From: Xanthobacter dioxanivorans
Lineage (GTDB): Bacteria; Pseudomonadota; Alphaproteobacteria; Rhizobiales; Xanthobacteraceae
NCBI RefSeq assembly: GCF_016807805.1
Contig: NZ_CP063362.1
Coordinates: 1,116,001-1,180,000, forward strand
Reading direction: 5' to 3'
DNA length: 64,000 nucleotides
Below the pieces are notes generated by a model. That model saw only the letters and a program-made list of their open reading frames with translations, did no database searches and was not told the origin of the DNA. A program made the position numbers and the translations under genes. Position 1 is the first letter of the stretch. Every line of letters starts with the position of its first letter. Positions 1-64,000 of this stretch are shown one piece after another.

Positions 1-2275
1 ATCCGTGCGTCCACAGGTCTGTTGCAAGGTCCCAAATTGCCCCGTCCCCTTGGCCTGCGCGAGTGCCAGTCTCATCGAATATCGCCACCGCCTCCTTTAC
101 GGCCTCAGTGACCTCGGGAGGCCATTCTTCCCCTTCGATGTGCAAAGGAGCGATAGGAGGAGAAGGCACATGCGCAGGCACCTTTTGCAGCCAATAGTCG
201 GGGTTTATCAGTTGGCGTTCGTCCCCCACCAATTCCTCAAAGAAGGACTCCCCATTGTCCGCTCGGCACGGAAAGTGGAAGATATCTACAAGGGATTTTT
301 TCGACTTATCAAAGCCGTGGACGGCGTATCCATGCGCTTCCAACTCGATCATGATCGCCTGTAGCAGACGACGGTATTCTTCTCCCGACACTGCTCTTGA
401 TAGCAGTATCACAGCCCTCCATTTTTCCCATTCTCTTGTAGAACTGAAGCTATTGGAAATGATCATTTTTTCTGAATGAAATATCCTCGCGAATTCCGCA
501 CGGGAGATACCACCGCCATCGTTATCGAGGATGATAGCCGATGTCCCTTGGGCATAGATTGCCTCTCGGGCATTCACATGGGGATCATCAAATATCGTGA
601 AATTGAAACATGGATTGTCAACCTTCTTTTGATAACTCATATCGAATGCTGCCGACATCATGTTGACAACCTCAACAACGGATACCAGAGGCACCACATG
701 AGTTGCTGCCGGAGTGTAGCCTGGGCCACCTTTGATATGTAACGGATCATAGAAATTCAGAATCCATATCATATCGTTATTCTGAATAGTTCGTGTCACA
801 ATATCCTCCCTTATAAGGGTTTCGTGACATGTAACAATAATACCGTTCTCTTCTACAGGTAGATTATCCTGCCTCTTCTCCTTGTCTCTTGCCCTTTGGG
901 CTCTCTTCCTATCCTTATCACTTGCATGGATTCTCGGTCTGCCAACCTTGCCTACTCTCTTGGGAACCTCAATGGGAACCTTCGTCAAAGTGACTCCGTC
1001 GAATAGGCCTGCAAGCCAAAAAGCTGCTCTCGTGTCCGGAACGATCACGATCTTTCGCGTGGTTGATTCGATATCGCGAAGCGAACAGCGCATCGCGGCC
1101 TGATATATCTCCAAGCAATGGATTCCAATGTCGATATCCCTATCCGATAGACCGAGCCAATTCAGAAAACGCCTATAGTCGTCATCAGGGTTTCGCGCAG
1201 TGTATATGAACGCGTTATCTATGTACTCGTAGGAGTTCAGTCCGTGTGATGCTCCACCAATGTCTACGCCATCGGCCTTTACTAGGGCCAAATTGTCTAT
1301 TTGGAAATCGTCCTTGGCCTTGTTTGATTGGAAAATGAATGGTCTATCGGAAAATACGCCGATGGCGTATGCCTTCAGGTCTGACACAAGGCTTGCGTGT
1401 TTCTTCATGATCTCCTTGGACCATCTGGGCACGTCGAGATAATGAATGTCGAGAAGATGCCCATTGGGATGTCGGTCAAACGAAAACGTTATCTCCGCAT
1501 CCTTTCTCACTGGCGCATACGCGCGCTCGCCATAATCAACGAAATCAACGCCTCTATTAGAAAGTATCTTGAAAAAGAACGTGTCCTTGAACATGGCCGA
1601 TGCCACAGTGCAGGTTTTGAACCTGGATATCACGAGGGTGTTGCGGACCGAGCAAATGCACAGTTTCTTGGCTCCCTTGTCCCCGTCGACTATACTATCA
1701 TACCTCTCCTGGTGAACGAAACAGTCCCACCCCGCAGAAAGCAACTGCTTTGCTGCATCGCGAAATATATCATTCACCTTGTCCTTTTTCCTGACGATAT
1801 TTCTTAGGTCTGCTTCCGATTTGACGCAGAGGGGAACGTAGAGGCCCTCGCCTCTAGTCATAACGTGCTCCGTGAGGAAGCCATGGTTTACCGGCACTTC
1901 GATTGAGAAACCCTTTTCCACATGAGGGCACTCATCGAAGATCAAGTCCCAAAACTCGGCTCTGTGAAAATACGGAACAAGGTCAAATGCTTGCTCGGTT
2001 ATGATCAGCGCCTGTCCTTTTGGCTCGGCATTCCTGAAGTGATTGATGATAGCCGAGACAACGTGTTGTCCCACCACCGTATCTTCGTGTAATCTCGTGA
2101 CGAAAGGCGCGAGACTCGCTCCTTCCGTTAGATGGCGGTATGTCTGGTCTATCAAGTCTTTGGACTTCTGCACAAGCAATACCTTGTGTCCCCAACGCAC
2201 CATCTCGGCGATCTCGGCGATTATGAAACGCGTCTTATTTGCTCCAGCGGGCTTATCAATATACCTAATCTTCAA
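1..2275 (-). CDS. Helicase/primase-like protein of a mobile element (3' end outside window)
   Basis: An uninterrupted reading frame of about 758 codons runs on the minus strand from a TTG start at 2275, preceded by an AAGGA ribosome site 7 bases upstream, off the left edge. I recognise two modules. The N-terminus has a degenerate P-loop (KPAGANKT, residues 8-15) and a Walker B-like LIFDEC at about 112-116, as in superfamily 2 helicases. Towards the visible C-terminus are ILDNDGGG (about 580), NSFSST (about 610) and HGFDKSK (about 652), which resemble a conserved plasmid/phage protein family thought to contain a primase-like fold. A role in replicating the element is inference. The gene is AT-rich compared with the chromosome right of 5.5 kb. 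The P-loop has Asn where Gly is expected, so ATPase activity is uncertain. Confident it is coding, less so of the function. Confidence 0.72.
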   Translation of the reverse strand, partial: MKIRYIDKPAGANKTRFIIAEIAEMVRWGHKVLLVQKSKDLIDQTYRHLTEGASLAPFVTRLHEDTVVGQHVVSAIINHFRNAEPKGQALIITEQAFDLVPYFHRAEFWDLIFDECPHVEKGFSIEVPVNHGFLTEHVMTRGEGLYVPLCVKSEADLRNIVRKKDKVNDIFRDAAKQLLSAGWDCFVHQERYDSIVDGDKGAKKLCICSVRNTLVISRFKTCTVASAMFKDTFFFKILSNRGVDFVDYGERAYAPVRKDAEITFSFDRHPNGHLLDIHYLDVPRWSKEIMKKHASLVSDLKAYAIGVFSDRPFIFQSNKAKDDFQIDNLALVKADGVDIGGASHGLNSYEYIDNAFIYTARNPDDDYRRFLNWLGLSDRDIDIGIHCLEIYQAAMRCSLRDIESTTRKIVIVPDTRAAFWLAGLFDGVTLTKVPIEVPKRVGKVGRPRIHASDKDRKRAQRARDKEKRQDNLPVEENGIIVTCHETLIREDIVTRTIQNNDMIWILNFYDPLHIKGGPGYTPAATHVVPLVSVVEVVNMMSAAFDMSYQKKVDNPCFNFTIFDDPHVNAREAIYAQGTSAIILDNDGGGISRAEFARIFHSEKMIISNSFSSTREWEKWRAVILLSRAVSGEEYRRLLQAIMIELEAHGYAVHGFDKSKKSLVDIFHFPCRADNGESFFEELVGDERQLINPDYWLQKVPAHVPSPPIAPLHIEGEEWPPEVTEAVKEAVAIFDETGTRAGQGDGAIWDLATDLWTHG

Positions 2276-2289
2276 TTCAATTTCCTTTC

Positions 2290-2505
2290 TTATGAATTAT
2301 ACAAATATCGTCGTTCACGGCCCAATATGGCGACCGCGTTGACTTGGTGAGTTCGTTCATGAACGCCTTCTTTATATCTCGATCCGAGGTCCGAGTCAAG
2401 AAGAACTCTGCATAAGCCATTGATAATCAAAGGAACTTTTGTTTTTAAAAAGAATTTCGTACTTATGGTTGCGTTGTCATAGTAAACATATTTTAGGCAG
2501 CGCAT
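2290..2505 (-). CDS. Small hypothetical protein upstream of the helicase-like gene
   Basis: A 71-codon frame starting at ATG 2505 and stopping 15 bases before the TTG start of the helicase-like gene; its stop overlaps the region supplying that gene's ribosome site, so translational coupling is possible. The product is basic, has no recognised motif, and has no clear ribosome site of its own. It is not recognised and may be spurious. Confidence 0.3.
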   Translation of the reverse strand: MRCLKYVYYDNATISTKFFLKTKVPLIINGLCRVLLDSDLGSRYKEGVHERTHQVNAVAILGRERRYLYNS

Positions 2506-2601
2506 TGAAATTGATGGTAAAATTGTCTTCTAGGTTTGCGCTCTCGCCCTTTGCCGGGCGCTGATCGCGATGTAGCCGAGAGGACGAGCGGCAAATTCGT
2601 C

Positions 2602-2661
2602 GGATGGGACCCAATGCGAGCGATCACCACCCGCTTCCTTGGTTTCTTGGACGGAGAGTGC
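2602..2661 (+). repeat. Dispersed repeat, copy 1 (divergent)
   Basis: Begins GGATGGGACCCAA, continues ACCACCCGCTTCCTTGG and TTTCTTGGA, then diverges from the other copies after about 60 bases. Same orientation as the copies at 3112 and 5205. Confidence 0.7.
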
Positions 2662-3111
2662 TCAGGGAGAGGCTCATGGCATGGGATTGAAGGTGGCGGG
2701 ACCCTTCCTCGATTCCCGAAGACGTGCCGCCCATGCCCTTCTCAGTCGATGCGAGGACCTGCGCCGATATCCCTTAACATGCAGGCCAAAACGGTAACCG
2801 GATGTAGTTTATGGCCGAGCTCCTGCGCTAAACAGAACTAAATCTGGGTGTTTTTGCATTTCCAACCGGAAAATCGCTGCGATCGCTGAAATCTGCTCAT
2901 AATGGGAGCATTAGAGACGGGCGTTCGCGGTTCGCTTCGGTGGAAAGTGCCTGCCGTTTGCGAGGCCCTTCACGATTACCGGAGACCGTTTGATTAATGG
3001 TAAGATATTAGAAATCTGGATTGGGTTGGATCAGGGCAGCGTTCTTAAAGGGTCGGCCGTTTGCCGTTTAGCGAGCCGAGCGAAATCCGGTGACGCTCGG
3101 ATCGAACTGCC

Positions 3112-3184
3112 GAATGGGACCCAACGCGAACGGCCACCACCCGCTTCCTTGGATTCTTGGAGGGGAGTGTCTGGATGGGACCCA
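3112..3184 (+). repeat. Dispersed repeat, copy 2
   Basis: About 73 bases: GAATGGGACCC, then CCACCACCCGCTTCCTTGG, TTCTTGGAGGGGAGTGTC and a closing GGATGGGACCC, so the unit is bounded by two direct GGATGGGACCC-like motifs. Confidence 0.75.
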
Positions 3185-3407
3185 GGTTCGCCAAAAGGAA
3201 AGTTGGGCCAGATTTCTGATTCAGCAAACTTGGCTAGTGGCGGTCCCATCGCAGTGTATGGCTGCGATGCGGACGTGACGCCAAGTCAGACACCTCTGCC
3301 GTTGCAGAGCGGTAACATTCGGTTTTTCACTGTCTCTTATGTCATATCTGATAGATATGCATATTTACTGTTCGCTGGATTGTATGTCTGGACAGTTATT
3401 ATTGGAA

Positions 3408-4358
3408 TTATAATATTGACATCATGACAGATAAGAACGTGCTTATTGATGGCCAAGATGTTATTGCAAATCCAGACACGTAAAGTAGCAATATTGTTGC
3501 TCGCGCCATGGGCCGCGAGTTGTCTGACACGAGATACTCGATTGTTAGTATATCGGTATCAAAACGTGGCGCGACTGCGTACATTGACATCCAGATATTT
3601 CGTTGGGCCCGACGCTGGGTACTGATGCATTCTGCGACGTAGGAAATATTTAAATTTCCGTTATTTGAATACAATTCGCCATCGTGATTTCGGCCAGTTT
3701 CGAGATCGGCGTCAGCCTCTATTTGGCCCTCCGCTCCATCGACTTCCGGTGCTGGCGTTTCCCACATCTCATTGATTACGCTTTCATAAATTGTGTGAAA
3801 AACCTCCGGAGATGCGGCGGATATCAGTATGTATCGGATGGTGTTGTCGAAGTGACAATCTTTTGTATAATGTCTGCTTATTGAATTTAGTATAATTCCA
3901 ATTCGGGAAGGGGTGGATAGAGATTTTTCGCGAGCAATATAATCGGATTCTGAATCATTATTTTTAATGAGTTTCGGGCAAAGAATTGTATATAATAGAG
4001 ATGATATGCCGAGTAGACTAAGGCCAAAATACGTGAATTTAAGCCAGCCGATCGTTATGTGGCGTTCGAGGCCTGATGCATCTACAGTTTTTGCGGAGAA
4101 CCGGCGGAATATGTCTGGTGATATCGATATCAGATCAACGAATTGATTATTAAATAATATTATCCATCCGATAAGTGGAACGATGACGGTTAATGACAGC
4201 AGTTTGGATTTTCCAAATGTTCGAAGATCGGACCACTTTGGAATGTCTCTCATGTGAGCGATAATCGCTTCACGTAGTTGCGTCTTTTTTACGATGTCCA
4301 TCTTTACTATTCCGTCTATTCTGATTTCGATCGATGGCTCGCAAGGCGTCATAATCAT
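3408..4358 (-). CDS. Hypothetical membrane protein
   Basis: A 316-residue frame of low G+C. Hydrophobic segments at about 53-69 and 104-126 and near the C-terminus (about 288-312) predict a membrane protein with a large soluble middle part carrying an acidic stretch around 210-225. I do not recognise the family. The ATG at 4358 is the first usable start; the same frame stays open about 35 codons upstream without another ATG, GTG or TTG, so the true start is uncertain. It stands alone between repeats and a toxin-antitoxin pair in what looks like acquired DNA, so an element cargo role is possible but unsupported. Confidence 0.6.
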   Translation of the reverse strand: MIMTPCEPSIEIRIDGIVKMDIVKKTQLREAIIAHMRDIPKWSDLRTFGKSKLLSLTVIVPLIGWIILFNNQFVDLISISPDIFRRFSAKTVDASGLERHITIGWLKFTYFGLSLLGISSLLYTILCPKLIKNNDSESDYIAREKSLSTPSRIGIILNSISRHYTKDCHFDNTIRYILISAASPEVFHTIYESVINEMWETPAPEVDGAEGQIEADADLETGRNHDGELYSNNGNLNISYVAECISTQRRAQRNIWMSMYAVAPRFDTDILTIEYLVSDNSRPMARATILLLYVSGFAITSWPSISTFLSVMMSIL

Positions 4359-4541
4359 GTGGTGTTTCGAAAGTGCATACTCAACGGATTCGGCGCCGCA
4401 TTCCTGAACTCCACGTTTCAGTCTAATTTCGCGATTTAAGAGGGTAGCCTGATTCTGTTGCCTATTGGCTCAGGACAACGGTATGCGGGCCCCTTTACGG
4501 TGTCTCCTGGATATGGGCGCGAAGCGTCGTGCACCCAAAGC

Positions 4542-4850
4542 TTACCCGTGGCCCTTACCGCTCCAGTCCATCTCTCTCTGGTGCCTCAAGAGAAGGATGG
4601 TCACTCCATCGTCGCCGAAATGATAGCGAGCGACATAGCCGCTGTCCCCGAACGGGATGAGCCAGTCCCGAAACTGCTCGGGTAGACCGTCGATCGTCCG
4701 GCCCATGTGTGGATGCGAGCCGAGGGCACGAACGCCGTCTATGATGGCTTCGCCGGCTCTTTTCGCAGCGGCAGGATTCTTAGGGCTCAGAAAAGACCGT
4801 AATCCTTCAAGGTCGCGGATCGCAGCTGGCGAAAATCTCACTTGCGGCAT
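4542..4850 (-). CDS. parE: RelE/ParE-family toxin
   Basis: A 102-residue protein with the ParE/RelE layout: N-terminal strand (VRFSPAAIRDL), two helices with the LRSFL and AAAKRAGEAI segments, then the conserved LGSHPHMGR turn and a C-terminal strand ending in ILLLRHQRE, typical of ParE where an HxR motif closes the sheet. ParE toxins generally inhibit DNA gyrase. Its start overlaps the antitoxin gene by 13 bases, the usual coupled arrangement with the antitoxin first. It lies in the presumed integrated element, where such a pair would favour retention. Family assignment is strong; toxicity and target are inferred. Confidence 0.85.
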   Translation of the reverse strand: MPQVRFSPAAIRDLEGLRSFLSPKNPAAAKRAGEAIIDGVRALGSHPHMGRTIDGLPEQFRDWLIPFGDSGYVARYHFGDDGVTILLLRHQREMDWSGKGHG

Positions 4851-5116
4851 TGAGGCGCCGGCAGCTCGCCTTCAGTGCCCCAACTCGACAGCCATTTCTC
4901 GACATCCTCGGCCGTGGCATGCACGCCCGTTGCCTGAAACTCATCCCATGCCTTGACGGTGTCCTGGCGCAGGGCCTCGCGCCTTTCCTCGCGCTCCACA
5001 TACTGCGCGATCGCCTCCCGCATGATCCAATGGGAGGAGCGGCGGCGAACTTCGGCGAGACGCTGGATGCGCCCTTTTAGCTCGTCGTCGAGCTTGATGG
5101 ATGTTGCCGTTGCCAT
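4838..5116 (-). CDS. parD: Ribbon-helix-helix antitoxin (CopG/ParD-like)
   Basis: A 92-residue protein starting at ATG 5116. The N-terminus (TSIKLDDELKGRIQRLAEV, then RRSSHWIMREAIAQYVEREE) is a classical ribbon-helix-helix DNA-binding domain: short strand, helix, turn, helix. The C-terminal half would bind the toxin encoded immediately downstream, which it overlaps by 13 bases. Such antitoxins repress their own operon, so the promoter should lie just right of 5116. Confidence 0.85.
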   Translation of the reverse strand: MATATSIKLDDELKGRIQRLAEVRRRSSHWIMREAIAQYVEREERREALRQDTVKAWDEFQATGVHATAEDVEKWLSSWGTEGELPAPQCRK

Positions 5117-5462
5117 GCGTGGGGCTCCACTGCGAATAGGTAATACCTCTTGCTACTGTAGCCGCTCATTCCCCATTGTCCACCGCGGACACGCTTGCCG
5201 AGTTTGGATGGGCCTGCCGACGAGGCTCCACCTCCTGCTTCCTTGGTTTCTTGGAGGGGAGTGTCTGGATGGGACCCTTTGGCCCAAAGTGGAAGGTCGA
5301 GAGCGGCTGGAGACGACCACCGCTCTTGCGGCATCTCCGGCCGGAACGGTAACGCTCTAGCGAGTTCCGCGCGTTACCCTGTTGTTACCCGAGATAAGAT
5401 TCAATAAATCCGTGAAAACGAGACATTGACAAATAAGCTGAAATACCAATGCGTTGGGCGAG
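5117..5462. other. Intergenic gap between the antitoxin gene and the tRNA
   Basis: No gene seen. It holds the third dispersed repeat copy (5205-5277), the likely promoter of the toxin-antitoxin pair, and an AT-rich stretch (about 5395-5450) next to the tRNA that could include integrase binding sites. Confidence 0.5.
5205..5277 (+). repeat. Dispersed repeat, copy 3
   Basis: GGATGGGCC, then CTTCCTTGGTTTCTTGGAG, GGGAGTGTCTGGATGGGACC. The last 45 bases match copy 2 almost perfectly; the first part has diverged. Confidence 0.75.
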
Positions 5463-5535
5463 ATGCCGGGGCAAAATAGAACCCCTGACCTGCGGTTTAG
5501 GAAACCGCTGCTCTATCCTGCTGAGCTACCGGGAC
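5463..5535 (-). tRNA. tRNA-Arg (anticodon CCU) with aberrant 3' end; probable attachment site
   Basis: Read on the minus strand, the first 56 bases are a normal tRNA: acceptor GTCCCGG, D arm GCTC...GAGC, anticodon stem GCGGT/ACCGC with loop TTCCTAA (anticodon CCT), and the start of the T arm AGGGGTTC. After that (left of 5480) the sequence becomes TATTTTGCC instead of a T-loop and stem closing AGGGG, and the acceptor strand CCGGCAT leaves a mismatch with GTCCCGG. No CCA follows. The switch lies where integrases often cross over, and AT-rich, mobile-looking DNA begins directly beyond it. It may be a non-functional hybrid left by integration. Confidence 0.6.
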
Positions 5536-5847
5536 GCCACGCCCCTTCTAGAACGGACGCCCGCGCGAGAAAAGGGTGTCCTGCGGCCACCGGAAACGGT
5601 CTGTAAGCACAGGTGATCGGCGGCGGCCTTCATGCTCCCGCGCGGATCCACTATCCTAGGGTAAATCGGAAGGGAGCCATCGACGATCGGCGTCCCGAGA
5701 GAATCCGCCGACGGGCGTCGCCAGCCGGAGGAGACGCTTGGTCCTGCGCGGCCCCTTCGGCCCGCGCCCCTTCGGCCCTGCGGCAAGCAGGGCGTCGGCC
5801 GAGCCATCAGGCGGGTAGTCCCCGGCACGGACGCCGCAGGAAGCAAG
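5536..5847. other. Intergenic gap right of the tRNA
   Basis: High-G+C DNA without a credible gene; only antisense frames cross it. It should hold the promoters of the tRNA (minus strand) and of the nuclease-like gene starting at 5848. No clear motif seen. Confidence 0.4.
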
Positions 5848-6816
5848 ATGAAGCAGGGCACCGGACAAGGGACAAGCAAGCACGGAACACCCGCGCACGG
5901 GACCGACGTGGATCCGCGCATGGCGCTCCCGCGCCGATCTGTCGCCGGCAGCCTCGCCGCCGCCACGGGCGCCATCCTCGTGTGTGCCGTGACCATCGGC
6001 GCAACGCATGATCCGGCCCGGGCAGCCGGGGCTGACGCGGAGCCCCGTGCCTGCGCCATCGTCCTGCCTGTGGAGCATGGCGACGGGGTCGCCGTCCACT
6101 GGTCCGAGACCGGCGCCCTGCTGCTGGCGGACGGGCGCCGCCTGGTGCCGGACGGCATCGTGCTGCCCACCCGGATTTCGGCGGCGCCCGCCGTGCTGCG
6201 CGCCGCCGAGGCAGCAGCGGCCACGGTGATCGAGGGCATGCGCGTGCATCCCGGCGCCGAACGGGCCGACCGGCACGGCCGGCTAACGGGGGATGCGGCG
6301 CTCGCGGCGCAAGGCGGCGCGGCCGGCGAGGACCTCGCCACGGCCCTGCTGCGCGCCGGCGCCGGCTTTGCCGAGCCCGCCGGGGATGCGGCCTGCGGTG
6401 CCGAACGGCTTGCGGCGGAAGCGGAAGCGCAGCAGCAGAGGCGAGGCATCTGGGCGCAGCCGGGGACCATTCTGAAGGCCGCCGACGAGACCGGGCTCCT
6501 TCGCCGCGCCGGCCTCTTCACCCTGGTTCAGGGGCGGGTGCGCGCCGTGGGCGTCACCCGCGAGCGCGTCTACCTGAATTTCGGCGCAACCTGGCGGCAG
6601 GATTTCACGGTCATCCTTCCGAAGGAGGATTTCGCCATAATCTTGGGCGATAGCCTCGATCCGGCCATGTTGCGCGGCACGATGGTGCGGGTGCGTGGCG
6701 TGGTGCGCGTGGATGGCGGGCCTGCCGTCCAGCTGCGCCGGACCGGCGAGATCCTGCGGGTGGCCGGCACCGAGACGGTGCCGCCGCAGCGACCGGCCCG
6801 ACGCAACGAAAGGTGA
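5848..6816 (+). CDS. Exported thermonuclease-family (SNase-like) protein
   Basis: A 322-residue protein. A twin-arginine-like PRRSVAG followed by a hydrophobic stretch (about 33-50) and APA-like small residues suggest export. The body contains the layout of the alphaproteobacterial thermonuclease-like family: a segment ending in a Gln/Arg-rich helix and RRGIWAQPG (about 200), common to SNase domains, then a C-terminal OB-like part (about 225-310). Staphylococcal nuclease catalytic Arg/Glu positions are not obvious, so nuclease activity is doubtful. AGGAAG precedes the ATG. Its stop overlaps the start of the M48 protease gene (GTGA), so the two are co-translated. Confidence 0.65.
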   Translation: MKQGTGQGTSKHGTPAHGTDVDPRMALPRRSVAGSLAAATGAILVCAVTIGATHDPARAAGADAEPRACAIVLPVEHGDGVAVHWSETGALLLADGRRLVPDGIVLPTRISAAPAVLRAAEAAAATVIEGMRVHPGAERADRHGRLTGDAALAAQGGAAGEDLATALLRAGAGFAEPAGDAACGAERLAAEAEAQQQRRGIWAQPGTILKAADETGLLRRAGLFTLVQGRVRAVGVTRERVYLNFGATWRQDFTVILPKEDFAIILGDSLDPAMLRGTMVRVRGVVRVDGGPAVQLRRTGEILRVAGTETVPPQRPARRNER

Positions 6817-8387
6817 TACGGGTGCACGAAGGCAAGGTGCGGGAGACGAGGCTGCGCAGTGCGGCGGAAGCAAAGCGGACGGGGGCATCAGCGCCCCTCG
6901 GCTGCGTGCGCGCCCATGCCACCCGATTTATCCGCGCCCTCCCCCTGCTGCTGCCCCTGCTCTTCGCCGGCTGCGCCGGCTTCGATCTCGATCAGGCGAG
7001 CCTGCCGCTCAACGCGCAATCCTCCGCCTCGGAATTCGCCGACATGTCGCCGGCCCAGCGCCGGGAGCACGAGCGGCTGGTGGCGGGCTATGGCGGCGCC
7101 TACAACGATCCGCAGCTCAAGGCGCTCATCCAGCAGGTGGTGGAGCGGCTCGTCGCCGCCTCCGAGCGGCCCGACCTGAAGTACCGGGTCACCGTCCTCA
7201 ATTCGCCGGCCATCAACGCCTTCGCCCTGCCGGACGGCTCGCTCTACGTCACCCGCGGCCTGCTTTCGCTGGCCAACGACACCTCCGAGCTCTCCTCCGT
7301 GCTCGCCCACGAGATGGCGCACGTCATCGCCCGCCATGCCGTGATCCGCGAGGATCAGGTCAAGCAGGCGGTGCTGGTGAGTCGTGTCATCTCCGACGTG
7401 GTGAACGATCCTGACCTCGGCGCGCTCGCCATGCAGAAGAGCCGCCGCACCCTCGCCTCCTTCTCGCGCGGACAGGAACTGGAGGCGGACGCCATCGGCG
7501 TGGGCATCGCGGCGCGCGCCGGCTTCGATCCCTACGGCGCCTCGCGCTTCCTCACCGACATGGGCCGCTACGGCGACCTGAAGAGCGCGGCCTTTTCCGG
7601 CTCATCGTCGTCCACCACGCCGGACATGGATTTCCTCTCGTCCCATCCGGCGACGCCCGAGCGCATCTCCATCGCCATCGCCAATGCCCGCCAGTATGCC
7701 AGCCCGAACGGCCAGGCCGACGGCGAGCGCGATCGCGCCGCCTACTTCTCGGCCATCGAGGGCATGGTCTACGGCGACGATCCCAAGGAAGGCTTCGTGC
7801 GCGGGCGCAAATTCTTCCACCCCAAGCTCGGCTTCACCTTCACCGCGCCGGAGGGCTTCTCGCTGGAGAACACTTCCCAGGCGGTGCTGGGCGCCACCCA
7901 GACCGGGCGTGAGGCCCTTCGGCTCGACGCGGTGCGCGTTCCCGCCGAACAGTCGCTGGCGCAATATCTGTCCTCGGGCTGGATCGACGGGGTGGAGATC
8001 AACACGGTGGAGAGCCTCACCGTCAACGGCTTCACCGCGGCCACGGCCATCGCGCGCGGCGACCAGTGGTCCTTCCGCATGTTCGCCATCCGCTTCGGCG
8101 CGGACGTCTACCGCCTCATCTTCGCCGCGCGCGAGCTGACGCCGGAGCTGGACAAGCAGTTCCGCGTCGCCGCGGACACCTTCCGCCGCGTCTCCACCGG
8201 CGAGGCGGAAACGGTGAAGCCGCTGCGTCTGCGCATCGTTTCGATCGGACTGGGCGATTCGGCGGACAAGCTCGCCGCCCGCATGCAGGTGCCGGACCGC
8301 CCGCTGGAGCGCTTCCTGATCCTCAACGGGCTCGAGAACGGTGCCAAGCTCAAGTACGGCGACAAGGTGAAGATCATCGCCGAGTAA
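6813..8387 (+). CDS. M48-family zinc metalloprotease, lipoprotein
   Basis: A 524-residue protein. A hydrophobic segment ending LLFAGC (about 50-56) is a lipobox, so the mature protein should be anchored by its Cys. The zinc site HEMAH lies in LAHEMAHVIARH, and the third ligand is in the downstream GQELEADAIG motif, as in the M48 (BepA/LoiP-like) family that degrades or helps assemble outer-membrane proteins. The C-terminal 60 residues resemble a LysM-type module (LERFLILNGL...LKYGDKVKI). The GTG start overlaps the previous stop by four bases. Family is secure; the envelope quality-control role is inferred from relatives. Confidence 0.88.
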   Translation: MIRVHEGKVRETRLRSAAEAKRTGASAPLGCVRAHATRFIRALPLLLPLLFAGCAGFDLDQASLPLNAQSSASEFADMSPAQRREHERLVAGYGGAYNDPQLKALIQQVVERLVAASERPDLKYRVTVLNSPAINAFALPDGSLYVTRGLLSLANDTSELSSVLAHEMAHVIARHAVIREDQVKQAVLVSRVISDVVNDPDLGALAMQKSRRTLASFSRGQELEADAIGVGIAARAGFDPYGASRFLTDMGRYGDLKSAAFSGSSSSTTPDMDFLSSHPATPERISIAIANARQYASPNGQADGERDRAAYFSAIEGMVYGDDPKEGFVRGRKFFHPKLGFTFTAPEGFSLENTSQAVLGATQTGREALRLDAVRVPAEQSLAQYLSSGWIDGVEINTVESLTVNGFTAATAIARGDQWSFRMFAIRFGADVYRLIFAARELTPELDKQFRVAADTFRRVSTGEAETVKPLRLRIVSIGLGDSADKLAARMQVPDRPLERFLILNGLENGAKLKYGDKVKIIAE

Positions 8388-8479
8388 GGCGTGGCCGTCG
8401 TCCAGGCGATTGATTCCGCGCAAGCCGAACCGCCGCGCGGGAGTGCTATGATCGCGCCTCCCAGCTGGGGAAGATCGCG

Positions 8480-8935
8480 ATGTACAAGAACATCCTCGTC
8501 GCCACCGATGGCTCGGCCCTGTCCGACCTCGCCGTCAGCCACGCCGTCCAGCTTGCCGCCGCCCTGCAGGCGCGCCTCACGGTCATGACCGCGAGCGAGC
8601 CCTTCCACCTCCTGACGACGGAAGCCGACCAGCTCGCCGACACGCAGGAGGAGTATCGCCGCAATGCCCAGGTGCGCGCCGACCGCGTCCTCGACAAGGC
8701 AGCCGAGGCGGCGGCCGTCGCCGGAGTGGAGGCGGCCCGCGTGCACGTGGAGGGCAACCACGCCTTTGAAGGCATCATCGCCACCGCCGAGCAGGAACGG
8801 TGCGACCTCATCGTCATGGCCTCCCATGGGCGGCGGGGCCTGTCGGCGGTCGTGCTCGGCAGCGAGACCACGAAGGTGCTCACCCATTCCAGCATTCCGG
8901 TCCTGGTGGTGCGCGCCGCACATCCGGCGGCCTGA
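8480..8935 (+). CDS. Universal stress protein (UspA family)
   Basis: A 151-residue single-domain protein. It starts with the UspA strand MYKNILVATDGS, and near the C-terminus has the ATP-binding loop: the match is MASHGRRGLSAVVLGSET, with the G-x2-G-x9-G(S/T)-like spacing of ATP-binding members. It ends HSSIPVLVVR as usual. Stands alone between the protease and the GntR regulator. Likely cytoplasmic and stress-linked; the specific role is unknown. Confidence 0.92.
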   Translation: MYKNILVATDGSALSDLAVSHAVQLAAALQARLTVMTASEPFHLLTTEADQLADTQEEYRRNAQVRADRVLDKAAEAAAVAGVEAARVHVEGNHAFEGIIATAEQERCDLIVMASHGRRGLSAVVLGSETTKVLTHSSIPVLVVRAAHPAA

Positions 8936-9005
8936 CGCAGCGCCGTCGCGGCCGATCATATGATATAGGCCGGGCCTTGGTCCCGGTGAAACGTCGAAGG
9001 GCGCG

Positions 9006-9707
9006 ATGGCGGAGCTGCGGCAGGTCGAGAAGGAAAATCTTTCGGCGCGCGTCTACGGGCGCATCCGCAGGGCGCTGATCGACGGGCAGTTCGAACCCGG
9101 CGAGCGCCTGCGTATCTCCGCGCTCGCGGCCGACCTCGGCACCTCCATCACGCCGGTGCGCGAGGCCATCTTCCGCCTTGTCAGCGAGCAGGCGCTGGAG
9201 ATGAAGGCCGCGACCGCCGTCCACGTTCCCATGCTGGACAGCCGGCGGCTGCGCGAGATCCAGCTGGTGCGCATGGAACTGGAAGGCGCCGCCGCCGCGC
9301 GCGCCGCCGGGCACATCACCGACCAGCAGATCCAGCGGCTCGAGCAGATCCAGGAAGACTTCATCGAGGGAGCGCAGGACCCGAAGAAAGCGAGCCTCGG
9401 GAACCGCGACTTCCACTTCGCGCTGATGGAGGTCGCCGGCCTGCCGCTGGTGGAATCCATCGTCGAGAACATGTGGACGCTGATGGGCCCGCTGCTCGGC
9501 GTGTTCCACGGCACCGTCTCCCGGGACCGGATCGACCGCGAGAACCACCCCCATTATGCCGTGCTGCGCGCCCTCAAGGCGCGTGACCCGGAGAAAGCGC
9601 GGCACGCCCTGCAGGAAGATATCCGGCTGGGGCTCGGCATGGCCGACTGGCTCGACCAGCGCGCCAAGGCGCCGGGTTGCGGGCTCGCCTCTCTCGCCGG
9701 GGAATAG
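9006..9707 (+). CDS. GntR-family regulator with FCD effector domain
   Basis: A 233-residue protein. The N-terminal winged helix is recognisable in YGRIRRALIDGQFEPGERL and the recognition helix SITPVREAIFRL (about 45-60). The C-terminal all-helical FCD domain (from about 90) carries the metal/effector-binding pattern, including DFHFALMEVAG and a later ENHPHYAVLRAL segment. FCD regulators usually respond to small carboxylates. No adjacent operon indicates the regulated pathway: the next gene (coaA) is convergent. Confidence 0.9.
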   Translation: MAELRQVEKENLSARVYGRIRRALIDGQFEPGERLRISALAADLGTSITPVREAIFRLVSEQALEMKAATAVHVPMLDSRRLREIQLVRMELEGAAAARAAGHITDQQIQRLEQIQEDFIEGAQDPKKASLGNRDFHFALMEVAGLPLVESIVENMWTLMGPLLGVFHGTVSRDRIDRENHPHYAVLRALKARDPEKARHALQEDIRLGLGMADWLDQRAKAPGCGLASLAGE

Positions 9708-9892
9708 GGGCGGGCGGCAGGCCCGGCATGCGGGCCAGGGGCGACGCCCGAAGGACCTGTTCAACAAAGATGTTCCCGGGTCCCAGGCGGAAGGGGCGCG
9801 CCGGGCGGGCATCTGGACGAGGCCTGCGCCAATGCCGGCATCGCCAAGGGGAAGCGCAGCTCAAATAATGCGCGCGACACCCTCCGGCGCTG

Positions 9893-10864
9893 TCACAGCC
9901 GCCGGAGGCTGACTTCCGCCACCTCGTGGTCGCCCGACTTCCGCAGGATGAGGTCGGCCCGCTGGCGCGTGGGCAGGATGTTGTCGGAGAGGTTCGGCAG
10001 GTTGATGCTCCGCCAGATGGAGACCGCCGTCGCCCGTGCCTCCTCCTCCGTGAGCTGGGAATAGCGGTGGAAGTAGGAAAGCGGGTCCTGGAAGGCGGTG
10101 GCCCGCAGGCGCATGAAGCGCTCCACGTACCAGCGCTCGATCACATCCTCGTCGCCGTCGATATAGACCGAGAAGTCGAAGAAGTCGGAGACGAAGGGAA
10201 TCGCCTTGCCGTCCTTCGGCGGACGCGTGGTCTGGAGCACGTTGAGGCCTTCGACGATGAGGATGTCGGGCCGGTCGATCTCCACGTGGGTGTCAGGCAT
10301 CACGTCGTAGAAGAAATGGGAGTAGAGCGGCGCCCGAACCGGACGCCGCCCCGCCTTGATGTCGGTCAGGAAGCGCAGCAGCAGCGGCAGGTCGTAGCTC
10401 TCCGGAAACCCCTTCTTGTCCATCAGCCCCTCGCGCTCGAGGATGGCGTTGGGCAGGAGGAAGCCGTCCGTGGTCACGAGGTCCACCTTCGGCGTGTTGG
10501 GCCAGCGCGCGAGCAGCGCCTGCAGCACGCGCGCGGTGGTAGACTTGCCCACCGCCACCGAGCCGGCAACCCCGATGATGTAGGGCATCTTGCCCTCGCC
10601 GTTCACCTCGCTCTCGCGTTGGTCGAGGAAGTGGCTCATGGCGCGGAACAGCTTCTGCGTCGCCGCCACATAGAGCGAGAGCAGGCGCGAGAGGGGGAGA
10701 TAGATCTCCTCCACCTCCTTGATGGAGAGGTGGACGCCGAGACCCTCGAGGCGCGTGATCTCGTCCGGCCGGAGCGTCATGGGCGTGTCGCGGCGCAACG
10801 CGGCCCACTCGGCACGGGAGAAGGTGCGGTAGGGCGAGAGGCCGGCGTCGACGCGACGATCCAT
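9893..10864 (-). CDS. coaA: Pantothenate kinase (type I)
   Basis: A 323-residue type I enzyme that phosphorylates pantothenate, the first and controlling step of coenzyme A synthesis. Walker A is [14 protein letters not shown] at about 110; the family signatures [30 protein letters not shown] and VEGLNVLQ follow in order. The length matches the family (about 315). It is the last of a run of minus-strand genes after the his cluster; this adjacency to hisE is common in Rhizobiales. Confidence 0.97.
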
Positions 10865-10886
10865 GCGGGTGCCTCGTGGTCTCGTC

Positions 10887-11213
10887 TCAGCCGGCCGGCC
10901 GGGAGGCTTTTTCGGCGAGCCCGGACTGGCCGGTGCGCCGGGCGAGTTCCGCGTGCACCTCGGCCAGCGACACGCCGCGCGCCTTCAGCACCACGAGGAG
11001 ATGGTAGAGGAGATCGCTCGTCTCCGCGACAAGGGCCTCGCGGTCCGCCGAGACGGCGGCGATCACCGTCTCCACCGCCTCCTCGCCCAGCTTCTGGGCG
11101 CACTTGCCGATCCCCTTGTCGAGCAGCGAGCGGGTGTAGGACGCGCCTGCGTCCGCCGCGGCGCGGGCGGCGACGATGGCTTCGAGGTCGGTCAGGGAGA
11201 AGCTGTCGCTCAT
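10887..11213 (-). CDS. hisE: Phosphoribosyl-ATP pyrophosphatase
   Basis: A 108-residue MazG-fold enzyme (histidine synthesis, step 2). It shows the family signature [13 protein letters not shown] followed by [13 protein letters not shown], which supplies the acidic metal ligands. I chose ATG 11213 (MSDSFSLTD) because the longer in-frame start at 11264 would overlap the end of hisF and add an unrelated N-terminus. Follows hisF by about 40 bases in the his operon. Confidence 0.95.
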
Positions 11214-11256
11214 CAAGGTGGCCCGGTCGGCAGCGGCTGGAAGGGAAGAGACGGCC

Positions 11257-12033
11257 CTAGACATCGAGGCGCACCGGCAGGCCGGCCTCGGCCAGGCGCT
11301 CCTTGGCCTCGCGCACGGTGAAGGTGCCGAAATGGAAGATGGACGCCGCCAGCACCGCCGACGCGCCGCCCTCGCGGATGCCCTCGACGAGATGGTCGAG
11401 GATGCCGACCCCGCCCGAGGCGATCACCGGCACGTGCACCGCGTCCGACACCGCGCGCGTCAACGCGCAGTCAAACCCCTGTCCGGTCCCGTCGCGGTCC
11501 ATGGAGGTGAGCAGGATCTCGCCGGCGCCGAGATCCACCACGTCGCGGGCGTACTGGACGGCATCGATGCCGGTGGGCTTGCGCCCGCCGTGGGTGAAGA
11601 TCTCCCAGCGGTTCTCTTCGCCCTCGCCGCTCACCTTCTTGGCGTCGATGGCGACGACGATGCATTGCTCGCCGAACTTCTCCGCCGCCTCGCCCACGAA
11701 GGCGCGGCGGTTCACGGCGGCGGTGTTGATGGAGACCTTGTCGGCACCCGCATGGAGCAAGGTGCGCACATCGTCCACGGTGCGCACGCCGCCGCCCACG
11801 GTCAGCGGCATGAAACACTGCTCGGCGGTGCGGCGGACCACGTCGAGGATGGTGCCGCGGTTTTCGTGGCTGGCGGTGATGTCGAGGAAGGTGAGCTCGT
11901 CGGCGCCGGCGGCGTCATAGGCACGCGCAGCCTCCACCGGGTCGCCGGCGTCGCGCAGGTCCACGAACTGGACTCCCTTCACCACGCGGCCGTCCTTCAC
12001 GTCGAGGCAGGGAATGACGCGGACTTTCAGCAT
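11257..12033 (-). CDS. hisF: Imidazole glycerol phosphate synthase, cyclase subunit
   Basis: A 258-residue TIM barrel that, with HisH, turns PRFAR plus ammonia into imidazole glycerol phosphate and AICAR. It starts [20 protein letters not shown] with catalytic Asp in CLDVKDG; the second catalytic Asp is in TSMDRDGTG. Phosphate loops VGGGVR and IASGGVG are present. The in-frame extension to 12102 overlaps hisA and is not family-like, so ATG 12033 is used. It lies 7 bases after hisA. Confidence 0.97.
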
Positions 12034-12040
12034 GGCACAC

Positions 12041-12778
12041 CTATCGTCCGGCCACCAGCGCCAGCGCCTCGCGGGCGTCGAGCCGCCCGTCATAGAGGGC
12101 ACGGCCGGTAATGGCGCCCTCCAGCTTCCTCGCCCGGGGCTCCAGCAGCGCCTCGATGTCGGCGAGCGAGGCGAGGCCGCCGGAGGCGATCACCGGCAGG
12201 TTCACCGCCTCCGCCAGCGCCACGGTGGCCTCGATGTTGAGGCCCTTGAGCAGGCCGTCGCGGGCAATGTCGGTGTAGATGATGGCGGAGACGCCCGCAT
12301 CCTCGAAGCGCCGCGCGATGTCCACCGCGGCGAGGTCCGAGGTCTCGGCCCAGCCCTCCACCGCCACCCGGCCGTCGCGGGCGTCGAGGCCGACGGCGAT
12401 GCGGCCGGGATGGGCCCTGGCGGCCTGTTTCACGAAGTCCGGGTCGCGCACGGCGGCGGTGCCGAGAATGACCCGCGTCACCCCCTTCCCGAGCCAGGCC
12501 TCGACGGTGGCGAGGTCGCGGATGCCGCCGCCGAGCTGCACCGGGATGGAGACGGTCTCCAGGATGCGCTCCACCGCCGCCGCGTTGACCGGCTTGCCGG
12601 CGAAGGCGCCGTCGAGGTCGACGAGGTGCAGGTAGCGGAAGCCGAGCGTCTCGAACTCCGCCGCCTGGGCGGCGGGATCGCGGTTGAACACGGTCGCCCG
12701 CGCCATGTCGCCCTGTTCGAGGCGAACGGCGAGGCCGTCTTTCAGATCGATGGCCGGAAAAAGGATCACGGATGCCAC
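12041..12778 (-). CDS. hisA: ProFAR isomerase
   Basis: A 245-residue TIM barrel that isomerises ProFAR to [14 protein letters not shown] carries the catalytic Asp near the N-terminus and YTDIARDG the second one; LGGGIRD and IASGGL are the phosphate loops. Start overlaps the end of hisH by 13 bases, so translation is coupled with the partner enzymes of the same branch. Confidence 0.97.
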
Positions 12779-13413
12779 TTCAGGAAATTGGCGAGGAGCG
12801 CGAGGCCGAGCTTCTGGCTCTTCTCGGGATGGAACTGGGTGCCGGCCACGTTGTCACGCGCCACCATCGCGGTGATGGTGCTGCCATAGTCGGTGGTAGC
12901 GACGAGGTCTATGCCGTCGGCCGGCTTCAGGTGGTAGGAATGCACGAAATAGGCATGGAGCCCGCCCGCGCCGGTGGGGATGCCGGCGAGGAGGGGATGC
13001 TCCCGCGCCACTTCGAGCGTGTTCCAGCCCATGTGGGGGATCTTCAGCTCGGGGTCCTGCGGCGCGATGCGGTCCACCTCGCCACGGATCCATCCGAGGC
13101 CAGCGGTCTCGCCGTGCTCCAGCCCGCGCTCGGCGAGGAGCTGGAGGCCGACGCAGATGCCGAGGAAGGGCCGCCCCCGCGCCTTCACCGCCTCGGTCAT
13201 GGCCTCCACCATGCCGGGCACGCCGTCGAGGCCGGCGCGGCAGTCGGCGAAGGCGCCGACCCCGGGCAGCACCACCCGCTCGGCGACGCGCACCACCTCC
13301 GGGTCGCTGGTGACGACGACCTTCTCCGCGCCGAGGTCCTGCGCCGCGCGCTCCATGGCCTTGGCGGCGGAATGCAGGTTGCCGGAATTGTAGTCGATGA
13401 TCGCGACCGTCAT
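12766..13413 (-). CDS. hisH: Imidazole glycerol phosphate synthase, glutaminase subunit
   Basis: A 215-residue class I glutamine amidotransferase. The nucleophile Cys is in [11 protein letters not shown] and the His/Glu of the triad in TQFHPEKSQ near the C-terminus. The start ATG 13413 ([12 protein letters not shown]) fits the family; the open frame continues upstream to 13551 but that part is arginine/serine-rich read-through of the DUF2628 gene. Works as a heterodimer with HisF, encoded two genes downstream. Confidence 0.96.
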
Positions 13414-13417
13414 CGCC

Positions 13418-13891
13418 TCATGCTCCCGGAAAGGCGCCGATGACCCCCGACTGGGGAACACCGGGGCCGGTCGCCGGCCGGATCTGCGGCAGCGGCGCGG
13501 CGACGCGCGGTCCGCTCCAGCCGGCGAAGAAGCGCTGCTCCGCCTCGCCACGGTCGCGGGCCACCAGCACGGCGGCTTCCTCGTAGCCCAGCCGTGCGAG
13601 CTTGCGCTGGCGCAGGGCCGGCAGCTCGAAGGCCAGCAGCAGGTGGAAGCCCACCATCACCACGCTGCTCACCGCGTCGGCGAGCCCGCCATAGGTCTGG
13701 GTGAGCCGGAGGATCACCGCCACCGCCACATAGGCGGCGAGGGCGAGCCACAGGCGGAAGCGCAGCAGGACGATCGGCGCGAAGAACAGCGTCATCCAGG
13801 AGAATTTCTCGCGGACGAAGACCGCGCGGCCGGCCGCCGCCGCCGTGGTGTCGCCGGGAACGTCCCGGGTCAGGACCGTCCAGATGCCCAT
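13418..13891 (-). CDS. DUF2628 membrane protein
   Basis: A 157-residue protein with a soluble N-terminus (MGIWTVLT...), a basic-aromatic [15 protein letters not shown] segment and two or three membrane helices (about 34-60 and 70-90). This is the DUF2628 family, of unknown function, regularly found between hisB and hisH in Rhizobiales. It lies 4 bases before hisH and 9 after hisB, so it is in the his operon, although no link to histidine synthesis is known. Confidence 0.85.
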
Positions 13892-13900
13892 GGTCCGCTC

Positions 13901-14492
13901 CTAATTCCCGAGGGCGCCCTTGGTGGAGGGGATTTCCCCCGCCGCCGGGATCCACCGCCACCGCCGCCCGCAGCACGCGGGCGAGGCCCTTGAAACAGCT
14001 TTCAGCGATGTGGTGCGCGTTGACGCCGTACAGCGTCTCCACGTGCAGGGTCACCCCGGCGCTGGAGGCGAAGGCCTGGAAGAACTCGCGCACCAGCTCG
14101 GTGTCGAACTCACCGATCTTCGGCACCGCGAATTCGGTGCGGAAGACCAGGAACGGCCGGCCGGATATGTCGAGGGCGACGCGGGTCAGCGTCTCGTCCA
14201 TGGGCAGCAGCACGTCGGCGTAGCGGGTGATGCCGCGCATGTCGCCGAGCGCCTTCCGGACCGCCTGGCCGAGCACGATGCCCACGTCCTCGGTGGTGTG
14301 GTGGAAGTCCACATGCAGGTCGCCCTCGGCCTTGATGTCGAGGTCGAAGCGGGCGTGGCGGGCGAGCAGGTCCAGCATGTGGTCGAGAAACCCGATGCCG
14401 GTGGAGATGGCAGCCTTCCCCGTTCCGTCGAGATCGACGGTGAGGGCGACGCGGGTCTCCTTTGTCTCGCGGACGATTTCGGCCTTGCGCAT
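13901..14492 (-). CDS. hisB: Imidazoleglycerol-phosphate dehydratase (3' frameshift)
   Basis: Step 6 of histidine synthesis. The first 180 or so residues are intact, with the metal-binding HHTTEDVGI and the later [18 protein letters not shown]. After AVAVDP the frame slips: as given, the protein runs on for about 165 unrelated residues to 13410. In the neighbouring frame the sequence reads [12 protein letters not shown] and stops at 13901-13903, which is the normal HisB ending, just before the DUF2628 gene. One base too many or two too few in the G/C runs at about 13935-13952 explains this. Probably a sequencing error; a real mutation would lengthen HisB. Confidence 0.9.
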
Positions 14493-14711
14493 GGAACTCC
14501 TCCAAGGCCGCGCGTTCTACCAGCAACGCCGCTGCGACGCCATATGGCGAAGCGATGACGGGGCCCGCATTGCGCTGCCGTGCGTCAAGCTCCCTCAAAA
14601 TGGTAACCAGAGGTAGGTTCTACCCCTGCCATGCTCACGCCGGAGGGCGCCGCGCCCTCGCCGCGGCGCAGCAAATGTGCCATAGGTCCCCGGTAACCGG
14701 GGACCCCGCCA

Positions 14712-15503
14712 ATGCCGACGACGACGAATGACGGGATCGAACTCGCGTACCAGGTCAGCGGGGAGGGGCCGCCCCTTCTCATCATTTCCGGCCTTTCGGC
14801 GGAGCGTTCCTTCTGGAACCTGTCGCGGCCGCTGCTTTCAGGCTTCACCCTCATCGAGTTCGACAACCGCGACATCGGCAAGAGCGGCCGGGCGAAGGCC
14901 GCCTACGCCGCCGCCGACATGGCCCGCGACGCCCTAGCGGTGCTCGATGCCGTCGGCGTCGCCCGCGCCCACGTGGTCGGCCACTCCCTCGGCGGCGCGA
15001 TCGCCCAGGAACTGACACTCATGGCGCCAAAGCGGGTGGACCGGCTGGTCCTGTCCAACACATTCGCCCGCAACGATCTCTACACCACCGAGATCATGCG
15101 GCTGCTGAAGGAGCTGCGCCTGCAGCTCGACGACGAGCTGACCTTCGGCGCCGCCCTCACCACCTTCGTGCTGGGCATGCGCACGCTGAAGTCGGTGCCC
15201 CTGTTCGCCTCGGTGCAGCAGGCCCTCGATGCCGGCCTCTACCAGGAGAAGGACGCCTTCCTGCGCCAGCTCGATGCCTGCGTGAAGGTGGATACGCTGG
15301 CCCGCCTCGGCCACATCGCGTCCCCCACCTTCGTCCTGTATTGCGACGACGACCGCCTGTTCTCCCCGGCGCTGGTGCGGGAGGTGGCGAACGCCATTCC
15401 CGGCGCGGCGCTGGACGAGATCCTCGACAGCGGCCATTGCCCCATGGTGGAAGCGCCGCAGAACTTCGCCACCTCGGTGCGCGCCTTCCTGAACGGCAGC
15501 TGA
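14712..15503 (+). CDS. Alpha/beta hydrolase
   Basis: A 263-residue single-domain alpha/beta hydrolase. Oxyanion-region segment IISGLSAERSFW, nucleophile elbow GHSLGGAIAQ (Ser about 97), acid in YCDDDRLFSP and catalytic His in DSGHCPMVE give a complete triad. Similarity is to the 3-oxoadipate enol-lactonase/MhpC-like group, but the substrate cannot be told. It stands alone upstream of hslV. Confidence 0.88.
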   Translation: MPTTTNDGIELAYQVSGEGPPLLIISGLSAERSFWNLSRPLLSGFTLIEFDNRDIGKSGRAKAAYAAADMARDALAVLDAVGVARAHVVGHSLGGAIAQELTLMAPKRVDRLVLSNTFARNDLYTTEIMRLLKELRLQLDDELTFGAALTTFVLGMRTLKSVPLFASVQQALDAGLYQEKDAFLRQLDACVKVDTLARLGHIASPTFVLYCDDDRLFSPALVREVANAIPGAALDEILDSGHCPMVEAPQNFATSVRAFLNGS

Positions 15504-15578
15504 CGCACCGCGGGACTGACGGGCACGTGTTGCGTCCGCGCCGGAACGGCATAAGTAAGGGCCGGAGCGGAGCCTTTC

Positions 15579-16127
15579 ATGCAGCATTCCCCGGATACCA
15601 TCTACGGCACCACCATCGTCTCGGTCCGCAAGGGCAACCGCGTCGCCATCGCCGGCGACGGCCAGGTGACCCTCGGCCAGACCGTGCTGAAGGCCAACGC
15701 GCGCAAGGTGCGGCGCCTGGGCAAGGGGGACGTGATCGGCGGCTTCGCCGGCGCCACGGCGGATGCCTTCACCCTGTTCGAGCGGCTTGAGGCCAAGCTG
15801 GAGCAGTATCCGGGCCAGTTGCAGCGCGCCGCGGTGGAGCTGGCCAAGGACTGGCGCACCGACCGCTACCTGCGCCGCCTCGAAGCCATGATGATCGTGG
15901 CCGACGCCTCGGTCTCCTTGGTGCTCACCGGCACCGGCGACGTGCTGGAGCCGGACGCGGGGGTGGCCGGCATCGGCTCGGGCGGCATGTTCGCGCTGGC
16001 CGCGGCGCGGGCCCTGCTCGACCGCGAGGCGGACCCGGAGGCCATCGTGCGCCGCTCGCTGGAGATCGCCGCCGACATCTGCGTCTACACCAACCGCAAC
16101 ATCGTCGTGGAAACCATCGGCGGCTGA
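15579..16127 (+). CDS. hslV: ATP-dependent protease peptidase subunit HslV
   Basis: A 182-residue threonine peptidase forming the HslUV proteasome-like protease. After a short leader the catalytic Thr is in [10 protein letters not shown], and the rest follows the family: [42 protein letters not shown]. The leader before the Thr is removed on maturation. HslU is encoded 78 bases downstream. Confidence 0.97.
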
Positions 16128-16205
16128 GCGCGGCCTCGACGCGCCCGCCCCCGGCCGCAGAACCGGGAACCGGGATTTCGAAACGACCTGTCAGAGCGAG
16201 TGTTC

Positions 16206-17515
16206 ATGAGCGACTTTTCCCCCGCGAGATCGTCTCCGAGCTCGACCGCCACATCGTCGGCCAGGCCAAGGCCAAGCGGGCGGTGGCCATCGCCCTGCGC
16301 AACCGCTGGCGCCGCCTCAAGCTCGACGACAAGCTGCGCGAGGAGGTGCTGCCCAAGAACATCCTCATGATCGGCCCCACCGGGGTGGGCAAGACCGAGA
16401 TCTCCCGCCGCCTCGCCCGCCTCGCCGGCGCGCCGTTCCTGAAGGTGGAGGCCACCAAGTTCACCGAAGTCGGCTATGTGGGCCGCGACGTGGAGCAGAT
16501 CGTGCGCGACCTCTTGGAGGTGGGCATCGGTCTCATCCGCGAGACCAAGCGCAAGGACGTGCAGGCCAAGGCGCACCTCGCCGCCGAGAACCGCGTGCTC
16601 GACGCCCTGGTGGGCGCGGGCGCCTCTCCGGCCACCCGCGACGCCTTCAGGAAGCGGCTGCGGGCCGGCGAACTCGACGACAAGGAGGTGGAGGTGGAGG
16701 TCCAGGCCGGCGGCGGCCAGGGCATGCCCATGTTCGAGATCCCCGGCATGCCGGGGAGCCAGATGGGCGCCATCTCCCTGGGCGACATGCTGGGCAAGGC
16801 CTTCGGCGGTCGCTCCAAGCCGCGCCGCGTCACCGTCAAGGAAGCCCATCCCCTCCTCCTCACCGAGGAGGCCGACAAGCTCATCGACCAGGACGCCATC
16901 ACCCAGGAGGCCATCCACTCGGTGGAGAACAACGGCATCGTCTTCCTCGACGAAATCGACAAGATCGCCGGCCGCGAAGGCCGCTCCGGCGCCGATGTCT
17001 CCCGCGAGGGCGTTCAGCGGGACCTGCTGCCGCTGATCGAGGGCACCACCGTCTCCACCAAGCACGGCTCGGTGAAGACCGACCACATCCTGTTCATCGC
17101 CTCCGGCGCCTTCCACGTCTCCAAGCCGTCCGACCTCCTGCCGGAGCTGCAGGGCCGCCTGCCCATCCGCGTGGAGCTCGAGGCGCTGACGCGGGCGGAC
17201 TTCGTGCGCATCCTGACCGAGACCGAGGCGAGCCTCGTCAAGCAGTCGGTGGCGCTGATGGCGACGGAAGGCGTCACCCTCACCATCACCGCCGACGCGG
17301 TGGAAGCCATCGCCGACGCGGCGGTGGAGGTGAATTCCAACGTGGAGAATATCGGCGCCCGGCGGCTGCAGACGGTGATCGAGCGGGTGCTCGACGACCT
17401 GTCCTTCTCCGCCCCCGACCGCTCCGGCGAGGAGGTGGTGGTGGACGCCGAATATGTCCGCTCGCGCGTCGCGGACCTCGCGAAGAACGCGGACCTGAGC
17501 CGGTTCATCCTGTAG
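16206..17515 (+). CDS. hslU: ATP-dependent protease ATPase subunit HslU (5' frameshift)
   Basis: AAA+ unfoldase partner of HslV. The expected start ATG 16206 encodes MSDFSP, after which the given frame leaves the family; a different frame then reads the normal HslU sequence from the REIVSEL equivalent onward. One missing C in the run at 16219-16223 accounts for it, and the restored gene has 437 codons, the family length. Downstream everything is intact: Walker [10 protein letters not shown], the I-domain (about 110-230), Walker [11 protein letters not shown], sensor/arginine motifs and the C-terminal RFIL that docks into HslV. Without correction the first usable start would be internal (16283). 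Sequencing error is the likelier cause. Confidence 0.93.
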
Positions 17516-17532
17516 CCGTCACCACCCGCGTC

Positions 17533-18954
17533 TCAGGAGAGGCGCCGGCCGTCCTGCCAGGCGAGCTTCTTGCGATAAAGCGTGGACGGGCTGAGGTCGA
17601 GGGCGGCGGCGGCCAGGGCGATGTTGCCGTCGAAGGCGCTGATCGCCGCCTCGATGGCCCGCCGCTCCACCACCGACAGGGGCTCCACCCGGGCCGGCGT
17701 GCCCCAGACGGAGGAGACCCCGATCCACGCGGCAGCCGGCGGAGCTTCGGCCACCGCGGTGCCTTCCGCGCCGGGATCGGCCACGAGATGCGCCGGCACC
17801 ACCGGTCCGTCCAGCAGGATGGCGACACGCCGCATCAGGTTCTGCAGCTCGCGCACGTTGCCGCGGAAGGCCCGCGACCGCAGCACCGCGGCGGCCTCCG
17901 GGCCGAGGCGCGCCAAGGGCCGCCCCTCCTCCCCGGCAAAGCGCGCCAGGAAGGTCTCCGCGAGCAGGATCACGTCGTCTCCCCGCGCCCGCAGCGGCGG
18001 CATGTGGAGGTGCAGCACGTGCAGGCGATAGAACAGGTCTTCGCGCAGGCGGCCGGCGCGCACCTCTTCCAGCGGGTCACGGCCGGTGGTGCAGATGATG
18101 CGTACGTCGGCCTCGCGGTCCTCCGCCTCGCCGACACGGCGCAACCGCCCGGCTTCCAGGAAGCCGAGCAGCTTGGCCTGGAGCTCCAGGTCCATGTCGC
18201 AGATCTCGTCGAGGCAGAGCGTGCCGCCGCGGGCCCGCTCGATGGCGCCCGCCCTGTCGGCGCCTTGCCCCGCCGTCGCATCCCGCACCTGGCCGAGCAG
18301 GTCGCGCTCCAGCTCGGCCCGCACGGATGAGCGGCAGCTCAGCGTCTCGAACGGCTCGTCCCGCCGTGTCGAACAGGCGTGGACGGCGGCCGCAGCGAGG
18401 TCCTTGCCGGCCCCGCTCTCACCGGTGATGAAGACCGGCGCCCGCGACGCGGCCATGCGGGTAATCCCGTCATAGAGCGCGGCCATGGGGTCGGAGCGGC
18501 CGAGGAAGCCGCAGAAGTCGCCGCTTCGTCTGGGTGGCGGCCGCGGCGCGTCGCGGCGGCGATCGGGCCGGCGCGCCGGGGTCGCGGCGAGCAGGCGATC
18601 CACCACGTCCTCCGGCTTGAGCGGCTGCGGCACCACGTCGTCGGCACCCGCCCGCATGGCGGCAACGGCGTCGGCCACGCTGCCGTCGGCCAGCGCCACC
18701 ACGAGCGTGCCCTCGAATCCGGCGGCCCGGAACCGCATGACGGCGTCTTCCGCATCCCGCCCCACCGACAACAGAAGCGCCGCGCAGCGGGAAATGACGA
18801 CGGTCGCGGCCTCCAGCGTGTCCGCTTCCATCACATGCAGCGCATCCCGCCGGGCCAGCACGGCGCGCACGCGGCGGCGGGACGCCGGATCCGGGTCGCA
18901 GACGAGGACGCAGGTGTTCCGTTCCGGCCGCACGCATGGGTAATAACCGGTCAT
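17533..18954 (-). CDS. NtrC-like AAA+ regulator lacking phosphoacceptor and GAFTGA loop
   Basis: A 473-residue three-domain protein. The receiver-like domain (about 14-125) has Ser in place of the phosphoacceptor Asp (ALLLSVGRD). The AAA+ domain (about 150-380) keeps Walker A GESGAGKD, Walker B GTLCLDEI and the RGNVRELQN motif, but the GAFTGA loop that contacts sigma-54 is replaced by DATAGQ. The C-terminus is a Fis-type helix-turn-helix (GNIALAAAALDLSPSTLY). A family member like this probably does not use phosphorylation and may not activate sigma-54 promoters; a repressor or sigma-70 role is possible. Converges with hslU, 17 bases away. Confidence 0.82.
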   Translation of the reverse strand: MTGYYPCVRPERNTCVLVCDPDPASRRRVRAVLARRDALHVMEADTLEAATVVISRCAALLLSVGRDAEDAVMRFRAAGFEGTLVVALADGSVADAVAAMRAGADDVVPQPLKPEDVVDRLLAATPARRPDRRRDAPRPPPRRSGDFCGFLGRSDPMAALYDGITRMAASRAPVFITGESGAGKDLAAAAVHACSTRRDEPFETLSCRSSVRAELERDLLGQVRDATAGQGADRAGAIERARGGTLCLDEICDMDLELQAKLLGFLEAGRLRRVGEAEDREADVRIICTTGRDPLEEVRAGRLREDLFYRLHVLHLHMPPLRARGDDVILLAETFLARFAGEEGRPLARLGPEAAAVLRSRAFRGNVRELQNLMRRVAILLDGPVVPAHLVADPGAEGTAVAEAPPAAAWIGVSSVWGTPARVEPLSVVERRAIEAAISAFDGNIALAAAALDLSPSTLYRKKLAWQDGRRLS

Positions 18955-19227
18955 GGCGATGATCGCTGGAAAGAATTCATGCCGCCGATTCTTCCGCCAT
19001 CAAGGTAAAGGAAGCCTTTCACGCCACGCGCGGATCGCCCGCCACCGGCATCGGGCGGCGAGAACATAAAGCCGGTGCCCGCGACGCGGGAAAGACCTGC
19101 CCGCCGGTGCCTCAAGCTGATTTCGCGCAGGGGCCGGCAATCCCACGCAACCCGCGCCGGTCGTCTCGCGCGGGAAGCCGCCGGGATCGCACTTCGTCTG
19201 TTCGGCTTTCGACGCGGATCCCGCCTG

Positions 19228-19264
19228 GAGCGTTTCCCCGTTTCACGGAACCGGGGAAACGCTC
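19228..19264. repeat. Inverted repeat GAGCGTTTCCCCG / CGGGGAAACGCTC
   Basis: A perfect 13-base inverted repeat with an 11-base loop, followed by sequence resembling an intergenic repeat family common in Rhizobiales. It could also act as a transcription-stopping hairpin. Confidence 0.7.
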
Positions 19265-19368
19265 TGTGTCTTGCGTGATCGCGTTTTCTTCACGCGAACC
19301 GATCTCCACTTCGCTCGAAAACCCTCTGGGAGCGATCGACCTTCAGTGTCCGCGTTTTTCTTCGGCCG

Positions 19369-19401
19369 CCGTCATGCCCGGGCTTGTCCCGGCCATGACG
19401 G
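19369..19401. repeat. Palindromic repeat around CCGTCATG...CATGACGG
   Basis: Eight-base perfect arms (CCGTCATG / CATGACGG) around a CCCGGGCTTGTCCCGGC core that also pairs. This resembles a dispersed palindrome of Rhizobiales genomes. Confidence 0.65.
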
Positions 19402-19443
19402 TGGTGCAGGCAGGGCGCCGCTCGATCTGAATGTCGGTCCGCG

Positions 19444-21267
19444 CTAGCCGCGCGGCGGCTTGCCGGCCACCGCCTCACGGGAGAGGCCGGCGGTTTCCAG
19501 GGCGTCGAGCGCCTTCTGGGCGTGCACCTGCGAGGGCAGGAGCCGGTGCACCATCTGCCGGACCCCGTCCGCCCCCTCCGGCATCCGGCGAACGAGGCTG
19601 GCCAGGGCTTCGCGCTCCTCGCTGCCCCGGCCGAGCGCATGCAGGACCAGGGAAAGGGCAAGCTTGTTCTCGAATCCGGGATGCAAAGCCAGCTGGGGCA
19701 CCAGGGACTGGGCGGCGAACACGTCGTCGCGCATGAAGGCGGCGAAGCCGAGAAAGGCATCCTGGAGCGGGCTGCGCACCGCCCCCTCGCGCCGCGCGCG
19801 CTGCAGCAGTGCCTCGCCCTCGTCGATCCGGCCGGCGCCGATATAGACGGTAGCCACTGCGGCGGCCACGTCGAAGTCGAGCGGATTGAGCTCCAGCGCC
19901 TTCTGCGCCGTGGTCACCGCCTCCGCCGGCTCGCCGGCGAACAGCTGGACGAGTGCCAGGGTGCGGGTGGCGTAGGCGCTGGCGGGGGCGAGGTCCACCG
20001 CCCGCTCCGCCTCGTCGAGAACGCCTTCCAGCGCCTCGTCAGACGCGGAATAGGCGCCCTCGCGCATCATGGTGTAGAGCATGGTCATCGCCCGCACCGC
20101 GTGCCCGAGGGCGAAATCGGGATTGCCCTTGGTCAGGTCCGCGAGGCAGCCACTGACGTTGACGGCCCGCTGGGCCTGCTGGGCATCCTGCCGCAGAAGG
20201 GAGACCGCGCCGGCGATGCAGCCGTAGCCCGACGCCGGCGCCCGGGCGAGCGCTTGCGTCCGCGCGCGCACCGGGATGACGCCGTAGGTCTCCATGATGC
20301 CGGCGGCGATGTCGTGCACTACCCTGCGCTCGCTCTCGGCGAGGCCGGCGCCCTGCGCCAGCCCGTCGAGGGCGGCCGACCAGACGATGGAGCCGTCACA
20401 CCGGTCGGTCAGCCGCGCGACGAGGGAGAAGGTGCCATCGGCGCGGCCCTCGGCCAGCGCCGCCAGGGAAAACACCGAACGCGACCGCGGCCCGTTGCAC
20501 GCCTCGGCGATGGCGCCTTCCGGCGCGCTGGCACCGGCCGCCTTCACCTCGACGAAGTCGAAGCGGGCGAAGGCGTCGCGCATGCGCTCCTCGATCGCCC
20601 TCAGATCCCCTTCGGCGGGCGCCGCGCTCCCCGCCGCCTCGATGGGCCGCACCTCCACGATGGGCAGGCGCACCGCGTCGGCGAGCATCGCCGACCTCTG
20701 CGCCGGCGCCTGGCGCTCGGAGGGAAGGGCAAACAGGGCCGCGCCGGCGGCGAGCAGGATGAAGGAGGCCGCCACGCCCAGGCGCCACAGCGCGGCACGC
20801 GACGGCACGGAACCCGTACGAGGCGCAGGTGCGGGGACCGCATCGGCCGGACCGGCGGATCCCGGCAGGTCCGCCGCCGGACGATCCTCCGGCTCCGCTT
20901 CCGCCCGGGGCAGGAAGCGGGGCACGTAGCCGCCCTTCGGAATGTCGATGACGACCGGGTCCTCGGTGCCCTGGGTGGCGTAATAGCGTTCCAGCGCGCG
21001 GCGCAGCCGGGTCGCCTCGACCCGCACGATGGGATCGGCCTGGGGGTCGAAGGATGTGGGCCGGCCGAGGGCCTCCACCGCGATGGTATAGCCCTTGATC
21101 GCCTCGGCGCGCCCGTCGAGGGTCGCCTCCACGACAAAGCGCAGGAAGGCGGCGAGGCGCGGGGAGGCGCTGAAATCAGCCGAGGCGAGCACGCGCTCAA
21201 GCGCTGCGCGGACCTGCCGCTCGCGCTCAAGGTCCGCCGTGACTCCGTCCGGAAAACCAGGGTTCAT
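19444..21267 (-). CDS. Winged-helix, transmembrane, TPR protein (adenylate-cyclase-associated type)
   Basis: About 607 residues from ATG 21267. An N-terminal winged-helix-like module (VLASADFSASPRLAAFLRFV through PKGGYVPRF) is typical of a family often annotated as adenylate cyclase or TolB-like, but no cyclase domain is present. One membrane helix follows (VAASFILLAAGAALFAL), then a TolB-like domain and C-terminal TPR repeats (ALVQLFAGEPAEAV, ALELNPLDFDVAAAV). CadC-like membrane regulators share this layout, so it may sense envelope signals. The frame extends to 21666 but would overlap the next gene's start region; TTG/GTG starts near 21323 are alternatives. Divergent from the aminotransferase. 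Confidence 0.7.
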   Translation of the reverse strand: MNPGFPDGVTADLERERQVRAALERVLASADFSASPRLAAFLRFVVEATLDGRAEAIKGYTIAVEALGRPTSFDPQADPIVRVEATRLRRALERYYATQGTEDPVVIDIPKGGYVPRFLPRAEAEPEDRPAADLPGSAGPADAVPAPAPRTGSVPSRAALWRLGVAASFILLAAGAALFALPSERQAPAQRSAMLADAVRLPIVEVRPIEAAGSAAPAEGDLRAIEERMRDAFARFDFVEVKAAGASAPEGAIAEACNGPRSRSVFSLAALAEGRADGTFSLVARLTDRCDGSIVWSAALDGLAQGAGLAESERRVVHDIAAGIMETYGVIPVRARTQALARAPASGYGCIAGAVSLLRQDAQQAQRAVNVSGCLADLTKGNPDFALGHAVRAMTMLYTMMREGAYSASDEALEGVLDEAERAVDLAPASAYATRTLALVQLFAGEPAEAVTTAQKALELNPLDFDVAAAVATVYIGAGRIDEGEALLQRARREGAVRSPLQDAFLGFAAFMRDDVFAAQSLVPQLALHPGFENKLALSLVLHALGRGSEEREALASLVRRMPEGADGVRQMVHRLLPSQVHAQKALDALETAGLSREAVAGKPPRG

Positions 21268-21523
21268 CCCGGCATCCAAGTCGGATTCGTCTCGCGTCTC
21301 TGGCGAAATCTCCACCAAGATACCATCCTTACGCACGGTCACCCATCTTATTGGGTCAGAAGCCGTGCCCGCGCAAGGGGGCGGCTCACCATGGGAAGCG
21401 TGCCCCCGTGCGACACTTCCCCCGTCCCGCTGTTCCCAGCAAGTCCCCGCGCTGCTAGCTTCCGCACCGACGAGGCCGAACGATGGCACGATGCCGATCT
21501 TCGCCGGCAGGGAGAGTTTCACC

Positions 21524-22885
21524 ATGGCTCTGGATGATCTCATCGCGGAAGGTTCGGACACGCGCACGGATGCGGCGCCCAACGATCTTGAAGCCTTCTG
21601 GATGCCGTTCACCTCCAACCGCTCCTTCAAGAAGCGGCCACGCCTCGTCTCCCGCGCCAAGGACATGTACTACTATACCCCGGAAGGCCGCGCGATCCTC
21701 GACGGCTGCGCCGGGCTGTGGTGCGTCAATCCCGGTCACAATCGCGAGCCCATCGTCGAGGCGATTCGCTCCGCCGCGGCGGATCTCGATTTCGGCCCCA
21801 CCTTCCAGTACGGCCACCCCGACGCCTTCCGGCTGGCGAGCCGCATCGCCGCCCTCGCGCCGGCGGATCTCGACCATGTCTTCTTCTGCAATTCCGGCTC
21901 AGAGGCGGTGGACACCGCGCTGAAAATCGCCCTCGCCTACCACCAGACCACCGGCGCCGGCGCGCGCACCCGGCTCATCGGCCGCGAGCGCGGCTATCAC
22001 GGGGTGGGCTTTGGCGGCATCTCCGTGGGCGGCATCGTGGCGAACCGCCGCACCTTCGGCGGCATGCTGGTGGGCGTGGACCACCTGCGCGCCACCTACG
22101 ACCGTGAGAACCAGGCCTTCACCAAGGGCGAGCCGGACTTTGGCGCCCACTTCGCCGACGAGCTGGAGCGCATCGTCGCCCTGCACGACGCCTCCACCAT
22201 CGCCGCCGTCATCGTCGAGCCCATGGGCGGCTCCACCGGCGTGCTGCCGGCGCCCAAGGGCTATCTGAAGCGGCTGCGCGAGATCTGCGACAAATACGGC
22301 ATCCTGCTCATCTTCGACGAGGTGATCACCGGCTTCGGCCGCCTCGGCCACGCCTTTGCCGCCGAGCGCTACGGCGTGGTGCCGGACATGATCACCTTCG
22401 CCAAGGGCATCACCGCCGGCGCGGTGCCCATGGGCGGCGTGCTGGTGCGCAAGCCCATCCACGACGCCTTCATGAAGGGGCCGGAGCACGTGGTGGAGCT
22501 GTTCCACGGCTATACCTACTCGGCCCATCCGCTCGCCTGCGCCGCCGGGCTCGCCACCCTCGACCTCTACGCCCGGGAGGGCACCTTCGCCTATGCCAAG
22601 GCGCTGGAGCCCTTCTTCGCCGACGCGGTGATGAGCCTGAAGGACAAGCCCGGCGTGCTCGACATCCGCACCGTCGGCATCACCGGCGCCATCGACCTTG
22701 CCCCCAAGCCCGGCGCGCCGGGCCTGCGCGGCTACGAGGCGCTGGAACGGGCCTTCCATGAAGACGGCCTGATGATGCGCATCGCCGGCGATGCGCTGGT
22801 GGTGACCCCGCCGCTGATCATCACCAAGGACCAGGTGGGCGAGCTGGTCGACAAGCTCGCAAGCGTGATCGAGAAGGTCGCCTGA
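21524..22885 (+). CDS. Omega-amino acid (beta-alanine):pyruvate aminotransferase
   Basis: A 453-residue class III PLP aminotransferase. It contains FWMPFTSNRSFKK, the cofactor-binding NSGSEAVDTALK, the IFDEVITGFGRLG Asp motif and the PLP lysine in ITFAKGITAGAVPMGG, matching the beta-alanine:pyruvate transaminase group. Transfers an amino group from beta-alanine or similar omega-amines to pyruvate. The start ATG 21524 has GGGAGAG upstream; the open frame extends to 21095 but reads through the divergent gene. Exact substrate is inferred from the family. Confidence 0.9.
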   Translation: MALDDLIAEGSDTRTDAAPNDLEAFWMPFTSNRSFKKRPRLVSRAKDMYYYTPEGRAILDGCAGLWCVNPGHNREPIVEAIRSAAADLDFGPTFQYGHPDAFRLASRIAALAPADLDHVFFCNSGSEAVDTALKIALAYHQTTGAGARTRLIGRERGYHGVGFGGISVGGIVANRRTFGGMLVGVDHLRATYDRENQAFTKGEPDFGAHFADELERIVALHDASTIAAVIVEPMGGSTGVLPAPKGYLKRLREICDKYGILLIFDEVITGFGRLGHAFAAERYGVVPDMITFAKGITAGAVPMGGVLVRKPIHDAFMKGPEHVVELFHGYTYSAHPLACAAGLATLDLYAREGTFAYAKALEPFFADAVMSLKDKPGVLDIRTVGITGAIDLAPKPGAPGLRGYEALERAFHEDGLMMRIAGDALVVTPPLIITKDQVGELVDKLASVIEKVA

Positions 22886-23129
22886 ACCGAAGGCGGCCCG
22901 TCGTCCCGGCGCCGGCGATCGGCGAAAGCCGCCTGCGCGCCTGCGGCACCTTCCGGGGCCGGAGGGACGGCGCGCCCCAAAACGCCGCGCCCGCGCCTGC
23001 CGGGCGCCGCCGCGCGTTCACAATAAGGTCGCCCCGGCAGGGGAACCATCTGCGCGCCGGACCGTTCGCCCGGTCACGATTTCGTGCTATCTCGCAACCG
23101 CAAAAATTCTCCCTTGAGGAGCTGTCCTG

Positions 23130-24629
23130 ATGTTCCCCACGCCGAAGCCGGTCCTCACTCCCAACACCTACGCTTACGAATCCGAGCCCATGGTGAAGCC
23201 GACCGGGTTCCGGGAATACGACGCCCGCTGGCTGTTCCAGAAGGAAATCAACCTGATGGGCGTGCAGGCGCTGGGCATGGGGCTCGGCACGCTGATGCAC
23301 GAGATGGGGATCAAGCCGGAGATCGTCACCGGCCACGACTTCCGCAGCTATTCCTCCTCCATCAAGCTGGCCTTGGTGTCCGGACTGATGGCCGCCGGCA
23401 TCAAGGTGCACGACATCGGCCTCGCCATGTCGCCCATGGCCTATTTCGCCCAGTTCGCCCTCGACGTGCCGGCGGTGGCCATGGTCACCGCCTCCCACAA
23501 CGACAACGGCTGGACCGGCGTGAAGATGGGCGTGAACCGCCCGCTCACCTTCGGGCCGGATGAAATGAGCCGGCTCAAGGATATTGTTCTGTCGGCTAAA
23601 TTCAATCTGAAGGGCGGCGGCTCCTACGTGTTCGTGGAGAACTTCCCCGAGGTCTACATCAAGGACCTCACCGACCGGCCGAAGCTGAAGCACCCCATCA
23701 AGGTGGTGGCCGCCTGCGGCAACGGCACCGCCGGCGCCTTCGCCCCGCGCATCCTGGAGGCGCTGGGCGCCGAGGTGATCCCGCTCGATACCGAGCTCGA
23801 CCACACCTTCCCCAAGTACAATCCCAACCCCGAGGACATGGAGATGCTCCATGCCATGCGGGACGCGGTGCTGGAGCACAAGGCGGACCTGGCTCTCGGC
23901 TTCGACGGCGACGGCGACCGCTGCGGCGTGGTGGACGACACCGGCGAGGAGATCTTCGCCGACAAGGTGGGCGTGCTGCTCGCCCGCGACCTCGCCAAGA
24001 TCTATCCCAACCCCACCTTCGTGGTGGACGTGAAGTCCACCGGCCTGTTCGCCACCGATCCGGAGCTGATCCGGCTCGGCGTCAAGGCGGACTACTGGAA
24101 GACCGGCCATTCCTACATGAAGCGCCGGGTCAACGAGACCGGCGCCCTCGTGGGCTTCGAGAAGAGCGGCCACTATTTCTTCAACAAGCCGGTGGGCCGT
24201 GGCTATGACGACGGCCTCGTCTCCGCCATCGCCGTCCTCGACATGCTGGACCGCAACCCCGGCCGGAAGCTGTCGCAGCTGCGCGAGGCGCTACCGAAGA
24301 CCTGGTCCTCGCCCACCATGTCGCCCCACTGCACCGACGAGGCCAAGTACGGCATCGTCGCCCAGGTGGTGAAGCACTACGAGGATCTCGCGGCGAAGGG
24401 CGCCCTCGTCACCGGCCAGAAGATCCGCGACCTGGTGACGGTGAACGGCGTGCGTGTCACCTGCGAGGACGGCTCCTGGGGCCTGGTGCGCGCCTCCTCC
24501 AACAAGCCCGAGCTCGTCGTGGTGGTGGAGAGCCCGGTCTCGGAGGAGCGCATGCGCGAGATGTTCAAGGAAGTGGACAGCGTTCTGCGCACCCATCCGG
24601 AAGTGGGCGCGTATAACCAGACCATCTGA
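23130..24629 (+). CDS. Phosphomannomutase/phosphoglucomutase
   Basis: A 499-residue alpha-D-phosphohexomutase of the AlgC/ManB type. Four domains are visible by their signatures: catalytic phosphoserine TASHNDNGW (about 113-121), metal loop DGDGDR (about 253-258), sugar loop GFEKSGHYFF (about 348), and phosphate-binding RASSNKPEL near the C-terminus. It interconverts hexose 1- and 6-phosphates for polysaccharide and LPS precursors. Stands alone; a hairpin with a T-rich tail follows. Confidence 0.93.
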   Translation: MFPTPKPVLTPNTYAYESEPMVKPTGFREYDARWLFQKEINLMGVQALGMGLGTLMHEMGIKPEIVTGHDFRSYSSSIKLALVSGLMAAGIKVHDIGLAMSPMAYFAQFALDVPAVAMVTASHNDNGWTGVKMGVNRPLTFGPDEMSRLKDIVLSAKFNLKGGGSYVFVENFPEVYIKDLTDRPKLKHPIKVVAACGNGTAGAFAPRILEALGAEVIPLDTELDHTFPKYNPNPEDMEMLHAMRDAVLEHKADLALGFDGDGDRCGVVDDTGEEIFADKVGVLLARDLAKIYPNPTFVVDVKSTGLFATDPELIRLGVKADYWKTGHSYMKRRVNETGALVGFEKSGHYFFNKPVGRGYDDGLVSAIAVLDMLDRNPGRKLSQLREALPKTWSSPTMSPHCTDEAKYGIVAQVVKHYEDLAAKGALVTGQKIRDLVTVNGVRVTCEDGSWGLVRASSNKPELVVVVESPVSEERMREMFKEVDSVLRTHPEVGAYNQTI

Positions 24630-24706
24630 GGCGGCGGCGCCCTGACGTTCGCCGGCCCGGGTTCGCGGCCCGGATTCGCAGCTCGGGCCGGCCTTGCCTT
24701 TTTCCC

Positions 24707-24742
24707 GACCCTCCTCCGTAAGCGGGGGAGGGTCTTCGTTTT
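24707..24742 (+). terminator. Rho-independent terminator after the phosphohexomutase gene
   Basis: Twelve-base stem GACCCTCCTCCG / CGGGGGAGGGTC (one mismatch), TAAG loop, then TTCGTTTT. It ends directly before the next ATG at 24743. Confidence 0.6.
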
Positions 24743-25990
24743 ATGGGCATCGGAGCCAGAGTGAGCCAGTACGCGCCTTTCATCGCCATCGTCGGCGCCG
24801 GTCCCGCGGGACTGGCGGCGGCGGAGGTGCTCTCTGCCGCCGGTGCCCGCGTCGCGGTCTACGACCGCATGCCGTCCGTCGCCCGCAAGTTCCTCATGGC
24901 CGGGCGCGGCGGGCTCAACCTCACCCATTCGGAGCCGCTCCCGCGCTTCCTCACCCGCTACGGCGCGGCAGAGGAACGCCTGTCGCCCGCGCTGACGGCG
25001 TTCCCGCCGGACGCCCTGCGCGCTTGGGCCCTGGGCCTGGGCGAGGAGACCTTCGTTGGCTCCAGCGGGCGGGTTTTTCCCCTGACCTTCAAGGCCTCCC
25101 CCCTGCTGCGCGCATGGCTCGCCCGGCTCGGGGCCCAGGGCGTCTCCTTCCACCTGCGCCACGCCTTCCGCGACTGGGCCCCCTCGGGCGCGCTTCTTTT
25201 CGACACGCCCGACGGCCCGGCGGAGGTGACGGCGGATGCCGTGATCCTCGCGCTCGGCGGCGCCTCCTGGCCCCGCCTCGGCGCCGACGGGGGATGGGTG
25301 GACGCCCTGCGCGCGGCGGGGATCGCGGTGAACGCGCTGGCCCCGGCCAACATGGGGGTGACCATCGCCTGGTCGGAGGTGTTCCGCACCCGCTTCGCCG
25401 GCACCCCGCTGAAGCGCATCGCCGTGCGCTTCGGCAAGACCGTCGTGCGCGGCGAGGCGGTGGTGACGGCCTCCGGGCTGGAAGGCGGGGCCATCTACGC
25501 CCTGTCCACCGACCTGCGCCGGGCGCTGGGCCACCGCGCCATCACCCTCCATCTGGACCTGCGCCCGGACGTGGACGCCAAGGCCCTTGCCGCCCGGCTC
25601 GCCGCTGCCCCGCCCAAGGCCTCCTTCTCCACCGTGCTGGCGAAGAATGGAGGCCTGCCCCCGGTCGCCGCCAATCTGGTGCGCGAGGTGACCGGACCGG
25701 CGCGGCCGGGCGCGGAGGCCCTGGCCGGCCTGATCAAGGATCTCCCGCTGGAGGTGACCGGGCATGCCGGGCTGGAGCGCGCCATCTCCACCGCCGGCGG
25801 TATCGCCTGGAAGAGCATCGGACCGGATTTCGCCCTCGCCGGCCTGCCGCAGACCCTGCCGCCGGTCTTCGCCGCCGGCGAGATGCTGGACTGGGAGGCG
25901 CCCACCGGCGGCTATCTCCTCCAGGCCTGCTTCGCCACAGGCCGGGCGGCGGCCGAGGGGGTGAAGGCGCGGCTCGGCCTCACCCGCTGA
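24743..25990 (+). CDS. BaiN/HI0933-like flavoprotein (TIGR03862 type)
   Basis: A 415-residue FAD-dependent oxidoreductase. Dinucleotide-binding IVGAGPAGLAAAEVL is at the N-terminus; RKFLMAGRGGLNLTHSEP is the hallmark of the HI0933/BaiN family, and the C-terminal GEMLDWEAPTGGYLLQACFATG closes the FAD site. Substrate unknown. Converges with the DUF924 gene, overlapping by 11 bases. Confidence 0.88.
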   Translation: MGIGARVSQYAPFIAIVGAGPAGLAAAEVLSAAGARVAVYDRMPSVARKFLMAGRGGLNLTHSEPLPRFLTRYGAAEERLSPALTAFPPDALRAWALGLGEETFVGSSGRVFPLTFKASPLLRAWLARLGAQGVSFHLRHAFRDWAPSGALLFDTPDGPAEVTADAVILALGGASWPRLGADGGWVDALRAAGIAVNALAPANMGVTIAWSEVFRTRFAGTPLKRIAVRFGKTVVRGEAVVTASGLEGGAIYALSTDLRRALGHRAITLHLDLRPDVDAKALAARLAAAPPKASFSTVLAKNGGLPPVAANLVREVTGPARPGAEALAGLIKDLPLEVTGHAGLERAISTAGGIAWKSIGPDFALAGLPQTLPPVFAAGEMLDWEAPTGGYLLQACFATGRAAAEGVKARLGLTR

Positions 25991-26522
25991 AGCCGCCAGC
26001 GTCCAGCCAGGCCTGCTCCTCCGCACTCATGGCGCGCCCGAGAATGGGATTGCGATGGGGGAAGCGGCCGAAGCGGTCGATGGCTTCCTTGTGGACGAGG
26101 GCGTAGCGCACGCCCTCTTCGTGTCCGATGGCCCGGTAGAGGTCCAGGCAGCGGGCCTGCGCGACAGGGTCCTCCGCGTGCATGAAGGGCAGGTAGAAGA
26201 AGGTGCGCAGCGCCTCCGGCACCTGCCAGGCCGCGTCGAAGCCTTCCGCGATCGCCGCTTCGGCGGCAGCCAGGGCAAGGCCATCGCTGGCGAAGGCGCC
26301 CGGCGTGCTGCGGAAGGCATTGCGCGGCACCTGGTCGAGCAGGATGATCCGCGCCAGCGCGCCGAGCGGTGTCTGCGCCCAATCGTCCAGCGCACCGGCG
26401 ACGGCCGCCGCATGGGCCGGCAGGAGCGCCGCGCGCACCTCGGCGTCGAAGGCCTCACCCCCGTCGAACCACTTCTCCGGCCCCGAGCCGAGCCAGAAGG
26501 CGAGCACCTCCTGCGGCGTCAT
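25980..26522 (-). CDS. DUF924 family protein
   Basis: A 180-residue alpha-helical protein starting MTPQEVLAFWLG, with WFDGGEAFDAEVRA, IILLDQVPRNAFR and FGRFPHRNPILGR, the conserved segments of DUF924. Function unknown. It overlaps the start of... the upstream cobW-like gene by 4 bases (its ATG lies within that gene's end), so the two are probably co-translated. Confidence 0.88.
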   Translation of the reverse strand: MTPQEVLAFWLGSGPEKWFDGGEAFDAEVRAALLPAHAAAVAGALDDWAQTPLGALARIILLDQVPRNAFRSTPGAFASDGLALAAAEAAIAEGFDAAWQVPEALRTFFYLPFMHAEDPVAQARCLDLYRAIGHEEGVRYALVHKEAIDRFGRFPHRNPILGRAMSAEEQAWLDAGGFSG

Positions 26523-27691
26523 CGCGCCATCCCCGGCGGCGCCAGGGGATTGTCGGTGAGCGCCGCGCGGTCCGGCGCGTCCACCTCCGGCACGCCCAGG
26601 AAGGCATTGAACAGCCGGGCGATGACCCCGGGGTCGAGATCGCGCACGATCATCACCAGCCGGGTGCGGTGGTCGTCGTCCGGCCAGGCGGGAAGGCGCG
26701 CGGGCGGGTGCATCACATGCTGGACGGCGTGGATCACGATGGGCGCCTCCGGCTCCTCCGCCACCTTCACGATGCCCTTCATGCGCAGCACGTTCGCGCC
26801 ATGGGTGGCGCGCAGCAGCTCGAGAAAAAGGTCCAGCGTCCCGGCCGGAATGGCGGCATCGGTGGCGAGGGTAAAGGCGCGGATGCGCCCGTCATGGCGA
26901 TTGGGGTCTTGCCGGTCGGGGTCGAGGCCGGCGCCCTGCGCCTCCTGCGCTGCCGCCACCGCTTCCTCGGCGAGCCAGCCGGCCACGTCCGGCGTCTTCG
27001 TGGCGGGGTCGTAGAGGCCGGCACCGAGCAGCGCCGCCGCGTCCGCCTCCCCCGCCGCCGCATCGAGCAGCCGGGCGGCCGGGGCGAGACGCTTGAGCCG
27101 CGCCTTGAGGGCATCGAGGGCCGCCCGTTCGCCCGCCGTGCTCACAAGGTCGGTCTTGGTGAGGACGAGGCGATCCGCCATGGCCACCTGCTTCACCGCC
27201 TCGGCCTGGGCGTCGAGGGTGGCGTCGGCATTCAGCGCGTCCACCACGCAGACCAGCCCGTCGAGCCGGTAGCGCATGGCAAGGTAGGGGTGGGTCATCA
27301 TGGTGTGGAGCACAGGGGCGGGATCGGCGAGGCCCGTGGTTTCGATGATGACGCGGGAAAACGGCGGCAGGCGATTGTTGTCGCGCCCGCGCAGCAGGTC
27401 TTCCAGCGCCGTGACGAGGTCGCCGCGCACGGTGCAGCACAGGCAGCCGGAGGCGAGCATGACGATGCCCTCCTCCACTGGCCGCACGAACAGGTGGTCG
27501 AGCCCCACCTCGCCGAACTCGTTGATGAGCACGGCGGTATCGGCAAGCCCGGGATCAGCGAGCAGCGCGTTGAGCAGGGTCGTCTTGCCGGCGCCGAGGA
27601 AGCCGGTGAGCACCGTGACCGGAATGGGGGCGGGCGGCCCGCGACGCGGCGCGGGGGCAGGGTCTTCGGAAAGGGACGGGCTGCCCGTCAT
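26519..27691 (-). CDS. CobW/COG0523-family GTPase (metal chaperone)
   Basis: A 390-residue G3E GTPase. Walker [16 protein letters not shown] is at about 29-43; the metal-binding CxCC motif (SGCLCCTVRGDL, about 80-91) and the TKTD guanine motif follow, with the CobW C-terminal domain (about 245-370). Members deliver Zn or other metals to client enzymes. No zinc-uptake operator or client gene is adjacent, so metal and client are unknown. The downstream DUF924 gene overlaps its stop. Confidence 0.88.
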   Translation of the reverse strand: MTGSPSLSEDPAPAPRRGPPAPIPVTVLTGFLGAGKTTLLNALLADPGLADTAVLINEFGEVGLDHLFVRPVEEGIVMLASGCLCCTVRGDLVTALEDLLRGRDNNRLPPFSRVIIETTGLADPAPVLHTMMTHPYLAMRYRLDGLVCVVDALNADATLDAQAEAVKQVAMADRLVLTKTDLVSTAGERAALDALKARLKRLAPAARLLDAAAGEADAAALLGAGLYDPATKTPDVAGWLAEEAVAAAQEAQGAGLDPDRQDPNRHDGRIRAFTLATDAAIPAGTLDLFLELLRATHGANVLRMKGIVKVAEEPEAPIVIHAVQHVMHPPARLPAWPDDDHRTRLVMIVRDLDPGVIARLFNAFLGVPEVDAPDRAALTDNPLAPPGMAR

Positions 27692-27880
27692 GGCGGGGAC
27701 CTCCGGACGGACGACAGGGAAATCTCCCCACCTGCCTCCACGAGGCGGGCCGCCGGGTCAAGGGTGATGAGCGGTCTATCCGCACCCGGCGGATCGGTCG
27801 CGGCCACCTCAGGCCCGCGCGGCGGCCCCTGGGTGGGTGAGCCTTTCTCAGGAGCGGGCTGCCTCAGGTGGCGGCCTGCC

Positions 27881-29323
27881 TCAGGTGGCGGGTTTGGGAG
27901 CGGGCGCCGCACCGTCGGCAGGCGCCTCGGCCGGCTTCGGCTTGGGCTTCGGCTTGGCCGTGGGCACGGCCCCTGCGGTTACCGGCGCGGTGGGCTGCAC
28001 CTGCTTCTTCTGGGTTGCCCCCGCCTCCTCCGTCCCGCCGGCCGGCTTCGGCTTGGCCGAGGCGCTGGCCACGGCGGGCTTCGGCTTCGGCTTGGCCGCG
28101 GGCTTGGTGCCGTCGCCGCTCTCGGCCGAGGCGGTGTCGGCAGCGCCGGCCGCGGGCTTGGCCGCCTGCTTGGGCCCCGCCTTCTTCTTCGGCTTGTCGT
28201 CCTCGGGATAGGCGGTGGCGAGGTCCTGCGGGGCGCCACGGGTGCCCACATAGACCTGGACGATCGGCATGGAGGGCGGCAGCGTCTGCAGCAGCTCGGC
28301 GCCGGACTTGGGCAGGTTCGGCGCGGCGAAGGCGAAGCCGAAGCTGCTCGAAGCGGTGGGATCGGGCTCCTCGTCGGCCTCGGAAGCCACCACGGACCGC
28401 TTGCCGCCGCAGACCTCGGCCTTCATGTCGTAGGCCGGGCCGCCGCTGTTGGAGATGTTGGACAGCAGGGGCGACGCCGCGCCGAACACCGACCAGGACG
28501 ACTGGAAGCCCTTCTCGAACAGCAGCGCCGTCTGCTCGGTGCGGGCGACGCCGGAGCGCGCGCCGAGCACCACGGCGATGAGGCGCTTGTTGCCGCGCGT
28601 GGCGGTGGCCACAAGATTGTAGCCGGAGCCGCAGACGAAGCCGGTCTTCATGCCGTCGGCGCCGGGATACCGGTCGATCAGACGATTGTAGTTGCGCAGA
28701 ACCGCCTTGCCGATGCGGATGGCGGGAATGCGGAACAGCGCCTCGTGCTCGGGGAAATGATAGATGATGGCCCGCGCCAGGATGGCGAGGTCGCGGGCGG
28801 TGGTGACCTGGTCGGGATCGGGCAGGCCGTTGGGATTTTCGTAATGGGTCCCGGACATGCCCAAATGGGCGGCGGTGGCGTTCATCTCGGCCACGAAGGC
28901 GGGCATGGAACCGGAGACGCCTTCGCCCACCACCCAGGCCATGTCGTTGGCGGACTTCACCAGCACCATCTTGAGTGCGTTGTCGAGGGTGACGACGGTG
29001 CCCGGCCGGAAGCCCATCTTGGACGGCTGCTGGGAGGCCGCGAGGGCCGAGACGGTGAGGGGCGTGTCCATGGTGAGGCGCCCGTTCTTCACCGCGTTCA
29101 GCGCGACGTAGACGGTCATCAGCTTGGTGACGGAGGCGGGATGCCAGGGACGCCCGGCTTCCTTCTGCTCCAGCACCTTCCCGGTATCGGCTTCCACCAG
29201 GAGGATGGGATTGGCCCGCGCCGGCTGCGCCAGCGTCAACGGCGCAAGGAAGAGGCTGAACGCCGCTGCGGCGAGACCGAGGAAAGTCGCTCCGGCGGCG
29301 GAACTGGTCTTCGTGCGCGCCAA
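27881..29323 (-). CDS. D-alanyl-D-alanine carboxypeptidase (S11) with Pro/Lys-rich tail
   Basis: A 480-residue low-molecular-weight penicillin-binding protein. A signal peptide (to about residue 38, ending ARA) is followed by the S11 catalytic motifs SVTK (nucleophile Ser, about 64), SAN (about 124) and KTG (about 225). It trims peptidoglycan stem peptides in the periplasm. After the catalytic part, about 130 residues are Ala/Pro/Lys-rich with repeated KPKPKP units; such tails are seen in Rhizobiales homologues and may bind the wall. The low complexity of the repeats makes this part prone to length variation. Confidence 0.9.
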   Translation of the reverse strand: MARTKTSSAAGATFLGLAAAAFSLFLAPLTLAQPARANPILLVEADTGKVLEQKEAGRPWHPASVTKLMTVYVALNAVKNGRLTMDTPLTVSALAASQQPSKMGFRPGTVVTLDNALKMVLVKSANDMAWVVGEGVSGSMPAFVAEMNATAAHLGMSGTHYENPNGLPDPDQVTTARDLAILARAIIYHFPEHEALFRIPAIRIGKAVLRNYNRLIDRYPGADGMKTGFVCGSGYNLVATATRGNKRLIAVVLGARSGVARTEQTALLFEKGFQSSWSVFGAASPLLSNISNSGGPAYDMKAEVCGGKRSVVASEADEEPDPTASSSFGFAFAAPNLPKSGAELLQTLPPSMPIVQVYVGTRGAPQDLATAYPEDDKPKKKAGPKQAAKPAAGAADTASAESGDGTKPAAKPKPKPAVASASAKPKPAGGTEEAGATQKKQVQPTAPVTAGAVPTAKPKPKPKPAEAPADGAAPAPKPAT

Positions 29324-29519
29324 CCGATCCGCTCCCGTGTCAGAGGTGAGGGCTCTTCACCGAATAGGATTCCTCATTACCCGGTTTCGCAACCGCGGAA
29401 AAGACGAAATGCACCGGAAAGGGGCGCGCCGCCTGTGCTGCACCCCGGTTCTGTTTGCCACATTCTTGCCGCACTCCGGCAAAATGCGAGGGTGGAAGCG
29501 CGAAACCTTCGCCTTGCCC

Positions 29520-31304
29520 CTACGTCTCCGCCAAGGGCCGTTCCACCGTCTGCGCCCCGGTCATGAACTGGGCGCGGGCGAGCGTGGCGAACCGGCCGCC
29601 GAGGCGCACCAGGTCGTCGAAGGTCCCCGCCTCCACCACCCGCCCCTGCTCGAACACGAGGATGCGGTCGGCGTTGCGCACGGTGGCGAGGCGATGGGCG
29701 ATAACGAAGGTGGTGCGGCCCTTCATCACCTCGTCGAGGGCGGCCTGCACCTTCTGCTCGGTGGCGGCGTCGAGGGCGCTCGTCGCTTCGTCGAGGATGA
29801 GGATGGGCGGGTTCTTCAGCAGCGCCCGGGCGATGGACAGGCGCTGGCGCTCGCCGCCGGACAGCGCCCGCCCCCGCTCGCCCACCACCGCGGCGAGACC
29901 CCTGGGGTTACGCTCCACCAGCTCCAGCGCCTGGGCGCGGGCCAGGGCCTCGCACATCTCGGCATCGGTGGCATCGGGCTTGCCCACCCTGAGGTTGTCG
30001 GCGATGGAGCGGTTGAACAGCAACGGCTCCTGGAACACCACGCCGATGGACTTGCGCAGGGAGGCGAGGGTCACGTCGCGGATGTCCACCCCATCGATGC
30101 GGATGGCCCCGGACTGGGGATCGAACACCCGGTGCAGCAGCGCCAGCGCCGTGGACTTGCCCGCCCCGGTGGAGCCGACGAAGGCAAAGGTCTGGCCCGG
30201 CTCGGCGTGGAGGGAGACGTCGCCCACCGCCGTGCGCTTGCCGTCGTAGGAGAAGGAGACGTCGTCGAACGTCACCTCGCCCTTCACGCCAGCCAAGGGC
30301 TTTGCGCCCGGCTTGTCGCGCACCGAGCCCACCGTATCCAGCACGTCGAAGAACTGGGAGAGCTGCGGGGCGGAGAGGATGAGCCGGTTGAAGAAGCTCA
30401 CCGTATGGTCGAGCCGGCCGATGAGCATGTTGGCAAACGCCACATAGGTCACGATCTCGCCGATGGCGGCGAGCCCGTGCACGTAGAGCCAGGTGCCGAT
30501 GAGCAGGATGGCGAGGATGGTGAGCGTGGTCGCCGCCTTGGTCGCCATGGAAACCAGGGCCCACCAGGACAGGACCGGGATCTGCAAGGCCAGCACCCGG
30601 TTGACCGTATCCTTCAGGCCCGACACCTCCGCCTCGATGCGGGTGTAGCTCTGGATCACGGCCACGTTGCCGAGGGCGTCGGAGGTCTGCTCGGCGAGGT
30701 CGGAATTGTATTCCTCCACCTCCCGCTGCATGGCCTCGGTGCGACGGATGACATAGCCCGTGACGATGCCGAACACCACCATCAGGGCGATCAGCACCAG
30801 GCCGAGCCGCCAGTTGATCCAGATGCCCACCGGCACCAGCACCACGAGGGAGATGACGGCGGCGCAGTCGTCGCGGAAGAAGGACAGCCACAGGCCCCAC
30901 AGGGCGTCGACCCCCTCCAGCATCACCTTCAGCAGGCGGCCGGAATGGGTCTCCCCATGGAAGCTCAGGGGCAGTTGCAGCACGTGCTCGAAATACTGCG
31001 TCAGCACGCCCAGGCGGCGGCGGTGCGAGAGCCGGTCGGCGTGCAGCGAGATGAGCACGCCGGCGCCGATGTTGAACAGGCCGAAGCCCACCCAGGCCGC
31101 CAGCAGCGGGGTGAGGTCGTCAAAGCTCGGCACGCGGGCGGCCGCCTGGGCCGAGGCGAGCGTGTCCACGATGCGGCCGAAGAGGATGGGCTCGGCGAAC
31201 TGGGCGATGGCCAGCAGCAGGTTGCCGGCGGCGAGCAGCGCGCCGAGCCGCGCCTGCGGCCCCAGCAGGGAGATGGTGCGGGCATAGATGCGCAGGAGGC
31301 TCAT
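29520..31304 (-). CDS. ndvA: ABC exporter of the cyclic beta-glucan (NdvA/ChvA) type
   Basis: A 594-residue half-transporter: six membrane helices (to about 300), then an ATPase domain with Walker [15 protein letters not shown], signature [16 protein letters not shown] and Walker [13 protein letters not shown]. The N-terminus [15 protein letters not shown] and overall sequence match the glucan exporters that send cyclic beta-1,2-glucan to the periplasm in Rhizobiales. ATG 31304 fits the family; the frame stays open to 31364. No glucan synthase (ndvB) is adjacent, so the substrate rests on similarity. Confidence 0.85.
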
Positions 31305-31364
31305 GGTCGCCGCTTTCCGGTGCCGGTGTTCCGCCACAAGAGCGAAGCGCAGGCTCGGGCGCAA

Positions 31365-31710
31365 GGGGGTGGATCAAGGCGGAGCCGCGGTGGCCTCTCC
31401 CTTTGAGGCCTGCCGTGGCGACCGGGCGCACCGGGAAGCCCTCCCCCGCCCGCGGGAGAGAGTGGCCCGGCCGGTGTGCCACCTCCAACTGATCCGCCCC
31501 CCCGCGCACGCCACCGATTGACGCGCGCCCTCGCCGCCCCTATAAGCCGACCCCGAACTCAGGCGGCTGCGGCGGCCGGAGCCCAGCCCTCATTTCTCGC
31601 AACGACCTCGGTCTCGAGCGCGCGAGCGGGCACCGGCGAAAACCGCCGTCGCAGCGCAGCTGCTGGGGTCCGTTGCCTAAAGCCATGCAAGATATCCGGA
31701 GAATTGAACC
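31365..31710. other. Intergenic region upstream of rpmH
   Basis: No gene. It carries a palindrome-rich stretch (about 31425-31475) and should hold the divergent promoters of the glucan exporter and of rpmH-rnpA-yidC. No clear -35/-10 could be assigned with confidence. Confidence 0.4.
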
Positions 31711-31845
31711 GTGAAGCGCACCTATCAACCCAGCAAGCTCGTGCGCAAGCGCCGCCACGGCTTCCGTGCGCGCATGGCGACCCGCAACGGCCGCAAGATC
31801 ATCGCCGCCCGCCGCAATCACGGCCGCCAGCGCCTGTCCGCCTGA
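31711..31845 (+). CDS. rpmH: 50S ribosomal protein L34
   Basis: A 44-residue, highly basic protein beginning with a GTG codon ([20 protein letters not shown]) and ending RQRLSA: textbook L34. CGGAGA lies 10 bases before the GTG. It sits at the head of the rpmH-rnpA-yidC order conserved across bacteria. Confidence 0.97.
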
Positions 31846-31874
31846 GAGGTGGACGCCCCGCGGAGCTGCCCATC

Positions 31875-32324
31875 GTGGATCGTCTCCGCAAACGCCGTGA
31901 CTTTCTCGCCGCCGCCAAGGCCGGCCGCGCCGGTGGAGCGTTGTTCCTGATGCAGGGCCGCGACCGGGGCGACGGTGCGAACGTGCGCGTCGGCTTTACG
32001 GTGACAAAGAAGATCGGCAACGCGGTGGTGCGCAATCGCATCCGCCGCCGCCTGCGCGAGGCCGTGCGGCACGTGCTGCCGGAAGCCGGCCGCCCCGGCT
32101 TCGATTATGTCCTGGTTGCCCGCGAGGGCGCCCTGCGGGCGCCTTTCGACGGCCTGGTGCAGGACATCGCGCGTGCCGTGCGCAAGCTCAACGCCCCCGA
32201 GCGCCCGCGCGGCGCGGGTGGTTCCCGGTCCCGCAAGTCGGCCGGCGAGCGGCAGGCCGGCGCCCCGGATCCAGACGTTTCCGACCATCAGCCGACGCCC
32301 GCCGACGGAGGCCTTCCGGCATGA
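31875..32324 (+). CDS. rnpA: Ribonuclease P protein component
   Basis: About 149 residues from GTG 31875 (GGAG 9 bases upstream). [13 protein letters not shown] starts the family and [20 protein letters not shown] contains the RNR RNA-binding signature. It binds RNase P RNA and aids 5' tRNA maturation. The C-terminal 40 residues after KLNAPERP are a low-complexity extension. Its stop overlaps the yidC start by four bases. Confidence 0.95.
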
Positions 32325-34144
32325 GTGACAACCGCAACATGTTCATCGCCATCGGGCTGTCCCTGGCGATCCTCATCGGCTGGCAGTTTTTCTTCGGCAT
32401 TCCCCAGGCGGAGCGCCAGCGGCAGGCGGCCGAGCAGCAGAAGATCGCCCAGCAGGCCCAGCAGCAGGCGACACCGGGGGCCGCGCCGGGGACGGCGCCG
32501 ACGCCCGGCGGCGTGCCGCAGGCCGGCGTGCCGGCAGCCCCGGGGCGCCCGCTCACCCGCGAGGAGGCCCTCGCCACGGCGCCCCGCGTCGCCATCGACA
32601 CCCAGCGCCTGAAGGGCTCCATCTCCCTCCGCGGCGCCCGCGTCGACGATCTCTCCCTCCTTGAATACCATGAGACGGTGGACCCCAAGAGCCCGAACAT
32701 CGTGCTCCTGTCCCCGTCGGGCGCCCCCAATCCCTTCTACGCGGAGTTCGGCTGGACCTCTGCCGCCGGCGCCAACGTGACGGTGCCGGGGCCGAACACG
32801 CTCTGGACCTCCAGCGGCGGCACGCTCACCGAGAAGACGCCCCTGGTCCTGTCCTATGACAACGGCGCGGGCCTCGTCTTCCGCCGCACCTTCACCATCG
32901 ACGACCACTACATGTTCGCGGTGAAGGACGAGGTAGAGAACAAGACCGGCGGCGCCGTCACCCTCTATCCCTTCGCTCTCGTCTCGCGTCACGGCATCCC
33001 CCATGTGGCCGGCTTCTATATCCTGCACGAGGGAATGATCGGCGTGCTCGGCGAGCACGGGCTGCAGGAGGTCACCTACGCCAAGATGGACAAGGACAAG
33101 CCGGTGTCCCTGTCCGCGACCGGCGGCTGGCTTGGCATTACCGACAAATACTGGGCGGCCACCGTCATCCCGGACCAGTCCGTGAAGGTGGACGGGAAGT
33201 TCTCCACCGCCACCATCAACGGTACCCCCACCTTCCAGGCCGACTATCTCGCCGCCCCCCTCACCGTGGAGCCCGGCGGCACGGTTGCCTCCAGCGGGCA
33301 ATTGTTCGCCGGCGCCAAGGTGGTCCAGGTGGTGGATGGATACCGGACGAAATACGGTATCGACCGCTTCGACCTGCTCATCGACTGGGGCTGGTTCTAT
33401 TTCATCACCAAGCCGCTGTTCCTGGCCATCGACTGGCTGTACCGGCTGGTGGGTAATTTCGGCGTCGCCATCCTGATCATCACGGTGGCGCTGAAGGGCG
33501 TCTTCTTCCCGCTGGCCAACAAGTCCTACGCCTCCATGGCGAAGATGAAGGCGGTGCAGCCGGAGATGACCACCATCCGCGAGCGCTACGCCGACGACAA
33601 GGTGAAGCAGCAGCAGGCGCTGATGGAGCTGTACAAGAAGGAGAAGATCAATCCGGTGGCGGGGTGCCTGCCCATCCTGATCCAGATCCCGGTGTTCTTC
33701 GCCCTCTACAAGGTGCTGTTCGTGACCATCGAGATGCGGCACGCGCCCTTCTTCGGCTGGATCCGCGACCTCTCGGCGCCCGACCCGACCACCATCTTCA
33801 ACCTGTTCGGGCTGATCCCCTGGGATCCGTCCTCGGTGCCGGTCCTCGGCGCCTACCTGATGCTGGGCGCGTGGCCGATCATCATGGGCATCACCATGTG
33901 GGTGCAGATGAAGCTGAACCCGGCCCCGCCGGACCCCACCCAGCAGATGATCTTCAACTGGATGCCCATCATCTTCACCTTCATGCTGGCCCATTTCGCC
34001 GCGGGCCTGGTGATCTACTGGGCGTGGAACAACACCCTCTCCGTCACCCAGCAGGCGCTGATCATGAAGCGCCACGGGGTGAAGATCGAGCTATGGGACA
34101 ACATCCGCAACGCCTTCAAGAAAAAGGCTCCGGCCAAGAGCTGA
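32321..34144 (+). CDS. yidC: Membrane protein insertase YidC
   Basis: A 607-residue inner-membrane insertase. N-terminal helix ([18 protein letters not shown]) is followed by a Gln/Ala/Pro-rich linker, the periplasmic beta-supersandwich (about 85-350) and the conserved C-terminal five-helix core from about 365, with the hydrophilic-groove Arg in the region of [19 protein letters not shown] and the [20 protein letters not shown] segment. Works with or without SecYEG. Start overlaps rnpA. Confidence 0.97.
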
Positions 34145-34200
34145 GGCTCGCTGAGGCCGGGAAACCGACGCGACCGCGTGGCGCGGTCGTGTAATTCCAG

Positions 34201-34249
34201 GGCCCGCACCGGTCCGCTTGCACGGCAAGCCGCCCGGTGCGGGCCTTTT
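34201..34249 (+). terminator. Rho-independent terminator of yidC operon
   Basis: Perfect 12-base stem GGCCCGCACCGG / CCGGTGCGGGCC with an internal TTGC..GCAA secondary hairpin in the loop, followed by TTTTC. Confidence 0.8.
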
Positions 34250-34427
34250 CGTATCAAGAGTTGCTTTTCCCGGGGCACAAGCAACGGGATGGCGCGACGC
34301 CGCCGGCGCCCGCCGCTGCCAGTGTTTCACGTGGCGACCGCCGCCAAGGGTGCGCAGCCAAGCGTGCGCCCATCCCGCGAACCGGCAGACCGAGCGGGAT
34401 GATCGCCCGAGCAGCCTTGCCAGCCCC

Positions 34428-34468
34428 AAAAACAAAATGCCCCGGACCAGCCGGGGCATTTTGTTTTT
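34428..34468 (-). terminator. Bidirectional terminator after hemA
   Basis: Near-perfect palindrome: AAAACAAAATGCCCCGG, short loop, then CCGGGGCATTTTGTTTTT. The A/T flanks allow termination in both directions; on the minus strand it ends hemA. Confidence 0.85.
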
Positions 34469-34499
34469 CGGTGTTCGATTTCAGGCCGCGCGGGCCGCC

Positions 34500-35786
34500 T
34501 CAGCCCCCGGCCACCGGCAGCGGAATGGGCGCCGGGCCCAGCGCCGCGCTGCGCGAGGCGGAGGCGCGCTCTGCCACCCGGTCCGCGTAGGGCAGCTCCA
34601 GCCGCTCCCACACATCCGACAGCGCCGTGGCGAGATGGGCGATGAGCGCGTCGTCGTGGAACGGCGTGGGGGTGATGCGCAGCCGCTCCGTGCCGCGCGG
34701 CACGGTGGGATAGTTGATGGGCTGGATATAGATGCCGTACTCGGCGAGCAGCAGATCGCTCGCCATCTTGCAGGCCTTGGCGTCGCCCACCATCACCGGA
34801 ACGATATGGGTGGGCGTGTCCATCTGCGGCAGGCCGGCGGCGGCGAGCGCGCGTTTCACCTTGGCCACCTGGGTGCGCTGGCCGTCGCGCTCGGCCTGCG
34901 AGGTCTTGAGGTGCCGCACCGAGGCGGCGGCCGCCGCGGCGACGGCCGGGGGCAGCGCGGTGGTGAAGATGAAACCCGGCGCGTAGGAGCGCACGGCGTC
35001 GATGATCAGGCGCTTGCCGGTGATGTAGCCGCCGACCACGCCGAAGGCCTTGCCCAGCGTGCCCTCGATCACGTCCACCTTATGCATGACGCCGTCGCGC
35101 TCCGCGACGCCGCCACCGCGCTCGCCATACATGCCCACCGCGTGGACCTCGTCGAGATAGGTCAGGGCGCCGTAGCGCTCGGCCAGCTCGCAGATGGCGC
35201 CGATGGGGGCGATGTCCCCGTCCATGGAATAGACGCTCTCGAACGCCACCAGCTTCGGCCGGTCGCCGGCCGCCTTCAGCAGCTCCTCAAGGTGGCCGAG
35301 GTCGTTGTGGCGGAAGATGGCCTTCTGCCGGCCGCCGTGGCGCACGCCCTCGATCATGGAATTGTGGTTGAGCTCGTCGGAGAGCACCACGCAGTCGGGG
35401 ATCAGCTTGACGATGGTGGAGATGCCGGTGGCGTTGGAGATGTAGCCGGAGGTGAAGACAAGGCCGCTCTCCTTTCCGTGCAGGTCGGCGAGCTCGCGCT
35501 CCAGCATCACGATCTCGTGGCTGTTGCCGGAGATGTTGCGGGTGCCGCCGGCCCCGGCGCCGCGCGCCCGGGCGGCGTCGCACATGGCGGCCACCACGTC
35601 CGGATGGCTGCCCATGCCGAGATAGTCGTTGGAGCACCACACCACAATGTCGCGCGGGCCGCCGGGGGAATGCCACACCGCCCGCGGGAAGTGCGCGGCA
35701 TCGCGCTCGATCTCGGCGAAGGTGCGGTAGCGGCGCTCCTTGCGCAGGGCGTCGATGGCATCGGCGAAGAAGGTATCGTAGTTCAT
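34500..35786 (-). CDS. hemA: 5-aminolevulinate synthase
   Basis: A 428-residue PLP enzyme condensing glycine and succinyl-CoA, the alphaproteobacterial (C4/Shemin) entry to haem. [45 protein letters not shown] and the PLP lysine in [12 protein letters not shown] are all present. The C-terminal 20 or so Ala/Pro-rich residues are an extension. Transcribed alone; haem supply suits the b-type cytochrome encoded by hupC in this window but no direct link is shown. Confidence 0.97.
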
Positions 35787-35959
35787 TCCGAACCTGCGGC
35801 GACAGCAAGGGATCGCGGGGCCTTGCGATCCTTCATTGTTCTAAGGCTATGACGGCAGAGTGCTCCTTGTATTGATGCCAATCAAGAGCCGAGGCCGCCG
35901 CGCGGCGATCCGGCGCGGGCAATGGGAAAAATGCATGCGTTTGCGCAACCGCCGGCGCC

Positions 35960-36478
35960 TCAGCGCAGCGCCAACGCGAGGTCGATTAGGCGCGGCAGGA
36001 GAAGCCGGAAATTATCGGTGGCCACTTTGCGGGTGCCGCCCTCGCTGACCACCGAAAGCGAAGCGGCCGGCCCCACCAGCAAGGCGTTCTGGTAAAAGCG
36101 CGCCTGACCCTCCTTGTCGACGACATCGCGGGGGATGGTGAAGATCTTCACCGGCTTCTGCGTCGCGTCCGCCACCATGGCCGGACCAAGGGTCGATGAG
36201 CGCGCGCCGTACTTGAGAATATTTGCGTTGATAAGGGCTTGCGTTTCCTGAAATTTTTCCAGGGTGAGATCCTGGGCGCGGTTGCGGCGGCTGATGCTGA
36301 TGACCGCCTCGCTGCCCCCGCAGCTCTCGCGTTCACACGAGAAATAGACCGTGCCCGTCTGGGCCTGGCGGCTCGACCACCCGGGCACCTCCAGGCCAAA
36401 CGGATTCTCGGCCCGGGCCTGCGGAGCGACGATGGCCGCCGCCAGCGCGAACGCACCGGCGCGAATGAGACGCGACAT
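35960..36478 (-). CDS. IalB-family exported protein (1)
   Basis: A 172-residue protein with a signal peptide (LIRAGAFALAAAIVAPQARA) and the body of the invasion-associated locus B family, which in Rhizobiales are small periplasmic proteins named after a Bartonella invasion gene; biochemical role unknown. Two Cys (CERESC) suggest a disulfide. A paralogue lies upstream; they share the ending RLIDLALALR / RLIDLVLATR. Confidence 0.75.
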   Translation of the reverse strand: MSRLIRAGAFALAAAIVAPQARAENPFGLEVPGWSSRQAQTGTVYFSCERESCGGSEAVISISRRNRAQDLTLEKFQETQALINANILKYGARSSTLGPAMVADATQKPVKIFTIPRDVVDKEGQARFYQNALLVGPAASLSVVSEGGTRKVATDNFRLLLPRLIDLALALR

Positions 36479-36584
36479 GGACGGACTTCCCCCAAAAGAT
36501 ACCCGTCATGGTAGAGTTCTCGTTACGGCAGAAGAATGACGCAAGCTTGATCTTCGCCGGTGCCGGCCTCCGGCCGATGCCCAT

Positions 36585-37121
36585 TCACCGTGTCGCCAGC
36601 ACGAGGTCGATCAGGCGCGGCAGGACGTGGGCGAAGACGGCTTCGGCCATCTTGAGATCGCCGGCATCGCTCACCACGCTGAAGGACGAGGCGGGGCCGA
36701 TCAGCAAGGCGTCGACGGCAGCGGTGCCGGTGCCGTCGCTCCATCCCACCTCCCGGCGCCCCGCCAGCACCCGCACGCCCTCGACGCTCCGCTCGGTGAA
36801 GCCGGTGATGCGGGCCTGGGTGACGCGCCCCGCCGAGTTGGCCGGGGCGTCCTGCGACAGGCGGGTGTGGTGGGCCTCGAACTGGGCCATACTCACCGTG
36901 GGGCGGTGGGGCTGGCGCTTGTAGCTGAGCTTCGCTTTGGGTGGGCAGCGGGGGCTGGCGCAGGTGAAGGTGACGACGCCGTTCGGGCTGTCGGTGCGGT
37001 CCCAGCCCTCGAACGCCAGCGCCACCACCTCCTGCCCCTGCACGGGCGGCGCCGTCGCGAGCGCGAGAAGGGCTGCCAGAACAGCCGGATGCCTGAGGAA
37101 GACCGACCGCCGCATGCCCAT
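36585..37121 (-). CDS. IalB-family exported protein (2)
   Basis: About 178 residues from ATG 37121 with a signal peptide (AVLAALLALATAPPVQG) and conserved features with the neighbour: the Cys pair in FTCASPRC, a central LLIGPASSFSVVSDAG matching LLVGPAASLSVVSEGG, and the C-terminal RLIDLVLATR. The two are a divergent tandem duplication. The open frame reaches 37289 but that part lacks a signal peptide-like start. Confidence 0.72.
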   Translation of the reverse strand: MGMRRSVFLRHPAVLAALLALATAPPVQGQEVVALAFEGWDRTDSPNGVVTFTCASPRCPPKAKLSYKRQPHRPTVSMAQFEAHHTRLSQDAPANSAGRVTQARITGFTERSVEGVRVLAGRREVGWSDGTGTAAVDALLIGPASSFSVVSDAGDLKMAEAVFAHVLPRLIDLVLATR

Positions 37122-37774
37122 GATGCCGCCCGCCTGAAAGCCCGGCCCGCACACGCCGTGGACCGGAGCGCCTGAAGCATAGCCACCTTCGGGACTTTCG
37201 CCTGCTCCTGCTGCAGCTTGCACGCGGCAAAAATCATCAAAACGCCACTTGCATGGGCAGGGCGAATCCACTACATCCGCTCTGCCCAATTTCGCACGTG
37301 CCTGTGGTCGCGTGTCGGTCGGTAGGATCTCCGGACAAGAGGCCGGAAAGCTGCCAGGACGATCGACAAGCCGGAGGGAACCGGCCCACCCCGCTCCTCA
37401 ATGCGGGGGACGTGACTTGAAGCAACGACGTAAGGGCTTTTTTGGTCTCGGTCGCCCCTCCAAAGGGCGGCGTTACTGAAGAGGCACTACATCTTGCCGG
37501 CCGTGCGGAGCGGGACTTCCCTCTCCAATCGTGCGCAGTTGTCTCGCCCCTGCTTCGGCCCTCGCCGTCGCGGGCGGTTCGCCTGCCGTTCGGTCCGATG
37601 ATGCGGCCGGGTTTGAAGCCCGGCGAAGCGGGTACGGCCCGCAGGCGCGTCGGCGAGTCCACATCGCCGCGAACCTGCTCGCGCGTGCCCCGGCCGGCCC
37701 CTCGGGGTCGTCCGTCCCTGTCGTCGCGCGGATTGTCCGCGCTTCACGAGGCTTCAGGTCACGGAGAGGACACC
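37122..37774 (+). promoter_or_regulatory. Long leader region of the ornithine/lysine decarboxylase gene
   Basis: About 650 bases without a normal gene. The part from about 37330 is full of short inverted repeats (for example GCCGGGTTTGAAGCCCGGC at about 37607-37625) and includes a candidate leader peptide (37417-37479). Alphaproteobacterial speF-type decarboxylases are known to carry a long structured leader (the speF RNA motif); position and structure fit, but I could not fold or match it. Confidence 0.5.
37417..37479 (+). CDS. Candidate leader peptide of the decarboxylase gene
   Basis: A 20-codon frame with TTG start and a good GGGGGA site 6 bases upstream. The peptide is strongly basic with a GFFGLGRPSKG centre and ends RRY before TGA. 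About 300 bases of structured leader separate it from the decarboxylase ATG. In enterobacteria the speF gene is controlled by an ornithine-sensing arrest peptide (SpeFL); a similar mechanism is a guess from position and composition. Confidence 0.45.
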   Translation: MKQRRKGFFGLGRPSKGRRY

Positions 37775-38905
37775 ATGACCGATCGCATCCGCGAATTCCT
37801 GCGTACCCGACGCGAGGACGGCCCCTGCGTCGTCGTCGATCTCGACGTGGTGCGCACCAACTACCAGGCGTTTGCCCGCGCGCTGCCGGACACCCGCGTC
37901 TTCTATGCCGTCAAGGCCAATCCCGATGCCGCCATCCTGCAGGCGCTGGAGGAGATGGGCTCCTCGTTCGACTGCGCCTCCGTGGGCGAGATCGACATGG
38001 TGCTCGCCACCGGCGCCGGGGCGGACCGCGTCTCGTTCGGCAACACCATCAAGAAGGAGCGCGACATCGAGCGCGCCTTCAAGCTGGGCGTGCGCCTGTT
38101 CGCCGTCGACTCCTACGAGGAGGCGGAGAAGATCGCCCGCGTCGCCCCGCGCGCCAAGGTGTTCTGCCGCATCCTGTGCGACGGCGCCGGCGCCGAATGG
38201 CCCCTGTCCCGCAAGTTCGGCTGCGAGCCCGAGATGGCCGCGGACGTGCTGGAGCACGCCTATCGCCTCGGCCTCCAGGCCTACGGCGTGTCCTTCCACG
38301 TGGGATCGCAGCAGAAGAACGTGAACGCCTGGGACGGCGCGCTCGCCTCCGCGGCGCAGATCTTCCGCGCCTGCGCGGAGCGGGGCATCTCGCTCTCCAT
38401 GGTCAATCTCGGCGGCGGCTTCCCGACCCGCTATCTGCAGGACGTGCCGGCGGCCATCTCCTACGGCGAGGCCATCTTCTCGTCCCTGCGCAAGCATTTC
38501 GGCAACGCGATTCCGGAGACCATCATGGAGCCGGGCCGCGGCATGGTGGGCAATGCCGGCCTCATCGAAACCGAGGTGGTCCTCATCTCGAAGAAGTCCG
38601 AGACCGACGCGCTGCGCTGGGTCTATCTCGACATCGGCAAGTTCGGCGGCCTCGCCGAGACCATGGACGAGGCCATCCGCTACCCGCTGCGCACCCCGCG
38701 CGACGGGGACGATACCGCCCCCTGCGTGCTCGCCGGGCCGACCTGCGATTCGGCCGACGTGCTCTACGAGAAGACCCCGGTGGAGCTGCCGCTCTCGCTC
38801 TCCATCGGCGACAAGGTGATCATCGAGGCCTGTGGCGCCTACACCACCACCTATTCGGCGGTGGCGTTCAACGGCTTCCCGCCGCTGAAGTCCTACGTGA
38901 TCTGA
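37775..38905 (+). CDS. Ornithine/lysine decarboxylase (alanine-racemase fold)
   Basis: A 376-residue group IV PLP decarboxylase making putrescine (and/or cadaverine). YAVKANPD carries the PLP lysine (about 49), HVGSQQKN and NLGGGFPTRY are cofactor contacts, GRGMVGNAGL is the EPGR motif, and GPTCDSADVLYEK holds the catalytic Cys. GGAGAGGA precedes ATG 37775. The open frame upstream to 37442 reads through the leader. Rhizobial homologues are bifunctional; substrate preference cannot be told here. Confidence 0.93.
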   Translation: MTDRIREFLRTRREDGPCVVVDLDVVRTNYQAFARALPDTRVFYAVKANPDAAILQALEEMGSSFDCASVGEIDMVLATGAGADRVSFGNTIKKERDIERAFKLGVRLFAVDSYEEAEKIARVAPRAKVFCRILCDGAGAEWPLSRKFGCEPEMAADVLEHAYRLGLQAYGVSFHVGSQQKNVNAWDGALASAAQIFRACAERGISLSMVNLGGGFPTRYLQDVPAAISYGEAIFSSLRKHFGNAIPETIMEPGRGMVGNAGLIETEVVLISKKSETDALRWVYLDIGKFGGLAETMDEAIRYPLRTPRDGDDTAPCVLAGPTCDSADVLYEKTPVELPLSLSIGDKVIIEACGAYTTTYSAVAFNGFPPLKSYVI

Positions 38906-39091
38906 GGCCCGGGGGGCGTGCTGCCCCGCCGGCGAGAGGTCCCACCCCCGGCACCGGCGAGGCGCCGTCCGGGGCGATGAGGAGGGGGACTTCCCCTCGT
39001 CTTCCGCACCGTCCCACGCCTTCGGGCCGGCCGCATCCGCGCGGCCGGGACGGACTTCTTCGCTTCTCACGTTGTGGCACTGGAGCTGCTG

Positions 39092-39673
39092 ATGACTGAG
39101 ATTGTGCTGGAATCGCAGGAAGATGTGGCCGCGCGCGAGGCCCTGCTCGATCTGTGCCTGGGCGAGGAGCGCCGGGCCAAGGCATCCGAGCGGCTGCGGG
39201 AAGGCCGGCTGCCGGCCGCGGGGCTGGCCTTCGCCGCCCATGGCCCGGACGGCCGGCTGGTGGGGACCGTGCGGCTGTGGAACGTGACCGCGGGTCCCGG
39301 CAAACCCGCGCTGCTGCTGGGTCCGCTGGCGGTCCATCCGTGGTTCCGCGCCTGCGGGCTGGGCGGCGACCTGATGCGCAACGCGCTTGAGCGGGCGCGG
39401 GCGCTCGGGCATGCGGCGGTGATCCTGGTGGGAGACGCGCCCTATTACGGCCGCTTCGGCTTCACCGCGCAGCACACCGGCGCCTTGTGGATGCCCGGCG
39501 CCTATGACCGCGACCGCTTGCTGGCGCTGGATCTTTCCGCCGGGGCGCTGGACGGGGCGCGCGGCCTGATCAGCCCCACCGGCGCGCGCATCGCCCGCCC
39601 CTCCCTCGCCGAGCTGGCGCAGGATCTCCAGATCGGGGCGACCGCCGACGGCGCGTTCCGCCGCTCGGCCTGA
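39092..39673 (+). CDS. GNAT-family N-acetyltransferase
   Basis: About 193 residues. The acetyl-CoA site is LLGPLAVHPWFRACGLGGDLM with the Q/R-x2-GxG/A pattern, and VGDAPYYGRFGF is the conserved C-terminal segment of the YhbS-like group (COG3153). Substrate unknown. ATG 39092 has GGAG 6 bases upstream; a GTG at 39074 is an alternative. Confidence 0.85.
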   Translation: MTEIVLESQEDVAAREALLDLCLGEERRAKASERLREGRLPAAGLAFAAHGPDGRLVGTVRLWNVTAGPGKPALLLGPLAVHPWFRACGLGGDLMRNALERARALGHAAVILVGDAPYYGRFGFTAQHTGALWMPGAYDRDRLLALDLSAGALDGARGLISPTGARIARPSLAELAQDLQIGATADGAFRRSA

Positions 39674-39812
39674 GCCCCCGCCCCTCCGCCGGCCCCCGGC
39701 GGGAGGGCGCCCCAGGAACGGCGGCACCGGAGGCGACACCGGTGCCGACACCCGGCACCATCGGCGGTGTCGGCCGAGTGTCGGCGGGACGTCGTGTCAG
39801 AACGGCGTCGTG

Positions 39813-40133
39813 TCAGAACAGCTTCATGCCCGGCGGCAGCGCGAGGCCGCCGGTGAGCGACTGCATCTTCTCCTGCATCACCCGCTCGGCCTTGACCCGG
39901 GCATCCGCGAGCGCGGCGACGAGGAGGTCCTCCAGGATCTCCACCTCCTCCGGCTTCGCCAGCGAGGGATCGATGCGCACCGCCTTGCACTCGCCCTTGG
40001 CGGTGACGCGCACGCTGACGAGGCCGCCGCCGGAGGCGCCCTCCACCTCGACCTGCTCCAGCTCCGCCTGCATCTGCTGCATGCGCTCCTGGAGCTCCTT
40101 GGCCTGCTTCATCATGCCCATCAGGTCGCGCAT
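39813..40133 (-). CDS. ybaB: YbaB/EbfC nucleoid-associated protein
   Basis: A 106-residue protein with [19 protein letters not shown] and the conserved GGGLVSV...[12 protein letters not shown] core. Dimers bind DNA. It follows dnaX by 33 bases, the usual dnaX-ybaB pair. The recR gene that normally comes next is not in this window: the next gene is a convergent acetyltransferase. Confidence 0.95.
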
Positions 40134-40166
40134 GAGACTTCAACCTCCGTGCTGCGTGGTGGCGAA

Positions 40167-42035
40167 TCAGTATTCCAGCTCGTCGTCCAGCCCCGGACCG
40201 GAGAGCAGGTCCTCCTCGGAGGGGGCGAGCACCTCCTCGTGGAGGGGAGCCTCGGCGCGGGTGCGCACGTCCACCACCTCGGCGCCGGGGAAGCGGGCGA
40301 GCACGGCGGCCACCAGCGGGTGGGCCTTGATGCCCTCCTCCCGCTCGGCGCGCACCGCCTCGTTCTCCTCCGCCAGGGTGGGGCCGCCCGGCTGCGCGGA
40401 GAGGGAGACCAGCCAGCGCCGGCCGGTCCATTCGGAGAGCTTGCGGGAGAGGTCCTGGATCACGCTCGCCGGCGCGCCCGGAAGGAGGGCCACCTCGATG
40501 CGGCCGTCCTCCACGTGCACCGGCCGCAGCGAGGTCTCGATGGCGTGCTTCAGGGCGAGGTCGCGCTTGGTGGAGACGAACTGCGCCACGTCGGCGAGGC
40601 TGGCGAGGCGCGGCCCCGCCTCCGCCAGGACCACGGGCGCCGGCCGCGCGGCGGGGCGCGGCTCGGCCACGGCCCGGGGCGCCAGCGACAGGCGCGCGCC
40701 CCCGCCGCCGCCCGAGGGCGCGGGGGACGGGGCCGGAGAGGGGGCGGCGGACGAAGCCGGCGCATCGGCGGCCGGCTGGTCCTTCAGCCGGCGCAGCGCC
40801 TCGTCGGGGGTGGGCAGGTCGGCGGCGTAGGCGAGGCGCACCAGCGCCATCTCCGCCGCCTGGGCGGGCTTTGGCGCCTGCTGCACCTCGCCGATGCCCT
40901 TGGTGAGCATCTGCCAGGCCCGCGCCAGCACCCGCATGGACAGGCGCTGCGCCATCTGGAGTCCGCGCACGCGCTCGGCCTCCACCAGGGCCGCATCCTC
41001 GGCGGCGTCGGGCACGATCTTGAGCCGGGTGACGAGGTGGGTGAATTCGGCGAGGTCGGTGAGGATCACCGCCGGGTCGGCACCCGCATCATACTGGTCG
41101 CGGAACTGGGCCAGGGCGCGGGCCATCTCGCCCTTCATCAGCGCCTCGAACAAATCGATGACCCGGCCCTTGTCGGCGAGGCCGAGCAGGCGCCGCACCT
41201 CTTCCGCCGAGACGGTGCCGCCGCCATGGGCGATGGCCTGGTCGAGCAGCGAGAGCGAATCGCGCACCGAGCCTTCCGCCGCCCGCGCCACGATGGAGAG
41301 GGCCTCCGGCTCGATGGTCACGCCCTCCTTGGCGCAGATGCCGGCGAGATGGGCGGCGAGCACCCCCGCCTCCACCCGGCGCAGGTCGAAGCGCTGGCAG
41401 CGGGAGAGCACGGTGACCGGAACCTTGCGGATCTCGGTGGTGGCGAAGATGAATTTCACATGCTCCGGCGGCTCCTCCAGCGTCTTGAGCAGGCCGTTGA
41501 AGGCCGCCGTGGAGAGCATGTGCACTTCGTCGATGATGTAGACCTTGTAGCGCGCCATCACCGGCCGGTAGCGGGCGCTCTCGATGATCTCGCGGATGTC
41601 GTTGATGGAGGTGTTGGACGCCGCGTCCATCTCCATCACGTCCACATGGCGCGATTCGATGATGTCGCGGCACTGCTTGCCCATCACCGCCAGGTCGAGG
41701 CTCGGGCCGCCGGGCGATGTGTTTTCCTGGGGCTCGTAGTTGAGCGCGCGGGCGAGGATGCGGGCGGTGGTGGTCTTGCCCACCCCGCGCACGCCGGTGA
41801 GGATGTAGGCCTGCGCGATGCGCCCGGAGGAGAAGGCGTTCCGCAGGGTGCGGACCATGGCCTCCTGGCCGATGAGGTCGGTGAAATTCTGCGGCCGGTA
41901 TTTTCGGGCCAGCACGCGATAGGCGGCCGGAGCCGGGGCCGCGACGACGGGCGCCGCGGCCGGCACCGGCGGCGGTCCGCCGAGGTCGAGCCCCGGCCCG
42001 TCGTCGTCGGGGTGCGCGCGCGTGTCGTCGCTCAT
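40167..42035 (-). CDS. dnaX: DNA polymerase III subunits gamma and tau
   Basis: A 622-residue clamp-loader ATPase. After an Asp/Pro/Ala-rich start come YRPQNFTDLIGQ, Walker A GVRGVGKTTTARIL, ESRHVDVMEMDAASNT and IIDEVHMLS; then the Ala/Pro-rich hinge (about 420-470) and the tau C-terminal domain. Only one of the zinc-module cysteines seen in E. coli remains (GKQCRDI). The protein drives loading of the beta clamp. Confidence 0.97.
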   Translation of the reverse strand: MSDDTRAHPDDDGPGLDLGGPPPVPAAAPVVAAPAPAAYRVLARKYRPQNFTDLIGQEAMVRTLRNAFSSGRIAQAYILTGVRGVGKTTTARILARALNYEPQENTSPGGPSLDLAVMGKQCRDIIESRHVDVMEMDAASNTSINDIREIIESARYRPVMARYKVYIIDEVHMLSTAAFNGLLKTLEEPPEHVKFIFATTEIRKVPVTVLSRCQRFDLRRVEAGVLAAHLAGICAKEGVTIEPEALSIVARAAEGSVRDSLSLLDQAIAHGGGTVSAEEVRRLLGLADKGRVIDLFEALMKGEMARALAQFRDQYDAGADPAVILTDLAEFTHLVTRLKIVPDAAEDAALVEAERVRGLQMAQRLSMRVLARAWQMLTKGIGEVQQAPKPAQAAEMALVRLAYAADLPTPDEALRRLKDQPAADAPASSAAPSPAPSPAPSGGGGGARLSLAPRAVAEPRPAARPAPVVLAEAGPRLASLADVAQFVSTKRDLALKHAIETSLRPVHVEDGRIEVALLPGAPASVIQDLSRKLSEWTGRRWLVSLSAQPGGPTLAEENEAVRAEREEGIKAHPLVAAVLARFPGAEVVDVRTRAEAPLHEEVLAPSEEDLLSGPGLDDELEY

Positions 42036-42255
42036 GAAGCCGCCTTGGGGTCAGCCTTGGGGTGAGGGGATGCGTCCCTCCCCCATACATAGCATCGCGA
42101 GCGCGCGCGTCGAGGCGCGGGGGACGAATTGGCGGGACGGGCCGGCCACGCCTGTTGATGACGCGGCCGCGCCTGCGCGGCGGTCGAGCCCCGTCGCGAA
42201 CGCCCGACCTGGCCTCGCGACCTGGCCTCGCAATCTGGCCTTGGCGACTTGGCTC

Positions 42256-42540
42256 TTACTTGGCCTTCGGCACCTCGGGCAGCGGCGGCTTGGTGGTGGC
42301 GGGGGCCGCCGGGGTGGCGGCGGGCGCCGCCTTGGGCGCCTCGGCGGCCGGCACATGCATGCAGACATAGCGCCGCGAGCCCTGGGCGAAGGCCTCCTTG
42401 TTCTTGGCATCGAGCCGCGCCGGAATGTTCCGGGCGATGGCGGCCTTGCAGGCGTCCTCGGTGGGATAGCTGTTTTCGCGGTTGACGGACGTTTCCGGAT
42501 TGACGAGGGCACTCAGCACGATGACGACGACGACCCACAT
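42256..42540 (-). CDS. Small hypothetical membrane or secreted protein
   Basis: A 94-residue protein: hydrophobic N-terminus (MWVVVVIVLSALV), a middle YPTEDACKAAIARNIPARL with Cys, RRYVCMHVP with a second Cys, and a Lys/Pro/Ala tail. A very good AGGAGG site lies 6 bases before the ATG. Function not recognised. A decayed relative lies just upstream. Confidence 0.65.
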   Translation of the reverse strand: MWVVVVIVLSALVNPETSVNRENSYPTEDACKAAIARNIPARLDAKNKEAFAQGSRRYVCMHVPAAEAPKAAPAATPAAPATTKPPLPEVPKAK

Positions 42541-42623
42541 GGCAGCCTCCTTGGAACAGGCACTGCGTGTCTATGCGCCGATCGGTACGGGATTGCGACG
42601 GGAGCGCGGCGCTTTCAGGCGGG

Positions 42624-42817
42624 CTATTCCGGGCTGGTGACGATGTCCATGTCGTTCAGCCGCACGCAGACATAGCGGCGGAAGCCGTCCTCATATTCCC
42701 ACTTGCCGGCCATATCGCGCCGGCCGGGCGTAGGCGGCGAGCGCATGCCGGCGGCTCTCCTCGCTCGCATGGGCCGCAGAGCGGTTGACCTGCAGGCGCC
42801 CTCACGATGCCCCACAT
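42624..42817 (-). pseudogene. Decayed paralogue of the preceding small gene
   Basis: Three frames in succession resemble the 94-residue neighbour: MWGIV at 42817, then QVNRSAAHASEESRRHALAA in a second frame, then GFRRYVCVRLND in a third, ending at TAG 42624. RRYVC is shared with the intact copy. It is either a pseudogene or has two frame errors. Confidence 0.4.
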
Positions 42818-43050
42818 GGCGCAAGCCCTTCGCGACGTCCTCCCCGACGGCCCGGCCTTCCCAAACACGCCGCGCCCGCCGCGTGACGTGCAATGCACGG
42901 ATTTGCGCGCATGACGCCAGGGCGGGTGCGGATGGGGGGGCAGAGGGGGCGGCGGTTGGGCGGCAGGGAGAAGCCGCGCCGACTCACGCCACGCCTCACG
43001 CCGGGCCGAAGGCGGCGCGGCGGGCGGGACCGGTTCTGAACGCAAATGAG

Positions 43051-43149
43051 GTGGGAGGCTGGACGAAGACCCGAGTCGGGCTCGTTGGGGCTGCTTCCTT
43101 CCGGACCTGACCCGGTTGGCGAGTGGCTCGTCCACCGCCAACCTCCCAC
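43051..43149 (-). ncRNA. ffs: Small signal recognition particle RNA
   Basis: On the minus strand the segment GGTCAGGTCCGGAAGGAAGC followed by AGCC is the conserved SRP RNA apical loop that binds Ffh. The ends GTGGGAGG (43149 side) and CCTCCCAC pair to close the 99-base hairpin. It lies upstream of dnaX as in many alphaproteobacteria. Confidence 0.95.
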
Positions 43150-43151
43150 GC

Positions 43152-43182
43152 GCTATATGGCAGGGGCGGGGGAGGGATGCAA
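43152..43182 (-). promoter_or_regulatory. Probable promoter of the SRP RNA gene
   Basis: TTGCAT (43177-43182) and TATAGC (43152-43157), 19 bases apart on the minus strand, just before the RNA 5' end. A CATATA box would give a 17-base spacing. Confidence 0.5.
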
Positions 43183-43240
43183 GGGGGTGGCTGCGGAGTT
43201 CGATCAAGAGCAAGCGATCAAAACATCACCGAGGCGCCCC

Positions 43241-44860
43241 CTAAAATAAGAACTCTTCCTCATCCTCATCACCTTCGCCATCGTTGTCATATATACTTAT
43301 ACGAGGCTCGATAGCTCTCGTTATAGCCGAGAAATCGCCCTCATCAACGTCATCAAACACATGTATTTTTGCGTCAGTTAATATTAAACTGATTTTATCA
43401 TTCTGTATATCCTTCATCAACTCGTTTTTACAAGGAAATTTATTCTTTCTAGGCCAATCTCTCGTTTTCCATTCCATTATTACGGGCCAATATGGTCCAT
43501 ACCCGCCATCCGAACCACAAACTGGAATGACATCATCGAATATCGACTTCCTCATCATGCCCAACTCCGCAGCAACGAGAGTGGACAATATCGAAAGACT
43601 TGCGCAATTGTTAGCTATCACACTCGTTTCTATTTCTTTTAAATCAATATTTAGCCGCAGGGAAGCAAATATAAGCCAACATACTTCACTGTCATTTCCT
43701 AGTCGTCCGTGCTTTGTGATCAATTCCTTAATAAGTCCACTCCATACGTTTATATCAACGTCACCTTTAACGTATTGTCTCCAAATTATAACTCTCATAA
43801 CATAGTCTACAGCATGACCAAAATGAGCAGTCACGCGCTTCAAAAAAGGCTCAAAAACATTCCAATAAGATGTCTTAATGCCGGAATTATCGATTTGTCG
43901 GATTGTATATTTTAGAATGCCATCGTCATTGTTTTTAACGGCCAAAGAAAAGGCAAACTCAAGGGCAGACCGAAGCCGATCCTCAGATCTCCTCGGCGGC
44001 CCATCCACGGCAAGCGAAATCAGGTTAGATATTTCGAGCGGCCAATAATCCGCAAATGAAAAATCTGCATCGTAAATTTTCGTTTTTGATTCATTTATAT
44101 CTAGCTCAAAATGTCTGATAGACTCCCTATATTTCCAGAGCGCCTGCTCTGCGTCTCCATGACTATTCGCTCCAATCCACACGTCATCGACATGCCTAAC
44201 TATGCCAATATTTTTTCCCACGAATCTTTCTTCAAAGTCCGCATCAATCGCAGTTGCTACAATCTCTGCGAAGTAACGCGAAGCGTCGGGACCCACAGGA
44301 ATCCCTATTGTCTGGCCGTCTTGCCCCTGCCGAATTATTTGATCAATCTTGTTTCCCCAGATTAAATTTGAATCAAAACTCCTATCCTCCTTCGCCGCAA
44401 GACGCCCATGCAACGCCCAAGGTATAGAATGCGTATAAATTGAATGGTAGAATCTCGATATATCAGTTTTAGCAATAAATCTGTACACACTTAGTTTTTC
44501 AGATATTACTTTTTCGAGCTCGGAATGAGTCGATATATTTACGGCCCTGTCAGATTTTTCATCGTAGATGGGCCTTGATAAGCTAAAGTTTGACTTTAGA
44601 AAAAATTGATTCAACTCACTAGATCTATCGTCGATAATTTTTGCTGAATCGTGAGCCATTACAGGGTGCGCCACGGAGAATTGCCTGCGCGTCATGCCCC
44701 GTTTTGAGGAATTATGCGTAGCGGGCCGCGTAGCAATTTTCTTGTGTGTCTGATAATCAGATCGTGTCGAAAGAAAATCGCCAAGCTTAACAGAACTAAA
44801 TATCGGCGGCAGATTTTCCGGCAGATATCCCTTCGCCAAAAGGTCACGTTTGAGGGACAT
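43241..44860 (-). CDS. Solitary reverse transcriptase, candidate defence (DRT/UG-type) gene
   Basis: About 539 residues. Reverse transcriptase motifs are in order: TDISRFYHSIYTHSIPWAL (motif A, catalytic Asp), TIGIPVGPDASRYFAEI (motif B-like), and IVRHVDDVWIG (motif C, with HVDD where YADD is common), then INESKTKIY. The C-terminal half (about 280-520) is helical and unlike group II intron maturases, and there is no maturase or endonuclease domain; the protein ends in an acidic tail (GEGDEDEEEF). This fits the unknown-group/DRT-type RTs that defend against phages. The gene is clearly AT-richer than both flanks, so probably acquired. I used ATG 44860; a GTG at 44872 is possible. No partner gene or retron msr-msd is evident. 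Confidence 0.82.
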   Translation of the reverse strand: MSLKRDLLAKGYLPENLPPIFSSVKLGDFLSTRSDYQTHKKIATRPATHNSSKRGMTRRQFSVAHPVMAHDSAKIIDDRSSELNQFFLKSNFSLSRPIYDEKSDRAVNISTHSELEKVISEKLSVYRFIAKTDISRFYHSIYTHSIPWALHGRLAAKEDRSFDSNLIWGNKIDQIIRQGQDGQTIGIPVGPDASRYFAEIVATAIDADFEERFVGKNIGIVRHVDDVWIGANSHGDAEQALWKYRESIRHFELDINESKTKIYDADFSFADYWPLEISNLISLAVDGPPRRSEDRLRSALEFAFSLAVKNNDDGILKYTIRQIDNSGIKTSYWNVFEPFLKRVTAHFGHAVDYVMRVIIWRQYVKGDVDINVWSGLIKELITKHGRLGNDSEVCWLIFASLRLNIDLKEIETSVIANNCASLSILSTLVAAELGMMRKSIFDDVIPVCGSDGGYGPYWPVIMEWKTRDWPRKNKFPCKNELMKDIQNDKISLILTDAKIHVFDDVDEGDFSAITRAIEPRISIYDNDGEGDEDEEEFLF

Positions 44861-45035
44861 TATCACCACCACGATTCAGGATTCTGTCACTGACGGCTTC
44901 TGCCCTAAATATGCTCGCATCCCGCTTGCCCCGGCAACCCCCTTTCCACCCCACCCCTGAAACCGCTCACCCCCCATCCACCCCTTCCGCCCCGCCCCAA
45001 CACCCAACCCCCTGAAATCCCACACACTCCCTCTC

Positions 45036-45051
45036 TGGCACACGCCTTGCT
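45036..45051 (+). promoter_or_regulatory. Sigma-54 promoter of hupSLC
   Basis: TGGCACACGCCTTGCT has GG and GC exactly 10 bases apart (45037-45038 and 45049-45050), a full -24/-12 match. It is 83 bases before the hupS ATG. HoxA, the likely activator, is encoded at 54970. Confidence 0.85.
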
Positions 45052-45133
45052 GAAACGGTTCCAATCCCCCGGCCTCGACGCCGGCGGGGAGGACAAGGTC
45101 AGCCCAAAGGTCAACCAAGAGGGGGACGCCTTT

Positions 45134-46248
45134 ATGGCCCTCGAGACGTTCTATGAGGTCATGCGGCGGCAGGGCATCACCCGCCGTTCGTTCCTGAAAT
45201 ACTGCTCGCTCACGGCGGCGGCCCTCGGCCTCGGGCCCGAGTTCGCGCCAAAGATCGCCTATGCCATGGAGACCAAGCCGCGCACCCCGGTGCTGTGGCT
45301 GCACGGGCTGGAATGCACCTGCTGCTCGGAGAGCTTCATCCGCTCGGCGCATCCCTTGGCCAAGGATGTCGTGCTGTCCATGATCTCGCTGGATTATGAC
45401 GACACGCTCATGGCCTCCGCCGGCCACCAGGCGGAAGCGATCCTCGACGAGGTGATGACCAAGTACAAGGGCAACTACATCCTCGCGGTGGAGGGCAATC
45501 CACCCCTGAACGAGGATGGCATGTACTGCATCATCGGCGGCAAGCCATTCGTGGACCAGCTGAAGAAGGTGGCGAAGGACGCCAAGGCCATCATCTCCTG
45601 GGGCTCCTGCGCCTCCTATGGCTGCGTGCAGGCCGCGCGCCCCAACCCCACCCGCGCGACGCCCGTGCACGAGGTGATCTTCGACAAGCCCATCATCAAG
45701 GTGCCGGGCTGCCCGCCCATCGCCGAGGTGATGACCGGCGTCATCACCTACATGCTCACCTTCGACCAGCTCCCCGCCCTCGACCGGCAGGGCCGGCCGC
45801 TGATGTTCTATTCCCAGCGCATCCACGACAAATGCTATCGCCGGCCGCACTTCGATGCCGGCCAGTATGTGGAGAGCTTCGACGACGAGGGCGCGCGCAA
45901 GGGCTATTGCCTCTACAAGGTGGGCTGCAAGGGCCCCACCACCTACAACGCCTGCTCCACCGTGCGCTGGAACGATGGCGTCTCCTTCCCCATCCAGGCC
46001 GGCCACGGCTGCATCGGCTGCTCGGAAGACGGCTTCTGGGACAAGGGCTCGTGGTATGCGCGCCTCGCTGACCTGAAGGGCTCCGGCTTCGGCATCGAAG
46101 CCAACGCCGACCAGGTGGGCCTGATTGCCGCCGGCGCGGTGGGCGCGGGCGTCGCGGCCCATGCCGCCATCAGCGCGCTGAAGCGCGCCCAGCACAAGAA
46201 CACGGACGGTGCGACCAAGGGCGCGACCACCACCGAGGGAGGCGAGAA

Positions 46249-46252
<4 letters not shown>
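45134..46252 (+). CDS. hupS: Uptake [NiFe] hydrogenase small subunit
   Basis: A 372-residue group 1 small subunit carrying iron-sulfur clusters that pass electrons from the active site to the membrane. The Tat signal [10 protein letters not shown] (about 15-24) exports the folded dimer. [12 protein letters not shown], and the C-terminal CSTVRWNDG...[12 protein letters not shown] give the cluster cysteines, and a hydrophobic C-terminal helix (about 325-350) anchors it. ATG 45134 with GGGGGA upstream was chosen; the open frame from 45047 is untranslated leader. hupL starts inside its last codons (4-base overlap). Confidence 0.97.
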
Positions 46253-48063
<1,811 letters not shown>

Positions 48064-48075
48064 GGGAGGAATGCC

Positions 48076-48825
48076 ATGACCGACACCTCTCTCTCCGGCG
48101 CCGCCCCCCCGGCGGTGCCCGCCGCCCCGGTGACGGCGACCAGTGGCGGCAGGAAGCTGACCACCTTCTACATCTACGAGGCGCCGGTGCGCCTCTGGCA
48201 CTGGGTGAACGCCCTCTCCATCGTGGTGCTGTGCGTCACCGGCTATCTCATCGGCTCGCCTTTACCGACGCTCTCGGGCGAGCCGAGCGCCCATTATCTG
48301 ATGGGCACCATCCGTTTCATCCACTTCTCGGCCGGCTACATCCTCGCCGTGGGGTTCCTGGGGCGGATCATCTGGGCCTTCTTCGGCAATACCTATTCGC
48401 GCGAGCTGTTCACCTTCCCCTTCTGGCGGAAGAGCTTCTGGCGCGGCTTCTTCATCGAGATCAAGTGGTACGCCTTCCTCAAGCCACGGCCGCTGAAGTT
48501 CATGGGTCACAATCCGCTGGCCCAGGTCTTCATGTTCTTCGTGATGGTGCTGGGTCTGGCATTCATGATCGTCACCGGCTTCGCCCTCTATTCGGAGGGC
48601 ACGGGCCTGGGATCGTGGCAGGACAAGCTGTTCGGCTGGGTCATCCCGCTTCTGGGCGGCTCCATGCAGGTGCACACGCTGCATCATCTCGGCATGTGGG
48701 TGATCATCCTGTTCGTGATCATCCACGTCTATTCGGTGATCCGGGAGGACATCATGTCCCGGCAGTCCATGGTCTCCGCCATGACCAACGGCTACCGAAC
48801 CTTCCGCGACGACGATCCGGCGTGA
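48076..48825 (+). CDS. hupC: Hydrogenase b-type cytochrome
   Basis: A 249-residue membrane protein with four helices and haem-ligand histidines in RLWHWVN, FIHFSAGY, HTLHHLGMW and IIHVYSVIRED. It takes electrons from HupS to quinone. Ends the hupSLC operon; a strong terminator follows. Confidence 0.95.
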   Translation: MTDTSLSGAAPPAVPAAPVTATSGGRKLTTFYIYEAPVRLWHWVNALSIVVLCVTGYLIGSPLPTLSGEPSAHYLMGTIRFIHFSAGYILAVGFLGRIIWAFFGNTYSRELFTFPFWRKSFWRGFFIEIKWYAFLKPRPLKFMGHNPLAQVFMFFVMVLGLAFMIVTGFALYSEGTGLGSWQDKLFGWVIPLLGGSMQVHTLHHLGMWVIILFVIIHVYSVIREDIMSRQSMVSAMTNGYRTFRDDDPA

Positions 48826-48896
48826 GAGCGGCGCGGGAGGGGCTCCCCCTTCCGCCGTCAGGCCGGGCACGGGGTTTCCCTCGGACGGACGACAGG

Positions 48897-48926
48897 AAAG
48901 GGCGCGGCGCCGGCCGCGCCCTTTTT
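48897..48926 (+). terminator. Rho-independent terminator after hupC
   Basis: Nine-base perfect stem GGGCGCGGC / GCCGCGCCC, GCCG loop, then TTTTT. Confidence 0.85.
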
Positions 48927-49218
48927 CCTTGGGCCACCCTCCCCGCTTCCGCGTCACGCAGGCGGTATGCGAGCCCGGCGGGACGTCCCCGGAAGAGCCG
49001 CGGGCGAGGCCGCCGCCCCTCCGAAACCCGCATGGCGGGTGTGCGCGAAGCCGGGGTGAAACGGTTGGAAATGCCTTCCATCATCCGGAAAGCGGAAATT
49101 CAGATTCCAAATTCTGGATGAAAAGGACACACTCCTTTCATTCGACGCCATCCCGCCACGTTCGAGGTATGCAGCGGCCACGATCCGAATCAACACTTTG
49201 GCCGGCTCTGCACCCTGC

Positions 49219-49234
49219 TGGCACGCTCCTTGAA
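49219..49234 (+). promoter_or_regulatory. Sigma-54 promoter of the hupD operon
   Basis: TGGCACGCTCCTTGAA: GG at 49220-49221, then GA (consensus GC) 10 bases on. One mismatch from the -24/-12 consensus, 70 bases before hupD. Confidence 0.7.
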
Positions 49235-49303
49235 TTGGAGGAACTCGAAATCAGACGGCGGCAGACCGTCGCGGGAGGCCGTGTTCGAGGAGGGACGCGT
49301 CGC

Positions 49304-49942
49304 ATGGACGACGAACGGAAAGCTGCGCCCGATCAGCCGCGCATCCTGGTGCTCGGCATCGGCAACATCCTGTGGGCCGACGAGGGCTTCGGCGTCCGCG
49401 TGCTGGAGACGCTCGACGCCTCGCACGCCTTCGCGGACACCGTCACGTTGCTCGACGGCGGCACCCAGGGCCTCTACCTCCTGCCCTATTTGGAAGAGGC
49501 CGACGGCGTCATCATCGTCGATGCGGTGGATTACGGCCTCGTCCCCGGCACCCTGCACATCCTCGCCGATGCCGAGGTGCCCGCCGTGCTCGCCGCCCGC
49601 AAGGTGAGCCTGCACCAGACCGGCTTCCAGGAGATCCTCGGCCTCCTCGCGCTGCGCGGGAAGACTCCCGCCCGCATCGTGCTGGTGGGCGTGCAGCCGC
49701 AATTGCTGGACGATTACGGCGGCGGCCTCACCGCCACCATTGCCGCGCAGGTGCCCGCCGCCGCGCGCAAGGTGCTCGACATCCTCGCGGCCGAGTTCGG
49801 CATCGTTCCCGCCCCGCGCGCCGGGGAGGGCACCCTCGTCACCCCCGCCGTCGCCCGCGACGCCTACGAGACCGAGCGCCCCAGCGCCGAGGCGGCCTGC
49901 CGCATCGGCGACCCGCGCGTGCTCGCCGCGGCGCGGAGCTGA
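49304..49942 (+). CDS. hupD: Hydrogenase maturation endopeptidase
   Basis: A 212-residue protease that removes the C-terminus of HupL once nickel is in place. Metal-sensing residues are in GIGNILWADEGFGV (Glu) and SLHQTGF (His), with DAVDYG (Asp). Longer than E. coli HybD by a C-terminal extension. GGAGGGA precedes the ATG. Starts the second operon. Confidence 0.95.
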   Translation: MDDERKAAPDQPRILVLGIGNILWADEGFGVRVLETLDASHAFADTVTLLDGGTQGLYLLPYLEEADGVIIVDAVDYGLVPGTLHILADAEVPAVLAARKVSLHQTGFQEILGLLALRGKTPARIVLVGVQPQLLDDYGGGLTATIAAQVPAAARKVLDILAAEFGIVPAPRAGEGTLVTPAVARDAYETERPSAEAACRIGDPRVLAAARS

Positions 49943-49945
49943 GCC

Positions 49946-50278
49946 ATGTGCCTCGGCCTTCCCATGCGCGTCGATGAGGTGGACGGCACCTTCGCCCTGT
50001 GCACCGCCGACGGCCGCGCCGAGCGGGTGGACCTCGCTCTGGTGCCCGATGCCGTGCCCGGCGACCACGTGCTGGTGTTCCAGGGCACCGCCCGCCGCCG
50101 CATGGATGCGCAGGAGGCCCGCCTCGTCACCGAGGCCTTGGCCGGGATCGCCGCCATCATGGCGGGGCAGGCCGATGCCGGCCTCGTCGACCGCGCCTTC
50201 GCCGACCTCGCCAATCGCGAGCCCACCTTGCCGCCCCATCTCGCCGCGGCCTTCGCCGCCGGCCGAAAGGAAGCCTGA
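49946..50278 (+). CDS. hupF: HypC-family chaperone of uptake hydrogenase
   Basis: A 110-residue paralogue of HypC with the N-terminal MCLGLP (essential Cys 2). Longer than HypC by a C-terminal helix. Thought to protect HupL under oxygen. Ends in the TGATG overlap with hupG. Confidence 0.92.
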   Translation: MCLGLPMRVDEVDGTFALCTADGRAERVDLALVPDAVPGDHVLVFQGTARRRMDAQEARLVTEALAGIAAIMAGQADAGLVDRAFADLANREPTLPPHLAAAFAAGRKEA

Positions 50279-50718
50279 TGCCCGAGGCCGCCGCCCCCGA
50301 TCTCGCCACCGGTCCTGCCCCCGCGCTCGATCCCAAGCTGCACCCGCTGGTGCGCCGCCTCGTCGCCGAGCGCGGCTGGCCCTATGTGGAGGTGCTGGAG
50401 GACGCGGCGCGGCTCGATGCCCGCGACCACTTCCTGTTCCTGCCCGCCCACGGCAAGGCGCACCTGGAGAGCCCGGACATCGCCGTGGTGCTGCCCGAGC
50501 TGGTGAAGGCCCTGGGCGGCGACGCGGTCATCGGCGGCGCCGTGGCCGGGCCGAAGGCGGAAGCGGCCCTGCGCGAGGCGCTGAGCCTCGCTCTTCCCGC
50601 CATCGTGGTGGTCCGGGCCAGCGCGCCGGTGGGCGCCGTCGCCCGCATGCGCGACTGGGACGAATATCTCGAACGCCTCGGCGCCCTGCTCAAGACCCCC
50701 TCCGCCGCCACCCACTGA
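50278..50718 (+). CDS. hupG: HyaE-like hydrogenase accessory protein
   Basis: A 146-residue thioredoxin-fold protein without the CxxC pair, as in HyaE/HupG, which is believed to be a Tat proofreading chaperone for HupS. VEVLEDAARLDARDHFLFLP and DWDEYLERLGALL are recognisable. Order and size fit. Confidence 0.88.
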   Translation: MPEAAAPDLATGPAPALDPKLHPLVRRLVAERGWPYVEVLEDAARLDARDHFLFLPAHGKAHLESPDIAVVLPELVKALGGDAVIGGAVAGPKAEAALREALSLALPAIVVVRASAPVGAVARMRDWDEYLERLGALLKTPSAATH

Positions 50719-50728
50719 GGCCTGCCCC

Positions 50729-51583
50729 ATGTCCTCGAGCCCCTTCGCCACCCAGCCCCCCACCGGCTTCGGCCCCGGCAGCCAGCCCGGCACCGACGAG
50801 GAGGGGCTCGCCTATCTTCCCTTGCCCTCGGGCATGCGCACCTTCGAGGCGCATCTGCCGGAGGTGGAGGACAAGGACCGCTTCGCCCCCGCCTTCCTGG
50901 TGCTGGAGGAGGTGATCGCGGCGCTGGAGGCGTGGACGCCCGGCGCCTGCCTGCCCATCTCCCTGTCCCACCTCGACCCCGCCAACCTCGCTTTGGTGGA
51001 CGAGGCCATGGGCGAGGGCGAGGTGGCGGTGATGGTCGCCGGCCTCGGCGACATGCGCGCCATCGAGATCCAGGAAGCCACCTTCGCCGGGGTGTGGCGC
51101 CTGCGCGGCGGCGCCGGCACCGAGCGCATCGAGGTCGCCGCCTTCCCGCGCGGCGCGCTGGTGCGGGCCTTCGGGGCCGCCACCGGCATCGACCTTTCCG
51201 GGCTCGACGCGCCCGCCCCCGGCATCTTCAACGCCCCGGCTTTGCTGGTGGAGATCGAGGACCGCTCCCGCACCCGCGCGGCGGGGGACCCGCCCCACGT
51301 CATCAACCTCTCCCTTTTGCCGCACACGCCGGAAGACCTCGCCATGCTCGACGCGCGGCTGGGCACGGGGGCGACCACCGTGCTGTCGCGCGGCTACGGC
51401 AACTGCCGCATCGACGCCACCGCCACCAGGAACGTGTGGCGGGTGCGCTTCTACAATTCACAGGACATGCTCATCCTCGACACCATCGAGGTCTCCGACG
51501 TGCCCGAGGTGGCCTGCGCCGCGCGCGAGGACATCACCGATTCCGCCGAGCGCCTCACCGAGGTGCTGGCGGCCATGCGGTGA
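50729..51583 (+). CDS. hupH: HyaF-like hydrogenase accessory protein
   Basis: A 284-residue member of the HupH/HyaF family: EIQEATFAGVWRLR and RGYGNCRIDATATRNVWRV are the conserved blocks. Acts in HupS maturation in rhizobia. Its stop is 6 bases before the hupIJ ATG. Confidence 0.92.
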   Translation: MSSSPFATQPPTGFGPGSQPGTDEEGLAYLPLPSGMRTFEAHLPEVEDKDRFAPAFLVLEEVIAALEAWTPGACLPISLSHLDPANLALVDEAMGEGEVAVMVAGLGDMRAIEIQEATFAGVWRLRGGAGTERIEVAAFPRGALVRAFGAATGIDLSGLDAPAPGIFNAPALLVEIEDRSRTRAAGDPPHVINLSLLPHTPEDLAMLDARLGTGATTVLSRGYGNCRIDATATRNVWRVRFYNSQDMLILDTIEVSDVPEVACAAREDITDSAERLTEVLAAMR

Positions 51584-51588
51584 GCGCC

Positions 51589-52485
51589 ATGGCAACCGAC
51601 CTGCACGCCTTCTTCGAAGGCTCCTATCTGGGCGACCGGGCGCGGCTTGCCCCCACCGCGCGCCTGGAATGCAAGATCTGCTGGCACGTCTACGACCCCG
51701 CCGAGGGCTGCGAGACGTGGCAGGTCCCCGCCGGCACCCCGTTCAACGCCTTGCCCGACCACTGGCGCTGCCCGGTGTGCGACGGCGCGCGCGAGCAGTT
51801 CATGGTGCTGGACGGCGGCGCCCCGGACCTTCCCGCCGTGGCCCGCGCCGCCCCCGTCGATCCGCATCTCGAAGCCCAGCTCAAGGACATGCCGGGCGTA
51901 TTCGAGGCCACCTTCCGCGAGATCCACTCGGGCAAGATGAAGGGCGTGCCCTTCGTCAACGAGACGCTGGGGGTGAAGGCGCTGGGCTTCCGGATCCACG
52001 AGGGCCGGGTGCTGGGGGTGCTGGTGACGCCGTGGTTCATGAACCTGGTGCTGCTGCCGGGGGCGGACGACGACTGGTCCGGCCTGCGCACCGGCGACAA
52101 GGAGCTGATCGACTTCCCGTCCGGCGCTTATGAATTCCTCGCCGCCACCCGGCCGGAGACGGGCCCCTACAAGGCCTGCTCCCTGTTCTCGCCCATGTTC
52201 GACTTCTCCTCCATGCTGCAGGCGGTGGAGACCGCCGAGGCGGTGCTGCCGGCGCTGCTCGATCCCGCCAACCGGGAGGACGGCACCCGCTCCGCCGAGA
52301 TCCGCCGCCGGGCGGAGGCGGAAGCCGCAGCTCTCGCGGCAGCGGAAGAAGCGGCGGCAGCGGCGGCGACGGCGCCCCACCCGGCCGCGCCGGTGGAGAT
52401 GTCGCGCCGCGCGGTGTTCCTCGGCCCGCGCGCCGACGGGGCGCAGGGGAACGTCCTGGCGGCCCAGCCGGATGGTGCCGCATGA
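51589..52485 (+). CDS. hupIJ: HupI-HupJ fusion: rubredoxin plus HybE-type chaperone
   Basis: A 298-residue fused protein. Residues about 1-75 are a rubredoxin (CKICWHVYDP and CPVCDGA, the four Fe-binding cysteines), which in rhizobia is the separate HupI. From about 85 comes a HupJ/HybE domain (MPGVFEATFREIHSG...MKGVPFVNETLGVKALGF...TPWFMNLVLLPG). The last 60 residues are an Ala/Glu-rich tail. Start is ATG 51589; a GTG three codons upstream is possible. Overlaps hupK by four bases. Confidence 0.88.
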   Translation: MATDLHAFFEGSYLGDRARLAPTARLECKICWHVYDPAEGCETWQVPAGTPFNALPDHWRCPVCDGAREQFMVLDGGAPDLPAVARAAPVDPHLEAQLKDMPGVFEATFREIHSGKMKGVPFVNETLGVKALGFRIHEGRVLGVLVTPWFMNLVLLPGADDDWSGLRTGDKELIDFPSGAYEFLAATRPETGPYKACSLFSPMFDFSSMLQAVETAEAVLPALLDPANREDGTRSAEIRRRAEAEAAALAAAEEAAAAAATAPHPAAPVEMSRRAVFLGPRADGAQGNVLAAQPDGAA

Positions 52486-53650
52486 TCCACGCCCCCGTCA
52501 CCCTGCGCCGCCTGACCCTCGCGCCCGATGCGCGCGGGGCGGGCTGGCGCGTCACGCGGGAGACGGGACCCGACCCGGCGCAGGCCCTCGTGGGCCGCAC
52601 GCCGCAGGAGGCGGGGCGGCTCGCCCCCCTCGTCTTCAATTTGTGCGGCGCCGCCCACGGCCATGCCGCCGCCGCGGCGCTGGGCCTGCCGGCTCAGTCC
52701 GATGCGGCGGCCATGGCGCGGGAGAGCGTGCGCGACCACGCCCTCGCCATCCTCCACGCCTGGCCCGCCGCCCTCGGCGCGAGCCCGGACCGCGAGACGC
52801 TGCGGCTCCTGGCCCGGCCGGACGGCGATCGCGCCTTCGCCACGGCGCTGGTGGGGGATGGAAGCGATCTGTCCGGCTTCTCCCTCGCCGGCCTGGAGGC
52901 GTGGCTACACGCCGCCCCCACCGGCACCGCCCGCCTGCTGGCCCGCATCCGCCATGAGGTGGACCCGGCGCAGGGCCGCGCCGGACTGCCGGAGCTGACG
53001 GAGCAGGATGTGGCGGACGCCCTTGCCGGCCTCACCTCTCCCCTTGCGGGAGAGGGTGCCGCGCGGCGCGCGGTGGGTGAGGGGGTCGGCACCGCCCGAC
53101 AGGGGGCGGCGGGCGCCGCGAGGCTGTGCCACCCCTCACCCCTGCCCTCTCCCACAAGGGGAGAGGGGGTCGAGCGCTCGGGAACGGGAAGGCCTGCCGC
53201 CGCCTCCGTGCTCCGCGAGACCCAACTGCGGGAGACCTCGGCGCTCGGCCGCGTCGGCCGCACCCCGCTCCTCGCCGCCCTTCTCGCGGCGGAAGGGCCG
53301 AGCCTGTTCGTGCGGTTGATCGCCCGGCTGGTGGACTGCCTCGCGGCGCTGCGGCCGGCCGGCGCGGGCCTGCCGGCCTTGCCCCCTCCCTTGCCTCTGG
53401 CCTGGGCCTCGCCCCGGCCGCGCGGGGGCTGCTCGGCCACGGGGCGCGGGTGGAAGGCGGGCGCGTCGCCGCCTACCGCATCCTCTCCCCCAGCGCCTGG
53501 AACCTCGCCCCCGGCGGCCTCCTGGACCGCGCCTTCGCCGCTCTGGCACCCGGCCCGGACGCGCGCCGCCTTGCGCCGCTGCTCATCTCGGCCCTCAATC
53601 CCTGCGTACCCGTCTCGCTCGCCTTCGCGGAGGATTTCGCCCATGCATGA
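52482..53650 (+). CDS. hupK: Hydrogenase accessory protein HupK (frameshift, repeat inserted)
   Basis: HupK resembles the hydrogenase large subunit and may scaffold its Fe(CN)2CO cofactor. Two anomalies: about residues 184-230 are encoded by an inserted REP-type palindrome (53031-53170), and the frame shifts in the C run at 53382-53386. After that run a second frame gives the true end, GLLGHGARVEGGRVAAYRIL to [17 protein letters not shown], with a Cys reminiscent of HupL. With one C restored the gene is 390 codons. The stop overlaps hypA by 8 bases. Confidence 0.82.
53031..53170. repeat. REP-type inverted pair inside hupK
   Basis: Left arm CTCTCCCCTTGCGGGAGAGG near 53037-53056 and right arm CCCTCTCCCACAAGGGGAGA near 53145-53164 are each imperfect palindromes, and the two are in opposite orientation. 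It is translated in frame. The same family appears at 56479-56670. Confidence 0.75.
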
Positions 53651-53984
53651 GATGGCCGTCTGCGAGAGCCTGCTCACCGCCATGGAAGAGGCGGCGAAGG
53701 CGCAGAACTTCTCCCGCGTCACCCGCGTGCGGCTCGCCGTCGGCCGCTTCGCCGGCATCGAGGTGGAGGCGCTGCGCTTCGGCTTCGACGTGGTGATGCG
53801 CGGCTCGCTGGCCGAGGGCGCGGAACTGGTGGTGCTGGACGAGGACGGCACCGCCTGGTGCTTCGAGTGCAGCGAGACCGTGCCGCTGGACCACCGCCTC
53901 GCCCCCTGTCCGAAATGCGGCGGGGAGCGCCTCGTGCCCAATGGCGGCACGGACATGAAGATCAAAGACCTGGAGGTGATGTGA
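53643..53984 (+). CDS. hypA: Hydrogenase nickel incorporation protein HypA
   Basis: A 113-residue nickel chaperone. MHEMAVCE has the nickel-binding His 2; the zinc pair is CFECSE...CPKCGG. Hands nickel to HupL with HypB, whose ATG overlaps its stop by one base. Confidence 0.96.
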
Positions 53985-54969
53985 TGTGCACGGTCTGCGG
54001 CTGCAGCGGCGACGGCGCCACCATTTCCGAAGCCACGAGCGGGCATGCCCACGCCCATTCGCATGCGCACGCGCATTCTCATGCCCATGGCGCGGCGCAC
54101 ACGCACACCCATGCGGACGGCGCCACCCACAGCCACGGGCATGATCATGACCACGGGCATCATCACCACCCGCACGACGATGCCGCCGCGGCCGGCACCC
54201 TGGACTACGGCGCCGGCCCCGCCCGCGCCCATGCGCCAGGCCTCAGCCAGGCGCGCATGGTGGAGATCGAGACCTCCATCCTCGCCAAGAACGACGATTA
54301 CGCCGGCCGCAACCGCGCCCGGCTGGACGCCGCCGGCATCCTGGCGCTGAACCTTCTCTCCGGCCCCGGCGCCGGCAAGACCACCCTGCTGGTGGAGACC
54401 CTGAAGGCGCTTTCCGGCCGCTTGCCCTGCGCCGTCATCGAGGGCGACCAGCAGACCGACAACGACGCCGCGCGCATCCGCGCGGTCGGCACCCCGGCGG
54501 TGCAGATCAATACCGGCAAGGGCTGCCACCTGGACGCCCACATGGTGGGCCACGCGCTCGGGAAGCTGCCGCTTCCCCCCGGCGGCGTCCTGTTCATCGA
54601 GAACGTGGGCAACCTCGTCTGCCCCGCCGCCTTCGACCTTGGGGAGACCAAGCGCGTCACCCTGATCTCGGTGGCGGAGGGCGAGGACAAGCCGCTCAAA
54701 TATCCCGACATCTTCGAGGGTGCCGACCTCGTCCTCATCACCAAGGCCGACCTGGCGCCGCACGTGGATGCGGACATGGCGACGCTGGAGGCCAACATCC
54801 GCCGCATCAACCCGACGGCGGACATCCTCACCACCTCGTCCCGCGGCGAGATCGGCCTCGCCCGCTGGATCAACTGGCTGGAAGCCGCCCGCGCCGCGCG
54901 CCTCGATGCGCTGGCGAGCGCCCGCGAGGCCGAGGCCTCTGCCCTACGCGCGGCGGCGGGAGGGACGCG

Positions 54970-54973
<4 letters not shown>
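53984..54973 (+). CDS. hypB: Hydrogenase nickel incorporation GTPase HypB (His-rich)
   Basis: A 329-residue GTPase. N-terminal MCTVCGCSG has the high-affinity CxxCGC site; residues about 20-65 are extremely His-rich ([16 protein letters not shown] and so on), a nickel-storing tail as in rhizobia. GTPase motifs: [21 protein letters not shown] and ITKADL. Its stop overlaps hoxA by four bases. Confidence 0.97.
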
Positions 54974-56445
<1,472 letters not shown>

Positions 56446-56478
56446 GGGGGTGGGGATGATGACCCATGTGCCGGCCAT

Positions 56479-56670
56479 GCTCCCCTCTCCCCTCGAAGTC
56501 GGCTTTTGCCGACTTCGACCTCCACGAACCGAACTTGGCAGCAGCCGAGTTCGGGCGGGAGAGGGGTTGGGGGTGAGGGGTGAGCAGCATGCGTCGCTTT
56601 TCACCACAGCCGGGACGAACGGAGGGAACACCCCTCACCCCAGCCCTCTCCCGCAAGGGGAGAGGGAGTT
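56479..56670. repeat. REP-type palindromes between hoxA and hypC
   Basis: Two copies of the CCTCACCCC/CCCTCTCCC family in inverted orientation: 56479-56585 (also containing hairpins AAGTCGGC...GCCGACTT and CCGAACTTGG...CCGAGTTCGG) and about 56627-56670 (CCCTCTCCCGCAAGGGGAGA). Could terminate or stabilise RNA between the two halves of the locus. Confidence 0.75.
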
Positions 56671-56707
56671 ACATCGCGCCAGCATCGAAGTTTGAAGGAG
56701 CCAGCCC

Positions 56708-57010
56708 ATGTGCCTCGGCATTCCCGGACAGATCGTCGCCGTCGCCGATGCGGACGCCATGCTGTGCGTGGTGGACGTCTCCGGCGTGCGCCGCACGGTG
56801 GACGTGGTGTGCGTCGCCGCGCCCGGCGCGCCGCTCGAAGACCTCATCGGCGCCTGGGTTCTGGTGCATGTGGGCTTCGCCATGAGCCGCATCGACGAAG
56901 AGGAGGCCGCCGCAACCCTCAAGGTGCTCACCGAGATCGGCGAGGCGGCGGCCGAGATGGAGGCGCTCATCACCGGCAGCGTCGAGCTTCACCCGATCCC
57001 GACGGCCTGA
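56708..57010 (+). CDS. hypC: Hydrogenase assembly chaperone HypC
   Basis: A 100-residue chaperone starting MCLGIPGQIVAVAD with the essential Cys 2. Carries Fe(CN)2CO between HypD and HupL. Begins the hypCDE group; GAAGGAG lies upstream. Confidence 0.95.
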   Translation: MCLGIPGQIVAVADADAMLCVVDVSGVRRTVDVVCVAAPGAPLEDLIGAWVLVHVGFAMSRIDEEEAAATLKVLTEIGEAAAEMEALITGSVELHPIPTA

Positions 57011-57021
57011 GGAGACCGGAC

Positions 57022-58146
57022 ATGCGCTATGTGGACGAATTCCGCGATCCCGCCCTCGCCTCGGCTCTGGTGAAGGAGATCGGCGCCATCGCCGCCCGCC
57101 TGGAGCGGGGACGGGACAAGCCCTTCGCCATCATGGAGGTGTGCGGCGGACACACCCACGCCATCTTCCGCTACGGGCTGGAAGGCCTTCTGCCCGACCT
57201 CGTGGAGTTCGTGCACGGCCCCGGCTGCCCGGTCTGCGTGCTGCCCATGGGCCGGGTGGACGACTGCGTCGCCATCGCCGAGCGGGACGAGGTGATCTTC
57301 GCCACCTTCGGCGACGCCATGCGCGTGCCGGGCTCGCGCAAGAGCCTGCTCCAGGCCAAGGCCGAGGGGGCGGACGTGCGCATGGTCTATTCGCCGCTTG
57401 ATGCGCTCGCGCTCGCCAAGCGCAATCCGGAGCGCGAGGTGGTGTTCTTCGGCCTCGGCTTCGAGACGACGATGCCGTCCACCGCCCTCACCGTGCTGCG
57501 CGCGGCGCGGGAGGGGGTGACCAACTTCTCGCTGTTCTGCAACCACATCACCATCATCCCCACCCTGCGGGCGCTCCTGGAGCAGCCGGACCTGGGCATC
57601 GACGGTTTCATCGGGCCGGGGCACGTGTCCATGGTGATCGGCACGGCGCCCTACCGCTTCATCGCGGAGGAGTTCGCCAAGCCGCTGGTGGTGGCCGGCT
57701 TCGAGCCCATTGACCTGTTGCAGTCGCTGCTCATGGTGCTGCGGCAGATCGAGCAGGGCGCGGCGCGGATCGAGAACCAGTATGCCCGCGTGGTGCCGGA
57801 CTTCGGCAACCCGGCGGCCCTCGGGGCGGTGGCGCAGGTGTACGAGCCGCGCGAAACCTTCGAGTGGCGCGGCCTCGGCTCCATCGCCGGGTCCGGGGTA
57901 CGGCTGAAGCCGGCCTATGCCGCCTTCGACGCGGAGAAGCGCTTCGCGGTGCCGGACATCAAGGTGGCCGACCCCTCCTCCTGCCGCTGCGGCGAGGTGC
58001 TCACCGGCGCGGTGAAACCCTGGGCCTGCCCCGAGTTCGGCAAGGGCTGCACGCCGGAGACGCCGCTCGGCGCCCTCATGGTCTCGTCGGAAGGCTCTTG
58101 CGCCGCCTACTACCAGTATGGCGGTATTCGCGGAGAGGCCGCATGA
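57022..58146 (+). CDS. hypD: Hydrogenase maturation factor HypD
   Basis: A 374-residue iron-sulfur scaffold for the Fe(CN)2CO unit. EVCGGHTHAIFRYG, HGPGCPVCVLP, GFETTMPSTA and the C-terminal CRCGEV...CPEFGKGC...EGSCAAYY are diagnostic. AGGAG-like site before ATG 57022. Stop overlaps the hypE start (ATGA). Confidence 0.97.
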   Translation: MRYVDEFRDPALASALVKEIGAIAARLERGRDKPFAIMEVCGGHTHAIFRYGLEGLLPDLVEFVHGPGCPVCVLPMGRVDDCVAIAERDEVIFATFGDAMRVPGSRKSLLQAKAEGADVRMVYSPLDALALAKRNPEREVVFFGLGFETTMPSTALTVLRAAREGVTNFSLFCNHITIIPTLRALLEQPDLGIDGFIGPGHVSMVIGTAPYRFIAEEFAKPLVVAGFEPIDLLQSLLMVLRQIEQGAARIENQYARVVPDFGNPAALGAVAQVYEPRETFEWRGLGSIAGSGVRLKPAYAAFDAEKRFAVPDIKVADPSSCRCGEVLTGAVKPWACPEFGKGCTPETPLGALMVSSEGSCAAYYQYGGIRGEAA

Positions 58147-59212
58147 ACATCCCCTTCTCCGCCCCCCTCCCGCCCGCCGCCGGGCGCTGACGCAGAAGAC
58201 CGTCACCATGGCCCATGGCGGCGGCGGCAGCGCCATGCGCGATCTCATCGAGGACGTCTTCCTCTCCGCCTTCTCCGGCGCCGGCCACGCCCCGCCCGAG
58301 GACCAGGCGCGCTTCGACCTTTCGGCGCTGATGGCCCATGGCGACCGGCTCGCCTTCACCACCGACGGCTTCGTGGTGGACCCGCTGTTCTTTCCCGGCG
58401 GCGACATCGGCACGCTGGCCGTGTGCGGCACGGTGAACGACCTCGCCGTGGGCGGGGCAAGGCCCGTGGCGCTCTCCTGCGCCATCATCATCGAGGAAGG
58501 TCTGTCGGTGGAGACGCTGCGGGCAGTGGTCGCCTCCATGGCGCAGGCGGCGCGGGCGGCCGGCGTTTCCATCGCCACCGGCGACACCAAGGTCGTGCCG
58601 CGCGGCGCCTGCGACAAGCTCTTCATCACCACCACCGGCATCGGGGTGGTGCGCGCCGGCCTCGACGTGGGCATCGGCAGGGCGCGGGCCGGCGACGTGG
58701 TGCTGGTGAACGGCCTGCTCGGCGACCACGGCGCCGCCATCCTCAACGCCCGCGGCGACCTGGCGCTGGACACCGAGATAAAGAGCGACTGCGCGCCGCT
58801 GAACGGCCTCATCGACACGCTGATCGCGGCGGCGCCCGGCATCCGCATGATGCGCGACGCCACCCGCGGCGGCATCGCCGCGGTGGTCAACGAGCTGGCG
58901 GAGGCCAGCGCCGTGGGCGTGAAGCTCGACGAGCTGTCGCTGCCCATGCGGCCGGAGGTGATGGGCTTCTGCGAAATCCTCGGCCTCGATCCGCTCTACC
59001 TCGCCAACGAGGGCAAGATCCTCGCGGTGGTGCCGGCGGACGAAGCGCCGGCCGCGCTGGCCGCCCTGCGCGCCCATCCCTTGGGGCAGGACGCCGCCAT
59101 CATCGGCGAGATCACCGGCGAGCGGCCCGGCCGGGTCGTCATGCGAACGCGCTTCGGGGGAGAGCGCATCGTCGATATGCTGGTCGGCGATCAATTGCCC
59201 CGCATCTGCTGA
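58143..59212 (+). CDS. hypE: Carbamoyl phosphate dehydratase HypE (5' frameshift)
   Basis: HypE makes the thiocyanate that supplies cyanide ligands; the modified residue is the final Cys (PRIC). The expected ATG 58143, overlapping hypD, gives MNIPFSAP and then hits a stop; one C missing from the run at 58162-58167 would restore the frame into TQKTVTMAHGGGGSAM. Restored length is 357 codons. The rest is intact (TDGFVVDPLFFPGGDIG, MRDATRGGIAAV). As given, an ATG at 58208 (MAHGGGG) would be the first good start. Confidence 0.9.
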
Positions 59213-59235
59213 AACCTTCACTTGGGGAGAAAGAT

Positions 59236-59835
59236 ATGCGTCACACAGTCCGCACGGCGCTCGCCGTCGCCGCCTTCTCGGCCCTGCCGCAACTGGCCTT
59301 CGCCCATACGGGCGTGGGGGCCGTGCACGGCTTCGATGCCGGCTTCGCCCACCCCATGGGCGGGCTCGACCACCTGCTCGCCATGGTGACCGTGGGCATC
59401 TTCGCCTACCAGCTCGGCGGGCGGGCCATGTGGGCGGTGCCGGCGACCTTCGTGGCGCTGATGGCGGTGGGCGGCGCGCTGGGGATCGGCGGCATCGGGC
59501 TGCCGTTCGTGGAGGTCGCCATCGCCCTGTCGGTGGTGGTGCTCGGCCTCGTGGTGGCCTTCGGGGTGAAGGCGCCGCTGGCCGCCGCCATGGCGGTGGC
59601 GGGCGTCTTCGCCGTGTTCCACGGCCACGCCCACGGCACCGAGATGCCCCTCGACGCCTCGGGCCTCGGCTATGGCCTCGGCTTCATGAGCGCGACCGCC
59701 CTCCTCCACCTCGCCGGCCTTAGCCTCGGCATGGCCGTCGGCCGCTTCGGCGAGACCCACGGCACCCGCTATGTGCGCGGCGCCGGCGCGGCGGTGGCGC
59801 TGGCCGGCATCGGCCTTCTCGGCGGGATCCTCTGA
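59236..59835 (+). CDS. hupE: HupE/UreJ-family nickel permease
   Basis: A 199-residue membrane protein: signal sequence ending AFAH, then HPMGGLDHLLAMVTVG (the HP-x5-DH nickel motif) and FHGHAHGTEMP, six helices in all. Takes up nickel for the hydrogenase. GGGGAGA precedes the ATG; last of the hyp group. Confidence 0.95.
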   Translation: MRHTVRTALAVAAFSALPQLAFAHTGVGAVHGFDAGFAHPMGGLDHLLAMVTVGIFAYQLGGRAMWAVPATFVALMAVGGALGIGGIGLPFVEVAIALSVVVLGLVVAFGVKAPLAAAMAVAGVFAVFHGHAHGTEMPLDASGLGYGLGFMSATALLHLAGLSLGMAVGRFGETHGTRYVRGAGAAVALAGIGLLGGIL

Positions 59836-59934
59836 GGCTCCCGTCCCCGGCATGAATGCACGGCCGGGCGCGCGCGGCCCGGCCGTGCTATAGGCCCCCG
59901 GATCTGGAATGCCAGACCGCAAGGAGCCCGGCGG

Positions 59935-60915
59935 GTGCTGTACGACGACGCGTATCTGGCGCGGATCGAGGGGCTGATCCGCGCCCATCTTCCCCTCTGG
60001 GAGCTGCCGGCCGACGCCGCCCTGAGCCTCCTCGCCATTTCCGAGAACGCCACCTTCCGCGCCAGCGCGCCCGGCCGCGACCTGGTGCTGCGCGTCTACC
60101 GGCCGGGCTATCACGGCACGGCCGAGATTTCCTCCGAGCTCGCCTGGATCGCGGCCCTGCGCGCCGAGGCGGTGGTGCCCACCCCAGCCATCCTGCCCGC
60201 CCGCGACGGGCGCGCCCTGGTGGAGATCGACGACGCCGGCACCCCCCGCCGCATCACCGCCTTCGCCTTCGTGCCCGGCGCCGAGCCGCGGGAGGGCGAC
60301 GACCTGCCCCGCTGGTTCCACCGGCTCGGCGCCATCCATGCGCGCCTGCATGCCCACGCGCGCCGCTGGCGGCGACCCGACGGCTTCACCCGCAAGGTGT
60401 GGGATTTCGAGAGCATGCTGGGCGCCCGCCCCCTGTGGGGCGACTTCCGCGCGGCCCCGGGCCTCGACGAGCCCGGCCGCGCCCTGCTGGAGCGCACCGC
60501 GCGGGTGCTGCAGGCGAGGCTGGCGCCGCTCTCCACGCCGGACAGCTTCGGCCTCGTCCATGCGGACCTGCGCCTCGCCAACCTGCTGGTGGAGGGCGAC
60601 GATCTCACCCTCATCGACTTCGACGATTGCGGCTTCTCTTGGTACCTCTACGATTTTGCCGCCGCCGTCTCCTTCATCGAGCACACGCCCGTGGTGCCGG
60701 CGCTGAAGGCGGCCTGGATGGAGGGCTACCGCACCCTCGCCCCGCTGCCCGCCGATGCCGGGGCCCGGCTCGACGTGCTGGTGATGCTCCGCCGCATGCT
60801 GCTCACCGCCTGGATCGCCTCCCATGCGGAGACGCCCACCGCCCGGTCCATGGGCGAGCCCTATACGCACGGGACCCTGGCGCTGGCCGAGGATTTCCTG
60901 GCGCGGATGGGGTGA
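59935..60915 (+). CDS. APH-family phosphotransferase
   Basis: A 326-residue kinase-fold protein. LVHADLRLANLLV is the catalytic HxDxxxxN (about 209) and LIDFDDCG the metal-binding DFG-like segment. This is the aminoglycoside phosphotransferase / homoserine kinase-like superfamily; the acceptor is unknown. GTG start. Not obviously linked to the hydrogenase. Confidence 0.82.
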   Translation: MLYDDAYLARIEGLIRAHLPLWELPADAALSLLAISENATFRASAPGRDLVLRVYRPGYHGTAEISSELAWIAALRAEAVVPTPAILPARDGRALVEIDDAGTPRRITAFAFVPGAEPREGDDLPRWFHRLGAIHARLHAHARRWRRPDGFTRKVWDFESMLGARPLWGDFRAAPGLDEPGRALLERTARVLQARLAPLSTPDSFGLVHADLRLANLLVEGDDLTLIDFDDCGFSWYLYDFAAAVSFIEHTPVVPALKAAWMEGYRTLAPLPADAGARLDVLVMLRRMLLTAWIASHAETPTARSMGEPYTHGTLALAEDFLARMG

Positions 60916-61136
60916 ACGGGGCCGACCTGCCCGTGCAGAAGCGTTGCCTTGCATCGTGCTCTACGCTCTAGTCGCACGCGGTCGGCGGATCGGCCGGCTC
61001 AGAGCGCGATCCGAGCAAGTTGAACCCATTTGCCCGGTGAATCGCCCTCTCACTCTGAGATGGAGAACGCGGTATCCGACCAGCTTGCGACGCAGGCCGG
61101 TGAACGCGTGCTCTCGCCAAGTCCTTGGAGGAAACC

Positions 61137-61886
61137 ATGGCCATCAAACGCCGCGCCTTGCTCGCCGGCCTCGCCGCCTGCCCGCTCTGCGCCACCCTCG
61201 CCCGCGCCGCGAGCGTCCACTGGACCTATGAGGGCCATGGCGGCCCCGAGGAATGGGGCAAGCTGGAAAGCGACTTCAAGTCCTGCGCCATCGGCAGCCA
61301 GCAGTCGCCCATCAACCTGGAATGCGCCGTCGAGGCGGCCGGAACCGGGCCAGCACTGTCCTGGAAGCCGGACGCCTTCAAGGTGGTCAATAACGGCCAC
61401 GCCATCCAGGCCGACGCCACCTCCGAGGCCTCCACCGCCACCATGGGCGGCAAGACCTATGTGCTGCGCGAGTTCCACTTCCATGCGCCGAGCGAGCATG
61501 CCGTCAACGGCAAGCGCACCGCCATGGAGGCGCATTTCGTCCATGCCGCGCCGGACGGAAACCTGCTGGTGGTGGGGCTGTTCATCGTGCCGGGCAAGGC
61601 CAATGCCGCCTTCTCCACGCTGATGGCCGCCGCGCCGAAGACGGAGGGCTCCGAGGCGCTCAAGGCCCCGCTGGACCCCACCGGCCTGCTGCCCGCCAAA
61701 CGCGCCACCTATCGCTACGAGGGCTCGCTCACCACCCCGCCCTGCTCGGAGGTGGTGGACTGGAACGTGTTCGCCGAGCCCATCGAGGTGGCCGAGGCCG
61801 ACATCAAGGCCTTCCTCGCCATCTTCCCCATGAACGCCCGCCCGCTGCAGGCGGTGAACCGGCGCTTCCTGCTGCGGCTCAACTGA
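61137..61886 (+). CDS. Exported alpha-carbonic anhydrase
   Basis: A 249-residue alpha-class carbonic anhydrase. The N-terminus IKRRALLAGLAACPLCATLARA is a Tat or Sec signal. Zinc ligands are in FHFHAPSEH and the later AHFVHA; QQSPINL and LTTPPCSEVVDW are diagnostic. Interconverts CO2 and bicarbonate in the periplasm, useful to an H2/CO2-growing cell. GGAGG precedes ATG 61137. Confidence 0.95.
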   Translation: MAIKRRALLAGLAACPLCATLARAASVHWTYEGHGGPEEWGKLESDFKSCAIGSQQSPINLECAVEAAGTGPALSWKPDAFKVVNNGHAIQADATSEASTATMGGKTYVLREFHFHAPSEHAVNGKRTAMEAHFVHAAPDGNLLVVGLFIVPGKANAAFSTLMAAAPKTEGSEALKAPLDPTGLLPAKRATYRYEGSLTTPPCSEVVDWNVFAEPIEVAEADIKAFLAIFPMNARPLQAVNRRFLLRLN

Positions 61887-61898
61887 CGCGGCGGCGGG

Positions 61899-62126
61899 TC
61901 ACGGCACCGACTTCACGGCGATGCACGGAAACTTCTGGTTACAGGGACCCGCGGGGTGGCCGTGATAGTCGTCCCATCCGACGAGCATCACCGTGCAGGG
62001 CGTGCTTGCCGAGTTGCCGCAGGGCCCGAACTGCGCGTCGGCGGGGGTCACCATGCGCTGAACGGTGCTCACCACGAGGGTGGCCGCAATCACAGTGAGA
62101 ACGGCGCTGCTGTAACGGTCGGTCAC
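61899..62126 (-). CDS. Small membrane-anchored hypothetical protein
   Basis: A 75-residue protein from GTG 62126 with GGAGG 8 bases upstream. One N-terminal helix (SAVLTVIAATLVVSTVQRM) and a Cys-rich exported part (FGPCGNSASTPC, GPCNQKFPC) suggest two disulfides. Not recognised. Ends 13 bases from the convergent carbonic anhydrase. Confidence 0.6.
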   Translation of the reverse strand: MTDRYSSAVLTVIAATLVVSTVQRMVTPADAQFGPCGNSASTPCTVMLVGWDDYHGHPAGPCNQKFPCIAVKSVP

Positions 62127-62180
62127 GGCGCGCCTCCACACTCTCCGGTAGAGATCGCGAACATTGCCCGTTGCCGAATA

Positions 62181-62216
62181 AAAGAAAAGGGGCCGGTGCG
62201 ATGCACCGGCCCCTTC
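62181..62216 (-). terminator. Terminator of rpsA
   Basis: Thirteen-base stem AAGGGGCCGGTGC / GCACCGGCCCCTT with GAT loop; on the minus strand it runs into TTTTCTTTTATT. Confidence 0.85.
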
Positions 62217-62244
62217 CGCGTTGCTGAATGATCGCCAGGCGCGA

Positions 62245-63957
62245 TCAGTCTTCCTTGTCGCCCTCGCCACCGGCCGCGCGCTGCTTGAGCGCCGCGCCGA
62301 GGATGTCGCCGAGGGACGCGCCCGAATCCTGCGAGCCGTAGGCCGCCACGGCCTCCTTCTCTTCAGCGATCTCGAGCGCCTTGACGGAGACCTGCACCTT
62401 GCGCGCCTTGCGGTCGAACAGGGTGACGCGGGCATCCAGCTTGTCGCCCACCGAGAAGCGCTCGGGGCGCTGGTCGTTGCGCTCGCGGGCGAGCTCGGAG
62501 CGCTTGATGAAGGCGGAGAGGTCGGTGCCGGTGAGCTTCACCTCGATGCCGCCGTCCTTCACGTCGGTGACTTCGCAGGTGACGATGGCACCCTTCTTCA
62601 CCTCGCCGGCCTCGGCGAAGGGATCGCCGGCCAGCTGCTTGATGCCCAGCGAGATGCGCTCCTTCTCGACGTCCACGTCGAGCACCACGGCCTTGACCAT
62701 GTCGCCCTTGCGGTATTCGTCGATCACCTGCTCGCCCGGACGGTTCCAGTCGAGGTCGGAGAGGTGGACCATGCCGTCCACGTCGCCGTCGAGGCCGAGG
62801 AACAGGCCGAACTCGGTCTTGTTCTTGACCTCGCCTTCGACCACCGCGCCGGGGGCATACTTCTCGGCGAAGGCCTCCCACGGGTTCTGCAGCGTCTGCT
62901 TGAGGCCGAGCGAGATGCGGCGCTTGGCGCTGTCCACTTCCAGCACCTGGACCTCGACCTCCTGGGAGGTGGAGACGATCTTGCCGGGGTGGACGTTCTT
63001 CTTGGTCCACGACATTTCGGAGACGTGGATGAGGCCTTCGATGCCCGGCTCCAGCTCCACGAACGCGCCGTAGTCGGTGATGTTGGTGACGCGACCCTTG
63101 AAGCGGGCCTCCACCGGATACTTGGCCTCGATGCCCTCCCAGGGATCGCCCAGAAGCTGCTTCATGCCGAGCGAGATGCGGTGGGTCTCGTGGTTGATCT
63201 TGATGATCTTCACCTTCACCGTCTGGCCGATGTTCAGCACTTCGGTGGGGTGGTTCACGCGGCGCCAGGCGATGTCGGTGACGTGCAGCAGGCCGTCGAT
63301 GCCGCCGAGGTCCACGAACGCGCCGTAGTCGGTGATGTTCTTGACCACGCCGTCGATGGCCTGGCCTTCTTCGAGGTTCTGCACCAGCTCATGGCGCTGC
63401 TCGGCGCGGGTCTCTTCCAGCACGGTGCGGCGGGAGACCACGATGTTGCCGCGGCGGCGATCCATCTTGAGAATCTGGAAGGGCTGCTGGTTGTGCATCA
63501 GCGGGCCGACGTCGCGGATCGGGCGGATGTCCACCTGGGAGCGCGGCAGGAAGGCCACGGCGCCGTCGAGATCGACGGTGAAGCCGCCCTTCACCTGGTT
63601 GAAGATGACACCGAACACCTTCTCGTTGGCGGTGAACGCCTTCTCGAGCTTGACCCAGCTCTCCTCGCGGCGCGCCTTGTCGCGCGAGAGGACGGCCTCG
63701 CCCATGGCGTTCTCGACGCGCTCGAGATAGACCTCGACTTCGTCGCCGACCTTGATGGGGCTCTCGCGGCCGGGGCCGGCGAACTCGCGCAGGGCCACGC
63801 GGCCCTCGGTCTTCAGGCCGATGTCGATGATCGCCAGATCCTTCTCGATGGCGACCACGATGCCTTTTACGACGGCACCTTCCTGCATGTCGGCGCGGCC
63901 GAAGCTCTCGTCGAGCAGGGCGGCGAAATCATCACGGGTGGTTTCTACGGCGGACAT
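62245..63957 (-). CDS. rpsA: 30S ribosomal protein S1
   Basis: A 570-residue protein with six S1 (OB-fold) repeats, each recognisable by segments such as ITDYGAFVDLGGIDGLLHV, ITDYGAFVELEPGIEGLIH and KTEFGLFLGLDGDVDGMVH. Binds mRNA at the ribosome. The family length (about 560-570) and ATG 63957 fit. Only 43 bases of upstream DNA are in the window. Confidence 0.98.
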   Translation of the reverse strand: MSAVETTRDDFAALLDESFGRADMQEGAVVKGIVVAIEKDLAIIDIGLKTEGRVALREFAGPGRESPIKVGDEVEVYLERVENAMGEAVLSRDKARREESWVKLEKAFTANEKVFGVIFNQVKGGFTVDLDGAVAFLPRSQVDIRPIRDVGPLMHNQQPFQILKMDRRRGNIVVSRRTVLEETRAEQRHELVQNLEEGQAIDGVVKNITDYGAFVDLGGIDGLLHVTDIAWRRVNHPTEVLNIGQTVKVKIIKINHETHRISLGMKQLLGDPWEGIEAKYPVEARFKGRVTNITDYGAFVELEPGIEGLIHVSEMSWTKKNVHPGKIVSTSQEVEVQVLEVDSAKRRISLGLKQTLQNPWEAFAEKYAPGAVVEGEVKNKTEFGLFLGLDGDVDGMVHLSDLDWNRPGEQVIDEYRKGDMVKAVVLDVDVEKERISLGIKQLAGDPFAEAGEVKKGAIVTCEVTDVKDGGIEVKLTGTDLSAFIKRSELARERNDQRPERFSVGDKLDARVTLFDRKARKVQVSVKALEIAEEKEAVAAYGSQDSGASLGDILGAALKQRAAGGEGDKED

Positions 63958-64000
63958 TCACGCTCCAGACTTCGTTGCGCCGGCATCTCGCGTTGCGAGG

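Follow-up and report, generated by a model that had tools for sequence, protein, structure and literature searches.

Between the ffs and hup genes, the window (the whole stretch of 64,000 nucleotides that was analyzed) holds a reverse transcriptase (RT) gene on the minus strand at 43241..44860. Its frame is intact over 539 codons, from an ATG at 44860 to a TAG stop at 43241-43243, and an in-frame GTG at 44872, 12 bases earlier, is a possible alternative start that would give a protein of 543 aa. The gene is oriented towards ffs, which encodes the small SRP (4.5S) RNA on the same strand (43050..43147; Rfam RF00169, 59.9 bits), and on its other side stand the hup genes, with hupS for the uptake hydrogenase small subunit at 45134..46252 on the plus strand (likely true ATG at 45134). 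By comparison of ffs-hup intervals, the RT gene lies in an insert of 1742 bases (43188..44929), which consists of this gene alone with 53 bases on its 3' side and 57-69 bases on its 5' side. The G+C content of the insert is 42.7%, compared with 69.0% in the 600 bases beyond ffs and 64.8% in hupS.

On the ffs side, the sequence of the window is common to the loci of the genus up to GATGCAAGGGGG (43176-43187). This shared sequence contains, on the minus strand, TTGCAT and CATATA separated by a 17-base spacer (43154..43182), plausibly the ffs promoter judging from the sequence and the genus loci, and it forms the left border of the insert. On the hup side, a conserved right border (CCCGGCAACCCCCTTTCCACC, 44930..44950, plus strand) is followed at 45036..45051 on the plus strand by TGGCACACGCCTTGCT, which we take, from the consensus, to be a sigma-54-type promoter of the hup genes. 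The insert starts at the ffs promoter and stops about 0.1 kb short of the hup promoter, and these two promoters, one on each side of it, are divergent. Beyond ffs, two genes were recognized by eye, dnaX and one of YbaB type (39813-42035, minus strand); the 600 bases that adjoin ffs on this side have 67-71% G+C and no AT-rich insert in the nine genus loci that have that side on the contig.

The RT domain is the sole Pfam match of the protein (RVT_1, 37.2 bits against a cut-off of 29.6). The catalytic residue D133 of motif A (codon at 44462..44464) and VDD 224-226 (with D225 and D226) of the HVDD in motif C (residues 223-226, 44183..44194; both on the minus strand) show no variation in 120 of 120 homologues, and position 223 is H in 116 of them and Y in 4. 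As judged by sequence and structural model, the catalytic centre is intact. The first-pass annotation of this DNA had described the locus correctly in these respects, i.e. the coordinates and intact frame, the RT motifs with HVDD, the location between ffs and hup and the AT-rich composition in a G+C-rich setting.

The same interval was compared in 14 genomes of the genus, in which hupS was matched in 13 (in one of them in part only) and ffs in 12. Ten intervals could be assessed. Four genomes were left out, G006 and G007 because hupS sits at a contig end and ffs had no match, G009 because its hupS is cut off by the start of the contig, and G011 for want of a hupS match; the interval of G008 was counted from a diverged second ffs copy near the contig start. 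All ten contain an AT-rich insert of 1-2.2 kb, with 37-47% G+C (44.0% for G004, AT-rich part only) against 63-73% in the flanks, and the inserts are of nine kinds. The core of the right border was found in all ten. The left-border pattern is present in nine, G008 being the exception, and AT-rich DNA follows it directly in six of the nine; in G004 the left border and the AT-rich part are separated by about 0.9 kb of GC-rich DNA, and in G002 and G012 the AT-rich part comes after a second ffs copy with a variant border.

Besides the RT of the window, which is of the DRT6 kind, the cargos encode (i) in G001, a protein above the NCBIfam cut-off for the DS41_1 anti-phage protein (437 bits versus 370), (ii) in G002, a DUF4917 protein (PADLOC PDC-S21, E 3e-93), (iii) in G005, an FRG domain protein (PADLOC PDC-S15, E 3e-13), the PDC names of PADLOC denoting candidate systems, (iv) in G012, a Sll1717-type P-loop ATPase with a 186-aa protein, (v) in G004, an AAA protein with best matches to OLD, AriA and GajA models (OLD/Gabija-like), (vi) in G003, a TIR-like protein under the Pfam cut-off, (vii) in G010 and G008, a pair of 306 and 174 aa, 93% identical in DNA between the two genomes, and (viii) in G013, a pair of 312 and 173 aa. 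A defence or candidate-defence label thus falls on six of the nine kinds, weakly for the TIR-like protein, one is an ATPase of uncertain role and two are unknown. The genes of the first pair (1261-2702 in locus L081 of G010, equivalent to 685-2126 in L085 of G008) overlap stop to start, and the 174-aa protein has membrane-like segments; the two proteins of L081 gave no PADLOC match, no Pfam match above cut-off and none in NCBIfam. The pair in L082 of G013 (1248-2713) has the same layout, again with membrane-like segments in the smaller protein, and likewise lacks matches in PADLOC and, above cut-off, in Pfam; BLASTP finds no similarity between it and the L081 pair at E <= 1. Among the cargos, no DNA similarity was found at E <= 1e-3 other than between the G010 and G008 pairs and over 20-27 bases at the right border. 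Nor was an empty ffs-hup junction found in the genus genomes.

The ffs-hup interval is a cargo site, a single location where the species of the genus carry different small cassettes, many of them with defence labels. This is the wider find, and it is more interesting than the RT itself; in the open-licence papers searched, no report of a defence hotspot at ffs/SRP RNA or in hyphomicrobial genomes was found. The two-gene cassette of L081/L085 is a candidate for a new defence system.

The borders may mark a specific recombination event at an att-like site and not merely the edges of two selected promoters. We regard such a site as possible but rather unlikely. The left border GCAAGGGGG and the right border GRYAACCCCCTTTCC do resemble imperfect inverted repeats; the left border recurs in another family, adjoining a putAbiC gene; and four genus genomes have a second ffs copy, as target duplication would give. 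These copies, all diverged, lie inside the ffs-hup interval in G002 (L078) and G012 (L077), next to the hup cargo and on another contig than the full ffs in G008 (L085), and about 2.2 kb from the first copy in G009 (L086). In both L077 and L078 a GIY-YIG-type ORF (tested with Pfam for L077) stands between the two ffs copies; an element that uses ffs might have left this arrangement by duplicating its target. Against an att-like site, no integrase, transposase or terminal direct repeat is visible in the cargos, as far as ORFs of at least 90 aa read by eye, and in part also searched with profiles, can tell. Moreover, the left border is not uniform, given its loss in G008, the GC-rich stretch in G004 and the variants in G002 and G012, and because it coincides with the -35 box of ffs, selection alone would keep it.

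The putAbiC gene, named for a putative phage abortive infection protein, lies at 1272-2096 of L103, on the 5' side of ffs in G036 (PF16872, 64.3 bits against 22), where the ffs-side border sequence is the same as in the genus of the window. A total of 46 ffs loci outside the genus were considered, in sets of 18 (two ending at a contig edge) and 28 (30 less the window and L016). G+C profiles revealed a clear AT-rich stretch 5' of ffs in L016 and in L124 (about 50% G+C, to the end of the locus), and single low G+C windows in L130 and L134. Since AT-rich inserts are otherwise rare among these 46 loci, the pattern is mainly a feature of the genus of the window.

Within the 14 genus genomes, the RT is found only in the window's own. 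A distant relative with 28% identity, broken by an internal stop codon, is present in G002 (L048, G002:C32). An ancestral gene at the ffs-hup site was therefore rejected, and the view of the first-pass annotation that the gene was acquired holds. Relatives are scarce at larger scales as well. A search of genome contigs for relatives of the window RT gave one relative only, and the nearest relative among the matches listed is 52% identical. In the order, some match was found in 16 of 297 genomes, counting that of the window, and the next best is 37% identical. At E <= 1e-60, the Drt6 profile matched 6 genomes in the class (385 searched) and 4 in the phylum (398 searched), the own genome being counted in both, and one of the latter (G710, L096) is better matched by Drt4. 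In the ORF lists around seven Drt6-matching genes (L095 and L097-L102), read by eye, no recurrent neighbour gene was seen; the RT gene is clearly lower in G+C than its surroundings in six of the seven loci, the exception being L095, which has an integrase-like ORF, also recognized by eye, upstream of the RT. The Drt4-type gene of L096 sits between apparent restriction-system genes. In L102 (G317), the DRT6 relative with 37% identity has, at a distance of about 400 bases, an ORF that looks GIY-YIG-like by eye (7335-7817), echoing L077 and L078.

The presence of the RT in one genome of 14, and the 52% identity of its nearest listed relative, would also suit a passenger gene that, though intact, has ceased to be under selection for defence in its host. 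We consider this improbable, as the frame of 539 aa is unbroken, the invariant catalytic and tail residues are all in place, and other species carry other intact ORFs at the ffs-hup site. Our preferred reading, which we hold with good confidence, is that the RT is of the DRT6 family and was gained as a single-gene cassette at the cargo site that separates the divergent ffs and hup promoters.

According to excerpts of PMC13213688, DRT4 and DRT6 are described as single-gene systems, and DRT2, DRT3 and DRT9 need an ncRNA. The first-pass annotation had seen no obvious partner, as is borne out by an insert that holds the RT gene alone, and had proposed to look for a conserved ncRNA in the flanks (43150-43240 and 44873-45030). 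In such an ncRNA-templated RT, in the style of DRT2, DRT3 or DRT9, the RNA would adjoin the gene, and 43148-43240 and 44873-45030 are indeed non-coding. However, comparison with sister species leaves only 53 and 57-69 bases of these flanks to the insert, the remainder being the ffs promoter and the hup upstream region; in the Rfam search, which covers known families, ffs was the sole match near the RT up to E 1; and the nearest relatives, DRT4 and DRT6, are the single-gene systems just cited. As the insert leaves less than 70 bases on either side of the RT, an adjoining RNA of the DRT2, DRT3 or DRT9 type is very unlikely. Judged from the sequence, neither a partner gene nor a sizeable ncRNA fits into the insert beside the RT, which appears to be a stand-alone gene, although an ncRNA may be encoded elsewhere.

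The family of the RT is well placed by the evidence. Among the DRT/UG families, the best full-length match is the PADLOC Drt6 profile PDLC03748 (E 4.3e-145, residues 8-526), followed by Drt4 (E 6.4e-107), 126 bits below. The DRT6 structure PDB 9wy8 is the top match both by sequence and by fold, at just 27% identity, and the C-terminal helical domain, called unrecognized in the first-pass annotation, was recognized by structure as that of the DRT6 fold. In its model, the RT has the two-domain fold shared by DRT6, DRT4 and AbiK; identity is about 20% to DRT4/UG15 (PDB 9vdo, 9vdv, 9l9s) and 18% to AbiK/Abi-P2 (PDB 7r06, 7r08). In a tree of 29 rows, the placement among DRT groups that the first-pass annotation had proposed came out in part: the RT groups firmly with DRT6 relatives, with support of 95/90 (set of 5) and 100/99 (set of 14), while the DRT6-labelled proteins as a whole group weakly (61/66, long branches flagged) and the tree does not decide between the DRT6 and DRT4 sides of the fork. 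By sequence and modelled fold, the RT thus belongs to the DRT6 family (older name UG12). That it is DRT4 (UG15) instead we can hardly credit, with the best Drt4 model 126 bits under Drt6, an NCBIfam Drt4 score of 187.3 bits against a cut-off of 450 and 9wy8 ahead in both sequence and fold. A group II intron RT (maturase RT model, 34.2 bits against 300; no intron RNA in an Rfam scan of 42900-45200) and a retron RT (St85 type, 24.8 bits against 235; no further retron model at E <= 1) were rejected, in line with the lack of intron or retron features seen at first pass. The RT extends a known defence family by a new member that is divergent, at 27% identity to the solved DRT6, and of an ordinary kind.

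The window branch differs from 9wy8 in its C-terminal tail, where the motif AIExRxSxY(D/E)n is not seen in the printed 9wy8 tail. In the window RT, residues 516-539 (43244..43315, minus strand) comprise AIEPRISIY, an acidic run and a terminal F. A516, I517 and E518 are present in 120 of 120 homologues, and Y524 (codon 43289..43291, minus strand) in 119, the remaining one, P0101, stopping just short of that position. The acidic tail noted at first pass is real: an acidic run follows Y524, with a median length of 17 residues and at least 40% D/E in 115 of the 120, and of the 97 sequences that extend into the final alignment column, 87 have Phe there. In the monomer model, residues 524-539 have pLDDT below 50, i.e. 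the last 16 residues are disordered. Among 12 proteins from other genomes (L098 appears identical to P0100 of the 120-homologue alignment), the last Tyr lies at most 15 residues from the end in 11 and is penultimate in six, the exception being L096, whose best profile is Drt4; eight of the nine RTs scanned with profiles were best matched by Drt6. In more distant relatives, then, the position of the Tyr shifts and the feature of a late C-terminal Tyr stays.

Where a fixed Tyr opens a stretch that is disordered and only loosely conserved, the simplest view is that it serves as a chemical handle, and from sequence and model we predict that Y524 is the primer of DNA synthesis. Several points argue against it. 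Other residues are as conserved, e.g. Y142 and Y244 (120 of 120), although these lie in the folded core; L096, the sole compared protein with Drt4 as best profile, has no Tyr late in its C-terminus; DRT6 may in truth prime on another residue, perhaps one that has already been reported; and priming residues vary among relatives. AbiK primes on Tyr44, near its N-terminus (PDB entry 7z0z is a Y44F variant), whereas the candidate of the window RT is C-terminal. DRT1 primes on a serine (excerpts of PMC13275509). In favour of a tyrosine, priming by DRT4 reportedly starts from a conserved one (excerpts of PMC13314766), and in DRT3b, which like the window RT has a helical-repeat domain, excerpts of PMC13174585 describe tyrosine Y666 as joined to DNA, a residue that we infer to be C-terminal; DRT3b, however, works with DRT3a and an ncRNA, and its profile aligns well to the window RT in the RT core only.

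By analogy with studied relatives, the window RT may act as a homohexamer whose DNA synthesis takes no nucleic-acid template and begins on one of the protein's side chains. The product would be harmless until a phage factor stabilises it, upon which DNA build-up would abort infection. The hexamer, the untemplated ssDNA and the activator, a DNA-binding protein of the phage such as ORF55, are carried over from DRT4 and DRT6; excerpts of PMC13213688 state that the DRT6 family is activated by phage ORF55 and call its product chemistry less resolved than that of DRT4. The interpretation as a stand-alone phage-defence RT given at first pass is thus supported in part and sharpened to a single-gene insert of the DRT6 family, the defence role itself being predicted from relatives. 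Y524 offers a precise and cheap test of which residue starts the DNA.

Tentatively, and at somewhat less than even chances, both halves of a broader reading may apply: DRT6 enzymes would prime on a Tyr of an acidic C-terminal tail that is disordered, and between ffs and hup there would be a dedicated exchange site for defence genes, where AT-rich one- or two-gene cassettes are swapped by recombination between the two conserved promoter regions, with no integrase of their own, leaving most species with a different anti-phage system. If true, the uncharacterised two-gene cassettes at ffs-hup would be new defence systems. A constant address beside an essential RNA gene, filled differently in most species, also allows new defence genes to be sought by position, L081/L085 and L082 being instances for such a search. 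A further question, and a testable one, is how genes come to be exchanged there when no integrase is visible. Elsewhere in the window, at 37284-37567, Rfam puts an ar45 sRNA immediately before a speF leader.
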